Positions 1 through 64,000 of a DNA stretch of 64,000 nt are shown piece by piece (position 1 is the first letter of the stretch; each line of letters begins with the position of its first letter). The position numbers and the translations under genes were made by a program. The notes beneath the pieces were generated by a model. The model was not told where the DNA came from and made no database searches. It saw only the letters and a list, made by a program, of their open reading frames with translations. The stretch is from Ferrovibrio sp. MS7 (GTDB lineage: Bacteria > Pseudomonadota > Alphaproteobacteria > Ferrovibrionales > Ferrovibrionaceae). Location: the NCBI RefSeq assembly GCF_038404985.1, contig NZ_JBBKBA010000003.1:124001-188000 (forward strand). Reading direction: 5' to 3'.

Positions 1-1238
1 TCGACGGCGCTGTTGTCGTTGGTCTTGGCCACCAGGCCATCCATCACATCGGCCATGAGCTGCCCGATCTGGCGGAACTCGGCGGCGCCGAAGCCGCGCG
101 TGGTGCCGGCCGGGCTGCCGACGCGCACGCCAGACGTCACCATCGGCTTTTCCGGATCGAACGGCACACCGTTCTTGTTGGCGGTGATGCGGGCGCGCTC
201 CAGCGCCTCCACCACCACATTGCCCTTGAGGCCCTTGGAGCGAAGGTCGACCAGCATCAGGTGGTTGTCGGTGCCGCCCGAGGTGAGATTGTAGCCGCGC
301 TCCATCAGCGCGCCGGCCATCGCCTTGGCATTCTCCACCACCGCCGCGGCATAGGCACGGAATTCCGGCGTCAGGGCTTCACCGAAGGCAACCGCTTTGG
401 CGGCGATCACATGCATCAGCGGGCCGCCCTGGAGGCCCGGGAACACCGCCGAGTTGATCTTCTTGGCAAGCGCCTCGTCATTGGTCAGCACCATGCCACC
501 ACGCGGGCCACGCAGGGTCTTGTGCGTGGTGGTGGTGGCGATATGGGCATGGGGGAACGGGCTGGCATGCACGCCACCCGCCACCAGGCCGGCGAAATGC
601 GCCATGTCGACCATGAAGATCGCCCCGATAGAATCAGCAATCTGGCGGAAGCGCGCGAAGTCCCAGAAACGCGGATAGGCCGAGCCGCCGGCAATGATCA
701 GCTTCGGCTTATGCTGCTCGGCGATCTTCGCCACCTCGTCCATGTCGATGCGGTGATCATCCGGGCGCACGGTGTAGCTCACCACGTTGAACCACTTGCC
801 CGACTGGTTGGCGGGCGAGCCATGGGTGAGATGGCCACCAGCGGCGAGGTCGAGGCCCATGAAGGTATCGCCCGGCTTCAGGCAGGCCATGAACACCGCC
901 TGGTTGGCCTGGGCGCCGGAATGCGGCTGCACATTGGCGAAGCCGCAATCGAACAGCTTCTTGGCGCGCTCGATGGCCAGTTCCTCGGCGATATCGACGA
1001 ACTCGCAGCCATTGTAGTAGCGGCGGCCCGGATAGCCCTCGGCATACTTGTTGGTCATCACCGAGCCCTGAGCCTCCAGCACGGCGCGGCTGACGATGTT
1101 CTCGGACGCGATCAGTTCGATCTGCTCGCGCTGGCGGCCGAGTTCCTCAGAGATCGCCTTGAAGATCGCCGGATCGGATTGCTCCAGGCTGCGCTCGAAG
1201 AAACCGGCATGGGTGACGGCGGGCTTGGTGGCGGACAT
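1..1238 (-). CDS. glyA: Serine hydroxymethyltransferase (3' end cut by window edge)
   Basis: Cytosolic PLP enzyme that interconverts serine plus tetrahydrofolate with glycine plus methylene-tetrahydrofolate, feeding one-carbon metabolism. The frame starts at the ATG at 1238 and runs off the left edge, so 412 codons of a family length of about 420-430 are visible and only the C-terminal tip is missing. The family blocks [12 protein letters not shown] (N-terminal part), [17 protein letters not shown] and the PLP site [14 protein letters not shown] are all intact, with the Schiff-base lysine near residue 240. It lies 13 bases downstream of rpiB, in the common alphaproteobacterial rpiB-glyA operon order. 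Identification is secure. Confidence 0.97.
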
Positions 1239-1251
1239 GGCGGTTACTCCT

Positions 1252-1686
1252 TCAGGCAAGCTTGGCGACGCGCCGGGCATGGCGGCCACCTTCAAAGGCG
1301 GTGTTGAGGAACACGGCAAGGCAATCCTTGGCCGTGTCGACGCCGATCAGGCGGGCGCCGAGCGCGATCACGTTGGCATCGTTATGCAGGCGGCTGAGCC
1401 GGGCCGAGAGCGCATCATGCACCAGGGCGGCACGGCAGCCGGGCACGCGGTTGGCGGCAATCGAGATGCCGATGCCGGAGCCGCAGACGGCGACGCCATA
1501 TTGCGCCTTGCCGCCCGCCACCGCGTCGCCGATGGCTTTGCCGAAATCGGGATAATCGACGCTGTCCGGGCCATGCGTGCCGAGGTCGAGCACGCCATAG
1601 CCCTGGCTTTCCAGCTCGGCCTTCAGGATGCCCTTCAGCTCGAAGCCGGCATGGTCGGAGGCCACGGCGATGACAGGCTTCGACAT
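1252..1686 (-). CDS. rpiB: Ribose 5-phosphate isomerase B
   Basis: Isomerises ribose 5-phosphate and ribulose 5-phosphate in the pentose phosphate pathway. The 144-residue product has the RpiB/LacAB fold signatures: SDHAGFELK at residues 10-18, the catalytic cysteine at about 68 in [13 protein letters not shown], and [15 protein letters not shown]. An upstream in-frame ATG at 1770 would add 28 residues unlike the family, so the ATG at 1686, with GGAGG about 10 bases upstream, is chosen. It is the first gene of the rpiB-glyA unit. The upstream gap carries palindromic repeats rather than an obvious promoter. Confidence 0.95.
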
Positions 1687-1814
1687 GGGCAGGCGGCCTC
1701 CGGGGGCTGGGATGGTCTGAATGGCCCGGAAACTACAATATCCGGTGGCGCCAGCCAATACCCACCACAAGGCAAATGGGGCCTGAGTTAATCCGATTTC
1801 ACACCTGCAAGTGC

Positions 1815-1973
1815 GTCATTCCCGGCCTTGAGCCGGGAATCTGCCGCCGCGCGGCGGCAACTGGCGGTGTAGGGCCGTTATGGCCCTTTCCGGCCAAAGA
1901 TCCCCGGATCAAGTCCGGGGATGACGCGTTTTATTGAACTGATCGTCATGCCCGGGCTCGTCCCGGGCATCTC
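1815..1973. repeat. Cluster of three REP-like palindromes
   Basis: Three imperfect palindromes of 27-30 bases lie at 1815-1841, 1899-1926 and 1944-1973 in the 358-base gap between rpiB and livK (1687-2044). Two read CGTCAT-stem-loop-stem-GAAT/CATC and the middle one is in the opposite orientation (GATC...GATGACG). Stem sequences differ between copies but both arms match. A CTCATGCCG tail follows the third unit, as it does after the copies at 9063 and 23443. Apart from these units and the terminator at 1990 nothing gene-like is seen in the gap. Confidence 0.85.
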
Positions 1974-1989
1974 ATGCCGCTTAGGCAAA

Positions 1990-2022
1990 GAAAAAGCCCG
2001 GCAGTTTCCCGCCGGGCTTTTC
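1990..2022 (-). terminator. Rho-independent terminator of the liv operon
   Basis: GC-rich hairpin AAGCCCGGC...GCCGGGCTT with A/T runs on both sides, about 22 bases beyond the stop codon of the leftward livK gene. On the minus strand the stem is followed by a run of T (complement of 1989-1995). The symmetric A and T runs mean it could also work for rightward transcripts. Confidence 0.8.
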
Positions 2023-2044
2023 CGGAACCATCCGCGAACGGCGA

Positions 2045-3145
2045 TTAGTTCACGTAGTCGTAGGCGCCGTCCTTCCAGACGTAGACCTTGTAGGCCGGGC
2101 TGGTGGTGTCGCCCTTGGCGTCGAACTTGATGTCGTTCAGCACGGTCTTGAAGGTGCCGGCGCGCATCGCCTTTTCCACGTCCGCGGTCTTGAACGATTT
2201 GGCGGTGGTGGCGGCCTGCGCCCAGACCTGGATGGCGGCGTAGGTGTAGAGGGTGTAGCCCTCCGGATCGTAGCCACCGGCCTTGAACTTATCCACGATC
2301 GGCTTCGCCACCGGGTTCTTGCGCGGATCGGCATCGAAGGTCATCAGCGTGCCCTGGCCGGCGGTGCCGGAAATCGCCCAGAGCTGCTTGTCGACCAGCG
2401 CGTCGCCACCCATCAGCGGGGCATTGAGGCCCTGCTCCTTGGCCTGGCGCACGATCAGGCCGGCTTCCGGATGGTAGCCGCCGAGATAGATCAGCTCGAT
2501 GCCGGCCGCCTTCATCTTCGAGATCAGCGCCGAGTAATCCTTCTCGCCGGCGGAAATCGCCTCATACATCGCCTCGGTCACGCCCTTGCTGTTGAGGCGC
2601 TTCTTGGTCTCGTCGGCAAGGCCCTGACCATAGGCGGTCTTGTCATGCAGGATGGCGACCTTCTTGCCCTTGTACTTGTCGGCAATGTAATCGCCGGCAA
2701 CCATGCCCTGCTGGTCATCGCGGCCGCAGACGCGGAAGGTATTGGTGTAGCCGCGATCGGTGAACTTCGGATTGGTCGAAGCCGGCGAAATCTGCAGGAT
2801 GTTTTCTTCCTTGTAGACGTCGGAAGCCGGGATCGAGGAGCCCGAGCAGAAGTGGCCGATCACCGCGGCGACCTTTTCCTGCGCCGACTTGTTGGCCACC
2901 GCGACCGCCTGCTTCGGGTCGCACTGGTCATCGCCGAAGATCAGCGTGATCTTCTGGCCGTTGACGCCGCCAGCGGCGTTGAGATCGGCCACGGCCATCT
3001 CGGCGCCCTTCTTCATCTGCTCGCCGAATGAGGCAAGCTGACCGGTGAGCGGGCCGTTGAGCGAAATCTTGACCTGGGCCTGCGCGGCGCCGGCCATCAG
3101 GCCGAGAGCGGCGGCAAAACCAAGACCGAGTGAAAGCGTACGCAT
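2045..3145 (-). CDS. livK: Branched-chain amino acid ABC transporter, periplasmic binding protein
   Basis: Periplasmic ligand-binding component of a HAAT-family (Liv) importer. The 366-residue precursor has a signal peptide (residues 1-23, cleavage after AQA) followed by VKISLNGPLTGQLASFGEQ, the usual start of mature LivJ/LivK proteins, and a cysteine pair in the first lobe (DDQCDP and HFCSG) expected to form a disulfide. The frame is open upstream to 3226, but the ATG at 3145 has GGGAGG in front and starts the signal peptide. It is the last gene of the leftward liv operon, 77 bases after the small membrane-protein gene, and may have extra transcription of its own. The exact ligand cannot be read from sequence. 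Confidence 0.93.
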   Translation of the reverse strand: MRTLSLGLGFAAALGLMAGAAQAQVKISLNGPLTGQLASFGEQMKKGAEMAVADLNAAGGVNGQKITLIFGDDQCDPKQAVAVANKSAQEKVAAVIGHFCSGSSIPASDVYKEENILQISPASTNPKFTDRGYTNTFRVCGRDDQQGMVAGDYIADKYKGKKVAILHDKTAYGQGLADETKKRLNSKGVTEAMYEAISAGEKDYSALISKMKAAGIELIYLGGYHPEAGLIVRQAKEQGLNAPLMGGDALVDKQLWAISGTAGQGTLMTFDADPRKNPVAKPIVDKFKAGGYDPEGYTLYTYAAIQVWAQAATTAKSFKTADVEKAMRAGTFKTVLNDIKFDAKGDTTSPAYKVYVWKDGAYDYVN

Positions 3146-3222
3146 GTGTCGAACCTCCCCTGGGTTGCGGATAAAGAAACTGTAGACGTTCACTCCAAAA
3201 GCAGCAACTAACCGATAGCAAA

Positions 3223-3567
3223 TCACGATGTTTTATCGCGCCACGCGAATAGCCCGGCCCGTTCATAGAGCCAGGGGTATTGCCGTACCATCATATCGAC
3301 CCGGGTCAGCCGGAAACCAATACCGGCCAGGGCCAGCAGCACGGCACTTACCGTAAGGAAAGGCAGCAAGGCGCCGAGCTGGCCGCCGAACAGGCCGAAG
3401 ACCAGGAACCGGTCAGCTAGCGCCAACAAAATGCTGTAAGGCAGGATTTGCCAGGCCGGGCGCCAAGTGGAAGCCACCGCCTGCCCCATCAGGAAGGAAC
3501 AGCCGCCGACCAGAATCAGGGTGAAGCCGATGAACACCCCGAGCGAGGAACCGAGCAGCGCGGTCAT
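3223..3567 (-). CDS. Small three-helix membrane protein of the liv operon (DUF6867-like)
   Basis: A 114-residue integral membrane protein with three hydrophobic segments at about residues 6-28, 40-60 and 64-86 and a charged cytosolic tail containing RVDMMVRQYPWLYERAG. Its start overlaps the livF stop by four bases (ATGA), so it is translationally coupled to the transporter. It resembles, from memory, a small family (DUF6867) found in alphaproteobacterial liv operons; no biochemical role is known to me. By context it probably assists assembly or coupling of the LivHMGF complex, which is inference only. Confidence 0.8.
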   Translation of the reverse strand: MTALLGSSLGVFIGFTLILVGGCSFLMGQAVASTWRPAWQILPYSILLALADRFLVFGLFGGQLGALLPFLTVSAVLLALAGIGFRLTRVDMMVRQYPWLYERAGLFAWRDKTS

Positions 3568-4277
3568 GCGTGCCCTCCTTCGAGATAGGCGGCACGGATC
3601 TGTTCGTCCGCCAACAGATCAGCGCCGGAACCGCTCATGGTAATGCTGCCATTCACCAGCACATAGCCGCGATGCGCCAGCCTGAGCGCGTGATAGGCAT
3701 TCTGTTCCACCAGCAGCACAGTAACGCCATCGCGCTTGTTGATCTCCTCGATGATCGAAAAGATCTGCCGCACCACCAGCGGCGCCAGGCCGAGCGAGGG
3801 TTCGTCCAGCAGCAGCAGGCGCGGCCGGCTCATCAGCGCGCGGGCAATCGCCAGCATCTGCTGTTCGCCACCGGAAAGCGTGCCGCCGCGCTGCTCGCTG
3901 CGCTCTTTCAGGCGCGGGAACAGGCCATATACGCGTTCCAGGTCGCTGTCGAAATGTGCCGGGTCCGCCGCCACCGCGCCCATGCGCAGATTCTCCAGCA
4001 CCGTCATGCGCGGGAAGATGCGGCGGCCTTCCGGCGCATGCGCCAGGCCACGCCGCACCAGATCATGCATCGGCACACCGAGCAGGCTTTCGCCCTGCAG
4101 CCGGATATCGCCTTTGCGCGGCTTCGGGTTGCCGCAGATGCTCATGAGCAAGGTGGATTTGCCAGCACCATTGGCGCCGATCAGCGCCACGATCTCGCCC
4201 TGGCGCACTTCCATGTCGACGCCCTTCAAGGCATGCACGGCGCCATAATAGGTGTGAATGCCGGTGATCGAGAGCAT
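3564..4277 (-). CDS. livF: Branched-chain amino acid ABC transporter ATPase LivF
   Basis: Cytosolic ATP-binding subunit, 237 residues. Walker A is GANGAGKST at residues 34-42, the signature LSGGEQQ at 134-140 and Walker B LLLLDEP at 154-160. The short length and the LVEQNAYHALRLAHRGYVL ending are typical of LivF rather than LivG. It overlaps livG by one base and the following membrane-protein gene by four, as part of one leftward operon (small DUF gene-livH-livM-livG-livF-membrane protein-livK). Confidence 0.96.
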   Translation of the reverse strand: MLSITGIHTYYGAVHALKGVDMEVRQGEIVALIGANGAGKSTLLMSICGNPKPRKGDIRLQGESLLGVPMHDLVRRGLAHAPEGRRIFPRMTVLENLRMGAVAADPAHFDSDLERVYGLFPRLKERSEQRGGTLSGGEQQMLAIARALMSRPRLLLLDEPSLGLAPLVVRQIFSIIEEINKRDGVTVLLVEQNAYHALRLAHRGYVLVNGSITMSGSGADLLADEQIRAAYLEGGHA

Positions 4278-5092
4278 CAGGCGGCCCCCGCTTCTTCAAC
4301 ACCGAAATCCTCGCCGAGATACGCCTTGATCACGATCGGGTCGGACCGCACCTGCTCCGGCGTGCCATCGGCGATCTTCTTGCCGTAATCCAGCACCACA
4401 ACATGATCGGAAATCTGCATCACCACGCTCATGTCGTGTTCGATCAGCAGCACGCCGCAGCCATGCTGGTCGCGGATGAATTGCAGCAGATTGTTGAGAT
4501 CGGCGCTTTCGCGCGGATTGAGGCCGGCGGCCGGCTCATCCAGGCAGAGCAGCACCGGCTCGGTGCACATGGCGCGCGCGATCTCAAGCCGGCGCTGGCC
4601 GCCATAAGGCAGGCTGCCGGCGGGCATATCGGCCATCTCGGTCAACTGCGTCTGGTGCAGCCAGTAGCGCGCCTGCTCCACCGCAGCCTTCTCGGCCCGG
4701 GCATAGCCGCGCCAGCCGAACAGCCCCAGCAGCGTGTAGCCCGAGGCGAGCATCAGCTTGTTGTGCTGGGCCACGATCAGGTTTTCCAGCACCGTCATCT
4801 GCGGAAATAAGCGGATATTCTGGAAAGTGCGCGCGACGCGGGCGAGCCTCGGGATGTCATGCCCCTGCATGCGCTCCAGCAGATACTCGGTGCCATCGTT
4901 GATCAGGCTGAGGCGGCCGATGGTCGGCTTGTAGAAACCGGCGATGCAGTTGAACACCGTGGTCTTGCCGGCACCATTGGGGCCAATCACGGCGGTGATC
5001 TGGCGCGGCTGCGCGGTGAAGGACACATTGTCCACCGCCACCAGTCCGCCGAAGCGCATGGTGAGATGCTCGACTTTCAGGAGGTGGCTCAT
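4277..5092 (-). CDS. livG: Branched-chain amino acid ABC transporter ATPase LivG
   Basis: Second ATPase of the Liv importer, 271 residues. Walker A GPNGAGKTT is at residues 37-45, LARVARTFQNIRLFPQMTV around 83-101 is the LivG Q-loop region, the signature is LPYGGQRRLEIARAM at 161-175 and Walker B LLCLDEP at 181-187. The start overlaps the livM stop by four bases (ATGA). It forms a heterodimer with LivF under LivH/LivM. Confidence 0.96.
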   Translation of the reverse strand: MSHLLKVEHLTMRFGGLVAVDNVSFTAQPRQITAVIGPNGAGKTTVFNCIAGFYKPTIGRLSLINDGTEYLLERMQGHDIPRLARVARTFQNIRLFPQMTVLENLIVAQHNKLMLASGYTLLGLFGWRGYARAEKAAVEQARYWLHQTQLTEMADMPAGSLPYGGQRRLEIARAMCTEPVLLCLDEPAAGLNPRESADLNNLLQFIRDQHGCGVLLIEHDMSVVMQISDHVVVLDYGKKIADGTPEQVRSDPIVIKAYLGEDFGVEEAGAA

Positions 5093-6372
5093 GGCCCGCC
5101 TCCCCCGGCTTTCGCAAGCCGCATGGTCGGCTCGCGATGCGCCAGCAGCCCTTGCGGCCGCCAGACCATGATCAGCACCATGGCGAGGCCGAAAGCGAGC
5201 ATGCGGAACAGTGAGAATTCGCGCGCCAACTCGGGCAGCAGTGTGAGGAAGGCGGCAGCCAGCACGATGCCGGCCTGACTGCCCATACCGCCCAGCACCA
5301 CGATGGCCAGGATCACCGCGGATTCGATGAAGGTGAAGCTTTCCGGGCTGATGAAGCCCTGGCGCGTGGCGAAGAAGCTGCCGGCGAAACCGCCAAACAT
5401 GGCGCCGATGGCAAAGGCGGTCAGCTTGGTGTTGGTCGGGTTGATGCCAAGTGCGCGGCAGGCGATTTCATCCTCGCGCAAGGCTTCCCAGGCGCGGCCC
5501 ACCGGCAGCTTGCGTATACGCTGGGTGAACAGGTTGGTGAGCAAGGCCAGCGCCAGGATCAGGTAATACAGAAACACGATGCGGTGCGTGGAGGCGAATT
5601 CCAGGCCGAACAACTGGTGGAAGGATGTGGTGCCTTCCGGCGGGTTGGCGCTGAACGGGTAGCCGAAGAAGCTCGGGCGCTGGATGCCGGAGATGCCGTT
5701 CGGACCGCCGGTAAGCTTTTGCCAGTTCAGCAGCACGATACGGATGATTTCGCCAAAGCCGAGCGTGACGATGGCGAGATAGTCGCCGCGCAGCCGCAGC
5801 ACGGGGAAGCCGAGTGCGACGCCAAACAGTGCCGCGAACAGGCCGGCGAGCGGCAGGCATTCCCAGAAATTCAGGCCGAAATTCTTTGAGAGCAGCGCAT
5901 AGGAATAGGCGCCGACGGCATAGAAGGCGACATAGCCGAGATCGAGCAGGCCGGCGAGGCCGACGACGATATTGAGGCCCCAGCCGAGCATGACATAGAT
6001 CAGCACCACGGTGCCGAGATCGACCACGGTGCGGTCGGCAAAAGGCATCATCGGCAGGATCACGGCAAAGGCGATCAGCGCCGGCATCAGCCAGGTATCA
6101 GCCTTGCGGCCCAGCTCCGCCATCCGGTCGCGCTTGCCGGTCTGTATCGTGGCCTGGGCCTGCACCTTGCCGCGCCGCCAGTCGAGCAACGCCATCAGCA
6201 GCAAGCGGCCGAGGAAGACGCCGACAGCGGCATAGCCGACCAGATGCCAGCGGGTCTTGATGCCGAGCGGGCCGCCGGTATCGACAGTTTCGAAGCCGAG
6301 CAGCGGCAGTGCCAGCACGCCGGCAACCAGGCCGGCGAGGATGGCGTCCTTGAAGCGGGCCTGCAGCGTCAT
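5089..6372 (-). CDS. livM: Branched-chain amino acid ABC transporter permease LivM
   Basis: Inner-membrane permease subunit, 427 residues. The N-terminal ~100 residues carry two extra hydrophobic segments and a basic loop (WRRGKVQAQ), an extension shared with longer LivM proteins such as that of E. coli. The core has the LivM blocks LNIVVGLAGLLDLGYVAFY, LRLRGDYLAIVTLGFGEI and the cytosolic coupling loop GRAWEALREDEIACRALGI. The frame is open far upstream, but the ATG at 6372, which overlaps the livH stop by one base, gives the family start. Translationally coupled to livH and livG. Confidence 0.95.
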   Translation of the reverse strand: MTLQARFKDAILAGLVAGVLALPLLGFETVDTGGPLGIKTRWHLVGYAAVGVFLGRLLLMALLDWRRGKVQAQATIQTGKRDRMAELGRKADTWLMPALIAFAVILPMMPFADRTVVDLGTVVLIYVMLGWGLNIVVGLAGLLDLGYVAFYAVGAYSYALLSKNFGLNFWECLPLAGLFAALFGVALGFPVLRLRGDYLAIVTLGFGEIIRIVLLNWQKLTGGPNGISGIQRPSFFGYPFSANPPEGTTSFHQLFGLEFASTHRIVFLYYLILALALLTNLFTQRIRKLPVGRAWEALREDEIACRALGINPTNTKLTAFAIGAMFGGFAGSFFATRQGFISPESFTFIESAVILAIVVLGGMGSQAGIVLAAAFLTLLPELAREFSLFRMLAFGLAMVLIMVWRPQGLLAHREPTMRLAKAGGGGP

Positions 6373-7286
6373 CACACCTTCTCCACTTCCGGCCGGCCGA
6401 GCAGACCGGTGGGCCGGAAGATCAGCACGATGACCAGGATCGAGAAGGCCGCGACATCCTTGTACTCGATGCTGAAATAGGCCGACCAGAAGGCCTCGAT
6501 CAGGCCGATCAGCAGGCCGCCCAGCATGGCGCCGGGCAGGCTGCCGATGCCGCCGAGCACGGCGGCGGTGAAGGCCTTCAGGCCGGCGAGGAAGCCGATA
6601 TAGAAATCGACCACGCCGTAATACAGCGTCACCATCACGCCGGCGACGGCGGCCAGCACGGCGCCGAGCACGAAGGTGAGCGAAATGGTGCGGTCTGTGT
6701 TGACGCCCAGCAGCCCGGCCATCAGACGGTCCTGCTCGGTGGCGCGCTGCGCACGGCCCAGGGGCGTTGCCTGGATCAGCCAGGTGAAGCCGAGCATCAG
6801 CGCCACGGTGAGCGCGATGATGATCATCTGCAGGTAGCTCAGGTTGACCGAGAAACCATCGCCATGCAGCAGTTCGACGCCGCCCCGGATCATCGGCTGC
6901 AACGGCTTGATCTTGGCGCCTTGCGCGATCTGCACATAGTTCTGCAGGAAGATCGACATGCCGATGGCGGAAATCAGCGGCGCCAGGCGGAAGGAGCCGC
7001 GCAATGGCCGGTAGGCAACGCGCTCCACGGTCCAGCCGTAAAGCCCGGTGAGGATCATCGAGGCCGCCAGCACGATGAGCAAAGCCAGCGGCACCCAGGT
7101 GATGCCGACCAGGCCGAGGATCGAGAAGGTGATGACGGCGATGAAGGCACCGATCATGTAGATTTCGCCATGGGCGAAATTGATCATGCCGATGATGCCG
7201 TAAACCATCGTGTAGCCGATGGCGATGAGGGCGTAGACCGCGCCGAGCGTGACCCCGTTGATCAACTGCTGCAGGAAATATTCCAT
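6372..7286 (-). CDS. livH: Branched-chain amino acid ABC transporter permease LivH
   Basis: Inner-membrane permease subunit, 304 residues, with about eight hydrophobic segments. It starts MEYFLQQLINGVTLGAVYAL and contains MINFAHGEIYMIGAF and the coupling loop GRAQRATEQDRLMAGLLGV, both hallmarks of LivH. It pairs with LivM to form the channel. It follows the small conserved gene at 7310-7519 by 23 bases. Confidence 0.95.
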   Translation of the reverse strand: MEYFLQQLINGVTLGAVYALIAIGYTMVYGIIGMINFAHGEIYMIGAFIAVITFSILGLVGITWVPLALLIVLAASMILTGLYGWTVERVAYRPLRGSFRLAPLISAIGMSIFLQNYVQIAQGAKIKPLQPMIRGGVELLHGDGFSVNLSYLQMIIIALTVALMLGFTWLIQATPLGRAQRATEQDRLMAGLLGVNTDRTISLTFVLGAVLAAVAGVMVTLYYGVVDFYIGFLAGLKAFTAAVLGGIGSLPGAMLGGLLIGLIEAFWSAYFSIEYKDVAAFSILVIVLIFRPTGLLGRPEVEKV

Positions 7287-7309
7287 CGTCCCCCGCCGGT
7301 TCCGGCCCG

Positions 7310-7519
7310 TTATTGTCCCTGCTGTTTCTTGGCCAGGACGAAGCGCAGTTTCTGCGCGGCAAGGCGTTTCATTTCCTCGGTGGAGCGGCGCGGGTCGCCC
7401 ACCATCGACACTTCCAGGCCGGTAACGGTATCCACCGCCACCACCTTAAGCATCGAACCGACCCGGATGAACTCGACGATTACCTCGTCGCCCGGTCTGC
7501 CGCCTTGTGTCCCTGTCAT
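7310..7519 (-). CDS. Small conserved protein, first gene of the liv operon (DUF6898-like)
   Basis: A 69-residue soluble protein, MTGTQGGRPGDEVIVEFIR followed by a predicted beta-rich stretch (VGSMLKVVAVDTVTGLEVSM) and a basic helical C-terminus (MKRLAAQKLRFVLAKKQQG). The layout resembles a small alphaproteobacterial family I recall as DUF6898, but the family name is uncertain. It is co-directional with livH, 23 bases upstream, so probably co-transcribed. No function can be assigned. Confidence 0.7.
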   Translation of the reverse strand: MTGTQGGRPGDEVIVEFIRVGSMLKVVAVDTVTGLEVSMVGDPRRSTEEMKRLAAQKLRFVLAKKQQGQ

Positions 7520-7731
7520 GGCTTCCGTGTTACCATTTTACGCATTGTATCGCTACATTTTCGCACTCTATCCACAGGGTTGGGTTGCGGAAATTTTTGG
7601 CGTAAAACCGGGCGTCAACTGTGTGCAGGCGGGCTTTCTTCCCAAGGCTTGAGGCTTGGTATAGGCTTCGCGCCCGCCGGAACCGGCCGAGTCAGAGACA
7701 ACCTGAAAAGAGTCCCGAGAGGATAGACGCG

Positions 7732-8913
<1,182 letters not shown>

Positions 8914-8927
8914 AATCCTGTAAGGCT

Positions 8928-9001
8928 CGTCATGCCCGGGCTTGACCCGGGCATCTTTAACCAATTGGAGAGAGATCGCCGGGTCAAGCCCGGCGATGAC
9001 G
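8928..9001. repeat. Left 74-base twin palindrome (BIME-like) flanking the GIY-YIG gene
   Basis: Two inverted REP-like palindromes (8928-8955, stem GCCCGGG; 8974-9001, stem ATCGCCGGG) separated by the spacer TTTAACCAATTGGAGAGA. The same arrangement recurs at 9413-9486 with 63 of 74 positions identical. Eight of the eleven differences form four compensated base pairs in the second stem. Confidence 0.88.
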
Positions 9002-9062
9002 ATTAAGTAAACAATCGTTACGCCCAGGCTTTTTCTTTCGTATGACGAATTCTTTATATTAT

Positions 9063-9090
9063 CGTCATCGCCGGGCTTGACCCGGCGATC
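9063..9090. repeat. REP-like palindrome upstream of the GIY-YIG gene
   Basis: Palindrome CGTCATCGCCGGGCTTGA followed by the matching arm CCCGGCGATC, then the CTCATGCCG tail seen after other copies. It lies 23 bases upstream of the GIY-YIG start codon. Confidence 0.85.
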
Positions 9091-9113
9091 TCATGCCGGC
9101 CTAGACTCATGTC

Positions 9114-9398
9114 ATGTCGGCCTGGGTCTATATCCTCACCAACAAGCCGGACGGTACGCTCTACATCGGCGTCACCAGCGACATCGCCAAGCGCGCCACC
9201 GAGCATCGCGATGGCATCGTGGATGGTTTTTCCAGACGCTATAATCTGAAGCATCTCGTTCATGTCGAGGAACACGCGACGATGCCTCTCGCCATTCAAC
9301 GTGAGAAAACGCTGAAGCATTGGAGCCGAGCGTGGAAGATCGCCTTGATAGAACAGGCGAACCCGGATTGGCGGGATTTGTATGACGATCTGATCTAA
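9114..9398 (+). CDS. Small GIY-YIG nuclease family protein
   Basis: A 94-residue single-domain protein of the GIY-YIG superfamily (UPF0213-like). The GIY-equivalent is VYILTN (residues 5-10), the YIG is LYIGVTSD (17-24), the catalytic arginine lies in KRATEHRDG and the metal-binding glutamate in AIQREKTLKHW. The active-site set therefore looks complete. Such solitary proteins are nicking or cleaving DNA endonuclease homologues of unclear role and are often present in several copies in alphaproteobacteria. Here the gene is bracketed by two near-identical 74-base twin palindromes, which suggests it may act on or travel with them (inference). The neighbouring genes are unrelated metabolic genes. 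Confidence 0.9.
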   Translation: MSAWVYILTNKPDGTLYIGVTSDIAKRATEHRDGIVDGFSRRYNLKHLVHVEEHATMPLAIQREKTLKHWSRAWKIALIEQANPDWRDLYDDLI

Positions 9399-9412
9399 CG
9401 ACGTTTATCGAT

Positions 9413-9486
9413 CGTCATGCCCGGGCTAGACCCGGGCATCTTTACCCAATTGGAGGGAGATGCGCGGATCAAGTCCGCGCATGACG
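9413..9486. repeat. Right 74-base twin palindrome (BIME-like) flanking the GIY-YIG gene
   Basis: Second copy of the unit at 8928-9001: palindrome at 9413-9440, spacer TTTACCCAATTGGAGGGA, inverted palindrome at 9459-9486 with stem ATGCGCGGA. It begins 14 bases after the GIY-YIG stop codon and ends 11 bases before the stop codon of pcm on the other strand. Confidence 0.88.
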
Positions 9487-9497
9487 CGGTGGGATAC

Positions 9498-10169
9498 TTA
9501 ACCCGCCGCTTCCCTGGCGATGCCGGGCAGGAGCGGCACGAAGCGGACCGGCAGCAGGCGCTCCTCGCGCACGGCAAGGCCGTCGCGGGTGTAGCGGATA
9601 ATGTCCTGCGCTGAATCGGTCTGGCCGACCGGCGCCACCAGGATGCCGCCTTGCGGTGAAAGCTGGTCAATCAGGCTGTCCGGGCGCTTGTCGGCCGCTG
9701 CCGTCACCAGGATGCGGTCAAACGGCATCTGTTCGGGCCAGCCCTTGTTGCCGTCGCCAAGCTTGGCGGTGACATTGGTGATACCGAGGTCAGCCAACCG
9801 GCGCTCGGCCTGCAGCAGCAGCGAGCGGTAGCGTTCAATCGTATAGACGCGGCGGCAGAGCCGGGTCAGCACGGCGGTCTGGTAGCCTGAGCCGGTGCCG
9901 ATTTCCAGTACCTTCATGCGGTCGCCAAGCTGCAAGGCCTCGGTCATGAAGGCGACCACATAGGGCTGGCTGATGGTCTGCCCTTGCGTGATCGGCAGCG
10001 CGATATTCTCGTAGGCATGTTCCTGGAACTGCGACGGCACGAAGCGGTCGCGCGGCACCCGTTCGATGGCCGAGAGCACGCGGGTATCCTTGATACCCTG
10101 GTGCCGCAGCTCCATGATGAGCTGGATGACGCGCGGATCGACCGGCGTTTCCGACACGGCGTCAGCCAA
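9498..10169 (-). CDS. pcm: Protein-L-isoaspartate O-methyltransferase
   Basis: SAM-dependent methyltransferase that repairs isoaspartyl residues in aged proteins. The 223-residue product has the Pcm block TQGQTISQPYVVAFM (residues 61-75), SAM motif I VLEIGTGSGYQTAVL (87-101), and the family segment MPFDRILVTAAADKRPDSL in the second half. It overlaps the surE stop by eight bases; surE-pcm is a conserved stationary-phase survival pair. It is the last gene of the leftward argS...pcm block. Palindromic repeats follow 11 bases beyond its stop. Confidence 0.95.
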   Translation of the reverse strand: MADAVSETPVDPRVIQLIMELRHQGIKDTRVLSAIERVPRDRFVPSQFQEHAYENIALPITQGQTISQPYVVAFMTEALQLGDRMKVLEIGTGSGYQTAVLTRLCRRVYTIERYRSLLLQAERRLADLGITNVTAKLGDGNKGWPEQMPFDRILVTAAADKRPDSLIDQLSPQGGILVAPVGQTDSAQDIIRYTRDGLAVREERLLPVRFVPLLPGIAREAAG

Positions 10170-10920
10170 GCGCGGCGCGGAGCGCCTTCAGGCTCGCGCC
10201 ATGGGTCAGGTTGAGCTGCAGCGGCGTCACCGCGATATAGCCTTCATCGACGCTGCGCAGATCGGTGCCACGCTTCGGCTTGCCGTTCTGGCGGCGGAAG
10301 CCAATCCAGTAATACGGCACGTCGCGGGCATCGATGCGGTGATCCAGCACCAGATCGGTCAGATCGCGCTGGCCCTGCATCACCACCTGCACGCCGGCCA
10401 CCGCATCGGCCACCACATCGGGGAAATTCACGTTGATCAGCACGCCGCGCGGCCAGCCGGTCTTGAGCAGCTTGCGGATCAGGCCCGGCGCATGCTGTTC
10501 GCCGGTAGCCCATTTCACCGGATGGCCTGGATTGATCTTCTGGGAAAGCGCGATGCTTGGAATGCCCAGCAACGTGCCTTCCATGGCGGCGGCGACGGTG
10601 CCGGAATAGGTCACGTCCTCGCCCAAGTTCGAGCCACGGTTGACGCCGGAGATGATCAGGTCCGGCTTCTTGCCCTTCATGATCTCGTGCACCGCCATCA
10701 TCACGCAATCGGTCGGCGTGCCGCGCACGGCGAACTTGCGCGCGTTGAGCTTGCGCAGGCGCAGCGGCAGGGTCAGGGTCAGCGAATGCGAGGCGCCGGA
10801 TTGCTCATAGTCAGGCGCGACAACGGTGATGTCCTTCGACAGCTTCTTCGCGATGGCCTCGGCCACCTTCAGGCCCGGGGCATGGATGCCGTCGTCGTTG
10901 GTGACCAGGATGCGCATCAT
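10162..10920 (-). CDS. surE: 5'-nucleotidase SurE
   Basis: Metal-dependent nucleoside monophosphate phosphatase. The 252-residue protein starts [17 protein letters not shown] with the metal-binding aspartates at residues 9-10, and carries [19 protein letters not shown], the second conserved block. The first of two adjacent ATG codons overlaps the serS stop by four bases; the next ATG would serve equally well. Member of the serS-surE-pcm unit. Confidence 0.96.
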
Positions 10921-12317
10921 GCGGCCTTTTCGATTTTCTTGAGGCCGCCCATATAGGGAAGCAGGGCGGCGGGAATGCTCACCGAGCCATCGGCCTCCTG
11001 GTAATTCTCCAGAACCGCGATCAGGGTGCGGCCCACGGCGAGGCCGGAGCCGTTCAGCGTATGCACGAAGCGAGTCTGCTTCTCACCCGGCGCGCGGCAG
11101 CGGGCATTCATGCGCCGCGCCTGCCAGTCGCCACAATTGGAACAGCTCGAAATCTCGCGGTAGCGATCCTGGCCCGGCAGCCAGACCTCGATATCGAAGG
11201 TCTTGCGCGCGCCGCTGCCCATATCGCCGGCACAGAGCAGCATGGTGCGGAACGGCAGTTCCAGGCGTTTCAGCACTTCTTCCGCTGCCTGAGTCATGCG
11301 CTCATGCTCGGCAACCGAATCCTCCGGCCGGGTAACGCTGACCAGCTCCACCTTCTCGAACTGGTGCTGGCGGATCATGCCACGCGTGTCGCGGCCCGCC
11401 GCGCCGGCTTCCGAGCGGAAGCAGGGCGTCAGGGCCGTCAGCCGCCAAGGCAACTGGCTCTCGTCGATGATGGTGTCGCGCGCCAGATTGGTCAGCGGCA
11501 CTTCGGCCGTCGGGATCAGCCAGTAACGGAAGCGGGGATCATTAAGAAGTGAATCAAAACGAGCTTTCGCGAAATTCATCGCATTAGCATTGCCCGGGAT
11601 AGTCGCAGCTTCCAGGCTATTATATTCCTGCCTAACGCCCTCTCGGTCTATTGTGCTAAACAAATCATTGCCGAATTTTGGCAATTGCCCGGTGCCATAG
11701 GCAGTATCGTCATTCACCAGCAGCGGCACGATGGTTTCGGAATAACCGAATTCCGTCGTGTGCAGGTCCAGCATGAACTGGCCGAGCGCGCGGCTGAGGC
11801 GGGCAAGCTGGCCGCGCAGCACCGTGAAGCGGGCGCCGGCCAGCTTGGTGCCGGCATTGAAATCCATCAGGCCGAGGCCCTCGCCGAGATCGAAATGCTC
11901 CTTCGGCTTGAAGCTGAAATTCTTTTGCGCGCCAACGCGGCGCAGTTCCTGGTTGTCGTTCTCGTCCTTGCCTGGCGGCACATCCTCAGCCGGCAGGTTA
12001 GGCAGAATCTCCAGCTTTTTTTTCAACTCCTTTTCATACGCTTCTTGTTCGGTAAGGCACCAAGTGAGCTGATTTTTTAACTCCGCCACCTCGGCCATCA
12101 ACTCGGCGGCGCGGGCTTCATCCTTCTTCGCTTTGGCGGCGCCGATTTCCTTCGACAGCGCATTGCGCTTCGCCTGCGTGGTATCGAATTCCGCCTGGGC
12201 GGCGCGGCGCTTGGCGTCCAGCGCCACCAGCCCCTCGGCCACTGGCGCCAGACCACGGCGCGCAAGGGCCGCGTCGAAGCCGGCCGGATTGTCGCGGATG
12301 GCTTTTATGTCATGCAT
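10917..12317 (-). CDS. serS: Seryl-tRNA synthetase with enlarged loop
   Basis: Class II synthetase that charges tRNA-Ser, 466 residues against a usual 420-430. N-terminal coiled-coil arm at about residues 30-110, motif 2 around [20 protein letters not shown] (300-319) and motif 3 [18 protein letters not shown] near the C-terminus are all present. The extra length lies between LPKFGNDLF (residue 220) and [13 protein letters not shown] (265): about 44 residues where most homologues have very few and E. coli about 12. That loop (bases about 11526-11657) and a short stretch of the coiled coil (about 12000-12080) use AT-rich codons (TTA, AAA, AAT) unlike the rest of the gene. Essential and certainly functional; the insert is discussed in the findings. 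Confidence 0.97.
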
Positions 12318-12332
12318 GGTTTTTACCCGAAC

Positions 12333-13202
12333 TTATGGCGCTGGCGGATTGGCTCCGCCCTCGCCCGTCTCCGCCGGCTTCGGCTTTTCCGCAGCTTCCT
12401 CGGCGGCCTTTTCCGCAGCCTCGCGCTTGGCACGGTCGTGCTCGATCCACTTCACCATCCAGATCGAGACTTCGTAAAGCAGGATCAGCGGCACGGCGAG
12501 GCCGATCTGGCTGATAATATCCGGCGGCGTGACGATGGCCGCGAAGATGAACATGATGACGATGGCATAGCGCCGCTTCGATGCCAGCCCCGCCGCCGTC
12601 AGCAGCCCGACGCGGCCCAGCAGCGTCAGCAGTACCGGCAACTGAAAGGCCAGGCCGAAAGCGAAGATCAGGGTCATCACCAGCGAGAGATATTCGCTGA
12701 CCTTGGTTTCAAGCTGGATCGGGATCACGCCGTCGCCGCCATGGCCCTCGAAGCCGATGAAGAATTTCAGCGCCAGCGGCATGATGAACCAGTAGACGAA
12801 GGCGCCGCCAATGGCGAACAGCACCGGGGTGGCCACCAGGAAGGGCAGAAAGGCCTTCTTCTCGTGCTTGTAGAGGCCGGGCGCCACGAACATCCAGATC
12901 TGTGCCGCTATCACCGGGAAAGCGACCACGGCGGCGGCCCAGAAGCCGAGCTTGACATAAGTGAAGAAGGCTTCCTGCGGCGCGGTGAAGATCATGCGCC
13001 GGCCTTCGGTGCTACCCATCGCCTCGATCAGCGGGTGCATCAGCAGGGCGTAGATATGCGGCGCGAAATAATAGCAGCCGACAAAGGCGATGAAGATCGA
13101 ACCAATGGCCCACATCAGCCGGTTGCGCAGCTCGATCAGGTGCTCGAGCAACGGCATGCGGGAGGCTTCTACTTCGTCCTCGGGCTGCTTGGTCTCGCTC
13201 AC
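12333..13202 (-). CDS. tatC: Twin-arginine translocase subunit TatC
   Basis: Inner-membrane receptor of the Tat pathway for folded, often cofactor-containing proteins. The 289-residue protein has MPLLEHLIELRNRLMWAIG at the N-terminus, the cytosolic signal-peptide-binding region of TatC, then six hydrophobic segments including FAFGLAFQLPVLL and an acidic/Pro C-terminal tail (KPKPAETGEGG). It overlaps tatB by four bases. Likely clients in this window are the RR-signal proteins PhoX-like (25707), the NMT1-type receptor (31515) and DctP (35204). Confidence 0.97.
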   Translation of the reverse strand: MSETKQPEDEVEASRMPLLEHLIELRNRLMWAIGSIFIAFVGCYYFAPHIYALLMHPLIEAMGSTEGRRMIFTAPQEAFFTYVKLGFWAAAVVAFPVIAAQIWMFVAPGLYKHEKKAFLPFLVATPVLFAIGGAFVYWFIMPLALKFFIGFEGHGGDGVIPIQLETKVSEYLSLVMTLIFAFGLAFQLPVLLTLLGRVGLLTAAGLASKRRYAIVIMFIFAAIVTPPDIISQIGLAVPLILLYEVSIWMVKWIEHDRAKREAAEKAAEEAAEKPKPAETGEGGANPPAP

Positions 13203-13696
13203 GGCTTGGGTTCTTCCTTGGCCGGCACGCCGGAAACAGCATTGGCCGGAGCAGCGGTATCGGTGGCGGGCGCGGCGGGCACCGGCTCGACGGCGGGCGC
13301 TTGCGCTGCTGCCTTGGCGGCATCGGCTTCGGCCAGGCTCACTGCATCGGTTGGCGCCGGCGCTGGCAGCGTGCCATCAGGGGAAACGAGATCGTTGTAG
13401 GAGGGCAGCGCGTCGGCGGTCAGGGTCTTTTCCAGGGAGCCGTCGGGATCGACGGTTTTCTTGATCTCGTTTTCGAGCGAGAAATCCGTCACCTGCTTGG
13501 CCGATTTGCGCAATTCGTCCAGTTCGGACTCACGCACCATGTCGTCGATGCCGGACTGGAATTCGCGCGCCATCGAGCGCGCCTTGGAGGTCCACTGACC
13601 CACCGTGCGCAACACCTTCGGCAGGTCCTTCGGGCCGATCACGACCAGCGCGACCACCGCGATAACCCCCAACTCGGACCAGGCAATGTCGAACAT
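13199..13696 (-). CDS. tatB: Twin-arginine translocase subunit TatB
   Basis: Single N-terminal transmembrane helix MFDIAWSELGVIAVVALVVI, the GPKDLP hinge, an amphipathic helix rich in K/R/E, and a long Ala/Pro-rich disordered C-terminus; 165 residues in all. The FDIAWSEL start distinguishes TatB from TatA. TatB forms the substrate-receptor complex with TatC. It overlaps tatC by four bases and follows tatA by 73 bases. Confidence 0.95.
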   Translation of the reverse strand: MFDIAWSELGVIAVVALVVIGPKDLPKVLRTVGQWTSKARSMAREFQSGIDDMVRESELDELRKSAKQVTDFSLENEIKKTVDPDGSLEKTLTADALPSYNDLVSPDGTLPAPAPTDAVSLAEADAAKAAAQAPAVEPVPAAPATDTAAPANAVSGVPAKEEPKP

Positions 13697-13769
13697 CGCC
13701 GACGCCTTTTTAATGACGAGGCCGGGCGCCCGTATTCCAGGCGCGCCGGCCGGTTAGAACATCAACGGC

Positions 13770-14024
13770 TCAGTGCTGCGCCGTCTTCTCGCTGGTGGCA
13801 CCGGCAGTCGTGGTGGTGCCCGAGGCGGGGGCCTGCTGCTGGATCACACCGGCATCCTTCGCCGGCTCCTTGGCCTCTTCCGGCTCTTCCTTCATGCCCT
13901 TGCGGAAATTCTTGATCCCCGAGGCCAGGTCACCCGCCACCTTCGGCAGCTTGCCAGCGCCGAACAGGATCAGAATAACCACCAGAACCAGCAGCCAGTG
14001 CCAAATGCTGAACGAACCCATCAT
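13770..14024 (-). CDS. tatA: Twin-arginine translocase pore subunit TatA
   Basis: An 84-residue TatA: N-terminal helix containing [19 protein letters not shown], the FGAGKLP hinge, then an amphipathic helix ([16 protein letters not shown]) and a Gln/Ala/Thr-rich tail. It is the oligomerising pore subunit. First gene of tatABC; the scpB gene that normally sits directly upstream is separated from it here by an unrelated ATPase gene. Confidence 0.95.
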
Positions 14025-14145
14025 CTTTCTCCCTGAAGCGGCCTAACCGGCGGTTTCCGAGGCCGTTTCCATGTCGCCTCGCACTATGGCAGATAATACC
14101 CCGCCAAGGCAATTCACAGGGGCCCGTCTAACTGACGGGAAAGTA

Positions 14146-15198
14146 CTAACTGCTTGGAAAGATATGGCAAGCCGCCTTATCCAGGGTCAGCCGCAGGCGG
14201 CTGCCGGCTTCGGGCAGCGGTCCCGGCGCCAGACGGGCAACCAGATGCGTCTCCCCTGCCCCGTTCAGTTGCACCTCCACCCGGCGATAGGGGCCCAGCG
14301 AACGGGCGCGCAGCACGCGGCAATCCAGGTCCGCGCCCCCCAGTTCGGCGCTATTCTGGACGGCCAACGCCTCGGGCCGGAATACCAGCAAAGCCTCGGT
14401 GCCATCGGCCAGATGCGGCGCGGGGAAAGTGCCAAACGGTGTATCGAGCCGGCCAGCCTGCACCCGGCCTTTGATTTCGTTGGTTTCCGAGAGGAACCGG
14501 GCGGCAAAAAGCGATTGCGGCTGGCCATAGACGCCTTCCGGGCTGTCCACCTGCACCAGCCTGCCGGCCTGCATGATGCCGATCCGGTCCGCCATGCGCA
14601 TGGCTTCCTCGGGATCGTGGGTCACCAGCAGGGTCGGCGTGCCCGCCTGTTTCAGGATCGCCACGGTATCGTCGCGGATCTGGTCGCGCAGCCGGTTGTC
14701 CAGGCTGGAGAACGGCTCGTCCAGCAGCATCACCGCCGGTTCCGGGGCGAGCGCGCGGGCCAGGGCCACGCGCTGCTGTTCGCCGCCGGAGAGCCGGTGC
14801 GGAAAAACGTCGAGATGGGCGGTCAGGCCAACCCGGCCGGCCCAGAGTTCGGCGCGCTGGCGGCGTTCCGCCGCGCCAAGTTGAGACAGGCCGAAGGCGA
14901 TATTGTCGGCGACACTGAGATGCGGGAACAGCGCGTGATCCTGGAACACCATGCCGACATGGCGGGCCTCGGTCGGCAGGTTCAGCCCCGGCCCGGCCAC
15001 GCGCCTGCCGCTGATCGAAACCTCGCCCTGCTGCAAATCCTCCAGGCCCGCCGCGATGCGCAGCGTGGTGGATTTGCCGCAACCCGATGGCCCCAGCAGA
15101 CAGAAAATCTCGCCCGCGCCGATGGCCAGCGCCACATGGTCGACCGCAAGCCGGTCGCCATAACGGTGGCTGACATCGCGGAGGATGAGATCAGGCAT
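14146..15198 (-). CDS. FbpC-type (iron/polyamine-class) ABC transporter ATPase, orphan
   Basis: A 350-residue ATPase of the CUT1/FbpC/PotA class. Walker A LGPSGCGKSTT is at residues 35-45, the signature LSGGEQQRVALARAL and Walker B VMLLDEPFSSLDN follow, and the C-terminal ~110 residues form a TOBE-like regulatory domain (VFRPEALAVQN). Likeness is closest to Fe3+ importer ATPases, but the substrate is uncertain. No permease or binding protein is adjacent: it sits alone between scpB and tatA in otherwise standard synteny, with repeats upstream, so it may be an inserted gene serving permeases encoded elsewhere. Confidence 0.85.
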   Translation of the reverse strand: MPDLILRDVSHRYGDRLAVDHVALAIGAGEIFCLLGPSGCGKSTTLRIAAGLEDLQQGEVSISGRRVAGPGLNLPTEARHVGMVFQDHALFPHLSVADNIAFGLSQLGAAERRQRAELWAGRVGLTAHLDVFPHRLSGGEQQRVALARALAPEPAVMLLDEPFSSLDNRLRDQIRDDTVAILKQAGTPTLLVTHDPEEAMRMADRIGIMQAGRLVQVDSPEGVYGQPQSLFAARFLSETNEIKGRVQAGRLDTPFGTFPAPHLADGTEALLVFRPEALAVQNSAELGGADLDCRVLRARSLGPYRRVEVQLNGAGETHLVARLAPGPLPEAGSRLRLTLDKAACHIFPSS

Positions 15199-15220
15199 GG
15201 AAGTATCCCAACCCAGGAAT

Positions 15221-15248
15221 CGTCATGCCCGCACTTGATGCGGGCATC
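15221..15248. repeat. REP-like palindrome
   Basis: CGTCATGCCCGCACTTGA followed by TGCGGGCATC: same ends as the other copies, stem GCCCGCA. It lies just upstream of the orphan ATPase gene. Confidence 0.8.
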
Positions 15249-15268
15249 TCGGGCCGATGCTGGAAACA

Positions 15269-15349
15269 GCCCCCCGGATCACTGTAAGCGCACGAACGCC
15301 AACGGCGTTCGTGGGCGCACAGGCCCGAAGGGCTCCGGCGGGGGTGACG
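15269..15349. repeat. Palindrome interrupted by smaller hairpins
   Basis: Outer arms CCCCCGG (15271-15277) and CCGGCGGGGGTGACG (15335-15349) resemble the two halves of a REP-like unit, separated by about 55 bases. The interval holds a perfect hairpin CGAACGCC-AAC-GGCGTTCG (15293-15311) and a small one GCCC-GAA-GGGC (15323-15333). This looks like a palindrome invaded by another short palindromic sequence, but could be an independent structured repeat. Confidence 0.5.
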
Positions 15350-15364
15350 AGATGTGTCTTGGCC

Positions 15365-16249
15365 TCAGGCATTCCGCTGCGGGTCTTCCGCAGGCGCGGC
15401 TTCTTCTTCGACAGCAGCCTCGGCCGCTTTTTCCGCGTCTGCCGGATCGGGCATCAGCGGCTCGAGAAATTCGCGGCCGTCATCATCCTCGCCCAGCGGG
15501 TCGACCGGGCTGTCATCGATGGCCTCGCCCGGCATCGGCAGGCCGCCGCTGGCCGGGATGGTTTCCAGCAGGCCGGAGGCGCGCAATTCTTCCAGACCCG
15601 GCAGGCTGTCGATGCTGTCGAGCGCGAAATGCACCAGGAATTCGTCGGTGGTGGCATAGGTGACCGGGCGGCCCGGCACGCGGCGGCGACCGCTGATCTT
15701 CACCCAGCCGGCCTCGATCAGCACGTCCAGCGTACCCTTGGAAAGGCCGACGCCACGGATATCCTCGATCTCGGCGCGGGTCACCGGCTGGTGATAGGCG
15801 ACGATGGAGAGCGTCTCGGTGGCGGCACGCGACAGCTTGCGCGTCACTTCGCGGTGATGCTCCAGCATATGCTTGAGGTCCGGCGCCGTGGTGAAGGCCC
15901 AGCGGCCGGCAAGATGCTTCAGGATCACGCCGCGCTGACGGTACTGGTCTTCCAGCGCCGCCAGGATCGCCTTCACACGGGCATTCTTAGGCAACCGCTT
16001 GCGCAAGGACGCTTCGTCCAGCGGCTCGGCGGCGGCAAACAGCAGCGCCTCCACCATACGGACCTGCTGCGCGAACTCGGCTTCGGCATCACCCGGTTCA
16101 GGCGCGGCCTCGCCTTCGCCCTCAGCGTCTTCAGCCTCGGACTCGTCAGCACCCGCCGGCGCGGTGTCTTCCTCGAAAGCCTCAGCCATGTCGCGGCCTT
16201 CGTTCTCAGCCTGCTGGCCCTGGGTCTCTTCCTGCTGATCGGACTGCAT
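15365..16249 (-). CDS. scpB: Segregation and condensation protein B
   Basis: Winged-helix (kleisin-associated) subunit of the SMC-ScpAB condensin. The 294-residue product has an acidic, Glu/Ala-rich N-terminal extension of about 65 residues, then the tandem winged helices: VEALLFAAAEPLDE, RAATETLSIVAYHQPVTRAE and IRGVGLSKGTLDVLIEAGW, with GRPVTYATTDEFLVHF. The C-terminus is again acidic. It lies three bases downstream of scpA on the same strand. Confidence 0.95.
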   Translation of the reverse strand: MQSDQQEETQGQQAENEGRDMAEAFEEDTAPAGADESEAEDAEGEGEAAPEPGDAEAEFAQQVRMVEALLFAAAEPLDEASLRKRLPKNARVKAILAALEDQYRQRGVILKHLAGRWAFTTAPDLKHMLEHHREVTRKLSRAATETLSIVAYHQPVTRAEIEDIRGVGLSKGTLDVLIEAGWVKISGRRRVPGRPVTYATTDEFLVHFALDSIDSLPGLEELRASGLLETIPASGGLPMPGEAIDDSPVDPLGEDDDGREFLEPLMPDPADAEKAAEAAVEEEAAPAEDPQRNA

Positions 16250-16252
16250 CGC

Positions 16253-17122
16253 TTACTCTTCCTGCTGCGCCGGAGCAGGCTCCGGGCCATTGTCCTGAAC
16301 CACGCCGGTCTGGCGGCGAATGTAGATCGGGCCGAAACTCTGCACCTGGCGCAATTCGATCAGGCCCTGCTTCGCCATTTCGAGGCTGGCATTGAAGGTG
16401 GAGGCCAGCGCCGAACGCACGGTGAAGGGATCGGTAAGATCGGGCGGCAGGAAAGCCTGCAGGGTCGCCCAGTCGGGAATGGCGCCGATCATATTGCGCA
16501 GGCGGGTCAGCGCCTCTTCCACCGAAATCACCTGGCGCCGCGCCATGCGCATGGTCAGCGCCTCGGTGCTGCCACGGCTGGAGCGGAATTCGCCATAGGC
16601 CTTGAGCAGGTCGAACAGCGAGGCGGTGAAGATCGACTTGCGGATGACCCGCACGCCTTCCGGCATGCCGCGCAGGAACATCGACAGGCCGACCTGATCG
16701 CGGCCCATGAGCTGTTCCGACACCTGCCGCATGGCTTCCAGCTTGCGGAGCTGCAATTGCAGCCGCTCGGCCAGTTCCTCGCCGCTCGGCTCGCCCGGCT
16801 TGTCCTTCTCCGGCAGCAGCAGGCGCGATTTGAGATAGGCCAGCCAGGCGGCCATCACCAGGTAATCGGCGGCCAGTTCCAGGCGGCTCTTGCGCGCCTC
16901 GGCCACAAAAACCAGGTACTGCTCTGCCAGTTGCAGAATGGAGATGCGGCGGAGATCGACCTTTTGCTCGCGCGCCAGGGTTAGCAGCACGTCCAGCGGC
17001 CCCTCGAAACCGTCCAGCTCGAGCACAAGCTGCTGCGCCAGGGATACCGGCTCGGCCAGGCCATCCCGGGTCGGCGCCTCGAAACTGTCGGCGGGGGTGG
17101 AAGCGGTCTCGGTCTCGGTCAC
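16253..17122 (-). CDS. scpA: Segregation and condensation protein A
   Basis: Kleisin subunit of the condensin complex, bridging SMC heads. Blocks LELDGFEGPLDVLLTLAREQ, VDLRRISILQLAEQYL and AWLAYLKSRLLLP are diagnostic. I place the start at the GTG at 17122 (289 residues): the frame is open to an ATG at 17236, but that start would overlap the upstream protease gene by 61 bases and adds Arg/Pro-rich sequence unlike the family. The GTG has only a weak ribosome site, so the start remains uncertain. Confidence 0.92.
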   Translation of the reverse strand: MTETETASTPADSFEAPTRDGLAEPVSLAQQLVLELDGFEGPLDVLLTLAREQKVDLRRISILQLAEQYLVFVAEARKSRLELAADYLVMAAWLAYLKSRLLLPEKDKPGEPSGEELAERLQLQLRKLEAMRQVSEQLMGRDQVGLSMFLRGMPEGVRVIRKSIFTASLFDLLKAYGEFRSSRGSTEALTMRMARRQVISVEEALTRLRNMIGAIPDWATLQAFLPPDLTDPFTVRSALASTFNASLEMAKQGLIELRQVQSFGPIYIRRQTGVVQDNGPEPAPAQQEE

Positions 17123-17175
17123 TGAAGCTCGCGAATCTCTAGATTCCGGGCGCCGCCCGGACGGGATGGATTGCT

Positions 17176-17868
17176 CTAGCCGCTGTGGCCCGCCAAAACA
17201 AGCAGGATATCCTGCAAACCGCTCACCAGCGGCCAAAGTACCTCGCCCAGCGGATTGAACTCATAGCCTAAGGTCCGGGCCGCAAGCGGCACTGCCAGCA
17301 GGGAAATCAGTAGAATGACCATGCCATAGGGTTCCAGCCGGGCGAGTGGCCGGGCCAAGGGCAGCGGCAGCCAGCCGACCGCCACCCGGCCACCATCCAG
17401 CGGCGGCAGAGGCATCATGTTAAATACGAACAGTATCAGGTTGATCAGAATGGCATTTTCTAGATTCATGGCGAGCCATCCACCGGTCATGCCGCCGACA
17501 TGCGGAAGCAGATGAAACAGCAGCATGGCGCCAAAGGCCTGCAGCAGATTCACCCCTGGCCCGGCAATGGCGACCAGGGCCATGTCGCGGCGCGGGTTGG
17601 GCAGCCGCCAGAAATCCACCGGCACCGGCTTGGCCCAGCCGAACAGGAACGGTGCCTTGAACAGCAGCAAGGCGCCCGGCACCAGCACGGTGCCGACCGG
17701 ATCGATATGGCGCAGGGGATTGAAGCTGACCCGACCGAGCCGTTTCGCGGTGTCGTCGCCCAGCTTCCAGGCCGCCCAGCCATGGGCAGCTTCATGCAGG
17801 GTGATGGCGAACAGCGCCGGCAGGATCCAGGCCGAGGCCTCGATCAGAAAACTGGTAATGGACTCCAT
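17176..17868 (-). CDS. Site-2 protease family (M50) zinc metalloprotease
   Basis: Membrane-embedded zinc protease of the short, PDZ-less M50 group, 230 residues with about six hydrophobic segments. The zinc motif HEAAH is at residues 25-29 and the third ligand region is NMMPLPPLDGGRV. Substrate unknown. It lies between nagZ (10-base gap) and scpA in the leftward block, an arrangement seen in related genomes as far as I recall. Confidence 0.9.
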   Translation of the reverse strand: MESITSFLIEASAWILPALFAITLHEAAHGWAAWKLGDDTAKRLGRVSFNPLRHIDPVGTVLVPGALLLFKAPFLFGWAKPVPVDFWRLPNPRRDMALVAIAGPGVNLLQAFGAMLLFHLLPHVGGMTGGWLAMNLENAILINLILFVFNMMPLPPLDGGRVAVGWLPLPLARPLARLEPYGMVILLISLLAVPLAARTLGYEFNPLGEVLWPLVSGLQDILLVLAGHSG

Positions 17869-17878
17869 GCGCCCAAAC

Positions 17879-18862
17879 TTAGGCCCTGGCGGCGCGGGGT
17901 AAAGCCTCCGGGCGGCGCTTTTGCGTGGCGGCGTGGTGGATGCGGCGAGCGGCTTCCGGGCTCATCGCCGGCAAGGCCGGCAACAGGCCAACCATCTCGT
18001 CATGCTTGCCCGAGCAATGCAGCACCAGATCACAGCCAGCATTGAGCGAAGCTTTGGCCAGATCCGCCAGGCTGCCGCTCAGCGCCTTCATGGTCAGGTC
18101 GTCAGAGATCAGCACGCCATCGAAGCCGATATGGCCCCGGATGACGTCGCGGATCACGGTCGGAGAGATGGTCGCCGGCAGCGCCTTGTCATAGGCCGTG
18201 TAGACGATATGCGCGGTCATCGCCCAGGGCGCATGTTTCAGCGCCAGGAAGGGCTGGAAGTCGCTCTGCTCCAGCGTCGCGCGGTCGGCTTCCACCACCG
18301 GCAATTCCAGATGGCTGTCGGAACGCGCGCGGCCATGGCCGGGAATATGCTTCACCACCGGCAGCACGCCGGCATCGATCAGGCCCTGCATCGTCGCCTC
18401 GGCCAGCGCCGCCACAACATCTGGCGTGAAGCCATAGGCGCGGTCGCCGATCACATCATGGGCACCAGTCACCGGCAGATCGGCGACGGGCGCGCAATCG
18501 ACATCGATACCAAGCGCGAAGAGTTCGGCACCGATGGCGCGGGCATTCTCATAGGCCGCCTGCCTCGCGCCCTGCGGATCACTGGCGAATTGCTTGCCGA
18601 ATTGCGCTGCCGGCGGGAATACCGGCCAATGCGGCGGCTTCAGCCGGGCAACGCGGCCGCCTTCCTGGTCGATCAGCACTGGCGCATCGGGATTGCCGAC
18701 GGCGGCGCGGAAACTCTCAACCAGGGCGCGGAGCTGCGCCGGATTGTCGATGTTGCGCGCGAACACGATGAAGCCATAGGGCTTGTGCCTGGCGAACAGG
18801 GCCTGTTCCTCGGCAGTGAGCGTGGTGCCGGCACAGCCGACGACCACAGGCGCGAAGCGCAT
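17879..18862 (-). CDS. nagZ: Beta-N-acetylhexosaminidase NagZ
   Basis: Cytosolic GH3 enzyme that removes N-acetylglucosamine from muropeptides in cell-wall recycling. The 327-residue product has DQEGGRVARL, the loop motif KHIPGHGRARSDSHLELP that carries the His/Asp general acid pair, and the nucleophile region GVLISDDLTMKAL. The ATG at 18862, four bases after the SPOR-protein stop, gives the normal N-terminus MRFAPVVVGCAGTTL; the longer open frame upstream is the shadow of the neighbouring gene. Confidence 0.94.
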   Translation of the reverse strand: MRFAPVVVGCAGTTLTAEEQALFARHKPYGFIVFARNIDNPAQLRALVESFRAAVGNPDAPVLIDQEGGRVARLKPPHWPVFPPAAQFGKQFASDPQGARQAAYENARAIGAELFALGIDVDCAPVADLPVTGAHDVIGDRAYGFTPDVVAALAEATMQGLIDAGVLPVVKHIPGHGRARSDSHLELPVVEADRATLEQSDFQPFLALKHAPWAMTAHIVYTAYDKALPATISPTVIRDVIRGHIGFDGVLISDDLTMKALSGSLADLAKASLNAGCDLVLHCSGKHDEMVGLLPALPAMSPEAARRIHHAATQKRRPEALPRAARA

Positions 18863-18866
18863 GAGG

Positions 18867-19724
18867 TCAGCGGGCGACAACGATGCACCCCTGCTTCTGC
18901 GCCGAAAGCTTTTCGCACAAGGCTTGCGCGGCGGCGCGGTCGCGCAGCGGGCCGGCCTGCACACGGAAGAACACGCCCTTGCCCGGAATGTCGACACGCT
19001 CGTAGCTGGCCGAGAGGCCGCCGAGTTCGCCGGGGAATTTCTTCTGCAGCGCGGCCCAGGTGGATTGCGCCTGGGCCTGTTCCGGCAGCGAGGCAAGCTG
19101 CACACGCGCCGACCCACCGCCGGCGGCGGGTGCGGCTGGCGTAGCCGAGGGCGCTGCCGGTGTCGCAGCCGGGCGTGCCGGCTGCTGCGGCTGGGCCGGC
19201 GCGGTGGGCGCGGCGGCGGTGCGCGGCGCCGTGGTGGCGGTTGGCGCGTTGGTCTGATTGGGCGGCGTCTGGTTCGGCACGGCGGTGCCAACCGGGCGGG
19301 TCGGCACGGTGACGCTGGCGCCGGCGGGCGCGCTGCCGGCGGGCGCCGGGGTAACGGTGGGCGCATTCGCCGTCGGGCGTTCCGGCGGCGGCAGCAGTTT
19401 CTCCGTCTGCTGCTGTGCATTGCCGGAATTGTTGCCGAGCCGCTCGTAGATCTGCTTGTCCTGGTTTGGCACCTGCATGCCGCCGGGATTTTCCGGCGCC
19501 ACCTTGGACGGCGACTGATCGGCACGCACCAGCGGCGGCGCGCCCGAGGCCCCCCGCTTCACACCCTGGTCATAGGCGAACCAGATGCCGACGCCGAAAG
19601 CCGCAACCGCGCCAAGCGCGATGCCGGCAGTGATCATGCGCTTGGCGCTGCCGGGACCGCCCGCCGCAGCGGCAGGGGTGTTGGGAACCGGGCGCGAGCC
19701 CCGGTCAGTGCGCAGATCGCTCAT
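18867..19724 (-). CDS. SPOR-domain cell-envelope protein
   Basis: A 285-residue bitopic protein: short cytosolic N-terminus, a transmembrane segment at about residues 29-50 (MITAGIALGAVAAFGVGIWF), a long Pro/Ala/Thr-rich periplasmic linker, and a C-terminal SPOR domain (about 205-285: ARVQLASLPEQAQAQSTWAA and GVFFRVQAGPLRDRAAAQAL). SPOR domains bind denuded glycan strands at the septum, so it probably acts in division. The argS-SPOR-nagZ order is conserved in alphaproteobacteria. Confidence 0.92.
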   Translation of the reverse strand: MSDLRTDRGSRPVPNTPAAAAGGPGSAKRMITAGIALGAVAAFGVGIWFAYDQGVKRGASGAPPLVRADQSPSKVAPENPGGMQVPNQDKQIYERLGNNSGNAQQQTEKLLPPPERPTANAPTVTPAPAGSAPAGASVTVPTRPVGTAVPNQTPPNQTNAPTATTAPRTAAAPTAPAQPQQPARPAATPAAPSATPAAPAAGGGSARVQLASLPEQAQAQSTWAALQKKFPGELGGLSASYERVDIPGKGVFFRVQAGPLRDRAAAQALCEKLSAQKQGCIVVAR

Positions 19725-19727
19725 GCT

Positions 19728-21479
19728 CTACCTCATCTCCTCAACCGGCGTGACGCCCATCACCGCAAGGCCAGAAGCAATAACGATTGCCACCGCACGG
19801 ATCAGCGCCAGGCGGGCGCGGGTCAGTTCCAGGTCTTCCGCAATCAAGAAACGTGCCGTCACGTCATCGCGGCCGACATTCCACAACCCGTGGAACGCCG
19901 CCGCCACATCCTGCAGGAAAAACGCCACGCGGTGCGGCTCATGCGCTTCAGCAGCACTTTCCACCAGGCGCGGCCAGTTGGCCAGCAGCTTGAGCAGGGC
20001 GAGTTCCGCCTCATGGCTCAGCCGCTTCATGTCGCCGCCGCTCAGCGACGCATCGTCGGTGGCAATGGTGGGAACTTCCGTACGTGCATTGCGCAGCACC
20101 GAACAGATGCGGGCATGGGCGTATTGCACATAGAAGACCGGATTGTCCTTGGATTGCTCGGTCACTTTCTTGAAGTCGAAATCGAGCTGGGCGTCGTTCT
20201 TGCGCGTCAGCATGATGAAGCGGACCACGTCCTTGCCCACTTCATCCACCACGTCGCGCAGCGTGACGAAAGTGCCGGCCCGCTTGCTCATGCGCACCGG
20301 CTGGCCATCATCGAGCAGGTTGACCATCTGCACCAGCTTGATGTCCAACTCTCCCTCGCCCATGGACATCGCCTTCACGGCGGCCTTCATGCGCTTGACA
20401 TAGCCGCCATGGTCGGCGCCCCAGACATCGATCATCTGCTTGAAGCCACGGCGATACTTGTCGTCGTGATAGGCGATGTCGGCGCCGAAATAGGTCCAGG
20501 AACCGTCCGACTTCTTCAGCGGCCGGTCGATGTCGTCGCCGAATTCGGTGGCCTTGAACAAGGCCTGCGGCCGCGCTTCCCAATCCTCGGGCAGCTTGCC
20601 CTTGGGCGGTTCCAGCACGCCGGTATAAATCAGGTCGCGCTGCTGCAGGCGGTCGAAAGCCTGCTGCACCAGGCCATCCTCATGCAGCTTGCGCTCGGAG
20701 GTGAAAGTGGCATGCCGGATATTCAGCGCCGCGAGATCCTCGCGGATCATCGCCATCATGGCGTCGGTGGCGGCAAGGCGGAAAGCCTGCAGCCAGTCGG
20801 CTTCCGGCGCATCGCGGAATTTGTCGCCATACTGCTTGGCCAGCGCTGCGCCCACCGGCTTGAGATAGTCGCCGGGATAGAGCCCTTCCGGAATCTCGAT
20901 GCTTTCGCCCAAGGCCTCGCGGTAGCGCAGATGGGCGGAGCGCGCCAGCACATCCACCTGGGCGCCGGCATCGTTGATGTAGTATTCGCGGCAGACCATG
21001 TAGCCGGCCTTTTCCAGCAAGGCGGCCAATGCGTCGCCGAACACGGCACCACGGCAATGGCCGACATGCATCGGGCCGGTCGGGTTGGCCGAGACATATT
21101 CCACATTCACCGGCTCGCCCCGGCCCAACTGGCTGTCGCCATAGCCGGTGCCGGCCTTGAGGATCACGGCGGCCTGGGCCTGCCAATGGGCAGGGTCGAG
21201 GCGCAGGTTGATGAAGCCGGGGCCGGCGATCTCGACGGCGGTGACGGATGGCAGGGCGGCCAACAGCGGCTGCAGCTTCTCGGCCAGGGCGCGCGGGTTC
21301 AGCTTGGCCGGCTTGGCCAGCACCATGGCGGCATTGGTGGCAAGGTCGCCATGGCTGGGGTCGCGCGGCGGCTCAACCGTGACGGCCTGCAACGGCAGCC
21401 CCTCAGGGAGCACCTGCTGGGCGGCAAGCTGCTGCACGGCATCCAGGACGGCGCGGCGGAAATCGGCAAAAACGTTCAT
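19728..21479 (-). CDS. argS: Arginyl-tRNA synthetase
   Basis: Class I synthetase, 583 residues. The HIGH-type motif is [18 protein letters not shown], the KMSKS-type motif [14 protein letters not shown], and the C-terminal anticodon-binding domain begins after [14 protein letters not shown], all as expected for ArgRS. The N-terminal additional domain (Add1) is present ([16 protein letters not shown]). First gene of the long leftward block down to pcm; the divergent intergenic region (21480-21638) separates it from erpA. Confidence 0.96.
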
Positions 21480-21574
21480 TTATTCCAAGGCTCAAGGGTT
21501 ACGAATCGCGGAGGCGGACACTATAGGCCGAGGCCGGGCGTGGCAACGCCGGCTCCGGCCCGGGATACCGCAAA

Positions 21575-21602
21575 TTGACATCCGCGAGAAACTCCCTAAA
21601 TA
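21575..21602 (+). promoter_or_regulatory. Sigma-70-type promoter for erpA
   Basis: TTGACA at 21575-21580, a 16-base spacer, and TAAATA at 21597-21602, which would place the transcription start about 30 bases upstream of the erpA start codon. This is the best consensus match noticed in the window. Confidence 0.6.
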
Positions 21603-21638
21603 CTGGACTTGCAAGGGTAAAGCCTTGGTAAACCGGAG

Positions 21639-22040
21639 ATGAATAGGCCGATGGACGCGCAAGTGCAGGAACTCGCAGGCGGAACCGCCCCCCAGGTGGC
21701 AACGCCAGGGGCGCTCCCGGTGACGCTTTCGGCCAATGCGGCCAAGCGGATCCGCACTATTGTCGAGGCCGAGGCCAATCCGGCGCTGAAGCTGCGCGTG
21801 TCGGTTTCCGGCGGCGGCTGCTCCGGCTTCCAGTACGGCTTTACGCTGGACGACGCCGTGACCGGCGACGACCTGCTCATCGAGCGCGATGGCGCCACCC
21901 TGGTGCTGGACCAGATTTCCGCCGATTACATGCGCGGCTCGGAAATCGACTTCGTGGAAGACCTTTCCGGCGCCGGCTTCCAGATCCGCAACCCGCTGGC
22001 CACTTCGAGCTGCGGCTGCGGCAATTCCTTCGCCGTCTGA
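21639..22040 (+). CDS. erpA: Iron-sulfur cluster insertion protein ErpA (A-type carrier)
   Basis: A-type carrier that delivers Fe-S clusters to apoproteins. The 133-residue protein has the three conserved cysteines at residues 61 (GGGCSGFQYGF), 125 and 127 (SSCGCGNSF), plus an N-terminal extension of about 25 residues. A second ATG at 21651 could be the real start because GGAG sits directly against the first one. It is followed seven bases later by a hydrolase gene and then xthA, an apparent three-gene unit. Confidence 0.93.
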   Translation: MNRPMDAQVQELAGGTAPQVATPGALPVTLSANAAKRIRTIVEAEANPALKLRVSVSGGGCSGFQYGFTLDDAVTGDDLLIERDGATLVLDQISADYMRGSEIDFVEDLSGAGFQIRNPLATSSCGCGNSFAV

Positions 22041-22047
22041 TCCTGGC

Positions 22048-22608
22048 GTGACCGCGCCGGCCCTGCTGGTTATCGACCTGCAGCACGCTATCGACGCGCC
22101 CTATCACGCAGCCGACGGCCCGCGCAACAATCCCCAGGCCGAAGCCAATATCGCCGCCCTGCTCGCCGCCTGGCGTGGCCAGGGCTGGCCGGTGATCCAT
22201 GTGAAGCATGACAGCGTGCATGCCCATTCCGCCTACCGGCCCGGCCAGAAGGGCAACGACTTCAAGCCGGAAGCCCTGCCGCTGCCCGGCGAGACCGTGA
22301 TCGCCAAGCAAGTCAACTCCGCCTTCATCGGCACCGGCCTGGAAGCCCATTTGCGCCAGCACGGTATCGCTGCCCTGGTGGTGGCCGGCGTTGTCACCAA
22401 CAATTCGGTGGAAGCCACCGTGCGCATGGCCGGCAATCTCGGCTTCGATACCGCCCTGGTGCAGGATGCCTGCTTCTGCTTCGCCAAGCGCGACCATGTC
22501 GGGCGGCTGCGCTCGGCGGACGAAGTCCATGCCATGTCGCTGGCGAACATGGACGGTGAATATTGTACCATCCGCGACACGGCGGCGATTCTGGCCGCCC
22601 TGCCCTAA
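22048..22608 (+). CDS. Isochorismatase-like (cysteine hydrolase) family protein with Ser at the nucleophile position
   Basis: A 186-residue alpha/beta protein of the isochorismatase-like hydrolase superfamily, GTG start. The conserved Asp is D10 (LLVIDLQHAID) and the Lys K87 (VIAKQVNSAFIGT). The usual catalytic cysteine position reads VAGVVTNNSVEATVRMAGNL, with Ser120 where nicotinamidase-type members have Cys. Ser versions occur in a recognisable subgroup, so this is probably not a broken gene, but the chemistry may differ from amidase activity. Substrate unknown. Located between erpA and xthA on the same strand. Confidence 0.85.
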   Translation: MTAPALLVIDLQHAIDAPYHAADGPRNNPQAEANIAALLAAWRGQGWPVIHVKHDSVHAHSAYRPGQKGNDFKPEALPLPGETVIAKQVNSAFIGTGLEAHLRQHGIAALVVAGVVTNNSVEATVRMAGNLGFDTALVQDACFCFAKRDHVGRLRSADEVHAMSLANMDGEYCTIRDTAAILAALP

Positions 22609-22623
22609 TAGTTTGAGCGCCGC

Positions 22624-23391
22624 ATGAAAATCGCCACCTGGAATGTCAATTCGGTGAAGGCCCGCCTGCCCAATGTGCTGGAATGGCTGAAACGCGCTCA
22701 GCCGGATGTGGCCTTGTTGCAGGAAATCAAATGCGTCGATGCCGATTTCCCCACGCTGGAATTCGAGGCGCTGGGCTACAAGGCCATACCGCATGGCCAG
22801 AAAAGCTATAATGGCGTCGCGCTGCTCTCGAAGCTGCCCGTGGATGCCGTGCGCACCCGCCTGCCCGGCGACGATAGCGACGAACAGGCACGCTATATCG
22901 AGGCCGATATTGGCGGCGTGACCATGGGCGGTCTCTACCTGCCGAACGGCAACCCGCGCCCCGGCGACAAGTATGAGTACAAGCTGGCCTGGATGCGGCG
23001 GCTGGAAGCCCATGCCGCCAGCTTGCTGGCGCGCGATGTGCCGTTCCTGCTCGCTGGCGATTACAACGTCTGCCCCACCGATGCCGATGTCTACGATCCG
23101 GCAGGCTGGCAGGAAGACGCACTCTGCTATGTCGACACACGCCAGCGTTTCCGCGCGCTGCTTAATTTAGGCCTCACCGAAGCCTGGCGCGCACTGCACC
23201 CGCATGTGCAGGATTATTCCTTCTGGGATTACCAGGCCGGCGCCTGGTTCAAGAATCACGGCCTGCGTATCGACCATTTCCTGCTCAGCCCGCAACTCGC
23301 CGACCGGCTCAAGGCCTGCGAGATCGACCGCCAGCCGCGCGGCCTGGAAAAAGCTTCCGACCACGTGCCGGTCTGGGTGGAGATAGAATAA
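22624..23391 (+). CDS. xthA: Exodeoxyribonuclease III (AP endonuclease)
   Basis: Mg-dependent EEP-fold enzyme that cleaves at abasic sites and trims 3' ends in base excision repair. The 255-residue protein shows MKIATWNVNSVKARLPNV, the metal-site LLQEIKC (catalytic Glu near residue 35), GDYNVCPTDADVYDP, and the C-terminal SDHVPVWVEI. It follows the hydrolase gene by 15 bases. No terminator hairpin with a T-run follows; a cluster of palindromic repeats begins within 15 bases of the stop. Confidence 0.95.
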   Translation: MKIATWNVNSVKARLPNVLEWLKRAQPDVALLQEIKCVDADFPTLEFEALGYKAIPHGQKSYNGVALLSKLPVDAVRTRLPGDDSDEQARYIEADIGGVTMGGLYLPNGNPRPGDKYEYKLAWMRRLEAHAASLLARDVPFLLAGDYNVCPTDADVYDPAGWQEDALCYVDTRQRFRALLNLGLTEAWRALHPHVQDYSFWDYQAGAWFKNHGLRIDHFLLSPQLADRLKACEIDRQPRGLEKASDHVPVWVEIE

Positions 23392-23403
23392 AAACAAACG
23401 CGT

Positions 23404-23515
23404 GGATGCCCTGCCTCCGCAGGGCATGACGAAAAAAAGCAACGTCATGCGCGGACTTGATCCGCGCATCTCATGCCGATTGATAAAGATGCCCGGGTCA
23501 AGCCCGGGCATGACG
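23404..23515. repeat. Cluster of three REP-like palindromes
   Basis: Units at 23404-23431 (stem GCCCTGC, loop CTC), 23443-23470 (stem GCGCGGA) and 23488-23515 (stem GCCCGGG), in alternating orientation, fill the gap between convergent xthA and the chemoreceptor gene. The spacer between the last two begins TCATGCCG, as elsewhere. The first unit has the CGCGTGGATG lead also seen at 41694. Confidence 0.87.
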
Positions 23516-23526
23516 ACCGTGTCGAA

Positions 23527-25443
23527 CTAAACCTTGAACCCGATGCGGAAGCCGCCCCAGTGGCGGCCCTGGATGTTGATTGGGGCTGACACGTCCTTCA
23601 TCAGCAGCAGCATGCCGCCGCCCATGTCGCGGCGATAGCATTGCAGCAGATAGGGCTTGGTGTTGCGGCCGCAGGCGAGGCCGACCGGATCGCCGAAGAT
23701 GCGGCGGTTGCGGCTGTTGGCGGCATTCCATACCGGGTCGCTGCCCTGCGGCTGGCTGTATTTCAGATTGTGGGTCGGCAGGAATCCGTTGCGGTCGATG
23801 GCAGCGCAGAAGGCGATGCCGCTATTGGCAGAGAGGATCGGTTCCTGAATCTTCGGCAGGTAAGCGTCGGTGAATTTGACGAACCGCGTCATATGCTGCT
23901 GCGGGTTGCTGCCCTGGATCGGCACGTAATTCTCGTCGAACAGGTCTTCCAGGCGGATTTCGCCGCTGGCCAGGCCGCGCTCGAAGACTTCCATGATCTG
24001 GCCGGCACCCTGCTTGGCGGCACGCACAAAAGGCAGATCGGCAGCCGTGGTGACGAAGGCGGTCTGCTCCGCCAGCGCCGCCACCTGCTTGTCGATCACC
24101 TGGATCGACGACGAGGTGCGCTGCACCACCGCCAGGTATTCCTTGGTGCCCTGATCCATGCCCCGGATGGCGCCGGCAACACCACGCACGCGGTCAACCT
24201 GTTCGCTTGACGCGGTTTCGATATCGACAAGCTGCTGCCCCATGCTGTCGATGGCGCCGACAATCTGCTGCAGCACAGTGCCGGTTTCCGATACCAGCTC
24301 GACGCCTGAACGGACCTTGTCATTCGATTGCTTGATGATGGCGCCAATATCCTTCGACGCATTGGCGGAGCGCCCGGCCAGCGCGCGCACTTCCTGCGCC
24401 ACCACGGCAAAGCCTTTTCCCGCTTCGCCGGCGCGGGCCGCTTCCACGCTGGCATTCAGCGCCAGCAGGTTGGTCTGGAAGGCAATCTCGTTGATCAGCG
24501 AGGTGATCTCGGAAATGCGCTGCGACATTTCCGCCATCTCGTTCATCGCCTCGATCGAACGGTTCACCACCTTGACGCCGTTTTCCGCCGCGCCGCGCGC
24601 CTGCCCGGCCTGCTGGTTGGCGCGCTTGGCGGCGGCCTCGTTGGCATGCGCGGCCTCGTTCAGGCTCTGGGTATCGGCAGCCACCTGGCTCAAGGATTCC
24701 GACTGCGCCTCGGCCTTCTGCGCCAGGCCGGTGGCTTCGCGGTTCAATTGCACCGTGGAGGCGGAAATCTCGTTCGCTGCCTGCAGGATAGTGCCAACCA
24801 CTTCGCTCAGGCGGTGGATCGCCTGTTCCGCGCCATCGCGCATGGCGCCGAAATCGCCGCCCTGGGTGTAGTCCATGCCATGCGACAGATCGCCTTCTGC
24901 CATGCGGGCGAAAAGCTGCTTCAACTCGCCGACCACCTCGTCCAGCGTTTCCGCCATGTGGTTGAAGCTCTGGGCCAAAGCCTGATCGTCCGAGCCGGTG
25001 ACACGGCGATGCAGCACGCCCTCGGCAATGGCGCCGCAAAGCTCGGCCACCGCCATGACCGAAGCCTTGCCGGCCCGCGCCTGTTCGGCTGCCGCCTGTT
25101 CCAGTTCGCTGACTCTTTGCCGCAGGCCGTCGCGCTCGGCCTGGAGATCACCCCATAGTGTGTCGAGCCGCTCGAAACTGCCGAAATGCGCCGTCGGCCG
25201 CGCGCTCGCAGGCAGGCCGGGCCAGCGCCGCAATGCCTCGCCAAAACCGCCATCGCCAGCGCCGCCGATCACGAATACCAGTCCCAGCAGTGTCAGCAGC
25301 CCGATACCGAGCAGGGCGCCGAGCAGGGCATTGCCGCCCAGGCTCTGCCCGAACGTGTAGGCCGCCATGGCCGCCAGTACCAACATCACCAGAACCGGCA
25401 CCCCGGCCCGCAACCCTGACGGTAAACCTGCAATCACCCGCAT
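23527..25443 (-). CDS. Methyl-accepting chemotaxis protein with C-terminal cytosolic sensor-like domain
   Basis: A 638-residue chemoreceptor. Two adjacent hydrophobic segments near residues 13-60 leave almost no periplasmic loop. A HAMP-like region and long coiled coil follow, with the signalling hairpin tip INEIAFQTNLLALNASVEAA, then a C-terminal domain of about 130 residues (FDENYVPIQG, FCAAIDRNGFLPTHN, NSRNRRIFGDPVGL, QCYRRDMGGGMLLLMKDV). That domain looks like a Cache-related module recurring at the C-end of some proteobacterial MCPs, so sensing is probably cytosolic. No che genes are adjacent. Divergently arranged with the PhoX-like gene. Confidence 0.92.
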   Translation of the reverse strand: MRVIAGLPSGLRAGVPVLVMLVLAAMAAYTFGQSLGGNALLGALLGIGLLTLLGLVFVIGGAGDGGFGEALRRWPGLPASARPTAHFGSFERLDTLWGDLQAERDGLRQRVSELEQAAAEQARAGKASVMAVAELCGAIAEGVLHRRVTGSDDQALAQSFNHMAETLDEVVGELKQLFARMAEGDLSHGMDYTQGGDFGAMRDGAEQAIHRLSEVVGTILQAANEISASTVQLNREATGLAQKAEAQSESLSQVAADTQSLNEAAHANEAAAKRANQQAGQARGAAENGVKVVNRSIEAMNEMAEMSQRISEITSLINEIAFQTNLLALNASVEAARAGEAGKGFAVVAQEVRALAGRSANASKDIGAIIKQSNDKVRSGVELVSETGTVLQQIVGAIDSMGQQLVDIETASSEQVDRVRGVAGAIRGMDQGTKEYLAVVQRTSSSIQVIDKQVAALAEQTAFVTTAADLPFVRAAKQGAGQIMEVFERGLASGEIRLEDLFDENYVPIQGSNPQQHMTRFVKFTDAYLPKIQEPILSANSGIAFCAAIDRNGFLPTHNLKYSQPQGSDPVWNAANSRNRRIFGDPVGLACGRNTKPYLLQCYRRDMGGGMLLLMKDVSAPINIQGRHWGGFRIGFKV

Positions 25444-25542
25444 AACCCCTCCCGGCTAGATCGCCTCGGCTGACGGATAAAGGCCCGGCGCCATGGCGTT
25501 ATTTTTTGCTAATTCTAGTCCTGGTGAAGCCGTCAGGGAACG

Positions 25543-25554
25543 TCCTTTAAAGGA
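25543..25554. promoter_or_regulatory. Perfect 12-base palindrome in the divergent MCP/PhoX gap
   Basis: TCCTTTAAAGGA lies roughly midway in the 263-base gap (25444-25706) between the divergent chemoreceptor and PhoX-like genes. The gap is AT-richer on its left side (ATTTTTTGCTAATTC). Operator role is a guess from symmetry and position; no clear Pho box or -35/-10 pair was found. Confidence 0.3.
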
Positions 25555-25706
25555 TAGCCCGGATGCGCCTCTGCGACCTTAGTCGAAGTCCGTCGCGTCA
25601 TGCGTCACAGATCGGACATCGAATCTTCATCGGGTTGTATTGCGCCCAGGCTATCCAGCCACGTGCCCCGCAGCATCCGCGCAAGCCCCTATGAAAAGTT
25701 ACCGGC

Positions 25707-27758
25707 ATGACCCTTGATTCGCCTCGCAAACCCCACCGCCTCCAGGCCGGCCAGACCCGCGCCCAGGCCTACGAAGCCTCGCAGGATATCGGCATCAACA
25801 CCGCGCCGACCGATGTGTTCGCCAAGATCGCCGCTCGCCGCTATGGCCGCCGCGACCTGCTGAAGGGCCTCGCCGCCAGCACCGCCCTCGCCGCCCTGCC
25901 CGCCACGACCCTGCTGCCCGACAGCGCCGTGGCCCAGGCCCAGCTCCCGGGCAAGACCCCGGCCCGCCACAGCTTCGCCTTCGCCGAGGTGACGCATGGC
26001 GTCGACCGCACCCATCACGTCGCCGCCGGCTACAACGTCGATGTGCTGATCCGCTGGGGCGATCCGGTAACCGCCGACGCGCCGGCTTTCGATCCGCGCA
26101 ACCAGACTGCCAAGGCGCAGCAGAAGCAGTTCGGCTACAACAACGACTATGTCGCCTACATGCCGTTGCCGCTGGGCAGCAGCAATCCGAACCGCGGCCT
26201 GCTGGTGGTGAACCACGAATACACCAACGAAGAACTGATGTTCCCGGGCCTTGGCCGCCAGGAAATGAAGGAAGTGAACTTCAAGGACATGACGCCCGAG
26301 CTGGTCGCCATCGAGATGGCGGCGCATGGCATGAGCGTGGTGGAAATCCAGAAAACGCCTGAAGGCAAATGGTCGGTGGTGACTGGCAGCCGCCATAACC
26401 GCCGCCTGGATGCGCTGGAAACGCCGTTCGAGATCACTGGCCCGGCCGCAGGCCATGCCCGGATGAAGACCAAGGCGGATGCCACGGGCCGCCGCGTCAT
26501 CGGCACCATCAACAACTGCGCCGGCGGCGTTACGCCCTGGGGCACGGTGCTGTCGGGCGAGGAAAACTTCCACGGCTATTTCTGGGGCAAGCTGGACGAG
26601 GCCAACCCGGAAGCCCGCAACCACAAGCGTTTCGGCGTGCCGGACAATTGGTATGCCTGGGGCAAGTTCCATGACCGCTTCGATGTCAACAAGGAGCCGA
26701 ACGAGCCGAACCGCTATGGCTGGATCATCGAAGTCGATCCCTATGATCCGCGCTCGGTGCCGAAGAAGCGCACCGCGCTTGGCCGCGTGAAGCATGAAGG
26801 CGCCACTCCGGTGGTGAACCGCGATGGCCGCGTGGCGGTGTATTGCGGCGACGACGAGCGTTTCGAGTATGTCTACAAGTTCGTCACGGCGGGCCGTTTC
26901 AACGCCGCTGATCGCGCCGCCAACATGAACCTGCTGGATAGCGGCACGCTGTATGTGGCGCGCTACAATGCCGATGGCAGCGGCGAATGGCTGCCGCTGG
27001 TTTTCGGCCAGGGGCCGCTTAACCAGGCCAACGGCTTCCAGTCCCAGGCCGATGTGCTGATCGAGACCCGCCGCGCCGCCGACCTGCTCGGCGCCACCAA
27101 GATGGATCGGCCCGAGGAAGTGGAAGTCAATCCGGTGAGCGGCAAGGTCTACGCCATCATGACCAACAACAGCCGCCGCAAGGCCGATCAGGTGGATGCC
27201 AGCAATCCGCGCGCTGCCAATGAATGGGGCCAGATCGTCGAGATGGTGGAAGCCAATGGAGACCATGCCGCGCTGCGCTTCACCTGGGATTTGTTCATCA
27301 AGGGTGGCGATCCGCTGAACCCGGCGGTGGCCGGCTCCTATGGCCCGGAAACCAGCGTCAATGGCTGGTTCGCCTGCCCCGACAATGCCGCCTTCGACAG
27401 CCAGGGCCGCTTCTGGGTTGGCACCGACCAGGGCGAAGCCTGGAAGAAGGCCAGCGGCACCGCCGACGGCATCTGGGCGGTGGAGACCGAAGGCCCGAAC
27501 CGCGGCAAGTCGAAGATGTTCTACCGCAACCCGGTCGGCGCCGAGATCTGCGGCCCCTATTTCACCCCCGACGACAAGAGCCTGTTCGTCTCGGTGCAGC
27601 ACCCGGCCGCCGATGGCGCCGAGAGCTTCACCAAGAACGGCAAGGTTTCCAGTTTCGAGGATCCGGCCACCCGCTGGCCGGATTTCCGCGACGACATGCC
27701 GCCCCGGCCGTCGGTCATCGTGATCACCAAACTCGATGGCGGCGTTCTGGGTAGTTGA
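25707..27758 (+). CDS. PhoX-family (DUF839) exported phosphatase-like protein
   Basis: A 683-residue protein with a Tat signal: RRDLLKG at residues 48-54 followed by a hydrophobic stretch and a cleavage-like site AVAQA. The mature part has the PhoX/DUF839 blocks PLPLGSSNPNRGLLVVNHEY, GTINNCAGGVTPWGTVLSGE with the family cysteine, RPEEVEVNPVSGKVYAIMTN and GRFWVGTDQGEAW. PhoX enzymes are Ca/Fe alkaline phosphatases folded in the cytosol and exported by Tat; many family members are untested, so enzymatic activity is inferred. Monocistronic, ending in a strong terminator. Confidence 0.9.
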   Translation: MTLDSPRKPHRLQAGQTRAQAYEASQDIGINTAPTDVFAKIAARRYGRRDLLKGLAASTALAALPATTLLPDSAVAQAQLPGKTPARHSFAFAEVTHGVDRTHHVAAGYNVDVLIRWGDPVTADAPAFDPRNQTAKAQQKQFGYNNDYVAYMPLPLGSSNPNRGLLVVNHEYTNEELMFPGLGRQEMKEVNFKDMTPELVAIEMAAHGMSVVEIQKTPEGKWSVVTGSRHNRRLDALETPFEITGPAAGHARMKTKADATGRRVIGTINNCAGGVTPWGTVLSGEENFHGYFWGKLDEANPEARNHKRFGVPDNWYAWGKFHDRFDVNKEPNEPNRYGWIIEVDPYDPRSVPKKRTALGRVKHEGATPVVNRDGRVAVYCGDDERFEYVYKFVTAGRFNAADRAANMNLLDSGTLYVARYNADGSGEWLPLVFGQGPLNQANGFQSQADVLIETRRAADLLGATKMDRPEEVEVNPVSGKVYAIMTNNSRRKADQVDASNPRAANEWGQIVEMVEANGDHAALRFTWDLFIKGGDPLNPAVAGSYGPETSVNGWFACPDNAAFDSQGRFWVGTDQGEAWKKASGTADGIWAVETEGPNRGKSKMFYRNPVGAEICGPYFTPDDKSLFVSVQHPAADGAESFTKNGKVSSFEDPATRWPDFRDDMPPRPSVIVITKLDGGVLGS

Positions 27759-27789
27759 TCCCCACCCCTTCACCCGTCTCCGCCACCAG

Positions 27790-27823
27790 AGGCCCCCGGA
27801 TACCCTGCCGGGGGCCTTTTTTT
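27790..27823 (+). terminator. Rho-independent terminator after the PhoX-like gene
   Basis: AGGCCCCCGG-ATACCCTG-CCGGGGGCCT hairpin followed by seven T, about 30 bases past the stop codon. The stem is perfect. Confidence 0.92.
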
Positions 27824-27940
27824 GAGCCGAACAGTCCGTAAACGGCCGATTTCCGCCCTCAAGCGGGGTCTATTCTTTCCCCAGCCAGCCCGATATAACC
27901 TCGGGTGGCATTTAACACTGACGTTATCGATTCGACGGAC

Positions 27941-28453
27941 ATGGCGACCAGAAAGGAACGCGCCCGCTTCATCAAGGCCCCTCAGGGCCTGAAACAGCGT
28001 GCGGTCAATTACAAGACCGGCCTTGAGCTGAACCTCACGGACGAGGTGCGCTCCAAGATCGAAGCCACCATCATGGAGAGCAAGGATGAGTTCTCCAATG
28101 AGGTGCTGGGCAAACTGCGCGAGATGCGCCGTCTGGCCGCCGAAGCCGAAACCGATGAATTCCAGCGCATCTTCATTCTGAACAACATCACCGACCTGGC
28201 TTTCGACGTGAAGGGCATGGGCGGCACTTTCGGCTTCCCGCTGTTGACCCATCTGGCCAAGTCGCTGCACGACTTCATGAGCAAGATGGCGCTGCCCAAC
28301 GATCGCCAGTTCGAGGTCATCTCGATCCATATCGACGCGCTCTATGTGGTGCTGGCGCGCGGCATCACGGGGGTCGGCGGCCGGCTGGAGAAGGAACTTC
28401 TCGACAGCCTGCGCATCGCCGTGGACATGACCAAGGATCCGGTCGAAGAATAA
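27941..28453 (+). CDS. Hpt-domain-like protein lacking the phospho-accepting histidine
   Basis: A 170-residue all-helical protein. The segment LAFDVKGMGGTFGFPLLTHL (residues 86-105) matches the histidine-phosphotransfer core HD(I/L)KGxGGxFGxPLL seen in alphaproteobacterial Hpt proteins, but the position of the phosphorylated His is Phe88. It is preceded by a basic N-terminal region and followed by two more predicted helices, the length of an Hpt bundle. The frame is also open to a GTG at 27905, adding 12 residues; neither start has a strong ribosome site. It lies downstream of the PhoX-like terminator; role unknown, perhaps a non-catalytic binding partner in a phosphorelay. Confidence 0.75.
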   Translation: MATRKERARFIKAPQGLKQRAVNYKTGLELNLTDEVRSKIEATIMESKDEFSNEVLGKLREMRRLAAEAETDEFQRIFILNNITDLAFDVKGMGGTFGFPLLTHLAKSLHDFMSKMALPNDRQFEVISIHIDALYVVLARGITGVGGRLEKELLDSLRIAVDMTKDPVEE

Positions 28454-28465
28454 GCCCGGACAAGA

Positions 28466-28484
28466 AACAGGCTTAATGCCTGTT
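28466..28484 (+). terminator. Hairpin after the Hpt-like gene
   Basis: Perfect stem AACAGGC-TTAAT-GCCTGTT 13 bases beyond the stop codon. It lacks a T-run, so termination is possible but not secure. Confidence 0.4.
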
Positions 28485-28533
28485 CACCATATGCGTTTAC
28501 GCTTCGCTTAACCTTTGCCGGCAGGATGCCGCC

Positions 28534-28770
28534 ATGACCAGCGATGCCGATATCTGGCGAGCCGCCCGCGACCTGATCGCGGACCATGGCGCGCGCCATG
28601 CCGAAGTCCATGCCGCCTCCCGGGTGGATGAGATGTTTTCCAGCGGCAATTTCGTCGGCCATTTGCTGTGGCGCCGCATCCTCAAGGCAGTGCGTGGCCT
28701 CAACGCGCAATCCGGCAGCCGACCGGCCGCCAGCGCGGGCACAGGTCCAGGCGGCAGGTTCCGGCGTTAG
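28534..28770 (+). CDS. Small conserved hypothetical protein (DUF6961-like)
   Basis: A 78-residue soluble protein with the pattern IWRAARDLIADHGARHAEVH then VDEMFSSGNFVGHLLWRRIL, resembling a small helical family (recalled as DUF6961) with W, HG, A..R, G and W..I landmarks. The C-terminal third is Ala/Gly/Arg-rich and probably disordered. Start ATG at 28534; a purine-rich GCAGGATG precedes it. It follows the Hpt-like gene by 80 bases and converges on the pentapeptide gene. Function unknown. Confidence 0.6.
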   Translation: MTSDADIWRAARDLIADHGARHAEVHAASRVDEMFSSGNFVGHLLWRRILKAVRGLNAQSGSRPAASAGTGPGGRFRR

Positions 28771-28791
28771 ACTCGCCTCTTTCAGAAATCT

Positions 28792-29754
28792 TCAGGTCTT
28801 GAGCGTGGTCGGGATGCCGCGCGCGCCGTCTATCGCCGAGCCGCGCAGATCGGCATCGGTGAAATTGGCATACATCAGGTTGGCGTCGCGCAGGTCGGAG
28901 CAGATCAGCTTGGCGCCATGCAGGTTGGCATTGGCGAGATTGCATTGCCGCAGATCGGCGCCACTCAGGTTCACCTGCGCCAGATAGGCACCGGCCATGT
29001 ACCAGCCGACCATCACGGCACGGCGGCCCGCGGTGCCCTCGGTTTCCACCCAGCGCATATGCTGGCGCACCGTTTCATCCAGAATATGCTGTGCCACCGG
29101 ATCCGGCACGCGGGCATCCGAGCCTTTGAGCTGCTTGAACATATCCTGCGTCATATCCGCCAGGCGGAAATTGGCATCGCGCAGCTTGGCGCCCTTCAAT
29201 TGCACGCCGCTCAGCGTGGCATAGGAGAAGTCCGCGCCTTCGAGATCGGCATTCTCCAGAATCGCGCCATCAAGAATGGCACCGACGAAGGAAGCACCCA
29301 GCAACTTGGCCTGACTCAGATTGGTGTTGTGCAGGTTGCTCTCGTTCAGCATCACCGTGCCGCCCTTGCCATGCGGCAATGTCGGCGGCTCGGTCAGCGG
29401 CCGCATATCGGCATTCTCGAACCGGGTACCCTTGAGGATGGCACGCGACAGGTCAGCGCCGCGCAGGTTGGTCCAGATCATGCGTGCGTTGGTCAGGTCG
29501 GCGCCTGAGAAATCGCAGCCGGACAGCACCGCCTGGCTGAAATCGACATCGCGCAGATCGGCGCAATAGAAGCGGCAGCCCTGGAAGATCGTGCGCTGCA
29601 GATTGGTGCCGGCCAGCTTGATGCCGGTTAGGTCGGCGCCGCTTAAGGTAAGCTGCTTGCCGCGCGGAATCTTGGCATTCTTGTTGGCCAGAAATACGCC
29701 ATGCTGGCGTATCTGGTCGAAGAAATCGGCATGAGCAGCATTGCTCTCGGTCAT
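28792..29754 (-). CDS. Pentapeptide-repeat protein with internal helical insert
   Basis: A 320-residue protein built of A(D/N)LXX repeats forming a right-handed beta-helix: about residues 35-125 (SGADLTGIKLAGTNL), 130-200 (SNLHNTNLSQAKLLGASFVG) and 260-315 (NLSGADLRQCNLANANLHGA). A non-repeat segment at about 200-255 (MTQDMFKQL...RQHMRWVETEG) interrupts the helix. No membrane anchor or catalytic motif is visible. Start ATG at 29754 has AGGAGGGG upstream; a frame extension to 29784 lacks one. Family members can mimic DNA or act as scaffolds; no function is assigned. Confidence 0.88.
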   Translation of the reverse strand: MTESNAAHADFFDQIRQHGVFLANKNAKIPRGKQLTLSGADLTGIKLAGTNLQRTIFQGCRFYCADLRDVDFSQAVLSGCDFSGADLTNARMIWTNLRGADLSRAILKGTRFENADMRPLTEPPTLPHGKGGTVMLNESNLHNTNLSQAKLLGASFVGAILDGAILENADLEGADFSYATLSGVQLKGAKLRDANFRLADMTQDMFKQLKGSDARVPDPVAQHILDETVRQHMRWVETEGTAGRRAVMVGWYMAGAYLAQVNLSGADLRQCNLANANLHGAKLICSDLRDANLMYANFTDADLRGSAIDGARGIPTTLKT

Positions 29755-29824
29755 CAGGCCCCTCCTGGGTCCATCATCCCGCAAAATGCCGTTGGATTCG
29801 TCAACAAATCCTTAAAATTTTGAC

Positions 29825-30364
29825 TTAAATACCAGCTAGAGTGGCGCGGTACTTGGCGCCAAGCGCGGCATAATGGCGCGGCGTGTTCTGCATCATCGCC
29901 ACTTCCTTGTCCTGGATCGGACGCAGGAAGGCAGCCGGACGCCCGGCCCAGAGTTCGCCAGCCTTGACGCGCTTGCCCGGCGTGAGCAGCGCCCCGGCTG
30001 CAAGCATGCCGCCGCCTTCAATGACGCAGCCATCCATCACCGTCGCGGTCATGCCGACGAAGGCGCCATCCTCCAGCACGCAGCCATGCAGCAAGGCCAT
30101 GTGGCCCACCGACACGTTGTCGCCAATGGTGGTGGAGAAACGGTCGGTGGTGACATGCACCACCGTGCCATCCTGGATATTGGTGCCGGCACCAATGCGG
30201 ATCGAATGCACGTCGCCGCGAACGGTGACGTTGAACCACAGCGAACTACCGGCACCAATTTCCACATCGCCGACCACCACCGCATTCGGCGCGATGAAGG
30301 CATCCGCGGCGATGCGCGGATACTGGTCGCCGAATGGCAGGATCAGCGGCTGCTGCACGGCCAT
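29825..30364 (-). CDS. Gamma-class carbonic anhydrase family protein
   Basis: A 179-residue left-handed beta-helix protein of the gamma-CA/PaaY group. Hexapeptide repeats run through most of the chain; the zinc ligands are at His70 (GTVVHVT), His88 and His93 (SVGHMALLHG), with RGDVHSIRIG and NIQDG supplying Arg, Asp and Gln of the trimer active site. Activity as carbonic anhydrase is family inference. It lies 10 bases after argC, so the two are probably co-transcribed. Confidence 0.93.
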   Translation of the reverse strand: MAVQQPLILPFGDQYPRIAADAFIAPNAVVVGDVEIGAGSSLWFNVTVRGDVHSIRIGAGTNIQDGTVVHVTTDRFSTTIGDNVSVGHMALLHGCVLEDGAFVGMTATVMDGCVIEGGGMLAAGALLTPGKRVKAGELWAGRPAAFLRPIQDKEVAMMQNTPRHYAALGAKYRATLAGI

Positions 30365-30374
30365 GCTTACGGCC

Positions 30375-31415
30375 TTACGGGAACATCGCGAGCTGCTCGA
30401 GCCCGACGGTTTCCGGAATGCCGAACATGACGTTGAAGTTCTGCACCGCCTGCCCGCTCGCGCCCTTCATCAGGTTGTCGATGGTGCAGAACAGCATGGC
30501 GCGGCCCTTGAGCCGGTCGGCAAACACGCCGATATGCGCCAGGTTGGTGCCACGCACATGCCGTGTCTGCGGCGCCACGCCCTGCGGCACCACCTTCACA
30601 AACTGTTCGTCGGCATAGCGCTTGACCAGCGTGGCCCGCAGGTCTTCCGCCGTGGCGCCATCCTTCAGCTTCACATAGATGCTGGACAGCATGCCGCGGC
30701 TCATCGGCATCAGATGCGGCGTGAAGTTCACCATGATCGGCTGGCCGGTGGCTTCCGAAAGAATTTGCTCGATCTCCGGGCCATGCCGGTGCGAGGCCAC
30801 GCCATAGGCATGCACGCCTTCGGTGACTTCGCAGAACAGCGAACCTTCCTTCGCCGCCCGGCCGGCACCCGAAACGCCCGACTTGGCATCGATCACGATA
30901 TCATCCGGGTCGATCTGGCCGGCCTGCAGCAGCGGGATCAGCGGCAGTTGCGCCGAGGTCGGATAGCAGCCCGGATTGGCCACCAGCCGCGCCTGCCGTA
31001 CCTTGTCGCGATAAACTTCGGTGAGGCCGTAGACCGCTTCCTTCTGCAGGTCCGGCGCCCGGTGCTCATGGCCGTACCACTTGGCGTAATCCTCCAGGCT
31101 GGTGAGCCGGAAGTCGGCCGAGAGGTCGATCACCTTGAGATGCGTGGGCAGGCCCGCGATCACTTCCTGCGTGGTGCCGTGCGGCAGGGCGCAGAACACG
31201 GCATCGACGCCGCTGAAATCGACTTCCTTGATCGACACCAGCTTGGGCAGGTCATAGCCGAGGAATTGCGGGAACACGGTCTCGATGCCCTCGCCCGCCT
31301 TGCGGTCGGCGGTGAGCGCCACGATGCGGACGCGCGGATGCCGCACCAGCAGGCGGAGCAGCTCCGCGCCGGTATAACCGCTGGCACCCAAAATCGCGAC
31401 CCGGATCGTATCCAT
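30375..31415 (-). CDS. argC: N-acetyl-gamma-glutamyl-phosphate reductase
   Basis: NADPH enzyme of arginine biosynthesis that reduces N-acetylglutamyl phosphate to the semialdehyde. The 346-residue protein has the nucleotide-binding ILGASGYTGAELLRLL (residues 8-23) and the catalytic cysteine at residue 150 in VANPGCYPTSAQLPL, followed by AKSGVSGAGR and FTPHLMPMSRGM. Length and motifs fit the type I (long) ArgC. First gene of an argC-gammaCA pair. Confidence 0.95.
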   Translation of the reverse strand: MDTIRVAILGASGYTGAELLRLLVRHPRVRIVALTADRKAGEGIETVFPQFLGYDLPKLVSIKEVDFSGVDAVFCALPHGTTQEVIAGLPTHLKVIDLSADFRLTSLEDYAKWYGHEHRAPDLQKEAVYGLTEVYRDKVRQARLVANPGCYPTSAQLPLIPLLQAGQIDPDDIVIDAKSGVSGAGRAAKEGSLFCEVTEGVHAYGVASHRHGPEIEQILSEATGQPIMVNFTPHLMPMSRGMLSSIYVKLKDGATAEDLRATLVKRYADEQFVKVVPQGVAPQTRHVRGTNLAHIGVFADRLKGRAMLFCTIDNLMKGASGQAVQNFNVMFGIPETVGLEQLAMFP

Positions 31416-31514
31416 GGTCCTGCACTCCTCTCGATTGGCGATGAAAACGCCGCATCGATATAGCGCCCGCCGGGCGGCAGGGGAATAGCTAAATTGTGCT
31501 GGTGCAATCCAGGG

Positions 31515-32576
31515 TTAGGCGATGGCCCGCATACTTGCCGGCGGCAGGTACTTGTCCGACCAGATGGCGTCCACGGTGGCGGTCTTGGAGAGGTTATAGG
31601 CGCTGGCGATGGTGTTGATGCCACGCTGCAGCTTGGCCGGATCAATGGCGCCCAGCCCCAGCTTCCTGCCCTCTTCCGTGCGCACCTGGTGCGTCAGCAC
31701 CCATTCCAGGCGGTCCTGTTCGATATCCGGCTTCACCAGGGCATCGGCCTTCACCAGCGCATCGGTCACGGCCTTGGAATTCTTCATCGCATCCTGCCAG
31801 CCGCGGCAGACGGCGCGGCAGATGCCCGGAATGGCGGCTTCGTTGTCTTTCAGGAACTTGCGCGAGACCACCACCGAGTTGCCGTAGAAGTCGAGGCCGT
31901 GATCGGCATAGAGCATGATCGAGACATCCTCGATCTTGTGGCCCAGGCCCTTCAGGTTCAGCCACACGGTGGAATCAAAGCCGGTGACGGCATCGACTTC
32001 GCGGCGGATCAACTGGCTTTCACGCAGCCGGATATCGACATTGTTGAACTTCACCTGCGCCGGATCGAGGCCGTTCACCTTGTAGAAGACCGGGAACAGC
32101 TTGAAGGCGTTGTCGGTGAGCGGCCCGCCCACGGTCTTGCCGATCAGGTCCGCCGGCTTGGTGATCTTGGAGGATTTCCAGCTCACGATGGCGGCGGGCG
32201 TGACCTTGTAGATATTGAACACCGCCAGCGGCACCTGCTCCGGGAAGCCGGCATAGAATTCACCCAGCGAGGTGAGATCGGCGAAACTGGCGTCATATGT
32301 CATGGATGCCACGCGTTGCAGCGCATCGGCACCCGATGCCGGGTCCATGGCGGTGATCTCGATGCCCTCGGCGGCGAAGTAGCCCTTCTCCAGCGCGTAG
32401 ATGAACGGCGAGTTGGTGCCGTTGCGCGGCAGGTTGAGGGAGAATTTCACCGCCGTCCTGGCGGTCTGGGCATAGATCCGCTTCGGCATGAAGGGCGCGG
32501 CCAGAGCGGCGGCCGAGGTGGCCAGCAGGGTACGGCGCGAGGGCTTCAGGATAGTGCGGGAGGCTTTGGCGGGCAT
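31515..32576 (-). CDS. ABC transporter substrate-binding protein, NMT1/SsuA type, orphan
   Basis: A 353-residue periplasmic receptor. The N-terminus has a twin-arginine motif (SRRTLLATSAAALAAP) and a cleavage-like RIYAQ; the body has SLNLPRNGTNSPFIYALEKG and YFAAEGIEITAMDPASGADA, typical of NMT1/THI5 receptors for sulfonates, pyrimidines, aromatics or nitriles. GGAG is placed before the ATG at 32576, preferred over 32606. No permease or ATPase gene lies next to it, so ligand and partners are unknown. Confidence 0.88.
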   Translation of the reverse strand: MPAKASRTILKPSRRTLLATSAAALAAPFMPKRIYAQTARTAVKFSLNLPRNGTNSPFIYALEKGYFAAEGIEITAMDPASGADALQRVASMTYDASFADLTSLGEFYAGFPEQVPLAVFNIYKVTPAAIVSWKSSKITKPADLIGKTVGGPLTDNAFKLFPVFYKVNGLDPAQVKFNNVDIRLRESQLIRREVDAVTGFDSTVWLNLKGLGHKIEDVSIMLYADHGLDFYGNSVVVSRKFLKDNEAAIPGICRAVCRGWQDAMKNSKAVTDALVKADALVKPDIEQDRLEWVLTHQVRTEEGRKLGLGAIDPAKLQRGINTIASAYNLSKTATVDAIWSDKYLPPASMRAIA

Positions 32577-32607
32577 GACGAGCTCCAGGGTTATGGTTCC
32601 CGTCATT

Positions 32608-32622
32608 CTAGGCTCTGCCTAG
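32608..32622. promoter_or_regulatory. Short perfect palindrome upstream of the NMT1-type receptor gene
   Basis: CTAGGC-TCT-GCCTAG, preceded by CGTCATT and followed by TTTTT on the plus strand, 31 bases upstream of the leftward gene's start. It may be an operator or a degenerate member of the CGTCAT palindrome family. The flanking gap to 32733 is AT-rich and otherwise unremarkable. Confidence 0.35.
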
Positions 32623-32733
32623 TTTTTGTCGCGCCTATAGATTCGGCAGAAAGTCCATAAGTTATTCAAAAACATTGACTATTTAAACACCAGCGCAGGC
32701 GCCGCTCCAGCTAACCGCTTGATTGCATTCAAT

Positions 32734-33141
32734 TCAAACGCGGGCCTCGAGCCAAAACCGGGCAGCACAGATATCGTTGAAATAGCGCAGGCGCTCCTGC
32801 CCGATCTCCGCCTGTGTCTTTGCACCTCGGGTAGCAGCGTAAACTTCCGGATTGTCGCGCCGCACGATAGCGATGCGGCGCTTATCGGTGCCAGCACCAG
32901 CCTGTTCCCGCACTTGGCGCATGCGCAGCGCAAGCTGGCGAATAGTGGCCACATCCGGAATCCACGCTGTCTGGCGCAGATCGAAGAGAAAGCTATAGCC
33001 GCTGATTGCCGCGTCATCGAAGCCGCCGGCGGAATAAAGCTCGATCAACTGCTGATCGGTGACGCAGCCGAGGAAGACAATGGTGGCGAGCCGAGCGCCG
33101 TCATCAATCTCGAAAGCGATCTGCCCAGACGGCACCGCCAC
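32734..33141 (-). CDS. Conserved hypothetical protein, STAS/SpoIIAA-like fold
   Basis: A 135-residue soluble protein: MAVPSGQIAFEIDDGARLAT, VFLGCVTDQQLIELYSA, a mid segment YSFLFDLRQTAWIPDVATIR, then a helical C-terminus. The strand-helix pattern and the ISGYSFLFDLR block resemble SpoIIAA/STAS-like proteins of unknown role. It lies alone between the TRAP genes and the NMT1-type receptor, all leftward. Codon use matches its neighbours. No function assigned. Confidence 0.65.
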   Translation of the reverse strand: MAVPSGQIAFEIDDGARLATIVFLGCVTDQQLIELYSAGGFDDAAISGYSFLFDLRQTAWIPDVATIRQLALRMRQVREQAGAGTDKRRIAIVRRDNPEVYAATRGAKTQAEIGQERLRYFNDICAARFWLEARV

Positions 33142-33226
33142 GGCTTCCTCGCAATCCTTGCTTGATCTGGCGCCAAACTTACGCCGATTTTTGCGCGACC
33201 CGAAAGCACGTTTCCGTCATTGGCAC

Positions 33227-34549
33227 CTAATCCAGCAGCCGCATCAGCCAGAGCGAAATCGCCGGAAAAGCTGTGAGCAGCGCCAGGCGGGTGATATCGG
33301 CGGCAATGAACGGCAGCACGCCGCGATAGGTAGTGACGATAGGTACGTCCTTGGCTATGGCGCTGACCACGAACACGTTCATGCCGATTGGCGGCGCCGT
33401 GAGGCCGATGCCTACAACCACCAGCACCAGGATGCCGAACCAGATCGCCACCTCATCCGGTGGTAGGCCGAAATCCAGCGCCATCACCACTGGGAAGAAG
33501 ATCGGCAGGGTGAGCAGGATCATCGCCAACTCGTCCATTACCGCGCCGAGCACCAGATAGGCCACCAGAAGCAGCACCATCACGCCATAGGGCGGCAGGC
33601 CGGAGCCGGCAATGGCATCGGCAAGCTGCATCGGCAGTTGGGTGAGTGCCAGGAAGGCGTTGAACACCTCGGCGCCGAGCAGGATGGCGAAGATCATCGC
33701 CGCCGTCTCGCCGGTCTGCAGCAGGCAGGTCTTGATCGAGTCCCAGTTCAGTTCGCGCTGGCTCAGCGCCAGCACGAAAGTCGCCACAGTACCCACAGCG
33801 GCGCCCTCCGTGGGCGTGAAAATGCCGGCATAGATGCCGCCCAGCACCAGCAGCACAACGCCAAGGAAGCCCCAGACCCGAAGCAGTACGCGGCGGCGTT
33901 CAGGCCCCTGCAAGGCGATTTCCTGCACCGGGCCGGCGGCGGGATCGCGGCGCACCGTCCAGGCGATGGCGATGGTGTAGAACACGGATGCCAGCAGGCC
34001 CGGAATCAGCGCCGCCGAGAACAGCTTGACAATATTCTGCTCGGTGGAAATGGCATAGACCACCAGGATGATCGAGGGCGGAATCAGAATGCCGATCACG
34101 CCGCTGATCGCGATGGTGCCGGTAGCCAGCGCCATGCCGTAATTGTAACGCTTCAGTTCCGGCAGCACGGCGCGGCCGAAGGTGGCCGTGGTAGCCACCG
34201 AGGAGCCGCAGATGGCGGCGAAGATCGTTGCCGCCCAGATCACCGCCATCGCCATGCCGCCGCGCACCTTGCCGACCAAAGCGGCGGCGGCGAGGAACAG
34301 GTTGCGCGACTGGCCGCCACGTTCGGCGAAGGCGCCCATCAGGATGAACAGCGCGATCACCGAGAGCGTATAATTGGAAAACAGGTGATACGGCGTCGAT
34401 TTCAGGTAGTTCAGGAAAATCGCGCCGCTGGTCAGATGGGTATAGCCGATGCTGCCGACCACCAGCATGGCAAGCCCCACCGGCATGCGCAGCGCGATCA
34501 GCCCGAGCATCGCGACGAAGGCCGTCAGGCCCAGCATCAGGCCGCTCAT
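33227..34549 (-). CDS. dctM: TRAP transporter large permease (DctM)
   Basis: Twelve-helix Na+-coupled permease subunit, 440 residues. Family blocks are ALRMPVGLAMLVVGSIGY, ICGSSVATTATFG, SGVIGILIPPSIILVVYA and YAGIFTPTEGAAVGT. The ATG at 34549 overlaps the dctQ stop by four bases and has GGAGG upstream; the longer open frame beyond it is non-coding overlap with dctQ. Works with DctQ and the DctP receptor encoded upstream. Confidence 0.95.
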   Translation of the reverse strand: MSGLMLGLTAFVAMLGLIALRMPVGLAMLVVGSIGYTHLTSGAIFLNYLKSTPYHLFSNYTLSVIALFILMGAFAERGGQSRNLFLAAAALVGKVRGGMAMAVIWAATIFAAICGSSVATTATFGRAVLPELKRYNYGMALATGTIAISGVIGILIPPSIILVVYAISTEQNIVKLFSAALIPGLLASVFYTIAIAWTVRRDPAAGPVQEIALQGPERRRVLLRVWGFLGVVLLVLGGIYAGIFTPTEGAAVGTVATFVLALSQRELNWDSIKTCLLQTGETAAMIFAILLGAEVFNAFLALTQLPMQLADAIAGSGLPPYGVMVLLLVAYLVLGAVMDELAMILLTLPIFFPVVMALDFGLPPDEVAIWFGILVLVVVGIGLTAPPIGMNVFVVSAIAKDVPIVTTYRGVLPFIAADITRLALLTAFPAISLWLMRLLD

Positions 34550-35049
34550 GACTTCCTCCGGATCAGCGTCCAAGCCGTTGCCAGGGTGACCAGGCAGAGT
34601 ATGGCGGCGAGCACGGAAGCCACGCCAATGGCCCAGCCGGTCGGCAGGCCCAGCACCATGGAAACCGTGTTGCTTTTGATCGTGTCCATGGCGCCGCGCA
34701 GCAACTGCACCGAGATGATGCCGGCCATCACGGCATAGACGATATCCCACAACGCATCGAGCAGATCGCGCGCGCGCTGCGGCAGCCAGTTGGTGAAGGT
34801 ATCCACCACGATATTGCCGCGCCGCGCCTGGCAATAGGGCAGGAAGCAGAAGACCGAAAGTGCCGTCGCCATCTGCACGATCTCGAAATCGCCGCCGATG
34901 GCGCCAAGCCCGCTGCCACGGATGACAACACTGACCATGACCACGAAAGCCGCCGCCATCACCATCAGGCCGCCAAGGATAGCCAGCGGCCGGGTGATGC
35001 CGGCCAGCACGGCGCGCTGATCGCCGGCAGGAGTGTCGTTATCGTTCAT
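34546..35049 (-). CDS. dctQ: TRAP transporter small permease (DctQ)
   Basis: A 167-residue four-helix subunit. Blocks RGSGLGAIGGDFEIVQMATA, YCQARRGNIVVDTFTNWLPQ and LGLPTGWAIG are the conserved DctQ features. It is coupled to dctM by a four-base overlap and separated from dctP by 154 bases that hold a stem-loop. Confidence 0.93.
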   Translation of the reverse strand: MNDNDTPAGDQRAVLAGITRPLAILGGLMVMAAAFVVMVSVVIRGSGLGAIGGDFEIVQMATALSVFCFLPYCQARRGNIVVDTFTNWLPQRARDLLDALWDIVYAVMAGIISVQLLRGAMDTIKSNTVSMVLGLPTGWAIGVASVLAAILCLVTLATAWTLIRRKS

Positions 35050-35158
35050 ACTGCTTCACCCATCGCGGTTTGCCGCTTGCCCCCGCACCCTCTTGCCACG
35101 CTTCCGCAGCCGCATCCATGTCTTTTTTCGTATACGTTTACTGTGTTATCGCAAAAGA

Positions 35159-35183
35159 AATGCCCGGGCCGAAACCCGGGCAT
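35159..35183 (-). terminator. Stem-loop between dctP and dctQM (partial terminator or mRNA stabiliser)
   Basis: AATGCCCGGG-CCGAA-ACCCGGGCATT. On the minus strand the stem is followed by TCTTTTG, a poor T-run, so read-through to dctQM is likely. Hairpins here commonly raise the receptor mRNA level over the permease level. The stem GCCCGGG is shared with several REP-like units. Confidence 0.6.
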
Positions 35184-35203
35184 TCGTTGTGCTGCAAGCG
35201 CTA

Positions 35204-36268
35204 TCAGGCCTTGTCGTACTTGGCCACCAGGGCGCGGGCATGCTCCAGCATCTTGCCGCCATCCACGCCCTTGTCCTTCATCGCCTTGATCCAGTCGTCG
35301 ATCACCGGCTGGGTGGCCTTGCGCCAGCGCGCGGCTTCGTCGGCGCTGATCGCGGTGATCGAGTTGGAGCGCTTGCGCACCATGTCGGCAACCGCAACGC
35401 CTTCGTTGTCCCACATCTCGCCGGCCAGCTTGGCCAGTGCCTGGCCGGAATTGGCATCCAGGATCTGCTTCAGGTCGGCAGGCAGCGAGGCATACTTGGC
35501 CTTGTTCATCGCCAGGATGAAGGTGGCGGTGTAGAGCGTCGGCGAACCCGGAATCTCGATATGGTTCTTTACCAGCTCATGCACCTTCACCGCCGGCACC
35601 ACTTCCCACGGGATGACGCAGCCATCCAGCACCTTCTGCGCCAGCGCCTCGGGCAATTGCGGAATTGGCATCGGAATGCCGGTGGCGCCGAGCGCCTTCA
35701 GCGCCTCGCCGGCAAAGCGCGTCGGCGAACGCAGCTTCATGCCCTTCAAATCCTCCATGGTCTTCACCGGCTTGGAGGCGTGGATCAGGCCGCCGTCATG
35801 CGACCAGACCACGATGGGATGCACTTCCTTGAATTCCTCGCGCAGATAGGTCTCGTAGAATTCCTGCGTCGCCTGGGCATTGGCAATTCCGCGCTTGGCG
35901 GCGACGAAGGGCAGTTCGAACACCTCGACGCCTGGGAAACGGCCCGGCGTGTTGCCCGGCAGGGTCCAGACCAGATCGGCCACGCCGTCGCGCGCCTGGT
36001 CGAAAAGCTGCGGCGGCGCGCCGCCAAGCTGCATCGCCGGGAAGATATCCACCTTGAGGCGGCCGCCGGACTCGGCTTCAAGCTTCTTCGCCCACGGCGT
36101 CCACAGCTTGGTATGGACATTCGACACCGCCGGCAGGAAATGGTGCAGCTTCAGCGTCACCTGCGCCTGCGCGCGGGCGTTGCGGATCACCATCGGGCTG
36201 CCGACAAGGGGAGAAGCGACGGCGGCAGCGCCGGCAAGGGTCAGAAAACGACGACGACCTATACCCAT
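35204..36268 (-). CDS. dctP: TRAP transporter solute-binding protein (DctP family)
   Basis: Periplasmic receptor, 354 residues, with a Tat-like signal (GRRRFLTLAGAAAVASP at residues 4-20, cleavage near ARAQA). Family blocks LWTPWAKKLEAESGGRLKV, IFPAMQLGG and the ligand-arginine region LKGMKLRSPTRFAGEALKAL (Arg binds the carboxylate) point to an organic-acid ligand of unknown identity. GGGAG precedes the ATG. First gene of a dctP-(hairpin)-dctQ-dctM unit. Confidence 0.93.
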   Translation of the reverse strand: MGIGRRRFLTLAGAAAVASPLVGSPMVIRNARAQAQVTLKLHHFLPAVSNVHTKLWTPWAKKLEAESGGRLKVDIFPAMQLGGAPPQLFDQARDGVADLVWTLPGNTPGRFPGVEVFELPFVAAKRGIANAQATQEFYETYLREEFKEVHPIVVWSHDGGLIHASKPVKTMEDLKGMKLRSPTRFAGEALKALGATGIPMPIPQLPEALAQKVLDGCVIPWEVVPAVKVHELVKNHIEIPGSPTLYTATFILAMNKAKYASLPADLKQILDANSGQALAKLAGEMWDNEGVAVADMVRKRSNSITAISADEAARWRKATQPVIDDWIKAMKDKGVDGGKMLEHARALVAKYDKA

Positions 36269-36363
36269 AGTTTCACTCCCTGGTTGGTTTTTCGTTATAT
36301 GGCAGGCAGTTTAGGCGCAGATTCGATCATAATAAAGGTATGACGAGATTATAGTTTGGCGCA

Positions 36364-36389
36364 TTTCCATATCATTACCGGTATGGAAA
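36364..36389. promoter_or_regulatory. Inverted repeat (operator candidate) in the divergent dctP/trpG gap
   Basis: TTTCCATA-N10-TATGGAAA, perfect 8-base arms, about 95 bases from both dctP and trpG starts within the 221-base gap 36269-36489. The dctP-proximal half of the gap is AT-rich. It could control the TRAP operon; no regulator gene is adjacent. Confidence 0.45.
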
Positions 36390-36489
36390 AGCCTTTCCCG
36401 CGCATTCCCGGGGCATAAAATCCCCCTGTCACGGCGGTTCACCCTTGGGCTGAAATGCTTTACGGTGCCTCCGCTTAGCCGAGGCGAAC

Positions 36490-37125
36490 ATGCTGGTACT
36501 GATCGACAATTACGACAGCTTCACCTGGAACCTGGTCCATTATTTCGGGATGCTGGGCCAGAAAGTGGAGGTATTCCGCAACGACGAGAAGTCGGTGCGC
36601 GAGGTGATGGCGCTGAAGCCGAACGGCATCGTGCTGTCGCCCGGCCCCTGCGACCCGGATCGTGCCGGCATCTGCCTCGACCTGATCCACGCCGCTGCCG
36701 ACACCACGCCGATCTTCGGCGTATGCCTTGGGCATCAGGCCATCGGCCAGGCCTTCGGCGGCCAGGTGGTGCGGGCGCCGCAGCCACTGCATGGCAAGCT
36801 GAGCCGGATCAAACATGACAATACCGGCGTGTTCGCCGGGCTGCCGCAGGATTTCCTTGCCACCCGCTACCATTCGCTGACCGTGGCGCCTGAAACCCTG
36901 CCGAATTCGCTGCGCGGCAATGCCTATGCCGAGGATGGCGTGATGATGGGCCTGGCCCATGCCGCCCTGCCGGTGCATGGCGTGCAGTTCCATCCCGAAA
37001 GCATCGCCTCCGAGCATGGCCTGCGCATGTTGGCGAATTTCCTGCGCGGCTGCGGCCTGGGCGTCGAGGACGAGGTGCTGGAGAAAGCCGTCAAAGCTCA
37101 AGCTAGCCAGGGCCAGGCGGCATGA
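36490..37125 (+). CDS. trpG: Anthranilate synthase component II (glutamine amidotransferase)
   Basis: Supplies ammonia to TrpE (and probably PabB) from glutamine. The 211-residue protein has [20 protein letters not shown], the nucleophile Cys79 in [16 protein letters not shown] and the triad partners His168/Glu170 in [10 protein letters not shown]-terminal tail of about 15 residues is extra. No trpE is present in the window, so the partner is encoded elsewhere. Start of trpGDC-moaC-moeA, overlapping trpD by four bases. Confidence 0.95.
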
Positions 37126-38171
37126 GCGCAGACGTCGACAGCTTCAAGCGCCTGCTCAATCAGGTGGCCGGCGGCGCTTCCCTCAGCGTCGAGGATTCCC
37201 GCCTCGCCTTTGACGTAATGATGTCGGGCAACGCCACGCCATCGCAGATGGGCGGCTTCCTGATGGCTTTGCGCGTGCGCGGCGAGACGGTGGACGAGAT
37301 TACCGGCGGCGCACTGACCCTGCGCGCGAAAGTCACCAGCGTGAAGGCGCCGGATAACGCCATCGACATCGTTGGCACCGGCGGCGATGCCAAGGGCACC
37401 TGGAACGTCTCCACCTGCTCGGCGCTGGTGGTGGCCGGAGCCGGTGTGCCGGTGGCCAAGCATGGCAACCGCGCGCTGTCATCCAAGACCGGTGCCGCGG
37501 ATGTGCTGACCGCACTGGGCGTCAATATCGATTGCGACCTGCGGCTGATCGAGAAGGCCGTCCATGAGGCCGGCGTCGGCTTCCTGATGGCGCCACGGCA
37601 TCACGGCGCCATGCGCCATGTCGGCCCGACCCGCGTCGAGCTCGGCACCCGCACCATTTTCAACCTGCTCGGCCCCCTTTCCAACCCGGCTTTCGTGAAG
37701 CGGCAGTTGCTTGGCGTGTTCGCCAAGCAATGGGTGCGGCCGCTGGCGGAAGTGATGGGCAAGCTCGGTTCCGAGCGCGTCTGGGTCATGCATGGTTCCG
37801 ATGGCCTGGATGAGATGACCCTCACCGGCCCGACCTATGTGTCCGAACTCAATAACGGCGTGGTCAGCGATTTCGAGGTGGTGCCGGAAGATGCCGGCCT
37901 CTCGCGCGTGCCGTTCGACCTGCTCAAGGGCGACGATCCGGTGACCAATGCCGTGGCGTTGCGCGGCGTGCTGAACGGCGACAAGAATGCCTTCCGCGAT
38001 ATCGTGCTGCTGAATGCCGGCGCCGCCCTGTTGATCGCTGGCCGCGCGGCCAATCTCAAGGACGGTGCGAAACTGGCGGCCGAGGCGATCGACAGCGGCA
38101 AGGCCCGCGCCGCGCTGGCGAAGCTCGTCGAGATCACCCACGAAACCTTGCCGGAGGCCGCCCGTGAGTGA
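37122..38171 (+). CDS. trpD: Anthranilate phosphoribosyltransferase
   Basis: Transfers phosphoribose from PRPP to anthranilate in tryptophan synthesis. The 349-residue product has [20 protein letters not shown] (PRPP site), [20 protein letters not shown] and [20 protein letters not shown], as in TrpD. Overlaps trpG by four bases and trpC by eight. Confidence 0.96.
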
Positions 38172-38964
38172 CGTGCTGGCCAAGATCTGCGCCGACAAGC
38201 TGGTGCATATCGCCAAAGCCAAGGCGGCCAAGAGCTATGCTGACGTGGAAGCCGAGGCACGCCTGACCGTGGCACCGCGCGGCTTCCATGCCGCGCTCAA
38301 GGCCAAGGTTGCCGCCGGCGGCTATGGCCTGATCGCCGAGATCAAGAAGGCCTCGCCGTCCAAGGGCCTGATCCGCGCCGACTTCGATCCGCCGAGCCTC
38401 GCCCGCGCCTATCAGGATGGCGGCGCCGCCTGCCTCAGCGTGCTCACCGACGTACCGTATTTTCAAGGCAGCGATCTCTACCTCCAGCAAGCACGCGCCG
38501 CTGCGCCCTTGCCGATCATCCGCAAGGATTTCATGCTCGACACCTACCAGGTGGCGGAAGCCCGCGCGCTCGGCGCCGATTGCATCCTGCTGATCATGGC
38601 AGCCCTGAGCGATGCCCAGGCCGCCGAACTGGAAGACGCGGCGATTGCCTTCGGCCTGGATGTGCTGGTGGAAGTGCATGATGCCGCCGAGACCGAGCGG
38701 GCGCTGAAGCTGAAATCCAAGCTGCTTGGTGTCAACAACCGCAATCTCAAGACGCTGGAAGTGAGCCTCGCCACGTCCGAGGCGCTGTCCGCGCTGGTTC
38801 CGGCAGGCTACACGCTGGTATCGGAGTCCGGCCTCCACACCAAGGCCGATCTCGACCGCATGGCGCGGATCGGCGCGCATTGCTTCCTGGTCGGCGAAAG
38901 CCTGATGCGCCAGCCGGACGTGCGCGCGGCAACGCAGTTGCTGCTGACCGGCAAAGCCGAGTGA
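38164..38964 (+). CDS. trpC: Indole-3-glycerol-phosphate synthase
   Basis: TIM-barrel enzyme closing the indole ring in tryptophan synthesis; 266 residues from a GTG start overlapping the trpD stop. Catalytic blocks [42 protein letters not shown] and LVSESGLHT are all intact. An upstream ATG in the same frame lies deep in trpD and is rejected. Confidence 0.96.
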
Positions 38965-38966
38965 CC

Positions 38967-39455
38967 ATGGCGAAAAACAAGCCGAAGCTCTCGCATCTCG
39001 ACGACCAGGGCCATGCCCATATGGTCGATGTGTCAGACAAGGCCGAGACCGAGCGCGTGGCGGTGGCCGGTGCCCGCGTGCATATGCAGGCGGCGACGTT
39101 GAAGCTGATCCTTTCCGGCAACGCGCCGAAAGGCGACGTGCTGGCCACCGCGCGCATTGCCGGCATCATGGCGGCCAAGCGCACCCATGAGCTGATCCCG
39201 CTCTGCCATCCGCTGGCGTTGACCAAGGTGACGGTGGAACTGAAGCCGTTGCGCCGGCAGAACTGCATCGACATCACCGCCACCTGCAAGCTCAAGGGCA
39301 AGACCGGCGTGGAGATGGAGGCGCTGACCGCCGCCAGCGTGACGGCGCTGACGCTCTACGACATGGTGAAAGCGGTGGATCGCGGCATGACCATCACCGA
39401 CCTGCGCCTGCTGCATAAATCCGGCGGCAAGTCCGGCACCTTCGAGGCCAAATGA
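38967..39455 (+). CDS. moaC: Cyclic pyranopterin monophosphate synthase MoaC
   Basis: Second step of molybdenum cofactor synthesis. The 162-residue protein has [40 protein letters not shown] and [20 protein letters not shown], the conserved MoaC active-site segments. The ATG at 38967 follows the trpC stop by two bases. trpC-moaC-moeA linkage is standard in alphaproteobacteria. Confidence 0.96.
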
Positions 39456-39468
39456 TACCGGCCAGCCC

Positions 39469-40683
39469 ATGATACCGGTGAGTGACGCCCGCGCCCGCAT
39501 CCTGGCCGCGCTGCCGCGCATGCCGGCTGAGACGGTGGCGCTGGCGGATGGCCTGGGCCGCGTGCTGGCCGAAGCGCTGACCGCGCGCCGCACCCAGCCG
39601 CCCTTCGCCGTCAGCGCCATGGATGGCTGGGCGGCACGGCAGGCCGATCTCGGCACTATCCCCACCACGCTGACGCCGATTGGCGCGGTCGCCGCCGGTG
39701 CTCGCTTCGAAGGCGCAGTCGGCTTGGGCGAAACCGTGCGCATCTTCACCGGCGCGCCGCTGCCTGATGGCGCCGATGCCATCGTGATCCAGGAAGACGC
39801 GGATTTGGGCGCCGATGGCCTGCTCACCGTGCGCGAGGCGCCGAAGCCGGGGCAGTGGATCCGCCGTGCCGGCCTGGATTTCTCCGAAGGCGACCTGCTG
39901 ATCCCGGAAGGCCGCCAGCTTGGCCCCACCGACATCGCATTGGCCGCCGCCATGAACCGGCCCTGGCTGGCGGTACGGCGCAAGCCGCGCATCGCCGTGC
40001 TGGCCACCGGCGATGAACTGGCCCGTCCTGGCGATCCGATCGGCCCAAACCAGATCGTGTCGTCGAACAATTTCGGCATCTGCGCGCTGGTGAGAGAGTC
40101 CGGCGGCGAGGCCGTCGATCTCGGCATCGCACGCGACACCGAAGCCGACCTGCGCGCCAAGGCGGAAGCGGCTGCCGGCTGCGATCTGCTGATCACGCTC
40201 GGCGGCGCCAGCGTCGGCGAGCATGATCTGATCCACAAGGTGCTTGGCACCGGCGGCGGCGGCATCGACTTCTGGAAAATCGCCATGCGCCCGGGCAAGC
40301 CGCTGATGTTCGGTCGCGCTGATCTACGCGACAAGGGCAGCATCCCTTTGCTCGGTCTGCCCGGCAATCCGGTCTCGGCCTTGGTCTGTGGGCAGCTTTT
40401 TCTGCGCCCGGCGATCCTTGCCATGCTCGGGCAGGACTGGACCGTGCAGACCGAACTGGTGCCCAGCGCCACCGAACTGGCGGCGAATGACAAGCGCGAG
40501 GATTACCTGCGCGCCCGGCTGCGCCAGGAGGCCGATGGCCGCCTGGTAGTGGATGCCTCGTCGAAACAGGACAGTTCGATGCTCCGGCTGCTCACCGATG
40601 CCGATGGCCTGGTGATCCGCCCTGCCCTGGCGCCGCCGGTAAAGGCCGGCGAGCTGGTGCCGTTCCTCAGGCTGCGGCGCTGA
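39469..40683 (+). CDS. moeA: Molybdopterin molybdenumtransferase MoeA
   Basis: Inserts molybdate into adenylated molybdopterin. The 404-residue protein has SAMDGWAARQAD, RIFTGAPLPDGADAIVIQED, RIAVLATGDELARPGD, LLITLGGASVGEHDLIH and LPGNPVSALVCGQLFLRP, all MoeA hallmarks. It follows moaC by 13 bases. Confidence 0.95.
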   Translation: MIPVSDARARILAALPRMPAETVALADGLGRVLAEALTARRTQPPFAVSAMDGWAARQADLGTIPTTLTPIGAVAAGARFEGAVGLGETVRIFTGAPLPDGADAIVIQEDADLGADGLLTVREAPKPGQWIRRAGLDFSEGDLLIPEGRQLGPTDIALAAAMNRPWLAVRRKPRIAVLATGDELARPGDPIGPNQIVSSNNFGICALVRESGGEAVDLGIARDTEADLRAKAEAAAGCDLLITLGGASVGEHDLIHKVLGTGGGGIDFWKIAMRPGKPLMFGRADLRDKGSIPLLGLPGNPVSALVCGQLFLRPAILAMLGQDWTVQTELVPSATELAANDKREDYLRARLRQEADGRLVVDASSKQDSSMLRLLTDADGLVIRPALAPPVKAGELVPFLRLRR

Positions 40684-40685
40684 TC

Positions 40686-41555
40686 ATGCAAGTCACGCTG
40701 CTCGGCACCGGCTGCCCGCAAGTCTCCACCGACCGCTACGGCCCCGCCAGCCTGCTGGACTGGCAGGATAAGCATTACCTGGTCGATTGCGGCTCCGGCG
40801 TAACGCAGCGGCTGCTCGGCGCCGGTTCGGCCGGCAAGCGCATCGAGGCGTTATTCCTCACCCATCTGCATTCCGATCATCTGGTCGATCTCTACCAACT
40901 GATCGTTTCCTCCTGGCACCAGGGCCGCGACAAGCCGCAGCGCATCTATGGCCCGCGCGGCACCAAGGCCTATGCCGCCGGCCTGATGGCCCTGTGGAAA
41001 CCCGAACTCGATGCCCGCATTGCCCATGAGAAGCGGCCCTCCACCACGGCCCTGCAACTCGACGTTACCGAGTTGCAGGATGGCGACGTGATCCGCGACG
41101 GCGCGCTCAGCATCACCGCGATTGCCGTGCGGCACCAGCCGGTGACGGCGGCCTTCGGTTACGTGTTCGACGACGGCACGCACCGCGTGGCGTTCAGCGG
41201 TGATACCGCCTATTGCCCTGAACTCATTGCGGCAGCCAAAGGCGCCGACGCCCTGGTGCATGAATGCTTCATCCACCGCGAGATGCTGGCCCTGCCCGGT
41301 GTGCGTGGGCCGGAAACCATCCAGAATGTCGCCGCCTATCACACGCTCTCCACCGAGGTCGGCAAAGTGGCGCGCGAGGCCCAGGCGAAATGCCTGATCC
41401 TCAACCATTTCGTCCCGGTGGTGTTCGACCGCATGAAGCTGCTGGATGAAGTGCGCGCCGATTTCGCCGGCCCGGTGCTGATCGGCGAAGACCTGATGCG
41501 CTTCGACAGCACCAGCCGCAGCGTCACGCACCGCGACGCGCTGATCGCGCTTTAG
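40686..41555 (+). CDS. MBL-fold metallo-hydrolase (RNase Z/arylsulfatase-like group)
   Basis: A 289-residue metallo-beta-lactamase-fold protein. The metal motif is LFLTHLHSDHLVDL, with further ligands in the regions AVRHQPV, FSGDTAYCPELI and ILNHFVPV; it starts MQVTLLGTGCPQVSTDRYGP. This layout is the RNase Z/AtsA-like subgroup, but the tRNase Z exosite is not evident, so the substrate is unknown. Start is two bases after moeA, so it is co-transcribed with the trp/moco operon, where lexA or comEC is the more usual neighbour. Confidence 0.88.
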   Translation: MQVTLLGTGCPQVSTDRYGPASLLDWQDKHYLVDCGSGVTQRLLGAGSAGKRIEALFLTHLHSDHLVDLYQLIVSSWHQGRDKPQRIYGPRGTKAYAAGLMALWKPELDARIAHEKRPSTTALQLDVTELQDGDVIRDGALSITAIAVRHQPVTAAFGYVFDDGTHRVAFSGDTAYCPELIAAAKGADALVHECFIHREMLALPGVRGPETIQNVAAYHTLSTEVGKVAREAQAKCLILNHFVPVVFDRMKLLDEVRADFAGPVLIGEDLMRFDSTSRSVTHRDALIAL

Positions 41556-41629
41556 GCCTCCGCGCTTATACCGGTGGCAGTCCGGTTTAGCTTTTGGGTT
41601 GTCTATTCCGGCCAGATTAAAAAAATAGT

Positions 41630-41660
41630 CGTCATGGTCGGCGCAGGCCGACCATCCACG
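41630..41660. repeat. REP-like palindrome
   Basis: CGTCATGGTCGGC-GCAG-GCCGACCATC followed by CACG. Same ends as other copies but a different, fully paired stem. Located in the 215-base gap 41556-41770. Confidence 0.8.
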
Positions 41661-41693
41661 AGTGCTTTTACTTCCTAACAAAGCAACAAAAAA

Positions 41694-41726
41694 CGCGTGG
41701 ATGGTACGCCTACGCGTACCATGACG
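41694..41726. repeat. REP-like palindrome, inverted partner
   Basis: CGCGTGGATGGTACGC-CTAC-GCGTACCATGACG. Inverted relative to the unit at 41630; between them is an AT-rich 33-base spacer. The CGCGTGGATG lead matches the copy near 23398. Confidence 0.8.
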
Positions 41727-41770
41727 GCTTTAGGTATGAGGGGGCCGCATCCAGCACCTAGCCGTAGTGG

Positions 41771-42679
41771 CTATGAGGCCTCCGCCTCTTTGAGCATTTT
41801 CCAGAAGGCTTCGGCATTGCCGTTCTGCCGCGCGCGCGGGCGGTAGAGGCGGATTTCCATGGCGATGTCCCAGGCCCCAGGCCCTGCGCGGACCAGATTC
41901 TGGCCTGCGGCGAGATCCTCGGCCACCAGGCTCAAAGGCGCCCAGGCAACGCCGCGGCCATCGGCGGCGAGCGATTTCAGCACCACCGCCACATGTGAGG
42001 TAAACACCGGTTTGAGATGTGCCGCGCAGCCATCCTGGGCCCAGCTTGCCGCCAGGATGCGGCCCATGCCGGATTGCTCGCTGAACGCCAGATAAGACAC
42101 CGGCTGCTCAGGACTGCCTGGCAAGGCATGCCGGGGCATCCCTGCCCCATCCGGCGCCGTCACCGGCACCAGCATGTCCATGCCCAGCCGCACGGAAGCG
42201 AAGTCGTTCGGGTTCAACCTTGTCGCCGCCGCCGGGTGGTAATGGCAGAGCAGGAACTGCGCCTGGCCATCCAGCATGATCTGCTCACAGCCCTGCATGT
42301 TGTCGGCCACCAGGTTGATGGCGCTGGTGGATACTGAAGCGCCGAGTTGCCGTAGCCAAGCGGGAAAGAAGGTCAGCGCCAGGGCATTGGTGGCGGCAAA
42401 GCGCAGGGAGGCGGCGATATTGGCGGCGTCCAATGCTTCACGCCGCCCCTGGCGCAGGCGGCGGATAGTTTCCTCGGCCACCGGCAGGAACTGTGCCCCG
42501 GCGGCGGTGAGGCTGAGGCGATGCGTCTCGCGGTCGACCAGCGGCGCCCCGACCCAGCGTTCCAGCGCCGAGATGCGGCGGCCGAAAGCCGGCTGCGTCA
42601 CCTGCCGTGCGGCGGCGGCGCGAGAGAAGTTCATATGCTCCGCCAGGGCGACGAAATCCTCCAGCCAGGTGATTTCCAC
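41771..42679 (-). CDS. LysR-family transcriptional regulator
   Basis: A 302-residue LTTR. N-terminal winged helix-turn-helix: ITWLEDFVALAEHMNFSRAA and VTQPAFGRRISALERWVGAP; the rest is the periplasmic-binding-like effector domain. I choose the GTG at 42679 because AGGAGGGGAG is positioned before it, rather than the ATG seven codons upstream that would split that site. Divergent from the Bug receptor/dehydrogenase pair, which it probably controls from the palindrome at 42702. Confidence 0.92.
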   Translation of the reverse strand: MEITWLEDFVALAEHMNFSRAAAARQVTQPAFGRRISALERWVGAPLVDRETHRLSLTAAGAQFLPVAEETIRRLRQGRREALDAANIAASLRFAATNALALTFFPAWLRQLGASVSTSAINLVADNMQGCEQIMLDGQAQFLLCHYHPAAATRLNPNDFASVRLGMDMLVPVTAPDGAGMPRHALPGSPEQPVSYLAFSEQSGMGRILAASWAQDGCAAHLKPVFTSHVAVVLKSLAADGRGVAWAPLSLVAEDLAAGQNLVRAGPGAWDIAMEIRLYRPRARQNGNAEAFWKMLKEAEAS

Positions 42680-42701
42680 GGCTCTCCCCTCCTGCCCCAT
42701 T

Positions 42702-42716
42702 ATGCCAATCCGGCAT
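42702..42716. promoter_or_regulatory. LysR-type operator (T-N11-A palindrome)
   Basis: ATGCC-AATCC-GGCAT, a perfect 5-base inverted repeat with the T-N11-A LysR box pattern, 23 bases upstream of the LysR gene start and about 125 bases from the divergent receptor gene. Confidence 0.6.
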
Positions 42717-42839
42717 TGAATGAAGCTGGATCGGCATTTGCGGGCTGCTTTGGCGAAACCCTAGTCTCAACCCCGGAAAGACAAAAGCCCCGGCCAAAGC
42801 AGCCGAGGGAAAACCGGGATAATCAGGAGGAAAATCGAG

Positions 42840-43817
42840 ATGCGCGCAGCATGGATCGCCACGGCCGCCTTATTGCTGGCTGCCCCATTCGAGGCTTCGG
42901 CCCAGGCTAACTACCCGAGCCGGACCATCACCATCATCGTGCCGTTTGCTGCCGGCGGCGCCACGGATACGGTCGGCCGTCTCACCGCGCAGGGCCTCTC
43001 GAAGCAGCTCGGCGGCGCCCAGATCGTGGTGGAGAATGCCACCGGTGCGGGCGGCACCATCGGCGCCAACCGGGTCGCCACCGCCGAGCCGGACGGTCAT
43101 ACCCTGCTGGTGCACCATGTCGGCATCTCCACCGCCGCGACGCTGTACCGCAAGCTGCCTTACGACACCAAGACCGCCTTCGCCCCCATCGGCCTGCTCA
43201 CCGATGCGCCCATGACCATTATCGGCCGCGACGACCTGCCGCCGAACAACCTGGCCGAACTGATCGCCTATGTGCAGAAAGAAGGCGGCAAGGTGAGCTA
43301 TGGCAATGCCGGCATCGGCGCCGCCTCGCATCTCTGCGGCATGCTGTTCATGAGCGCCACCAAGGCGCAGCTCAACACCGTGAGCTATCGCGGCAACGCT
43401 CCAGTGATGCAGGATTTACTGGGCAAGACACTGGACCTGACCTGCGACCAGACCACCAACACCACCAGCCAGATCCGCACCAACAAGGTGAAGGCCTACG
43501 CCGCCACCACGCTCACCCGCATCCCGCAACTGCCCGACCTGCCGACCGCCGACGAGGCCGGGCTAAAGGGCTTCGAGGTCAATGTCTGGCACGGCCTCTA
43601 TGCGCCGAAGGGTACGCCGGCAGCCATCGTCGAGCGGCTCTCGGCCGCCTTGAAGGTGGCGCTGCATGAGCCCGATCTGGTAAAGCGTTTCAACGATATC
43701 GGCACCACGCCGGTGGCGGCCGAGCGCGCCACCCCGGCGGCCTTGCGCAGCCACCTCGACAGCGAGATCGCCAAGTGGGCGCCGATCATCAACGCGGCGG
43801 GGCAATACGCCGACTGA
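42840..43817 (+). CDS. Bug-family (TctC) periplasmic solute-binding protein
   Basis: A 325-residue receptor with signal peptide (residues 1-22, ASAQA cleavage) followed by NYPSRTITIIVPFAAGGATD, the signature of TctC/Bug proteins, and KLPYDTKTAFAPIGL. GGAGG is six to ten bases before the ATG. Bug receptors bind carboxylates or aromatic acids. No tctA/tctB permease genes are nearby. It is followed 53 bases later by a tartrate-type dehydrogenase, so a hydroxy-dicarboxylate ligand is plausible. Confidence 0.92.
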   Translation: MRAAWIATAALLLAAPFEASAQANYPSRTITIIVPFAAGGATDTVGRLTAQGLSKQLGGAQIVVENATGAGGTIGANRVATAEPDGHTLLVHHVGISTAATLYRKLPYDTKTAFAPIGLLTDAPMTIIGRDDLPPNNLAELIAYVQKEGGKVSYGNAGIGAASHLCGMLFMSATKAQLNTVSYRGNAPVMQDLLGKTLDLTCDQTTNTTSQIRTNKVKAYAATTLTRIPQLPDLPTADEAGLKGFEVNVWHGLYAPKGTPAAIVERLSAALKVALHEPDLVKRFNDIGTTPVAAERATPAALRSHLDSEIAKWAPIINAAGQYAD

Positions 43818-43870
43818 CCGGTTTTCAGTGCAACCCCAGTTGTCAGTGCAATAGAGGCAAAGCAGAGATC

Positions 43871-44935
43871 ATGGCTCACAGAATAGCGGTTATCCCAGGC
43901 GACGGCATCGGCAAGGAAGTGGTGCCGGAAGGCCTGCGCGTGCTCGATGCGGCGGCACGCCGGTTCGGCATCGACTTCAGCTTCGACAGTTTCGACTGGA
44001 GCTGCGACTACTACCTGAAGCACGGCATGATGATGCCGGAGGACTGGAAGCAGCAGATCGGCGGCCATGACGCCATCTTCTTCGGTGCCGTCGGCTGGCC
44101 CGAGAAGGTGCCGGACCATATCTCGCTCTGGGGCTCGCTGATCAAGTGGCGCCGCGAGTTCGACCAGTATGTGAATCTCCGCCCGGTGCGGCTGATGCCG
44201 GGCATCCCCTCGCCGCTGGCCAACCGCAAGCCGGGCGACATTGATTTCTATGTCGTACGCGAGAATACCGAGGGCGAATATTCCTCGGTCGGCGGCCGCA
44301 TGTTTGGCGGCACCGACCGCGAATTCGTCGTCCAGGAGACGTTCCTGACCCGCACGGGCACGGACCGCATCCTGAAATTCGCCTTCGACCTGGCGCAGAA
44401 GCGGCCGAAGAAGCATCTCACCTCGGCCACCAAGTCGAACGGCATCTCGATCACCATGCCCTACTGGGACGAGCGCGTCGTCGAGATGGCGAAGAAGTAT
44501 CCCGATGTGCGGGTCGACAAATTCCATATCGACATCCTGACGGCGCATTTCGTGCTGCACCCGGACTGGTTCGACGTCGTGGTCGGCTCGAATCTGTTCG
44601 GCGACATCCTGTCGGATCTCGGCCCCGCCTGCACCGGCACCATCGGCATCGCGCCGTCCGCCAACCTGAACCCGGAAGGCGCGTTTCCGTCGCTGTTTGA
44701 GCCGGTGCATGGTTCGGCGCCGGATATCGCCGGCAAGGGCGTCGCCAACCCGATTGCCCAGGTCTGGTCCGGCGCCATGATGCTGGAGCATCTCGGCCAC
44801 CAGAAGGCCGCCGACGCCATCCTGAAAGCCATCGAGGAAGTGCTGGTGGCCGGCCCGCGCACGCCCGACATGGGCGGTCAGGCCAACACCCAGGATGTCG
44901 GCAAGGCCATCGCCGAAGTGGTGGCGAAGGCCTGA
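43871..44935 (+). CDS. Tartrate/D-malate dehydrogenase family (decarboxylating)
   Basis: NAD- and Mn-dependent beta-hydroxyacid oxidative decarboxylase of the isopropylmalate dehydrogenase superfamily, TtuC/DmlA branch, 354 residues. Blocks are MAHRIAVIPGDGIGKEVVPE, SFDWSCDYYLKHG, LWGSLIKWRREFDQYVNLRP (the TtuC-like substrate loop), VVRENTEGEYSSVGGR and the NAD site EPVHGSAPDIAGKG. Likely substrates are tartrate, meso-tartrate or D-malate; the exact one cannot be told. The ATG at 43871 is chosen; 32 upstream codons are unlike the family. Paired with the Bug receptor and the divergent LysR. Confidence 0.9.
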   Translation: MAHRIAVIPGDGIGKEVVPEGLRVLDAAARRFGIDFSFDSFDWSCDYYLKHGMMMPEDWKQQIGGHDAIFFGAVGWPEKVPDHISLWGSLIKWRREFDQYVNLRPVRLMPGIPSPLANRKPGDIDFYVVRENTEGEYSSVGGRMFGGTDREFVVQETFLTRTGTDRILKFAFDLAQKRPKKHLTSATKSNGISITMPYWDERVVEMAKKYPDVRVDKFHIDILTAHFVLHPDWFDVVVGSNLFGDILSDLGPACTGTIGIAPSANLNPEGAFPSLFEPVHGSAPDIAGKGVANPIAQVWSGAMMLEHLGHQKAADAILKAIEEVLVAGPRTPDMGGQANTQDVGKAIAEVVAKA

Positions 44936-44942
44936 TGGATGC

Positions 44943-45218
44943 CTAGACCGTTTCCTTTTCATATTGAATCGCTGCGCCGTGGCGATTTTGCGTTTTGAGG
45001 AGGAGCCCGGCGCAGGGCGTAGTGGGGGCTACGGTCAAGCCGGGCGACGCGCTCAAAACGCAAAAGCGCCCGGCCCCGCAGGGGTTGCGCCTGGAGGCGG
45101 TATCCGCGTCGTCGAAACGCTTGCAGGTACCGCCAGGTACCTGCTGCGCGCTTCTCCTGGCGGGCTACCGCCTCCAGACGCAACGCAGCTGGTTCAATAT
45201 GAAAAGGAAACGGTCTAG
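44943..45218. mobile_element. 276-base palindromic element with perfect 26-base terminal inverted repeats
   Basis: Terminal inverted repeats at 44943-44968 and 45193-45218 are perfect over 26 bases (outer part CTAGACCGTTTCC). Inside are two further inverted-repeat arms: 44982-44999 with 45052-45069 (17 of 18 paired), containing GCCCGGC/GCCGGGC at 45005/45039, and 45085-45102 with 45166-45183 (17 of 18), containing the perfect hairpin GCAGGTACC-GCCA-GGTACCTGC at 45123-45144. The whole could fold as a long stem with two side arms. It has no gene. Each end is CTAG, compatible with insertion at TA. It fills the gap between convergent genes and supplies the TAG stop of the rhomboid gene. Confidence 0.8.
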
Positions 45219-46315
45219 CGCGGCTCCAGGCTGCGCTTGATGGCGGCGATTGCCGGCTTCAACTGCTCGGCAATCGCCTCCGCTTCCCGCAACCGGGCGC
45301 GATCACCGCGCAGGCCGGCGGCATAGCTCTCATACAGCTTCACCCGCAGGCCGGCATAATTCTGCGCCGCCAGCAGCCGTTCGGCGAGCCGGCTTTCCGG
45401 GCGTGGATCGTAACCATTGAGGCTGCGGGCCACCTCACGCCAGGGCTCCAGCAGTTCGCTCTCGATGCGCTGGCGGTAGGCCTGCGGCGTCAGCTTGGTG
45501 CGTTCCTCGTTCAGCTTTTTCGATACATCCGCCAACCGCGCATCCTCGCGGAAGGCTGAGTCGATGGCATCGGCGATAGGCTGTTCCGCTGGATAGCGGT
45601 AGGCCGGTTCTGGCAGGATCGGCAGGATCACGGCGAGGGCCAGCAGAATAGCCGCGATCCCTAAACCAAGCTGGCGCGGCCCGGCGATGCCCGGACGCTG
45701 CAGCGGCGCGGTAAGCAGATAGCCCAGCAGGGCGCCACCGACGAAGCCGCCGCCATGGGCGGCATTGTCTATGCCGGTGGCGGTGATGCCCATATAGACC
45801 GAGAACCCGATGAACAGCGCCAGGTTCACCCATTGCCCGCGCAGCACGCTCAAGGGCACCGCCTTGCCGTTGCGCAGCCAGAAGCTGGCCAGCGCACCAC
45901 CCAGGCCGAAGATGGCGCCCGAGGCCCCGGCGCTGACCGTGCGGTCGGGGCTGAAATAGACACTGGCGAGGCTGCCGATCACCGCCGCGCCGAGATAGAT
46001 CACCAGAAACGGCCAGCGGCCATAGAGCCGTTCCGCCAGGCCGCCCAGGCTCCACAACGCCATCATGTTGAAGCCGAGATGGATCAGGCCGAAATGCAGG
46101 AAGGCAGCGGTTAGCAGCCGCCAGTATTGCCCGCCGGCGATGGCCGGGCCGAAATTGGCCCCCCAGGCCAGATGCACTGATGAATTGGCCTCGATCAGCC
46201 CGCCGCCGAGCGGCAGCAGGGCGACGAAGGCCACCACGTTGATACCGACCAGCCATTTGAAGATCACCGGTAGTTCGGGCCGGTTATGATACAGCAGCCA
46301 GGCGAAGGCCTGCAT
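45215..46315 (-). CDS. Rhomboid-family intramembrane serine protease
   Basis: A 366-residue membrane protease with six core helices. The catalytic Ser132 is in SAGASGAIFGLGGALAS and His187 in IDNAAHGGGFVGG; HFGLIHLGFNMMAL holds the conserved N/H loop region. A soluble C-terminal part of about 120 residues (KKLNEERTKLTPQAYRQRIE) is rich in charged helices. I start at the ATG at 46315; the frame is open to 46399 but overlaps the upstream gene there. The TAG stop lies inside the terminal inverted repeat of the palindromic element, so the last codons may have been altered by its insertion. Confidence 0.9.
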   Translation of the reverse strand: MQAFAWLLYHNRPELPVIFKWLVGINVVAFVALLPLGGGLIEANSSVHLAWGANFGPAIAGGQYWRLLTAAFLHFGLIHLGFNMMALWSLGGLAERLYGRWPFLVIYLGAAVIGSLASVYFSPDRTVSAGASGAIFGLGGALASFWLRNGKAVPLSVLRGQWVNLALFIGFSVYMGITATGIDNAAHGGGFVGGALLGYLLTAPLQRPGIAGPRQLGLGIAAILLALAVILPILPEPAYRYPAEQPIADAIDSAFREDARLADVSKKLNEERTKLTPQAYRQRIESELLEPWREVARSLNGYDPRPESRLAERLLAAQNYAGLRVKLYESYAAGLRGDRARLREAEAIAEQLKPAIAAIKRSLEPR

Positions 46316-46389
46316 GTCGGCGGCCTCTGCTACCTCCTTCTCCGGCTCTTGCCCCCGGTTATCGCCCCGGTTCTCGCCTGGGCCACGGA

Positions 46390-46767
46390 CTATTTGCATG
46401 GAAACGACTTTCGCAGGGCATTGGCGATCAGTTCGGCGCCAGCCTGGGATACCAGGGCAGGATTGAGCGCCAGCCAGTCGCGCACGATGAACTCCACTCT
46501 TGGGCCCGGCACCGCATCCGGCAGGCAGACATTGCCAGCGATCCGCAGCGAATCAAGGATGCCGGCAACATAGCCCTGGCAATAGGCATCGCGCGAGCGG
46601 CAAGGCCGCTCATCTACATTCTGGGCCGGTTGGTTCTGGGCCGGTTTCGCCGGTTCGGCTGCGCGGACAGGCAGCGCCGGCAGCGCGAGCAGAAAAAACG
46701 CCAGCGTCAGCTTGCCCTTGTTTCGCCACAGAGCGCGGCTAGGATCATCAACGATAGACAAGGGCAT
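46390..46767 (-). CDS. Exported Tai/Rap1a-like small protein
   Basis: A 125-residue precursor: n-region, hydrophobic segment KLTLAFFLLALPALPVRA (cleavage near VRA-AE), a Pro/Gln-rich linker, then a compact domain CRSRDAYCQGYVAGILDSL, NVCLPDAVPG and AELIANALRKSFPC with four cysteines. This matches the Rap1a/Tai family, some of which are type VI secretion immunity proteins. No T6SS gene is nearby, so an immunity role is not supported here. Its ATG shares the CATG at 46765-46768 with the divergent GNAT gene. Confidence 0.75.
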   Translation of the reverse strand: MPLSIVDDPSRALWRNKGKLTLAFFLLALPALPVRAAEPAKPAQNQPAQNVDERPCRSRDAYCQGYVAGILDSLRIAGNVCLPDAVPGPRVEFIVRDWLALNPALVSQAGAELIANALRKSFPCK

Positions 46768-47281
46768 GACGGGTCCAGTGGCGGCAAAATCAGTATCAGG
46801 CTTAGGCAAGTCGGCGGCGGCGGGCAAGCCTCATCTGCGCCCCGCCACGGCCGCCGATCTCGATGCCCTGGTGGCGCTGGAAGAAACCTGCTTCGCAACC
46901 GACCGCTTTTCCCGCCGTTCCTACGCCCGCGCGCTCGCCTCGCCGCGCGCCCATCTGCGGGTGATGGAAACGGGCGGCCGGCTCGCCGCCGCCGGGCTGA
47001 TCTTCACCAGGGCCGACACGGCAGCGGCGCGGCTTTATTCCATCGCCGTGCATCCGGACTGGCGCGGCCAAGGCCTGGCCCGGCGGCTGCTGACCGCTCT
47101 TGAGCAAACCGCCCGAAAAATAGGCGCCGACGAGATGCGCCTGGAAGTCGCAGACCGTAACAAAGCCGCCCTCGCGCTCTATCGCGAATCCGGCTATGAA
47201 GAAACCGGCCGCCTGAGGCGCTATTACCAGGACGGGGCCGATGCCCTGCGTCTTACCAAGCGCCTCGCAGCCCGCAGCTAG
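46766..47281 (+). CDS. GNAT-family N-acetyltransferase
   Basis: A 171-residue RimI-like acetyltransferase: ARLYSIAVHPDWRGQGLARR is the acetyl-CoA P-loop (Q/RxxGxG/A), with MRLEVADRNKAALALYRESG and YEETGRLRRYYQDGADALRL following. The first ~20 residues are extra. Start ATG at 46766 overlaps the divergent Tai-like start. It ends eight bases before the RLAN/ATP-grasp ligase gene, and GNAT plus RLAN-ligase pairs recur in bacteria, suggesting joint action on a peptide or amino-acid product. Confidence 0.88.
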   Translation: MTGPVAAKSVSGLGKSAAAGKPHLRPATAADLDALVALEETCFATDRFSRRSYARALASPRAHLRVMETGGRLAAAGLIFTRADTAAARLYSIAVHPDWRGQGLARRLLTALEQTARKIGADEMRLEVADRNKAALALYRESGYEETGRLRRYYQDGADALRLTKRLAARS

Positions 47282-47289
47282 AGACCCAA

Positions 47290-49026
47290 ATGCACGTCAT
47301 CATCGTCGAGCGCAAAACCCAGTTCCATTACCGCAATCCGGGATGCCTGGTGCTCAACAACCGGGAATTCATCACCCGGCCGGATCTGGTGCAGGACAAG
47401 CGCGCCAAGATCATCAACCTGTCGAAGGATTATTCCTATCTCGGCTACGGCTATTACTGCTCGCTGCTGGCCGAGGCGCGGAACCAGAAGGTAATCCCCA
47501 GCGTCAAGACCATCCTGGAACTGCGCGAGCGCAGCATCTACACGCATGCGCTGCCGGAACTCGATGAACTGCTGGTGCAGCAGCTCAAGAAGCTGGTGAT
47601 GGTGCCCACCGCGCCATTCTCGATCAACATTTTCTTCGGCCGCAGCGATGACCTGCGCTTCCCCGATCTGGCGCGGCGCGTGTTCGATGAATTCCGCTGC
47701 CCGCTGCTGAAGCTTAATATCTCGCCGGAAGATGGCTGGCATATCGCCTCGATCCGCCCGATGGCGCTGGCCGACCTGAAGCCGGAACAGCAGGAATTCT
47801 TCGAGCATGCGCTGGATGCCTACACGCGGGCTGGCTGGCGCGCGCCAAAGGCCAAGAGCGTGGCGAAATATTCGCTGGCCGTGCTGCACAATCCGGCCGA
47901 AGTGCTGCCGCCTTCCGACCGCCGCACGTTGCAGAAATTCATGCGCATCGGCGAGCAGATGGGCGTGGAAGTCGAACTGATCGAGAAGAAGGATTACGCC
48001 GAACTGGCGGAGTACGACGCGCTGTTCATCCGCGAAACCACGGCGCTCGACCATCATACCTACCGCTTCGCCAAGCGCGCGGAGAAGGAAGGCATGGCGG
48101 TGATCGACGACCCGACCTCGATCCTGCGCTGTACCAACAAGGTCTATCTCGCCGAACTGCTGAAAGCGAACAAGATCCCGACGCCCAAGACCGTGGTGCT
48201 GGACAAGAGCGGCATCGAGGCGGTGGAGCAGGAAATCCCCTATCCCGTCATCCTCAAGATTCCGGATGGCAGCTTCTCGCGCGGCATCATCAAGGCCGAT
48301 AACCGAACGCAATTGCTGGAAGGCGCCGGGCGCCTGCTGCGTGAGTCGGATGTGATCCTGGCGCAGGAATATCTCTACACCGATTTCGACTGGCGCATCG
48401 GCATCCTGCGCGGCCAGCCGATCTATGCCTGCCAATATTTCATGTCGCGCGGCCATTGGCAGGTGGTGAAGCATGGCGAAGGTGGCCGCTTCACCGAAGG
48501 CGGTTTCCGCACCCTGCCGGTGGAGCAGGCGCCGGACGAGATCGTGCAGATGGCGCTGAAAGCCGCCAACCTGATCGGCGACGGCCTCTATGGTGTCGAC
48601 CTGAAGCAGACGCCCAAGGGCGTGGTGGTGATCGAAGTGAATGACAACCCGTCGATCAACCAGGGCGAAGAAGACGCGGTGCTGAAGGACGAATTGTACC
48701 GCCGCATCATCCAGGAATTCATCCGGCGCCTGGAAGAGCGCCCGGGCAACAACGACGCCGCGCCGGTTGCGCCGATCCTCCCGGTACTGGCGACAACCGC
48801 CACGCCTCCCGCCGGCAATGGCGCCCCCTCGCCGGCCCAGATTGCCGCCCAGGTGGCGGCCAAGGTGGCCGCGCAGGTCTCGGGCGAAATCGCCTCGCGC
48901 ATCGCGGCGGAAGTGTCGTCGCAGGTGCTCAGTCAGGCCATGGGCGCTGCCCGCCCGCAGGTGGTGGCGCGCGGCGGCGAGGATGACCCTGACCTGCCCT
49001 TCCCGATCGGCAAGAACCGCAGCTAG
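47290..49026 (+). CDS. RimK-family ATP-grasp ligase with N-terminal RLAN domain and helical tail
   Basis: A 578-residue protein. The N-terminal half (about 1-190) matches the RimK-like ATP-grasp N-terminal (RLAN) domain: VLNNREFITRPDL, INLSKDYSYLGYGYYCSLLA. The ATP-grasp part (about 275-480) has DDPTSILRCTNKVYLAELL, the ATP-binding lysine region PVILKIPDGSFSRGIIK, and the metal motif VVVIEVNDNPSINQ. Such enzymes join an amino acid, often glutamate, to a carboxylate; substrate unknown. Unusually, residues 484-578 form a Pro/Ala linker, a repetitive amphipathic helix (AQIAAQVAAKVAAQV) and an acidic end. Partner of the GNAT gene. Confidence 0.92.
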   Translation: MHVIIVERKTQFHYRNPGCLVLNNREFITRPDLVQDKRAKIINLSKDYSYLGYGYYCSLLAEARNQKVIPSVKTILELRERSIYTHALPELDELLVQQLKKLVMVPTAPFSINIFFGRSDDLRFPDLARRVFDEFRCPLLKLNISPEDGWHIASIRPMALADLKPEQQEFFEHALDAYTRAGWRAPKAKSVAKYSLAVLHNPAEVLPPSDRRTLQKFMRIGEQMGVEVELIEKKDYAELAEYDALFIRETTALDHHTYRFAKRAEKEGMAVIDDPTSILRCTNKVYLAELLKANKIPTPKTVVLDKSGIEAVEQEIPYPVILKIPDGSFSRGIIKADNRTQLLEGAGRLLRESDVILAQEYLYTDFDWRIGILRGQPIYACQYFMSRGHWQVVKHGEGGRFTEGGFRTLPVEQAPDEIVQMALKAANLIGDGLYGVDLKQTPKGVVVIEVNDNPSINQGEEDAVLKDELYRRIIQEFIRRLEERPGNNDAAPVAPILPVLATTATPPAGNGAPSPAQIAAQVAAKVAAQVSGEIASRIAAEVSSQVLSQAMGAARPQVVARGGEDDPDLPFPIGKNRS

Positions 49027-49028
49027 CT

Positions 49029-49673
49029 TTAGACGCGACAGCCGCTGAGGAACACGCCGACGGCGTGATCGACCATGCGGTCTATATTCGCCCGTGTCGC
49101 CGCCGCCGGCCTTGCGCCGAGCAGAAGCCCAAGCTGGGTATGCCCCAGCACCATGCCGAGGAACTGTTCCGCCGCCAGGGCGGGTTCGCTGATACGCAGC
49201 TCCGGCCGGCCTTTCAGGTATTTCGCCAGGGTCGCGACAATAGGATGCGGGCCGCTGCGGTGGATGATCTTGCCCAGCCCCGGCACGCGCGCCGATTCCG
49301 CCACCACCAGCCGGTGCAAGGCCAGGGAACCCGGCGCTAGTGCCAGCTTGAGATAGGCGCGGCCAACCTGCTGAAGCGCCTGCTCCGGCGGCAAGCCGTC
49401 ACAAACCAGCCGCTGGATACCCTGAGTCAGCTTGCCAGCCAACGCATCGATGATCGACGCGAACAAAGTCTCCTTGCTCGAGAAATGCGCGTATATGGTT
49501 ATTTTAGACACGCGGGCGCGGCGCGCGATGAGATCCATGCTGGTGGCGTTATAGCCGCGCTCAAGGAAAACCTGCGTCGCGACATCAAGGATTTCGGCAT
49601 GCTTGCCGGCATCTGCGGGCCTGCCGCGCCGCCGCTGTCCGTTCACGGAGTCTTGCACTCGTTTCCCGGCCAT
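49029..49673 (-). CDS. TetR/AcrR-family repressor of the RND pump
   Basis: A 214-residue regulator. The DNA-binding N-terminus has FLERGYNATSMDLIARRARV and SKITIYAHFSSKETLFASII; the C-terminal ligand domain is the AcrR C-type (QFLGMVLGHTQLGLLLGA). Divergent from the RND membrane-fusion gene, with the operator candidate at 49703 between them; it converges with the RLAN ligase gene, stop codons about three bases apart. Confidence 0.93.
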   Translation of the reverse strand: MAGKRVQDSVNGQRRRGRPADAGKHAEILDVATQVFLERGYNATSMDLIARRARVSKITIYAHFSSKETLFASIIDALAGKLTQGIQRLVCDGLPPEQALQQVGRAYLKLALAPGSLALHRLVVAESARVPGLGKIIHRSGPHPIVATLAKYLKGRPELRISEPALAAEQFLGMVLGHTQLGLLLGARPAAATRANIDRMVDHAVGVFLSGCRV

Positions 49674-49683
49674 TCCACGCCTT

Positions 49684-49712
49684 TTGAACTACCAATTTCT
49701 GAACCATACAGT
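49684..49712 (+). promoter_or_regulatory. Promoter of the RND efflux operon
   Basis: TTGAAC at 49684-49689, a 17-base spacer and TACAGT at 49707-49712, in an AT-rich island of the divergent gap 49674-49788. A second -10-like TATAGT follows immediately. Confidence 0.55.
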
Positions 49713-49717
49713 ATAGT
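49703..49717. promoter_or_regulatory. TetR operator candidate overlapping the -10 box
   Basis: ACCATACAGTATAGT is a 15-base imperfect palindrome (six of seven pairs match around the central A) and covers the -10 of the pump promoter, the expected place for a TetR-type repressor. Confidence 0.5.
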
Positions 49718-49788
49718 AATCAAGGTTGCATAGAATTTCGCGCTGCCGTTGTCTCCCCACCGGCTGGCGCTAGGGGAACAGGTCGTCG

Positions 49789-50910
49789 ATGAAAAAGGTT
49801 TTTGGCTTGGGCGTACTGGCGCTTTTGGTAGCCGGTGGCGCCGGATGGATGTTCTATGGCCCGCAGCTGCGCGAGATGGTCGCCCAGGCGACGCCGGGCG
49901 CTTCCGCTGCCGCGCCACAGGCCCCGCAAGGCGGTGCCGGGCAGCAGGGTACAGCGCGCAATCCGATCCCCGTGGATGTGCGGATCCCGCGCATCGGCAA
50001 TGCCCGCCAGCAGATCGAAGCCGTGGGCAGCCTGCGCTCCAATGAATCAGTGATCCTGCGGCCCGAGATCGCCGGCCGCATCACCGAAATCCTGTTCGAG
50101 GAAGGCCAGCCGGTGAAGCGCGGCATGCCGCTGGTGCGGCTGGATGCCAGCATCGCGCGGGCGCAAGTCGCCCAGGCCCGCGCCAATATCGCCTTGAGCC
50201 GCGCCAATTACGGCCGCGCCGAAGAACTCTACGGCAAGGGCGCCGGCACCCAGCGCGCCCGCGATGAAGCAACCGCCAAGCTGCAGACCGACGAAGCCGC
50301 CCTGGCACTCGCTCAAGCAACGCTGGACAAGAGCACATTGCTGGCGCCGTTCGATGGCGTGGTCGGCCTGCGCCAGGTCAGCGTCGGCGATTACGTCAAT
50401 CCCGGCCAGGCGATGGTCAATATCGAAAGCATCGAGCAGTTGAAGGTCGATTTCCGCATCCCGGAAATCAACGCGCATCTCATTGCCGTGAACCAGAATG
50501 TGCGCGTGCGACTGGATGCCATGCCCGGCCCGACCTTCGATGGCACCGTGTTCGCTATCGATCCGGCAATTGACCCGAATGGCCGCGCCGCGATCCTGCG
50601 CGCCCGCCTGCCCAACCCGGAAAAGAAGCTGCGCCCCGGCATGTTCGCCCGGGTCACCCTTGTAGTGGAAGACCGCGCCAACGCCGTGCTGGTACCGGAA
50701 ACCGCGCTGGTGCCGGCGGGCCGCGATATCTACGTGCTGCGCGTGGTGGATGGCAGGGCGGTGCAGACCAAGGTGAAGCCGGGCCTGCGCCGCGATGGCG
50801 AAGTCGAAATCATGGAAGGCCTCAAGGCCGGTGAACCTATCGTGGTCGAGGGCGCGGTGAAGCTGCGCGACGGCCAGTATGTCCGCGCCACCGAGATCAA
50901 GGGTAGCTGA
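49789..50910 (+). CDS. RND efflux periplasmic adaptor (membrane-fusion protein)
   Basis: A 373-residue AcrA/MexH-like adaptor. N-terminal anchor at residues 6-24, disordered Ala/Gly/Gln linker, then lipoyl half VLRPEIAGRITEILFEEGQP, a short helical hairpin (about 125-165), the second lipoyl half LLAPFDGVVGLRQVSVGDYV, and the beta-barrel region RLPNPEKKLRPGMFARVTLV. It links the inner-membrane pump to an outer-membrane channel, which is not encoded here. Two bases before the pump gene. Confidence 0.94.
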   Translation: MKKVFGLGVLALLVAGGAGWMFYGPQLREMVAQATPGASAAAPQAPQGGAGQQGTARNPIPVDVRIPRIGNARQQIEAVGSLRSNESVILRPEIAGRITEILFEEGQPVKRGMPLVRLDASIARAQVAQARANIALSRANYGRAEELYGKGAGTQRARDEATAKLQTDEAALALAQATLDKSTLLAPFDGVVGLRQVSVGDYVNPGQAMVNIESIEQLKVDFRIPEINAHLIAVNQNVRVRLDAMPGPTFDGTVFAIDPAIDPNGRAAILRARLPNPEKKLRPGMFARVTLVVEDRANAVLVPETALVPAGRDIYVLRVVDGRAVQTKVKPGLRRDGEVEIMEGLKAGEPIVVEGAVKLRDGQYVRATEIKGS

Positions 50911-50912
50911 GC

Positions 50913-53900
50913 ATGGGTATCTCCGACCTTTGCATCCGCCGCCCGGTTTTCGCCACCGTGCTGAGCCTGGTGGTGGTGCTGATCGGCCTGGTGTCGTTCA
51001 CCCGCCTCACTGTGCGCGAATATCCCAATATCGATCCGCCGGTGGTGCTGGTGGAAACCGTCTATCGCGGCGCCAGCGCCGAGGTGATCGAGAGCCAGGT
51101 GACGCGCGTGCTGGAGGAATCCATCGCCGGCATCGAAGGCATCGACTTCCTGCGCTCAATCACGCGCCAGGAACGCAGCCTGGTAGTGGTGCGCTTCAAG
51201 CTGTCCCGCGACGCGGAATCCACCGCCAATGACGTCCGCGACCGCGTCAGCCGCGTGCGCGGCAAGCTGCCGCCGGAAATCGACGAGCCCATCGTTTCCA
51301 AGGTGGAAGCCGATGCCCAGCCGGTGCTGTTCATCGCCTTCTCGTCCGAGCGCCATACCTCGCTGGAACTAACCGATTACGCCGACCGCTATGTGAAGGA
51401 CCGGCTGCAATCCATCGCCGGCGTGGCGGAAGCCCGCATCTTCGGCGAGCGCCGCTATGCCATGCGGCTATGGCTCGATGCCGCCCGCCTCGCCGCCTAC
51501 AACATGACGCCGCAGGATGTGGAAGGCGCGCTGCGCCGGCAGAATGTGGAAGTGCCAGCCGGCCGCATCGAGAGCCAGAATATGGAATTCACCGTGCTGT
51601 CGGAAACCGACCTGCGCACGGCGGAACAGTTCGGCGCCATCATTGTCCGCGAGGTCAACGGCTATCCGGTGCGTGTGCGCGATGTCGGCCGCGCCGAGGT
51701 CGGGCCGCTGGACGAGCGCGTCAGTGTCCGCTTCAACGGCAAGCCCGCCGTGTCGCTCGGTATCGTTAAGCAGGCGGTGGCCAACCCGCTGGATATCTCG
51801 CGTGGCGTGCGCGAGGCCCTGCCCGATATCCTGGAGAACCTGCCCGACGGCATGCGTGCCGAGGTCGCCTACGATACCTCGGTATTCATCGAAGCCTCGA
51901 TCAAGTCGGTCTACCGCACCATCGGCGAAGCTGTGTTGCTGGTGGTGGCGGTGGTGTTCCTGTTCCTGCGCAACATCCGCGCCACGCTGATTCCGGTGGT
52001 CACCATCCCCGCCTCGCTGATGGGCGCCTTCGCCATCATGCTGGCGCTCGGCTTCACCATCAACACCCTCACCTTGCTTGCTATGGTGCTGGCCATCGGC
52101 CTGGTGGTGGACGATGCCATCGTGGTGCTGGAAAACATCTATCGCCATATCGAGGAAGGCATGGCGCCGCTGGATGCCGCTTTCAAGGGCGCCAAGGAAA
52201 TCGGTTTCGCCGTGGTGGCAATGACGCTGACCCTGGCTGCCGTGTATGCCCCCATCGGCTTCATGAGCGGCACCACGGGCCGTCTGTTCACCGAATTCGC
52301 CTGGGCCCTGGCCGGCGCCGTGCTGGTCTCCGGCTTCGTCGCATTGACGCTCAGCCCGATGATGTGCGGCCGTCTGCTGAAGCACGAAACCAACCACAGC
52401 TTTTTCTACAATGTCGTCGAGAATGTGCTGAATGGCATCACCAACGGCTATCGCCGCCTGCTCGGCAGCACGCTCAAGGTCCGCTGGCTGGTGATCCTGA
52501 TCGGCATCGGCTTCGCCGGCAGCAGCTATTTCGTGTTCAAGCAGTTGAAGCCGGAACTCTCGCCGGTGGAGGATCGCGGCACCATTGTGGGTTCGTTCAA
52601 CGGCCCTGAAGGCGCCACGATCAATTACATGGAAAAGTATGCCCGCCAGGTCGAGAAGATCATGGAAGGCGTGCCGGAAGCCGAGGCGCGCTTCGTCGTC
52701 TCGGGCAATCCCATCGTGTCGCAGGGCGTTTCCTTCACCCGCCTTGCTCATTGGGACCAGCGCAAGCGCAAGCAGCAGGAAATCGTCACGCAGTTGAACC
52801 CGAAGATGCGTGAATTGGCCGGCGTGCAGGGCTTCGCCGACAACCCGCGTTCGCTGGGCCAGAATCTCCGTTCGCCGGCAGTGTGGATCGTGCTGCAGGC
52901 CAATGTCGATTACGACGAACTGAATCGCATGGTCGCGATGGTGCTGGTGGAGGCCGAAAAATATCCGGCTTTGGCCAATGTCGATACCCGCCTGAAGCTG
53001 AACAAGCCGGAGGTCAAGGTTTCGGTGAACCGCGACAAGGCGGCGGATATGGGCGTCGAGGTCGATACCATCGGTCGCACGCTGGAAACCATGCTGGGTG
53101 GCCGCCAGGTGACGCGGTTCAAGCAGAACGGCAAGCAGTATGACGTGATCGTGCAGGTGGCGGATGTCGACCGCGCCAACCCGGACGACCTCTCCAAGAT
53201 CTATGTACGCGGCTCGTCTGGCCAGATGATCCAGCTTTCCAATCTGGTCACCGTGCGGGAATCCTTGAGTGCCCGCGAGCTCACCCGCATGAGCCAGCTT
53301 CGTGCCGCCGATATTACCGCCAACGTGGCGCCGGGCTATTCCGAAGGCGAAGCCCTGGCGCAGCTCGAGGAGGCCGTGCGTGCCGTGCTGCCGCGCGGCG
53401 TGCAGATCGACTACAACGGCCAATCGCGCGAATTCAAGCAAGCCTCGGGCGATATCTACTTCACCTTCATCCTGGCGCTGGCCTTCATCTACCTGGTGCT
53501 GGCGGCGCAGTTCGAAAGCTTCATCGACCCGTTCATCATCATGCTTACCGTGCCGCTTTCCATGACCGGCGCGCTGCTGGCGCTGAAATATGGCGGCGGC
53601 ACCATGAACATCTACAGCCAGGTGGGATTGGTGACTCTTGTCGGCCTGATCACCAAGAACGGCATCCTGATCGTGGAATTTGCCAACCAGCTCCAGGAAC
53701 AGGGCCGCTCGCGGTTAGACGCCGTGATCGAGGCGGCGGCGTTGCGCCTGCGCCCGATCCTGATGACCACGGCGGCGATGGTGCTGGGCGCTCTGCCGCT
53801 GGCCATGGCCATGGGTGCCGGCGCGGAAAGCCGCAACCAGATCGGCCTGGTGATCGTCGGCGGCCTGTCGCTCGGCACCCTGCTGACGCTGTTCGTGGTA

Positions 53901-54017
53901 CCCACCGCCTACACCATCCTGGCCCGCGACCGCAGCAAGATGGCTGTGAAGCCTTCGGACGAACATGGCCCTGGTCACGACGCCGGACACCATCCGGCGC
54001 CGCACCCGGCGGAGTAA
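50913..54017 (+). CDS. RND multidrug efflux permease (AcrB/HAE1 type)
   Basis: Proton-driven trimeric pump, 1034 residues, twelve helices and two large periplasmic loops. It starts MGISDLCIRRPVFATVLSLV; TM4 has the proton-relay aspartates in LAIGLVVDDAIVVLENIYRH, and TM10-11 GLVTLVGLITKNGILIVEFA with the relay lysine. The C-terminus is His/Pro-rich. Operon of adaptor and pump only; the outer-membrane factor must come from elsewhere. Its last codons form a shared hairpin with the convergent MFS gene. Confidence 0.95.
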   Translation: MGISDLCIRRPVFATVLSLVVVLIGLVSFTRLTVREYPNIDPPVVLVETVYRGASAEVIESQVTRVLEESIAGIEGIDFLRSITRQERSLVVVRFKLSRDAESTANDVRDRVSRVRGKLPPEIDEPIVSKVEADAQPVLFIAFSSERHTSLELTDYADRYVKDRLQSIAGVAEARIFGERRYAMRLWLDAARLAAYNMTPQDVEGALRRQNVEVPAGRIESQNMEFTVLSETDLRTAEQFGAIIVREVNGYPVRVRDVGRAEVGPLDERVSVRFNGKPAVSLGIVKQAVANPLDISRGVREALPDILENLPDGMRAEVAYDTSVFIEASIKSVYRTIGEAVLLVVAVVFLFLRNIRATLIPVVTIPASLMGAFAIMLALGFTINTLTLLAMVLAIGLVVDDAIVVLENIYRHIEEGMAPLDAAFKGAKEIGFAVVAMTLTLAAVYAPIGFMSGTTGRLFTEFAWALAGAVLVSGFVALTLSPMMCGRLLKHETNHSFFYNVVENVLNGITNGYRRLLGSTLKVRWLVILIGIGFAGSSYFVFKQLKPELSPVEDRGTIVGSFNGPEGATINYMEKYARQVEKIMEGVPEAEARFVVSGNPIVSQGVSFTRLAHWDQRKRKQQEIVTQLNPKMRELAGVQGFADNPRSLGQNLRSPAVWIVLQANVDYDELNRMVAMVLVEAEKYPALANVDTRLKLNKPEVKVSVNRDKAADMGVEVDTIGRTLETMLGGRQVTRFKQNGKQYDVIVQVADVDRANPDDLSKIYVRGSSGQMIQLSNLVTVRESLSARELTRMSQLRAADITANVAPGYSEGEALAQLEEAVRAVLPRGVQIDYNGQSREFKQASGDIYFTFILALAFIYLVLAAQFESFIDPFIIMLTVPLSMTGALLALKYGGGTMNIYSQVGLVTLVGLITKNGILIVEFANQLQEQGRSRLDAVIEAAALRLRPILMTTAAMVLGALPLAMAMGAGAESRNQIGLVIVGGLSLGTLLTLFVVPTAYTILARDRSKMAVKPSDEHGPGHDAGHHPAPHPAE

Positions 54018-54030
54018 GCCCTACTCCGCC
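54008..54030. terminator. Shared stem-loop at convergent stop codons
   Basis: GGCGGAGTA-AGCCC-TACTCCGCC, perfect nine-base stem. The TAA of the RND pump gene and the TAG of the MFS gene both lie in the stem-loop junctions. It could end or protect both mRNAs; no T-run is present. Confidence 0.5.
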
Positions 54031-55223
54031 GCTTGCGTGGCAGCGGGCGCGATCTCCTCGGGCCGGTGCGGGAAAGCCAGCGAGCCGAGGAAGATGAACA
54101 CGCCCAGCACCGCCAGCACGGTATACACCGCTTCGAAATTGCCGGTGCGGGTATGCAGGAATGAGATCAGCGGCACGGCGAGCGCGCTGGCGGTGAACGA
54201 CATCACGTAGCGGATCGAGAAAGCCCGGGCGCGCCAGGAATCCGTGGTGTAGCGCGCGATCATGGCGTCGTTGATCGTCACTTGGCCGAATAGCGCAAAC
54301 ATGATGCCAGCGGCGAAGCCGAGCAACGGCCAGCCCACCGCCCAGCCGGCAAGGAAGAAGCACGGCGCCTGCAAAGCCGCCACCGGCACGAACACTTTGC
54401 GCAGCGGCAGCTTGTCGATGATATTGCCAATGATGAGCTGCGCCATGGCGCCGAAGGTGTAGACCAGGGCGGCGGTGATGCCGATGCCGAAGGTGCTGAG
54501 CGCACCGAACTGAAGCTGTTCCTCGAACAGCTTGGGCAGCGACACCGTGCCGGCATTGAAGGTGATGCCGCCGGCAATCGTCACCAAGGACAGCACCACG
54601 AAGGCGCGGATCACCACGTCGCGCGGCACATCCACGGCCTTCTTGGCCGCTGCCTTGCCAGCACTCGGGCGGTTCGGCACCATGATCAGCCAGAACACGC
54701 CGGCGATCAGCGCCGCCGCGCCGGGCACGAAGAAAGCCGCGCGCCAGCCGAGCCATTGCGCCAGGCCGCCGGTGATCAACGCCGCCAGCGCCACGCCCAT
54801 ATTGCCCCACACGCCGTTGATGCCGAGATCGCGGCCCATCTTCTCGACATTGGCCACCAGCAGCGCGCCGCCGACCGGGTGATAGATGGCCGCGAAAAGG
54901 CCCATGGCGGTGAGGCCGACGGCGATCTGCCACGGCGCCTGGGCCAGGCCGGTGAGCATGGTGGCGCTGCCAATGCCGAAGAAGAAGATCGTCATCATCT
55001 TGTGCCGGCTCCAGCGGTCGCCGAGCCAGCCGGCGGGGATGGAGAACAGGCCGAACGAGATGAAACCGCCGATCGAGAGTGCCAGCAATTCGCCGTAAGG
55101 CAGGCCGAAAGCCTGATCCATGGTCAGCACGGCGGTGGGAAAAATCAGCATCAGCATGTGGTCGAAGGCGTGGCCGATATTGACGAAATTCACCACGCGG
55201 CGGGACAGGTTCATGTTTGGCAC
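54021..55223 (-). CDS. MFS transporter
   Basis: A 400-residue twelve-helix major facilitator protein. The loop 2-3 motif appears as FSIPAGWLGDRWSRHKMM (GxxxDRxxRR type), and the middle loop (KAAAKKAVDVPRDV) is basic. Substrate not deducible. The divergent AraC-type gene 82 bases away is the likely regulator. Its stop is three bases from that of the RND pump. Confidence 0.9.
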   Translation of the reverse strand: MPNMNLSRRVVNFVNIGHAFDHMLMLIFPTAVLTMDQAFGLPYGELLALSIGGFISFGLFSIPAGWLGDRWSRHKMMTIFFFGIGSATMLTGLAQAPWQIAVGLTAMGLFAAIYHPVGGALLVANVEKMGRDLGINGVWGNMGVALAALITGGLAQWLGWRAAFFVPGAAALIAGVFWLIMVPNRPSAGKAAAKKAVDVPRDVVIRAFVVLSLVTIAGGITFNAGTVSLPKLFEEQLQFGALSTFGIGITAALVYTFGAMAQLIIGNIIDKLPLRKVFVPVAALQAPCFFLAGWAVGWPLLGFAAGIMFALFGQVTINDAMIARYTTDSWRARAFSIRYVMSFTASALAVPLISFLHTRTGNFEAVYTVLAVLGVFIFLGSLAFPHRPEEIAPAATQAAE

Positions 55224-55247
55224 TCCAGGGAGACGCGATTCCGACCT

Positions 55248-55265
55248 GGACAGGCTAGCCTGTCC
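55248..55265. promoter_or_regulatory. Perfect 18-base palindrome between divergent MFS and AraC genes
   Basis: GGACAGGCTAGCCTGTCC, fully self-complementary, located 25 bases upstream of the MFS start codon and 41 bases upstream of the AraC-type start. Best operator candidate in the window by symmetry. Confidence 0.6.
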
Positions 55266-55305
55266 GGTTCAATCTGTTCTGCCAAATATCATCGAGTTTC
55301 TGCCA

Positions 55306-56094
55306 ATGGCGGCCAAAAGCACCAATCCGCAGGATTACCAGCATGTGCCCCGCCCGGTGGCGGCGATGGCCAAGCCCTTCCCGGCCGGCTACCACATCGC
55401 GCCGCATGACCATCCGCGCGCCCAGTTGCTCTATGCGGTGAGCGGCGTGATGCGGGTGATGACCCCGGAAGGCGCCTTCGTGGTGCCGCCACTGCGCGCC
55501 GTGTGGGTGCCGGCCGGCATGCCCCATGAGGTGCGGATGGCCTCTGCCGTGGCGATGCGCACGCTTTACGTCGCCCCCGATGCCGACCCTGCCCTGCCCA
55601 CCGAATGCCGGGTGGTCGATGTGTCGCCGCTGCTACGCGAACTGATTCTGGAAGCGGTGGCCGAACCGCTGGAATACGACACGGAGGGCCGCGCCGGCCT
55701 GATCATGCAGTTGATCCTGGATGAACTGCGCCGCCTGCCCGCCGTGCCGCTGGGCCTGCCGATGCCCCGGGATGCGCGGCTGCAACGGCTCTGCGAGGCC
55801 TTGCTGGAGCAGCCTGGCAGCCGGCTGTCGCTGGAGGATTGGGCGGCGAAAAGTGGCGCCAGCCCGCGCACGCTCGCCCGCCTGTTCCAGCAGGAAACAG
55901 GTTTGAGCTTCCGCCGCTGGCGCGAGCGCGCCCGGCTGGCCGATGCAGTGGCGCGGCTGGCCGGTGGTGAGCCGGTAGCGCGGGTGGCAGCCCGGCTCGG
56001 CTATGACAGCGCTTCGGCCTTCACGGCGATGTTCCGGCGCTCGCTGGGCGTGCCGCCGCAGCGCTATCTGGCCGCTACCGCAAGCTTGTCTTGA
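55306..56094 (+). CDS. AraC-family regulator with N-terminal cupin domain
   Basis: A 262-residue regulator. Cupin-like sensor at about residues 20-110 (FPAGYHIAPHDHPRAQLLYA, AVWVPAGMPHEVRM), C-terminal double helix-turn-helix (LSLEDWAAKSGASPRTLARL, ARLGYDSASAFTAMFRRSLG). The ATG at 55306 is chosen because it begins the sensor domain; the open frame extends further upstream through the intergenic gap. Divergent from an MFS gene, the classic layout for regulator and exporter. Confidence 0.93.
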   Translation: MAAKSTNPQDYQHVPRPVAAMAKPFPAGYHIAPHDHPRAQLLYAVSGVMRVMTPEGAFVVPPLRAVWVPAGMPHEVRMASAVAMRTLYVAPDADPALPTECRVVDVSPLLRELILEAVAEPLEYDTEGRAGLIMQLILDELRRLPAVPLGLPMPRDARLQRLCEALLEQPGSRLSLEDWAAKSGASPRTLARLFQQETGLSFRRWRERARLADAVARLAGGEPVARVAARLGYDSASAFTAMFRRSLGVPPQRYLAATASLS

Positions 56095-56152
56095 CCGGCC
56101 CGGGGCATTCTCTAAAGTAGTTGCACATAAAACATAAATCTGGAGGAACGTT

Positions 56153-57151
56153 ATGATTCGGGCCATCTCGCGGCGCAGCCTTGCCGCAGCTATTGCCTTC
56201 ACCCTGCCCGCTCTTGCGGTCCTCGGCGCTTCCGGCGCTGCCCAGGCACAAGCCTGGCCGAACCGGCCGATCACCTGGGTCGTGCCCTTCCCGGCCGGCG
56301 GCGGCACCGATGCCTTTGCCCGTCCGCTGGCTGCCGTCATCGGCAAGGCGCTGAACCAGCAGATTGTAATCGATAACCGTGGCGGTGCCGGCGGCACCAT
56401 CGGTGCCAGCGTGGCGGCCCGCGCCCCGGCTGACGGCTACAACTTCTTCATCGGCGCGGCGCATCACACCATCGCGCCGTCGCTGTATCCGAAGCTCGAT
56501 TACGATCTTGAGAAGGATTTCGTGCCGATCACCGTGATCGCGCAGCCGCCGCAGGTGATCGTGGTCAACCCGCAGAAGGTTGAGGCCCGCACGCTGGCCG
56601 ATCTGATCAAGTATCTCAAGGCCAATCCGGGCAAGATGGATTACGGCTCGGCCGGCAACGGCACCACGCACCACCTGGCCGGCGAACTGTTCAAGATCGT
56701 CACCAAGACCGAAATCACCCATGTGCCGTATCGCGGCGCCGGCCCGGCCATGCAGGGCCTGCTGGCGGGCGAAGTGCACATGATTTTCGACGGCCTCGGC
56801 ACTTCGGCGGGCCAGATCACTGGCGGCCGCATCATTCCGCTGGGCATGGCCTCGCCGACGCGCAACGGCGCCTTCCCGAATGTGCCGACCACCAAGGAAG
56901 CCGGGCTGGATGGCTATGTCGTCTCCACCTGGTATGCCATGTGGGCGCCGAAGGGTACGCCGGCGGATATCGTGTCGAAGATGTATGCCGAGACCCGCAA
57001 GGCGCTCGACTCAGCCGAACTCAAGGACATCTGGTCGAAGAACGGTTCGGATACCCCGACCATGACCCCGGCGGAATTCGCGCCGTTCGTCAGTTCGGAA
57101 ATCAAGCGCTGGGCGGAAGTGGTGAAAACCTCCGGTGCGAAGCTCGACTGA
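56153..57151 (+). CDS. Bug-family (TctC) periplasmic solute-binding protein
   Basis: A 332-residue receptor with a signal peptide ending GAAQAQA, then WPNRPITWVVPFPAGGGTDA, the Bug signature, and LDYDLEKDFVPITVIAQPPQ. GGAGG lies seven to ten bases before the ATG. Followed by an MFS permease and an AMP-forming CoA ligase; no TctA/B permease nearby. Ligand probably an organic or aromatic acid. Confidence 0.92.
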   Translation: MIRAISRRSLAAAIAFTLPALAVLGASGAAQAQAWPNRPITWVVPFPAGGGTDAFARPLAAVIGKALNQQIVIDNRGGAGGTIGASVAARAPADGYNFFIGAAHHTIAPSLYPKLDYDLEKDFVPITVIAQPPQVIVVNPQKVEARTLADLIKYLKANPGKMDYGSAGNGTTHHLAGELFKIVTKTEITHVPYRGAGPAMQGLLAGEVHMIFDGLGTSAGQITGGRIIPLGMASPTRNGAFPNVPTTKEAGLDGYVVSTWYAMWAPKGTPADIVSKMYAETRKALDSAELKDIWSKNGSDTPTMTPAEFAPFVSSEIKRWAEVVKTSGAKLD

Positions 57152-57233
57152 CCCGGCGTTTCCTGTAACCCTGTCTGCGTTTTAAATAACCTGGCGGTGC
57201 GGCTCCCGGCGGGGCCGCACCGAAGAGGCTGAT

Positions 57234-58466
57234 GTGTCGATTGCGTACCGCATTCTGGTCTGCTGCTGCCTGAGCTATATCATCAGCCAGTTCTACCGCT
57301 CGGCCAATGCCGTGATCGGCCCGGATCTGATGCGGGAACTGCATCTCACGCCGGATGACCTCGGCATCCTCACCGGCGCCTTCTTCATCACTTTCGCGGT
57401 CAGCCAGTTCGCGGTCGGTATCGCGCTCGACCGCTGGGGCCCGCGCCTCACCATCCTGGTTACGCTTGCCATCGCCTTCATCGGCGCGCTGTGGTTCGCC
57501 ACCGGCGATGGCCTGCTGGAATTGACGCTGGCCCGCATCGTGCTCGGCTTCGGCTGCAGCGCCTTGCTTACGGGACCGCTGGTGCTGTTCGGCCGCTGGT
57601 TCGCGCCGGAGAAATTCGCCACCATTTCCGGCATCCTGATCGCGGTCGGCAATCTCGGGGTCATCGCCTCCACCGCGCCGCTGGCCTGGTTTTCGCAAAC
57701 CTATGGCTGGCGTGCCGCCTTCTATGTTTCGGGCGGTTTCACTGTGCTGCTGATCGTGCTCTCCTGGTTCGCGCTGCGCGATGATCCCGATCCGGCGAAG
57801 GCAAAGGCCGTGCAGGGCGAAAGCCTGACCGAGACCATACGCGGCATCGGCGACGTGGTGCGCAATCCCAGTTTCCCCTATCTCTTCGTCTTCATTTTCA
57901 CCGTCTATGCCACCTTCATCACCCTGCTCGGCCTGTGGAGCGGGCCTTATCTGCATGACGTGCATGGACTCGACACCACGGCGCGCGGCAAGGTGCTGAT
58001 CTTCATGGCCGTGGGTGCGGCCATCGGCTATTTCCTCTGGGGACCACTCGACCGCGTGTTCAACACACGCAAATGGCTGCTGGCAGTCGGCGTCGGCACA
58101 CAGGTGCTCTGCCTCGCCGCCATCATCCTGATTCCGGGCCTGAGCGTATTCACCGTCGGCGCCATCCTGACACTGATCGCGGTGATGAACGGCTCCACGG
58201 TGATGATCTTCGCCCATGCCCGCAGCGTGTTTCCGCCGGAACTGGCCGGACGCGGCATCACCACACTGAATATCGGCACCATGGGCGGCGCCGCCTTCCA
58301 GCAGATTCTCACCGGCTACCTGATGGCATGGTTGACGCCTGCCGGCACGCAGCCGACCGAGATGGCTTACCGCATCGTGTTCGGCCTGCAAGTGGTGCTG
58401 CTCGCCGCGGCGCTGGCCTTTTATCTGCGGGTGCCCGATGCCAAGCCGGGTATGATGAAGCAATGA
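57234..58466 (+). CDS. MFS transporter, organic/aromatic acid candidate
   Basis: A 410-residue twelve-helix MFS protein from a GTG start with AGAGG upstream. Motifs FAVGIALDRWGPRLTILVT in loop 2-3 and GRWFAPEKFATISGILIAVG. The following CoA-ligase gene overlaps its stop by four bases, so import of a carboxylic acid for activation is plausible. Substrate is not fixed by sequence. Confidence 0.9.
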   Translation: MSIAYRILVCCCLSYIISQFYRSANAVIGPDLMRELHLTPDDLGILTGAFFITFAVSQFAVGIALDRWGPRLTILVTLAIAFIGALWFATGDGLLELTLARIVLGFGCSALLTGPLVLFGRWFAPEKFATISGILIAVGNLGVIASTAPLAWFSQTYGWRAAFYVSGGFTVLLIVLSWFALRDDPDPAKAKAVQGESLTETIRGIGDVVRNPSFPYLFVFIFTVYATFITLLGLWSGPYLHDVHGLDTTARGKVLIFMAVGAAIGYFLWGPLDRVFNTRKWLLAVGVGTQVLCLAAIILIPGLSVFTVGAILTLIAVMNGSTVMIFAHARSVFPPELAGRGITTLNIGTMGGAAFQQILTGYLMAWLTPAGTQPTEMAYRIVFGLQVVLLAAALAFYLRVPDAKPGMMKQ

Positions 58467-59980
58467 CCGAGCCTGTCGCCGCCCGTTTCAACATCGCGCG
58501 CTACTGCCTGGAAGCGAATGCCCGGCTGCGGCCGCACAAGACCGCCATGATCCTGGTCGGTGAGGCCAGCGAAACCCGCATGAGTTTCGCCGAGGTGGAT
58601 CTCGCCGTGCGCCGCCTGGCGGCAGGGCTGCTCAGCCTGAACCTGCCGCCACGCTCGCGCATCATGATCCGCATGGCGAACGATGCCGATTACGCGCTGA
58701 CCTATTTCGCCACCATCGCCGCCGGCCATGTCGCCCTGCCCTCCAGCGCGCAGCTCACTGCCCATGAGGCCGAATTCCTGCTCGGCAATTCCGGCGCCGC
58801 CGCTGTCGCCGCCTCCGCCGAACTGGCGCGCGACCTGAAGCTGCCCGATGGCGTGCTGCTGCTTGATCCGGCAACCCTGGCACGGCTGAAGCAAACGCCG
58901 CCGCTGGAAGGCTATGCCGATACCTCGGCCGACGATCCCGCCTATCTGATCTATACTTCCGGGACCACAGGCAAGCCCAAGGGTGTGCTGCATGCCCAGC
59001 GCGCCGCCTGGGGCCGCCGGCCGATGCATCAGGGCTGGCTCGGCCTGCAGGAAAGCGATGTGCTGCTGCATGCCGGCGCCTTCAACTGGACCTACACGCT
59101 CGGCGTCGGCCTGGTCGATCCCTGGGCGGCGGGCGCCACCACGGTGCTCTATAACGGCCCGCGCGATGTCAGCATCTGGCCAAAACTGATAGAGCGTCAC
59201 CGGGCCACCATCTTCGCCGCCGTGCCGACGCTCTATCGCCAGATCCTGAAATACGGCGATGTGAAGCAGTTCGACCTTTCCAGCCTGCGCCATGGCTGCA
59301 CGGCCGGCGAGGCCTTGCAGCCCGCCCTGCTCGCCGAATGGCAGGAAGTGATGCAGAAGCCGCTCTATGAAGCCCTCGGCATGAGCGAGATTTCCACCTA
59401 CATCTCCACCGGCCCCGGCATGGCGATAAAGCCCGGCAGCCCGGGCAAGCCGCAGCCGGGCCGCCGTGTTGCCATTCTTCCCGTCGATAGCGACAGCACC
59501 GAGGCTTTGCCCACTGGCGAGATCGGCCTGCTGGCGGTGCATCGTTCCGAGCCGTCGCTGATGCTCGGCTACTGGCACCGGCCCGAGGAGGAAGCCTTGG
59601 TCTATCGTGGCGACTGGTTTCTCGGCGGCGACCTCGCCGCGCTCGATGATGATGGCTATCTCTGGCACCATGGCCGCAACGACGACGTGATGAATGCCAT
59701 GGGCTACCGCGTCTCGCCGGCCGAAGTGGAAGCCGCTTTGGCCGATCATCCCGCCGTGCAGGAAATCGCCGTCACCGAATTGCGCGTGCGCGCCGATGTA
59801 TCAGTGATTGCCGCCTTCATCGTGCCGCGCGAGGGTGCCCGGCCGGATGTTCAGGACCTCGACGCCTTCGCTCATGACCGCCTGGCGGGCTATAAATGCC
59901 CGCGCGAATGGCGCTTCATCGACACCCTGCCGCGCACCGCCAATGGCAAAGTGCAGCGCAAACGGTTGGCGCAGACTTAA
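58463..59980 (+). CDS. AMP-forming acyl/aryl-CoA ligase (benzoate-CoA ligase-like)
   Basis: A 505-residue ANL-superfamily adenylating enzyme. P-loop YLIYTSGTTGKPKGVLHAQR, aromatic-acid-type LHAGAFNWTYTLGVGLVDPW, EALGMSEISTYIST, the hinge GRNDDVMNAMGYRVSPAEVE and the catalytic lysine in RTANGKVQRKRL. The NWTYTLG segment is like benzoate/acyl-CoA ligases; substrate not certain. Start ATG overlaps the MFS stop (ATGA). Convergent with the antiporter gene three bases away. Confidence 0.9.
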   Translation: MTEPVAARFNIARYCLEANARLRPHKTAMILVGEASETRMSFAEVDLAVRRLAAGLLSLNLPPRSRIMIRMANDADYALTYFATIAAGHVALPSSAQLTAHEAEFLLGNSGAAAVAASAELARDLKLPDGVLLLDPATLARLKQTPPLEGYADTSADDPAYLIYTSGTTGKPKGVLHAQRAAWGRRPMHQGWLGLQESDVLLHAGAFNWTYTLGVGLVDPWAAGATTVLYNGPRDVSIWPKLIERHRATIFAAVPTLYRQILKYGDVKQFDLSSLRHGCTAGEALQPALLAEWQEVMQKPLYEALGMSEISTYISTGPGMAIKPGSPGKPQPGRRVAILPVDSDSTEALPTGEIGLLAVHRSEPSLMLGYWHRPEEEALVYRGDWFLGGDLAALDDDGYLWHHGRNDDVMNAMGYRVSPAEVEAALADHPAVQEIAVTELRVRADVSVIAAFIVPREGARPDVQDLDAFAHDRLAGYKCPREWRFIDTLPRTANGKVQRKRLAQT

Positions 59981-59983
59981 GCC

Positions 59984-61801
59984 CTAATCCCAGCCCAGCT
60001 CGCGGTTCTCGCGCACAGCCACCTCGTCGGCTTCCAGATTCTGCCGCAGGCGGGCGCGGGCCTGCTGCTGCAAGGTGATGCGCTTCTCCAGGCCTTCATC
60101 CCAATGGGCATGCATATTGGCCAGCAAGGCTTCGTTATGCGCCTTGAACATCAGAGCGCGCTTGCGGGCGGAATAAGCGCCATGGCCCAAAGCTTTCAGG
60201 GTTTCCTCACCGAGCCGCAGCGCCGAATGGAAAGTCTCGCGTTCGATCACCGCCACCTTGCGGTTCATCAACTCCACTGCATGCACGACATCGCGGGCGC
60301 GGGCGATGATGGTGAGGTTCGGGAAATGCCGCTGTGCCAGATCGACAAGCTTCAACGAGTCTTCCTGACCGTCAATGGCAACAATCAGCACGCGGGCCTT
60401 GGCCGCACCGGCGGCTTCCAGCAGATCGAGCCGCGTCGCATCACCATAAAACACCTTGAAGCCGAACAGCCGCAGGGCGTCGATGGTTTCCGGATCGTGG
60501 TCCAGCACCGTGGCATTGATATGGTTGGCGAACAGCAGGCGCGCGGCAATCTGGCCGACGCGGCCGAAGCCGGCGACGATCACCGGGTTGCCTTCGTCCT
60601 CCACCACATCCTCGGGCCGGTTCGACACCACCACCAGCCGGGGTTCGATCACCTTGTCATGCAGCACCAGCAGCAGCGGGCCGAACAGCATCGACAGCGC
60701 CACCGATACGGTGAGCAAGGCGGCGATATCGGCGTTCATGACACCGAGAGTACCGGCCGCGCCGAACAGCACGAAGGCGAATTCGCCGCCCGGCGCCAGC
60801 AGGAAGGTGAACAGGCTGATCTGCCCGCGCGGGATTTTCGCCAGCAAGGCCAGCACAAAGATGACGGCGGATTTCGCCAGCAGCAGGCCGGCCACCACCG
60901 CCAGCACTTCCCAAGGGTGCGACAGCAGCAGGCCGAAATCCACGGTCATGCCCACCGAGGTGAAGAACAGGCCCATCAGCAGGCCCTTGAACGGCTCGAT
61001 ATCGCTTTCCAGTTCATGGCGGTATTCGCTTTCCGCCAGCAGCACACCGCCGATGAAGGCGCCGAGCGCCATGGAAAGCCCGGCGAACTGCATCAAGGCC
61101 GAGATGCCGATCACGATCAGCAGCGCAGCAGCGGTAAATATCTCGCGCAGGCCGGTGCTGGCGATGATGCGGAACAAGGGCCGCGTCAGATAGCGGCCGC
61201 CAAGGATCACGGCGATGATCACTGCGATAGCCAGGCCCGCCGCCTGCAAGCCCTGGGGGCCAGTGGTATTAGCCGCCACGGGAGCGATGGCCAGCAGCGG
61301 CAGCACCGCCAGCGCCGGGATCACCGCGATATCCTGGAACAGCAGGATCGAGAAAGTTGCGCGCCCGCCCGGTGTGCCGAGCAGGTTGCGCTCGGTCAAT
61401 GGCTGCAGGCCTATTGCCGTGGAGGACAGGCCGAGGCCAAGGCCGGCAACCACCAGAGTCTGCCACGGCCAATGGAAGGCCAGGCCGAGCAATCCCAGCG
61501 CCAGGGCGCAGCCGGCAAGCTGCGCCGTGCCAAGGCCGAAGATCGGCCCACGCATCTGCCACAGTCGGCGCGGCTCCAATTCCAGGCCGATCAGGAACAG
61601 CAGCAGCACCACGCCGAATTCGGAGAAATGCAGAATCTCGACCACATCGGTGATCAGCTTGAGGCCCCAGGGGCCGATCACCACGCCGGCGACGAGATAA
61701 CCGATCACCGAGCCCATGCCGAGGCGCTTGGCCAGCGGCACGGCAATCACCGAAGCGGCGAGGTAGACCAGGGCGGAGAATAGCAGGCTATGCTCGTCCA
61801 T
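59984..61801 (-). CDS. Monovalent cation:proton antiporter, KefB/KefC (CPA2) family
   Basis: A 605-residue protein: twelve-helix antiporter domain with FSEFGVVLLLFLIGLELEPR, the HPE/Q-loop-type LSSTAIGLQ and FIGGVLLAESEYRHELE, then a Rossmann TrkA-N domain (about 410-530: PVIVAGFGRVGQIAARLLFA, DHDPETIDALRLFGF). KefB/C channels extrude K+ and acidify the cell when electrophile-glutathione adducts bind. Located three bases after the KefF-like gene on the same strand, supporting glutathione gating. Confidence 0.92.
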   Translation of the reverse strand: MDEHSLLFSALVYLAASVIAVPLAKRLGMGSVIGYLVAGVVIGPWGLKLITDVVEILHFSEFGVVLLLFLIGLELEPRRLWQMRGPIFGLGTAQLAGCALALGLLGLAFHWPWQTLVVAGLGLGLSSTAIGLQPLTERNLLGTPGGRATFSILLFQDIAVIPALAVLPLLAIAPVAANTTGPQGLQAAGLAIAVIIAVILGGRYLTRPLFRIIASTGLREIFTAAALLIVIGISALMQFAGLSMALGAFIGGVLLAESEYRHELESDIEPFKGLLMGLFFTSVGMTVDFGLLLSHPWEVLAVVAGLLLAKSAVIFVLALLAKIPRGQISLFTFLLAPGGEFAFVLFGAAGTLGVMNADIAALLTVSVALSMLFGPLLLVLHDKVIEPRLVVVSNRPEDVVEDEGNPVIVAGFGRVGQIAARLLFANHINATVLDHDPETIDALRLFGFKVFYGDATRLDLLEAAGAAKARVLIVAIDGQEDSLKLVDLAQRHFPNLTIIARARDVVHAVELMNRKVAVIERETFHSALRLGEETLKALGHGAYSARKRALMFKAHNEALLANMHAHWDEGLEKRITLQQQARARLRQNLEADEVAVRENRELGWD

Positions 61802-61804
61802 GTT

Positions 61805-62413
61805 TCAGCGGTCCGTTTCAGGCACGTCCGGCTGGTCACAGCCGACACAATCGCGCGGGTGCGGAAAAGTGTCGAGCCAGCGTGCGTAGGCCGCGGCATG
61901 CTCGGCGACTTCCTGATCGCTCTTGGAGCGCACGCCCTGCAGCAGGAAGGGTTCGCGGTAATTCATGCCGCAAAGCACGGCGCTGCGCTCGAAGGGCAGC
62001 AGCAGCTCATGCATGGTGACGCGGTTATAGCCGTCGCTGCGATAGGCGAAATCCGGGCCGCCGGTGGAAATCGCCTGCACCAGGTCCTTGCCGTGCAGGG
62101 CGTTACCGCCATTGCCATAGGCCCAGCCATATTCGAGCACGGAGTCCATCCATTCCTTGAGGAGTGCCGGACAGCTATACCAGTAGAATGGATGCTGCAT
62201 GACGATCACGTCATGCGCCTCGAGCAAAGCCTGCTCGCGCTTCACGTCGATATGGAAATCTGGATAGGTCTCGTAGAGGTCATGCAGTGTCACCTGCGGC
62301 AATTGCCGGGCCGCCGCAGCCATGGCGCGGTTGACGCGCGAGGCACGGTGATAGGGGTGCGCGAACAGCACCAGGATACGGGGCTTCTCCGCTATCGCTG
62401 CTGTGCTGCCCAA
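61805..62413 (-). CDS. KefF/KefG-like quinone oxidoreductase, TTG start
   Basis: A 202-residue flavodoxin-fold NAD(P)H oxidoreductase. Blocks ILVLFAHPYHRASRVNRAMA, VTLHDLYETYPDFHIDVKRE and VMQHPFYWYSCPALLKEWMD are typical of the KefF/KefG ancillary subunit that enhances KefC/KefB activity. Start is a TTG at 62413 with GAGAGGGG upstream; no ATG gives the family N-terminus. Between the SDR gene and the antiporter gene. Confidence 0.92.
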   Translation of the reverse strand: MGSTAAIAEKPRILVLFAHPYHRASRVNRAMAAAARQLPQVTLHDLYETYPDFHIDVKREQALLEAHDVIVMQHPFYWYSCPALLKEWMDSVLEYGWAYGNGGNALHGKDLVQAISTGGPDFAYRSDGYNRVTMHELLLPFERSAVLCGMNYREPFLLQGVRSKSDQEVAEHAAAYARWLDTFPHPRDCVGCDQPDVPETDR

Positions 62414-62428
62414 TGCACCCCTCTCCGG

Positions 62429-63181
62429 TCAGAAAGCCGACATGCCGTCGTCGGCGGTGATGATGGCGCCATTGATGAAGCGCGAGGCCGGCGAGGCCAG
62501 CATCTTGATCAGGCCATCCAGGTCGCTGACATCGCCGACGCGGCGGCGCGGCAGCATCTGCATCAGCTTCTTGCCGCCCTCGGTCTGCCAATGGTCGCGG
62601 TTGATCTCGGTTTCGATATAGCCGGGGCAGATGGCATTGGTGTTGATGCCATAGCGCGCCCATTCCATCGCCATGGCGCGGGTCATGTGCACCACCGCCG
62701 CTTTCGACATGCAGTAGACGCTGAGCTGACTCAGCACGCGCAGGCCGGCCAGGGACGCGATATTGATGATGCGGCCCTCGATCTTGCGCGCAACCATGCC
62801 GCGCGCCACCGCCTGAGCGACGAAGAAGGCGCCCTTGGTGTTGGTATTCATGGTGAAGTCATAATCCTCCGGTGTCACATCGAGCAGTTTGCCCTGGGCC
62901 GAAACGCCGGAATTGTTCAGCAGGATGTCGATCTTGCCGAGCTTCTGCTCTACCTCCGCGACAGCGGCCTGGATGCCCGGGATATCGGTCACGTCCATCT
63001 TCACGGTCACGGCGGTACCGCCGGCCTTGGTCACCCGCTCGGCGAGGGCGGCCAGGCGGTCCGTGCGCCGGGCGGCCAGCGCCACGGCGGCGCCCTCGGC
63101 GCTCAGAATTTCCGCGAATCGCTCGCCAAGCCCGCTTGACGCACCGGTGATCAGCGCCACCTTACCCTGCAACTCACCCAT
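62429..63181 (-). CDS. Short-chain dehydrogenase/reductase
   Basis: A 250-residue classical SDR. Rossmann motif TGASSGLGE at residues 12-20, NNSG (about 89-92), catalytic Tyr/Lys in SVYCMSKAAV and CPGYIETEINRDHW. GGGAGAGAG precedes the ATG at 63181; the open frame to 63253 is not needed. Probably reduces a 3-oxoacyl or ketone substrate; here it heads an operon with kefF and kefC, 15 bases upstream of kefF. Confidence 0.92.
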   Translation of the reverse strand: MGELQGKVALITGASSGLGERFAEILSAEGAAVALAARRTDRLAALAERVTKAGGTAVTVKMDVTDIPGIQAAVAEVEQKLGKIDILLNNSGVSAQGKLLDVTPEDYDFTMNTNTKGAFFVAQAVARGMVARKIEGRIINIASLAGLRVLSQLSVYCMSKAAVVHMTRAMAMEWARYGINTNAICPGYIETEINRDHWQTEGGKKLMQMLPRRRVGDVSDLDGLIKMLASPASRFINGAIITADDGMSAF

Positions 63182-63297
63182 AACGCTCTCTCCCAACACT
63201 GTTTCCTGATAATGGTCCGCCGGGATGGTCCCGGTTCCGCCTCGTCCGGTCAAGCCTCGTCTGGCCGAAAACGCCGCCCTCTGCTAAGCTGGTTGTC

Positions 63298-63939
63298 ATG
63301 CGCATCGAAATCGTCTCCGACGTCATCTGCCCCTGGTGTTTCATCGGCAAGCGCCGCCTGGAAAAGGCTATGGCGCTGCGCCCGGATATTGAGTTCGAGA
63401 TCGGCTGGCGGCCGTTCCAGCTCAATCCGGACATGCCGCGCGAAGGCGCCGACCGCAAATCCTACCTGGAAGCCAAATTCGGCGGCCCGGCGCGGGCCAA
63501 GGAAATCTATGCCCGCGTTGCCGGCGAAGGTGCCAAGGAAGGCATCGCCTTCGATTTCGACGGTATCAAGCGCACGCCCAACACACTGGCCGCCCATAGC
63601 CTGCTGCGCTGGGCGCTGGAAGACGGCGTGCAGTACGACGTGAAGGAAAAGCTGTTCCAGGCTTATTTTCTGCAAGGCCGCGATATCGGCGATGCCGCCG
63701 TGCTGGCGGAAATCGCCGCCGAGGCCGGCATGGACCATGCCGCCGTGCTAGGCAAGCTGGAACAGGGCATCGATGCCGAGGTGATCGAGGCCGAGGACCG
63801 CATGGCGCGCGAACTCGGCATCACCGGAGTCCCCTTCTTCATCATCGAGCGCCGCTACGGCCTTTCCGGCGCGCAGCCGCCGGAAGTGCTGCTGGACGTG
63901 ATCGACAAGGCCCTCGCCGTAGCGAATGACGCAACCTGA
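63298..63939 (+). CDS. DsbA-family oxidoreductase, FrnE type
   Basis: A 213-residue cytosolic thioredoxin-fold protein without signal peptide. The CPWC active site is at residues 11-14 and the cis-proline loop is ITGVPFFII near residue 178. The body (WRPFQLNPDMPREGADRKSY, HSLLRWALEDG) is the DsbA/FrnE helical insert. FrnE-like proteins act as disulfide isomerases or in polyketide pathways; here no such genes are near. Followed closely by another reading frame at 63926. Confidence 0.93.
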   Translation: MRIEIVSDVICPWCFIGKRRLEKAMALRPDIEFEIGWRPFQLNPDMPREGADRKSYLEAKFGGPARAKEIYARVAGEGAKEGIAFDFDGIKRTPNTLAAHSLLRWALEDGVQYDVKEKLFQAYFLQGRDIGDAAVLAEIAAEAGMDHAAVLGKLEQGIDAEVIEAEDRMARELGITGVPFFIIERRYGLSGAQPPEVLLDVIDKALAVANDAT

Positions 63940-64000
63940 ACCGGACACAACGCCGCAACTGATCACGCCGATCTGCGACAGTGGCGTGATCGACCACGAG
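63926..64000 (+). CDS. Start of an unidentified gene (cut by window edge)
   Basis: An ATG overlapping the end of the FrnE gene by 14 bases opens a frame through the right edge: MTQPEPDTTPQLITPICDSG continuing to the edge. Only 25 codons are visible. The bases 63961-63991 form an inverted repeat (GATCACGCC/GGCGTGATC) inside the frame. Too little to identify. Confidence 0.45.
   Translation, partial: MTQPEPDTTPQLITPICDSGVIDHE

Follow-up and report, generated by a model that had tools for sequence, protein, structure and literature searches.

RIME of Rhizobium is a palindromic intergenic repeat of Alphaproteobacteria, and it bears a likeness to the element reported here, a 270-bp repeat of Ferrovibrio sp. 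MS7 which lies in a window of 64,000 nucleotides (the whole stretch of DNA that was analysed). The Bru-RS repeats of Brucella are also palindromic, intergenic and alphaproteobacterial, but have a length of 103-105 bp (PMC2267715). Like our element, the CIR repeats known from Caulobacter and Brucella (Chen and Shapiro 2003, after the description in PMC2229807) are alphaproteobacterial and intergenic, have TA termini, and consist of two hairpin arms with a linker between them. However, in that description they are about 110 bp long, are listed without terminal inverted repeats (TIRs) and carry GANTC in an arm loop, whereas our element has 270 bp and a TIR stem closing the arms, the two being compared here by description only. 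GANTC is not conserved in our element: some copies, including that of the window, have a GAATC, and this is confined to their left TIR. The Correia/NEMIS repeats of Neisseria share with it the TIR (24 bp in theirs) and the TA, and cleavage of their transcripts by RNase III has been proposed; unlike our element, they form a single stem of 107 or 155 bp with no conserved double core (PMC2229807). RUP of Streptococcus pneumoniae is an IS630-family miniature inverted-repeat transposable element (MITE) which, like ours, is small and non-coding, has TIRs, targets TA, has ends resembling those of an IS630 element and is present in many intergenic copies; it has 107 bp, in contrast to the 270 bp, the three-way fold, the core repeated twice in inverted orientation and conserved across bacterial families, and the apparently exchangeable TIRs of our element (PMC2229807). 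IS630 itself transposes into TA and duplicates it (PMC2170065), and an article which is cited there (Tenzen and Ohtsubo 1991) names a preference for CTAG in its title.

Structure of the element in the window

With the YTAR target remnants at both ends, the element occupies positions 44943-45218 of the forward strand. The earlier note had described it as a 276-base element; its span and TIRs hold, while the element proper is refined here to 270 bp (44946-45215, forward strand, GACC...GGTC) plus the duplicated target TA, at 44944-44945 on the left and 45216-45217 on the right, a boundary taken from the TA duplication in the empty sites of sister copies. The left TIR (44943-44968, forward strand), which has its register in common with IS630 ends, and the right TIR (45193-45218, reverse strand) are complementary at 26 of 26 nucleotides (100%), and CTAG is present at both ends of the element, just as had been read from the sequence before.

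The TIRs enclose two long hairpins. Arm 1 (44976-45073, forward strand) contains a core motif M (AGGAG...GCAG-hairpin-CAAG...CGACGC), and arm 2 (45084-45184, reverse strand) contains the motif on its reverse complement. Their inner stems are formed by 44981-44999 with 45052-45070 (19 nt, 95% complementary) and by 45084-45105 with 45163-45184 (22 nt, 91% complementary), in agreement with the two internal inverted-repeat arms noted earlier. The nine-base inner hairpin of arm 2 (45123-45144), also noted earlier, is indeed perfect, with GCAGGTACC/GGTACCTGC at 45123-45131/45136-45144, and shows compensatory changes among copies. On the whole, the predicted fold resembles a three-way junction, and the RNA folding energy is -191.4 kcal/mol compared with -113.1 ± 5.3 kcal/mol for 200 dinucleotide shuffles (z = -14.7).

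The flanking genes face each other, which accords with the convergent arrangement described before. On the left, an isocitrate/isopropylmalate-type dehydrogenase gene (Iso_dh, 43775-44935, forward strand) ends with a TGA located 8 bp before the element. On the right, the rhomboid gene (45215-46399, reverse strand) has its stop codon TAG at 45215-45217 on the reverse strand, read as CTA on the forward strand within the right CTAG, and this codon is composed of the TA and the outermost base of the element.

Copies, empty sites and stop codons

The genome of the window has at least 8 copies of the element: blastn detects five, with four at full length and one aligned over 242 bases, and at least three further copies, which have different ends, come from the covariance model. 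Many copies are also found in the Ferrovibrio genomes G003, G007 and G061, and none or few in several other members of the genus. For 20 copies, 110 + 110 bases of flank with the element removed were searched across the genus, and contiguous, precise empty sites were recovered for most of them; when filled and empty alleles are aligned over the junction, the insertion is seen at TA, with TA on each side. Between G000 and G061, which belong to the same species, three copies are polymorphic, L109 and L107 being empty in G061 and L103 in G000. Our analysis thus shows that the element is multi-copy and recently mobile. It is 270 bp long and non-coding, with a 26-bp perfect TIR, dispersed copies and empty sites with target duplication, as a MITE should be, and a single-copy structured RNA is ruled out by the multiple copies. 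The earlier note had held that a single copy or the lack of an empty site would speak against a mobile element; both blastn and the covariance model find several copies, and sister copies have precise empty sites with duplicated TA. It had also looked to the gap between rhomboid and dehydrogenase for an empty TA site, and such sites exist for sister copies and not for the window copy, for which no empty allele was recovered among the Ferrovibrio genomes. At this locus G061 has the element with 98% identity, and in G003 and G007 (L085, L086) no more than a short gap separates the same dehydrogenase from a convergent rhomboid, which shares about 28% identity with the rhomboid of the window.

Two side observations concern individual copies. 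In L026, L021, L030, L019 and L029, insertions of about 40-54 nt are present within the arms, with a GCGTCCA-TGGACGC palindrome, and appear as a second small palindromic repeat nested inside the element. The empty alleles of about six copies (L016, L028, L034, L029, L103, L022) have TG or CA instead of TA, several of them being TGA stop codons, and by a rough count they exceed what is expected from flank divergence; this reflects either a turnover of stop codons or a target broader than TA.

The target is a TA, preferably one within CTAG/YTAR. Both TAs are intact in 65 elements; among these CTAG is found in 31, CTAA/TTAG in 18 and TTAA in 9, that is, YTAR in 58 of 65, while in the window as a control only 59 of 286 non-coding or stop TAs are YTAR. 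In the same control, 26 of 286 TAs (9%) and 14 of 59 YTAR sites (24%) are located in stop codons, whereas 44 of 111 elements overall are inserted exactly on a stop codon, and 13 of 20 in Ferrovibrio have at least one such exact stop. Insertions exactly on gene stop codons are therefore shown to be much commoner than expected. Genes beside the elements were called by a simple codon model for which the window served as training sequence. On this basis, the stop lies exactly at the TA in 16 of 31 gene-facing sides in Ferrovibrio, and no gene (0) has its end within the element; the corresponding numbers for other genomes are 33 of 97 and 8. Truncation of genes by the element was rejected as the source of this signal, since it predicts about 2 ends inside the element for each end at the TA, against the observed 0 versus 16 in Ferrovibrio and 8 versus 33 elsewhere. 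In the annotation of Rhizobium plasmids, an alpha-L-fucosidase gene and one hypothetical gene end on the last base pairs of the element.

The first base of the element after the TA is G, so a TAA or TAG stop hit by an insertion becomes TAG and the protein stays the same; this rebuilding of the stop follows directly from the sequence. We infer that the CTAG preference, the self-repair of stops and purifying selection would together concentrate surviving copies at gene 3' ends and often between convergent genes, with the CTAG preference alone accounting for a part of this distribution.

Type of transposase

The ends of the element give a 28-bp pattern, TAGAGC followed by YKGAWTCR at positions 21-28. 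In alphaproteobacterial hosts we found six distinct IS630 elements of 1,053-1,070 bp, all starting with TAGAGC and ending with GCTCTA, and in most of them positions 21-28 read YKGAWTCR or nearly so, in the register of the MITE TIR, though the similarity in the motif is limited. The DDE_3 domain was confirmed for the IS630 transposase. Since the end pattern is in register with the IS630 ends, the element is very probably a non-autonomous MITE mobilised in trans by an IS630/Tc1-mariner-type DDE transposase. The earlier note had suggested a MITE inserted at TA in the IS630/mariner manner, and the multiple copies, the empty sites with TA duplication and the in-register IS630 ends of other genomes all support it.

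Genes with DDE_3 are identified in 13 of the 30 host genomes searched and were not found in the other 17. In Ferrovibrio, searches of G000, G003, G007 and G061 (the last being 72% complete) gave no DDE_3 transposase, despite the recent insertions. A related transposase, the lack of which the earlier note would have taken as evidence against its proposal, thus exists with matching ends in other hosts and was not detected in Ferrovibrio. The autonomous relative which it had hoped to see in the same genome did not appear: a search there with the 17-nt TIR of the window, allowing up to 3 mismatches, gave only copies of the family and scattered single hits at the level of the control. An IS5-type DDE_Tnp_1 transposase was also considered as the partner in Ferrovibrio and rejected, being present only in G003. 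With IS630 ends only in other hosts and no transposase in Ferrovibrio, the partner is known by type and not by gene.

The conserved core and its possible role

The covariance model was built from 16 elements, and the copy counts per genome in the wide surveys are lower bounds. It detects the family in 36 of 385 Alphaproteobacteria, covering 31 genera, and in 20 of 299 Pseudomonadota, nine of which are outside Alphaproteobacteria. Matching by structure only was rejected as the source of the class-wide matches, because a sequence-only profile made from the Ferrovibrio copies gives more than 15 bits to 75 of 91 class elements and to none (0) of the shuffled controls. Plasmids of Rhizobium and Sinorhizobium are rich in close relatives of an alphaproteobacterial copy, L305, with 465 places in 205 records; the window element had no match in plasmid records, and phage records gave no match. 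The annotation of four stretches of such plasmids has no feature entry for the element.

In 74 of 92 elements, arm 1 resembles the reverse complement of arm 2 more than it resembles arm 2 in direct reading, and the same holds for 316 of 400 random pairs taken across elements. This shows that the core is one motif M used twice in opposite orientation. The TIRs vary widely in sequence from genome to genome and inside single genomes, and the pairing is kept. The copies L294, L295 and L296 of the genome of the window have the same core with AGGGTC-type ends instead of AGAGC/AGACC, and in several genomes, this one included, the core matches with TIRs of another type (AGGGT..., or AGCCC... in L185, L193 and L196); matching cores with other TIR types are the basis for reading the ends as exchangeable. 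Overall, the core is shown to be conserved in many families, also in elements whose TIR is replaced. The nested palindromes had been called unusual for a simple MITE, and pairing, covariance and sequence-profile searches agree in finding a conserved core there.

In 19 copies, 98.2% of the stem cells are paired, compared with 35-42% in slid controls, and 45 of 97 stem pairs have changed on both sides, a massive covariation; conserved unpaired motifs are present in the arms. Among copies more than 90% identical, the outer stem has 53 one-sided versus 30 two-sided changes, while copies of lower identity have 635 two-sided versus 120 one-sided changes, a shift expected if inserted copies decay while the lineages still transposing stay symmetric. 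Stem mismatches in Ferrovibrio are GT in 39 cases and AC in 7. In 91 elements of other genomes, however, the outer stem has 61 GT and 67 AC, and the arms have GT/AC of 144/100 and 61/73. The asymmetry being absent from the class-wide outer stem, there is no general sign of one selected RNA strand, and selection on one strand was rejected as an explanation. Since the element differs little from its reverse complement, both strands may still have a function under this test. A search of Rfam gave no match above the gathering score, and an identity with a known family was rejected, the only matches being weak ones of plant microRNA type below that score.

Three other explanations of the element are to be weighed against these data. 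It may be an ordinary MITE with a passive interior, whose arms are functionless relics and whose likeness across genera comes from horizontal spread. Hairpins are common in the interior of MITEs (PMC2229807, PMC10969869), and the presence of the element on Rhizobium plasmids fits such spread, but a passive interior is not expected to be recognisable by sequence alone across many families or to survive the exchange of TIRs, and we find this explanation rather doubtful. A functional structured RNA, regulatory or of guide type and mobile by chance, is improbable: the high pairing with two-sided changes, the conserved unpaired motifs, the GT excess in Ferrovibrio and a slight GU excess on the M strand of the arms point towards it, but the asymmetry vanishes in the class-wide outer stem, Rfam has no match above the gathering score, and copies polymorphic within a species mean that no single copy is essential. 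It is equally improbable that the element is moved by its own unrecognised enzyme, which would recognise a hairpin or cruciform of the folded DNA instead of the TIR sequence, with the IS630-like ends coincidental or convergent. The varied TIRs with kept pairing, the many hosts without DDE_3 and the near-equal GT and AC counts of the class-wide outer stem, as expected if a DNA palindrome and not one RNA strand matters, would suit such an enzyme; yet TA duplication, CTAG preference and in-register IS630 ends are what IS630 predicts (PMC2170065, with the title of Tenzen and Ohtsubo 1991 as cited there for CTAG).

For the core within an IS630-moved MITE, we tentatively propose a putative 3'-end structure independent of orientation. 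Each strand has one sense M in its 5' arm, so a transcript would run into the same long hairpin whichever side it comes from, and this hairpin could act in processing or as a block to transcription and would make the insertion tolerable to the host. The main alternative is a DNA hairpin or cruciform serving mobilisation. Also possible, and put forward with reserve, is a wider reading: the family, Pseudomonadota-wide, would have as its conserved unit the double core in its folded form (M, linker, inverted M). This core would have taken up TIRs from different insertion sequences again and again; a single passenger could thereby use more than one transposase family and would be directed to stop codons at the ends of genes.

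If the core is indeed the selected unit and its ends are interchangeable, MITEs would not be merely dead internal-deletion products of one insertion sequence, and a folded passenger could switch carriers. An end that rebuilds the stop codon would then also give a concrete reason for some repeats piling up between convergent genes. The element is absent from Rfam, and an earlier description may exist beyond the open-access literature; as a conserved element of about 270 nt, it could be added to Rfam and would explain many calls of "structured intergenic" sequence.
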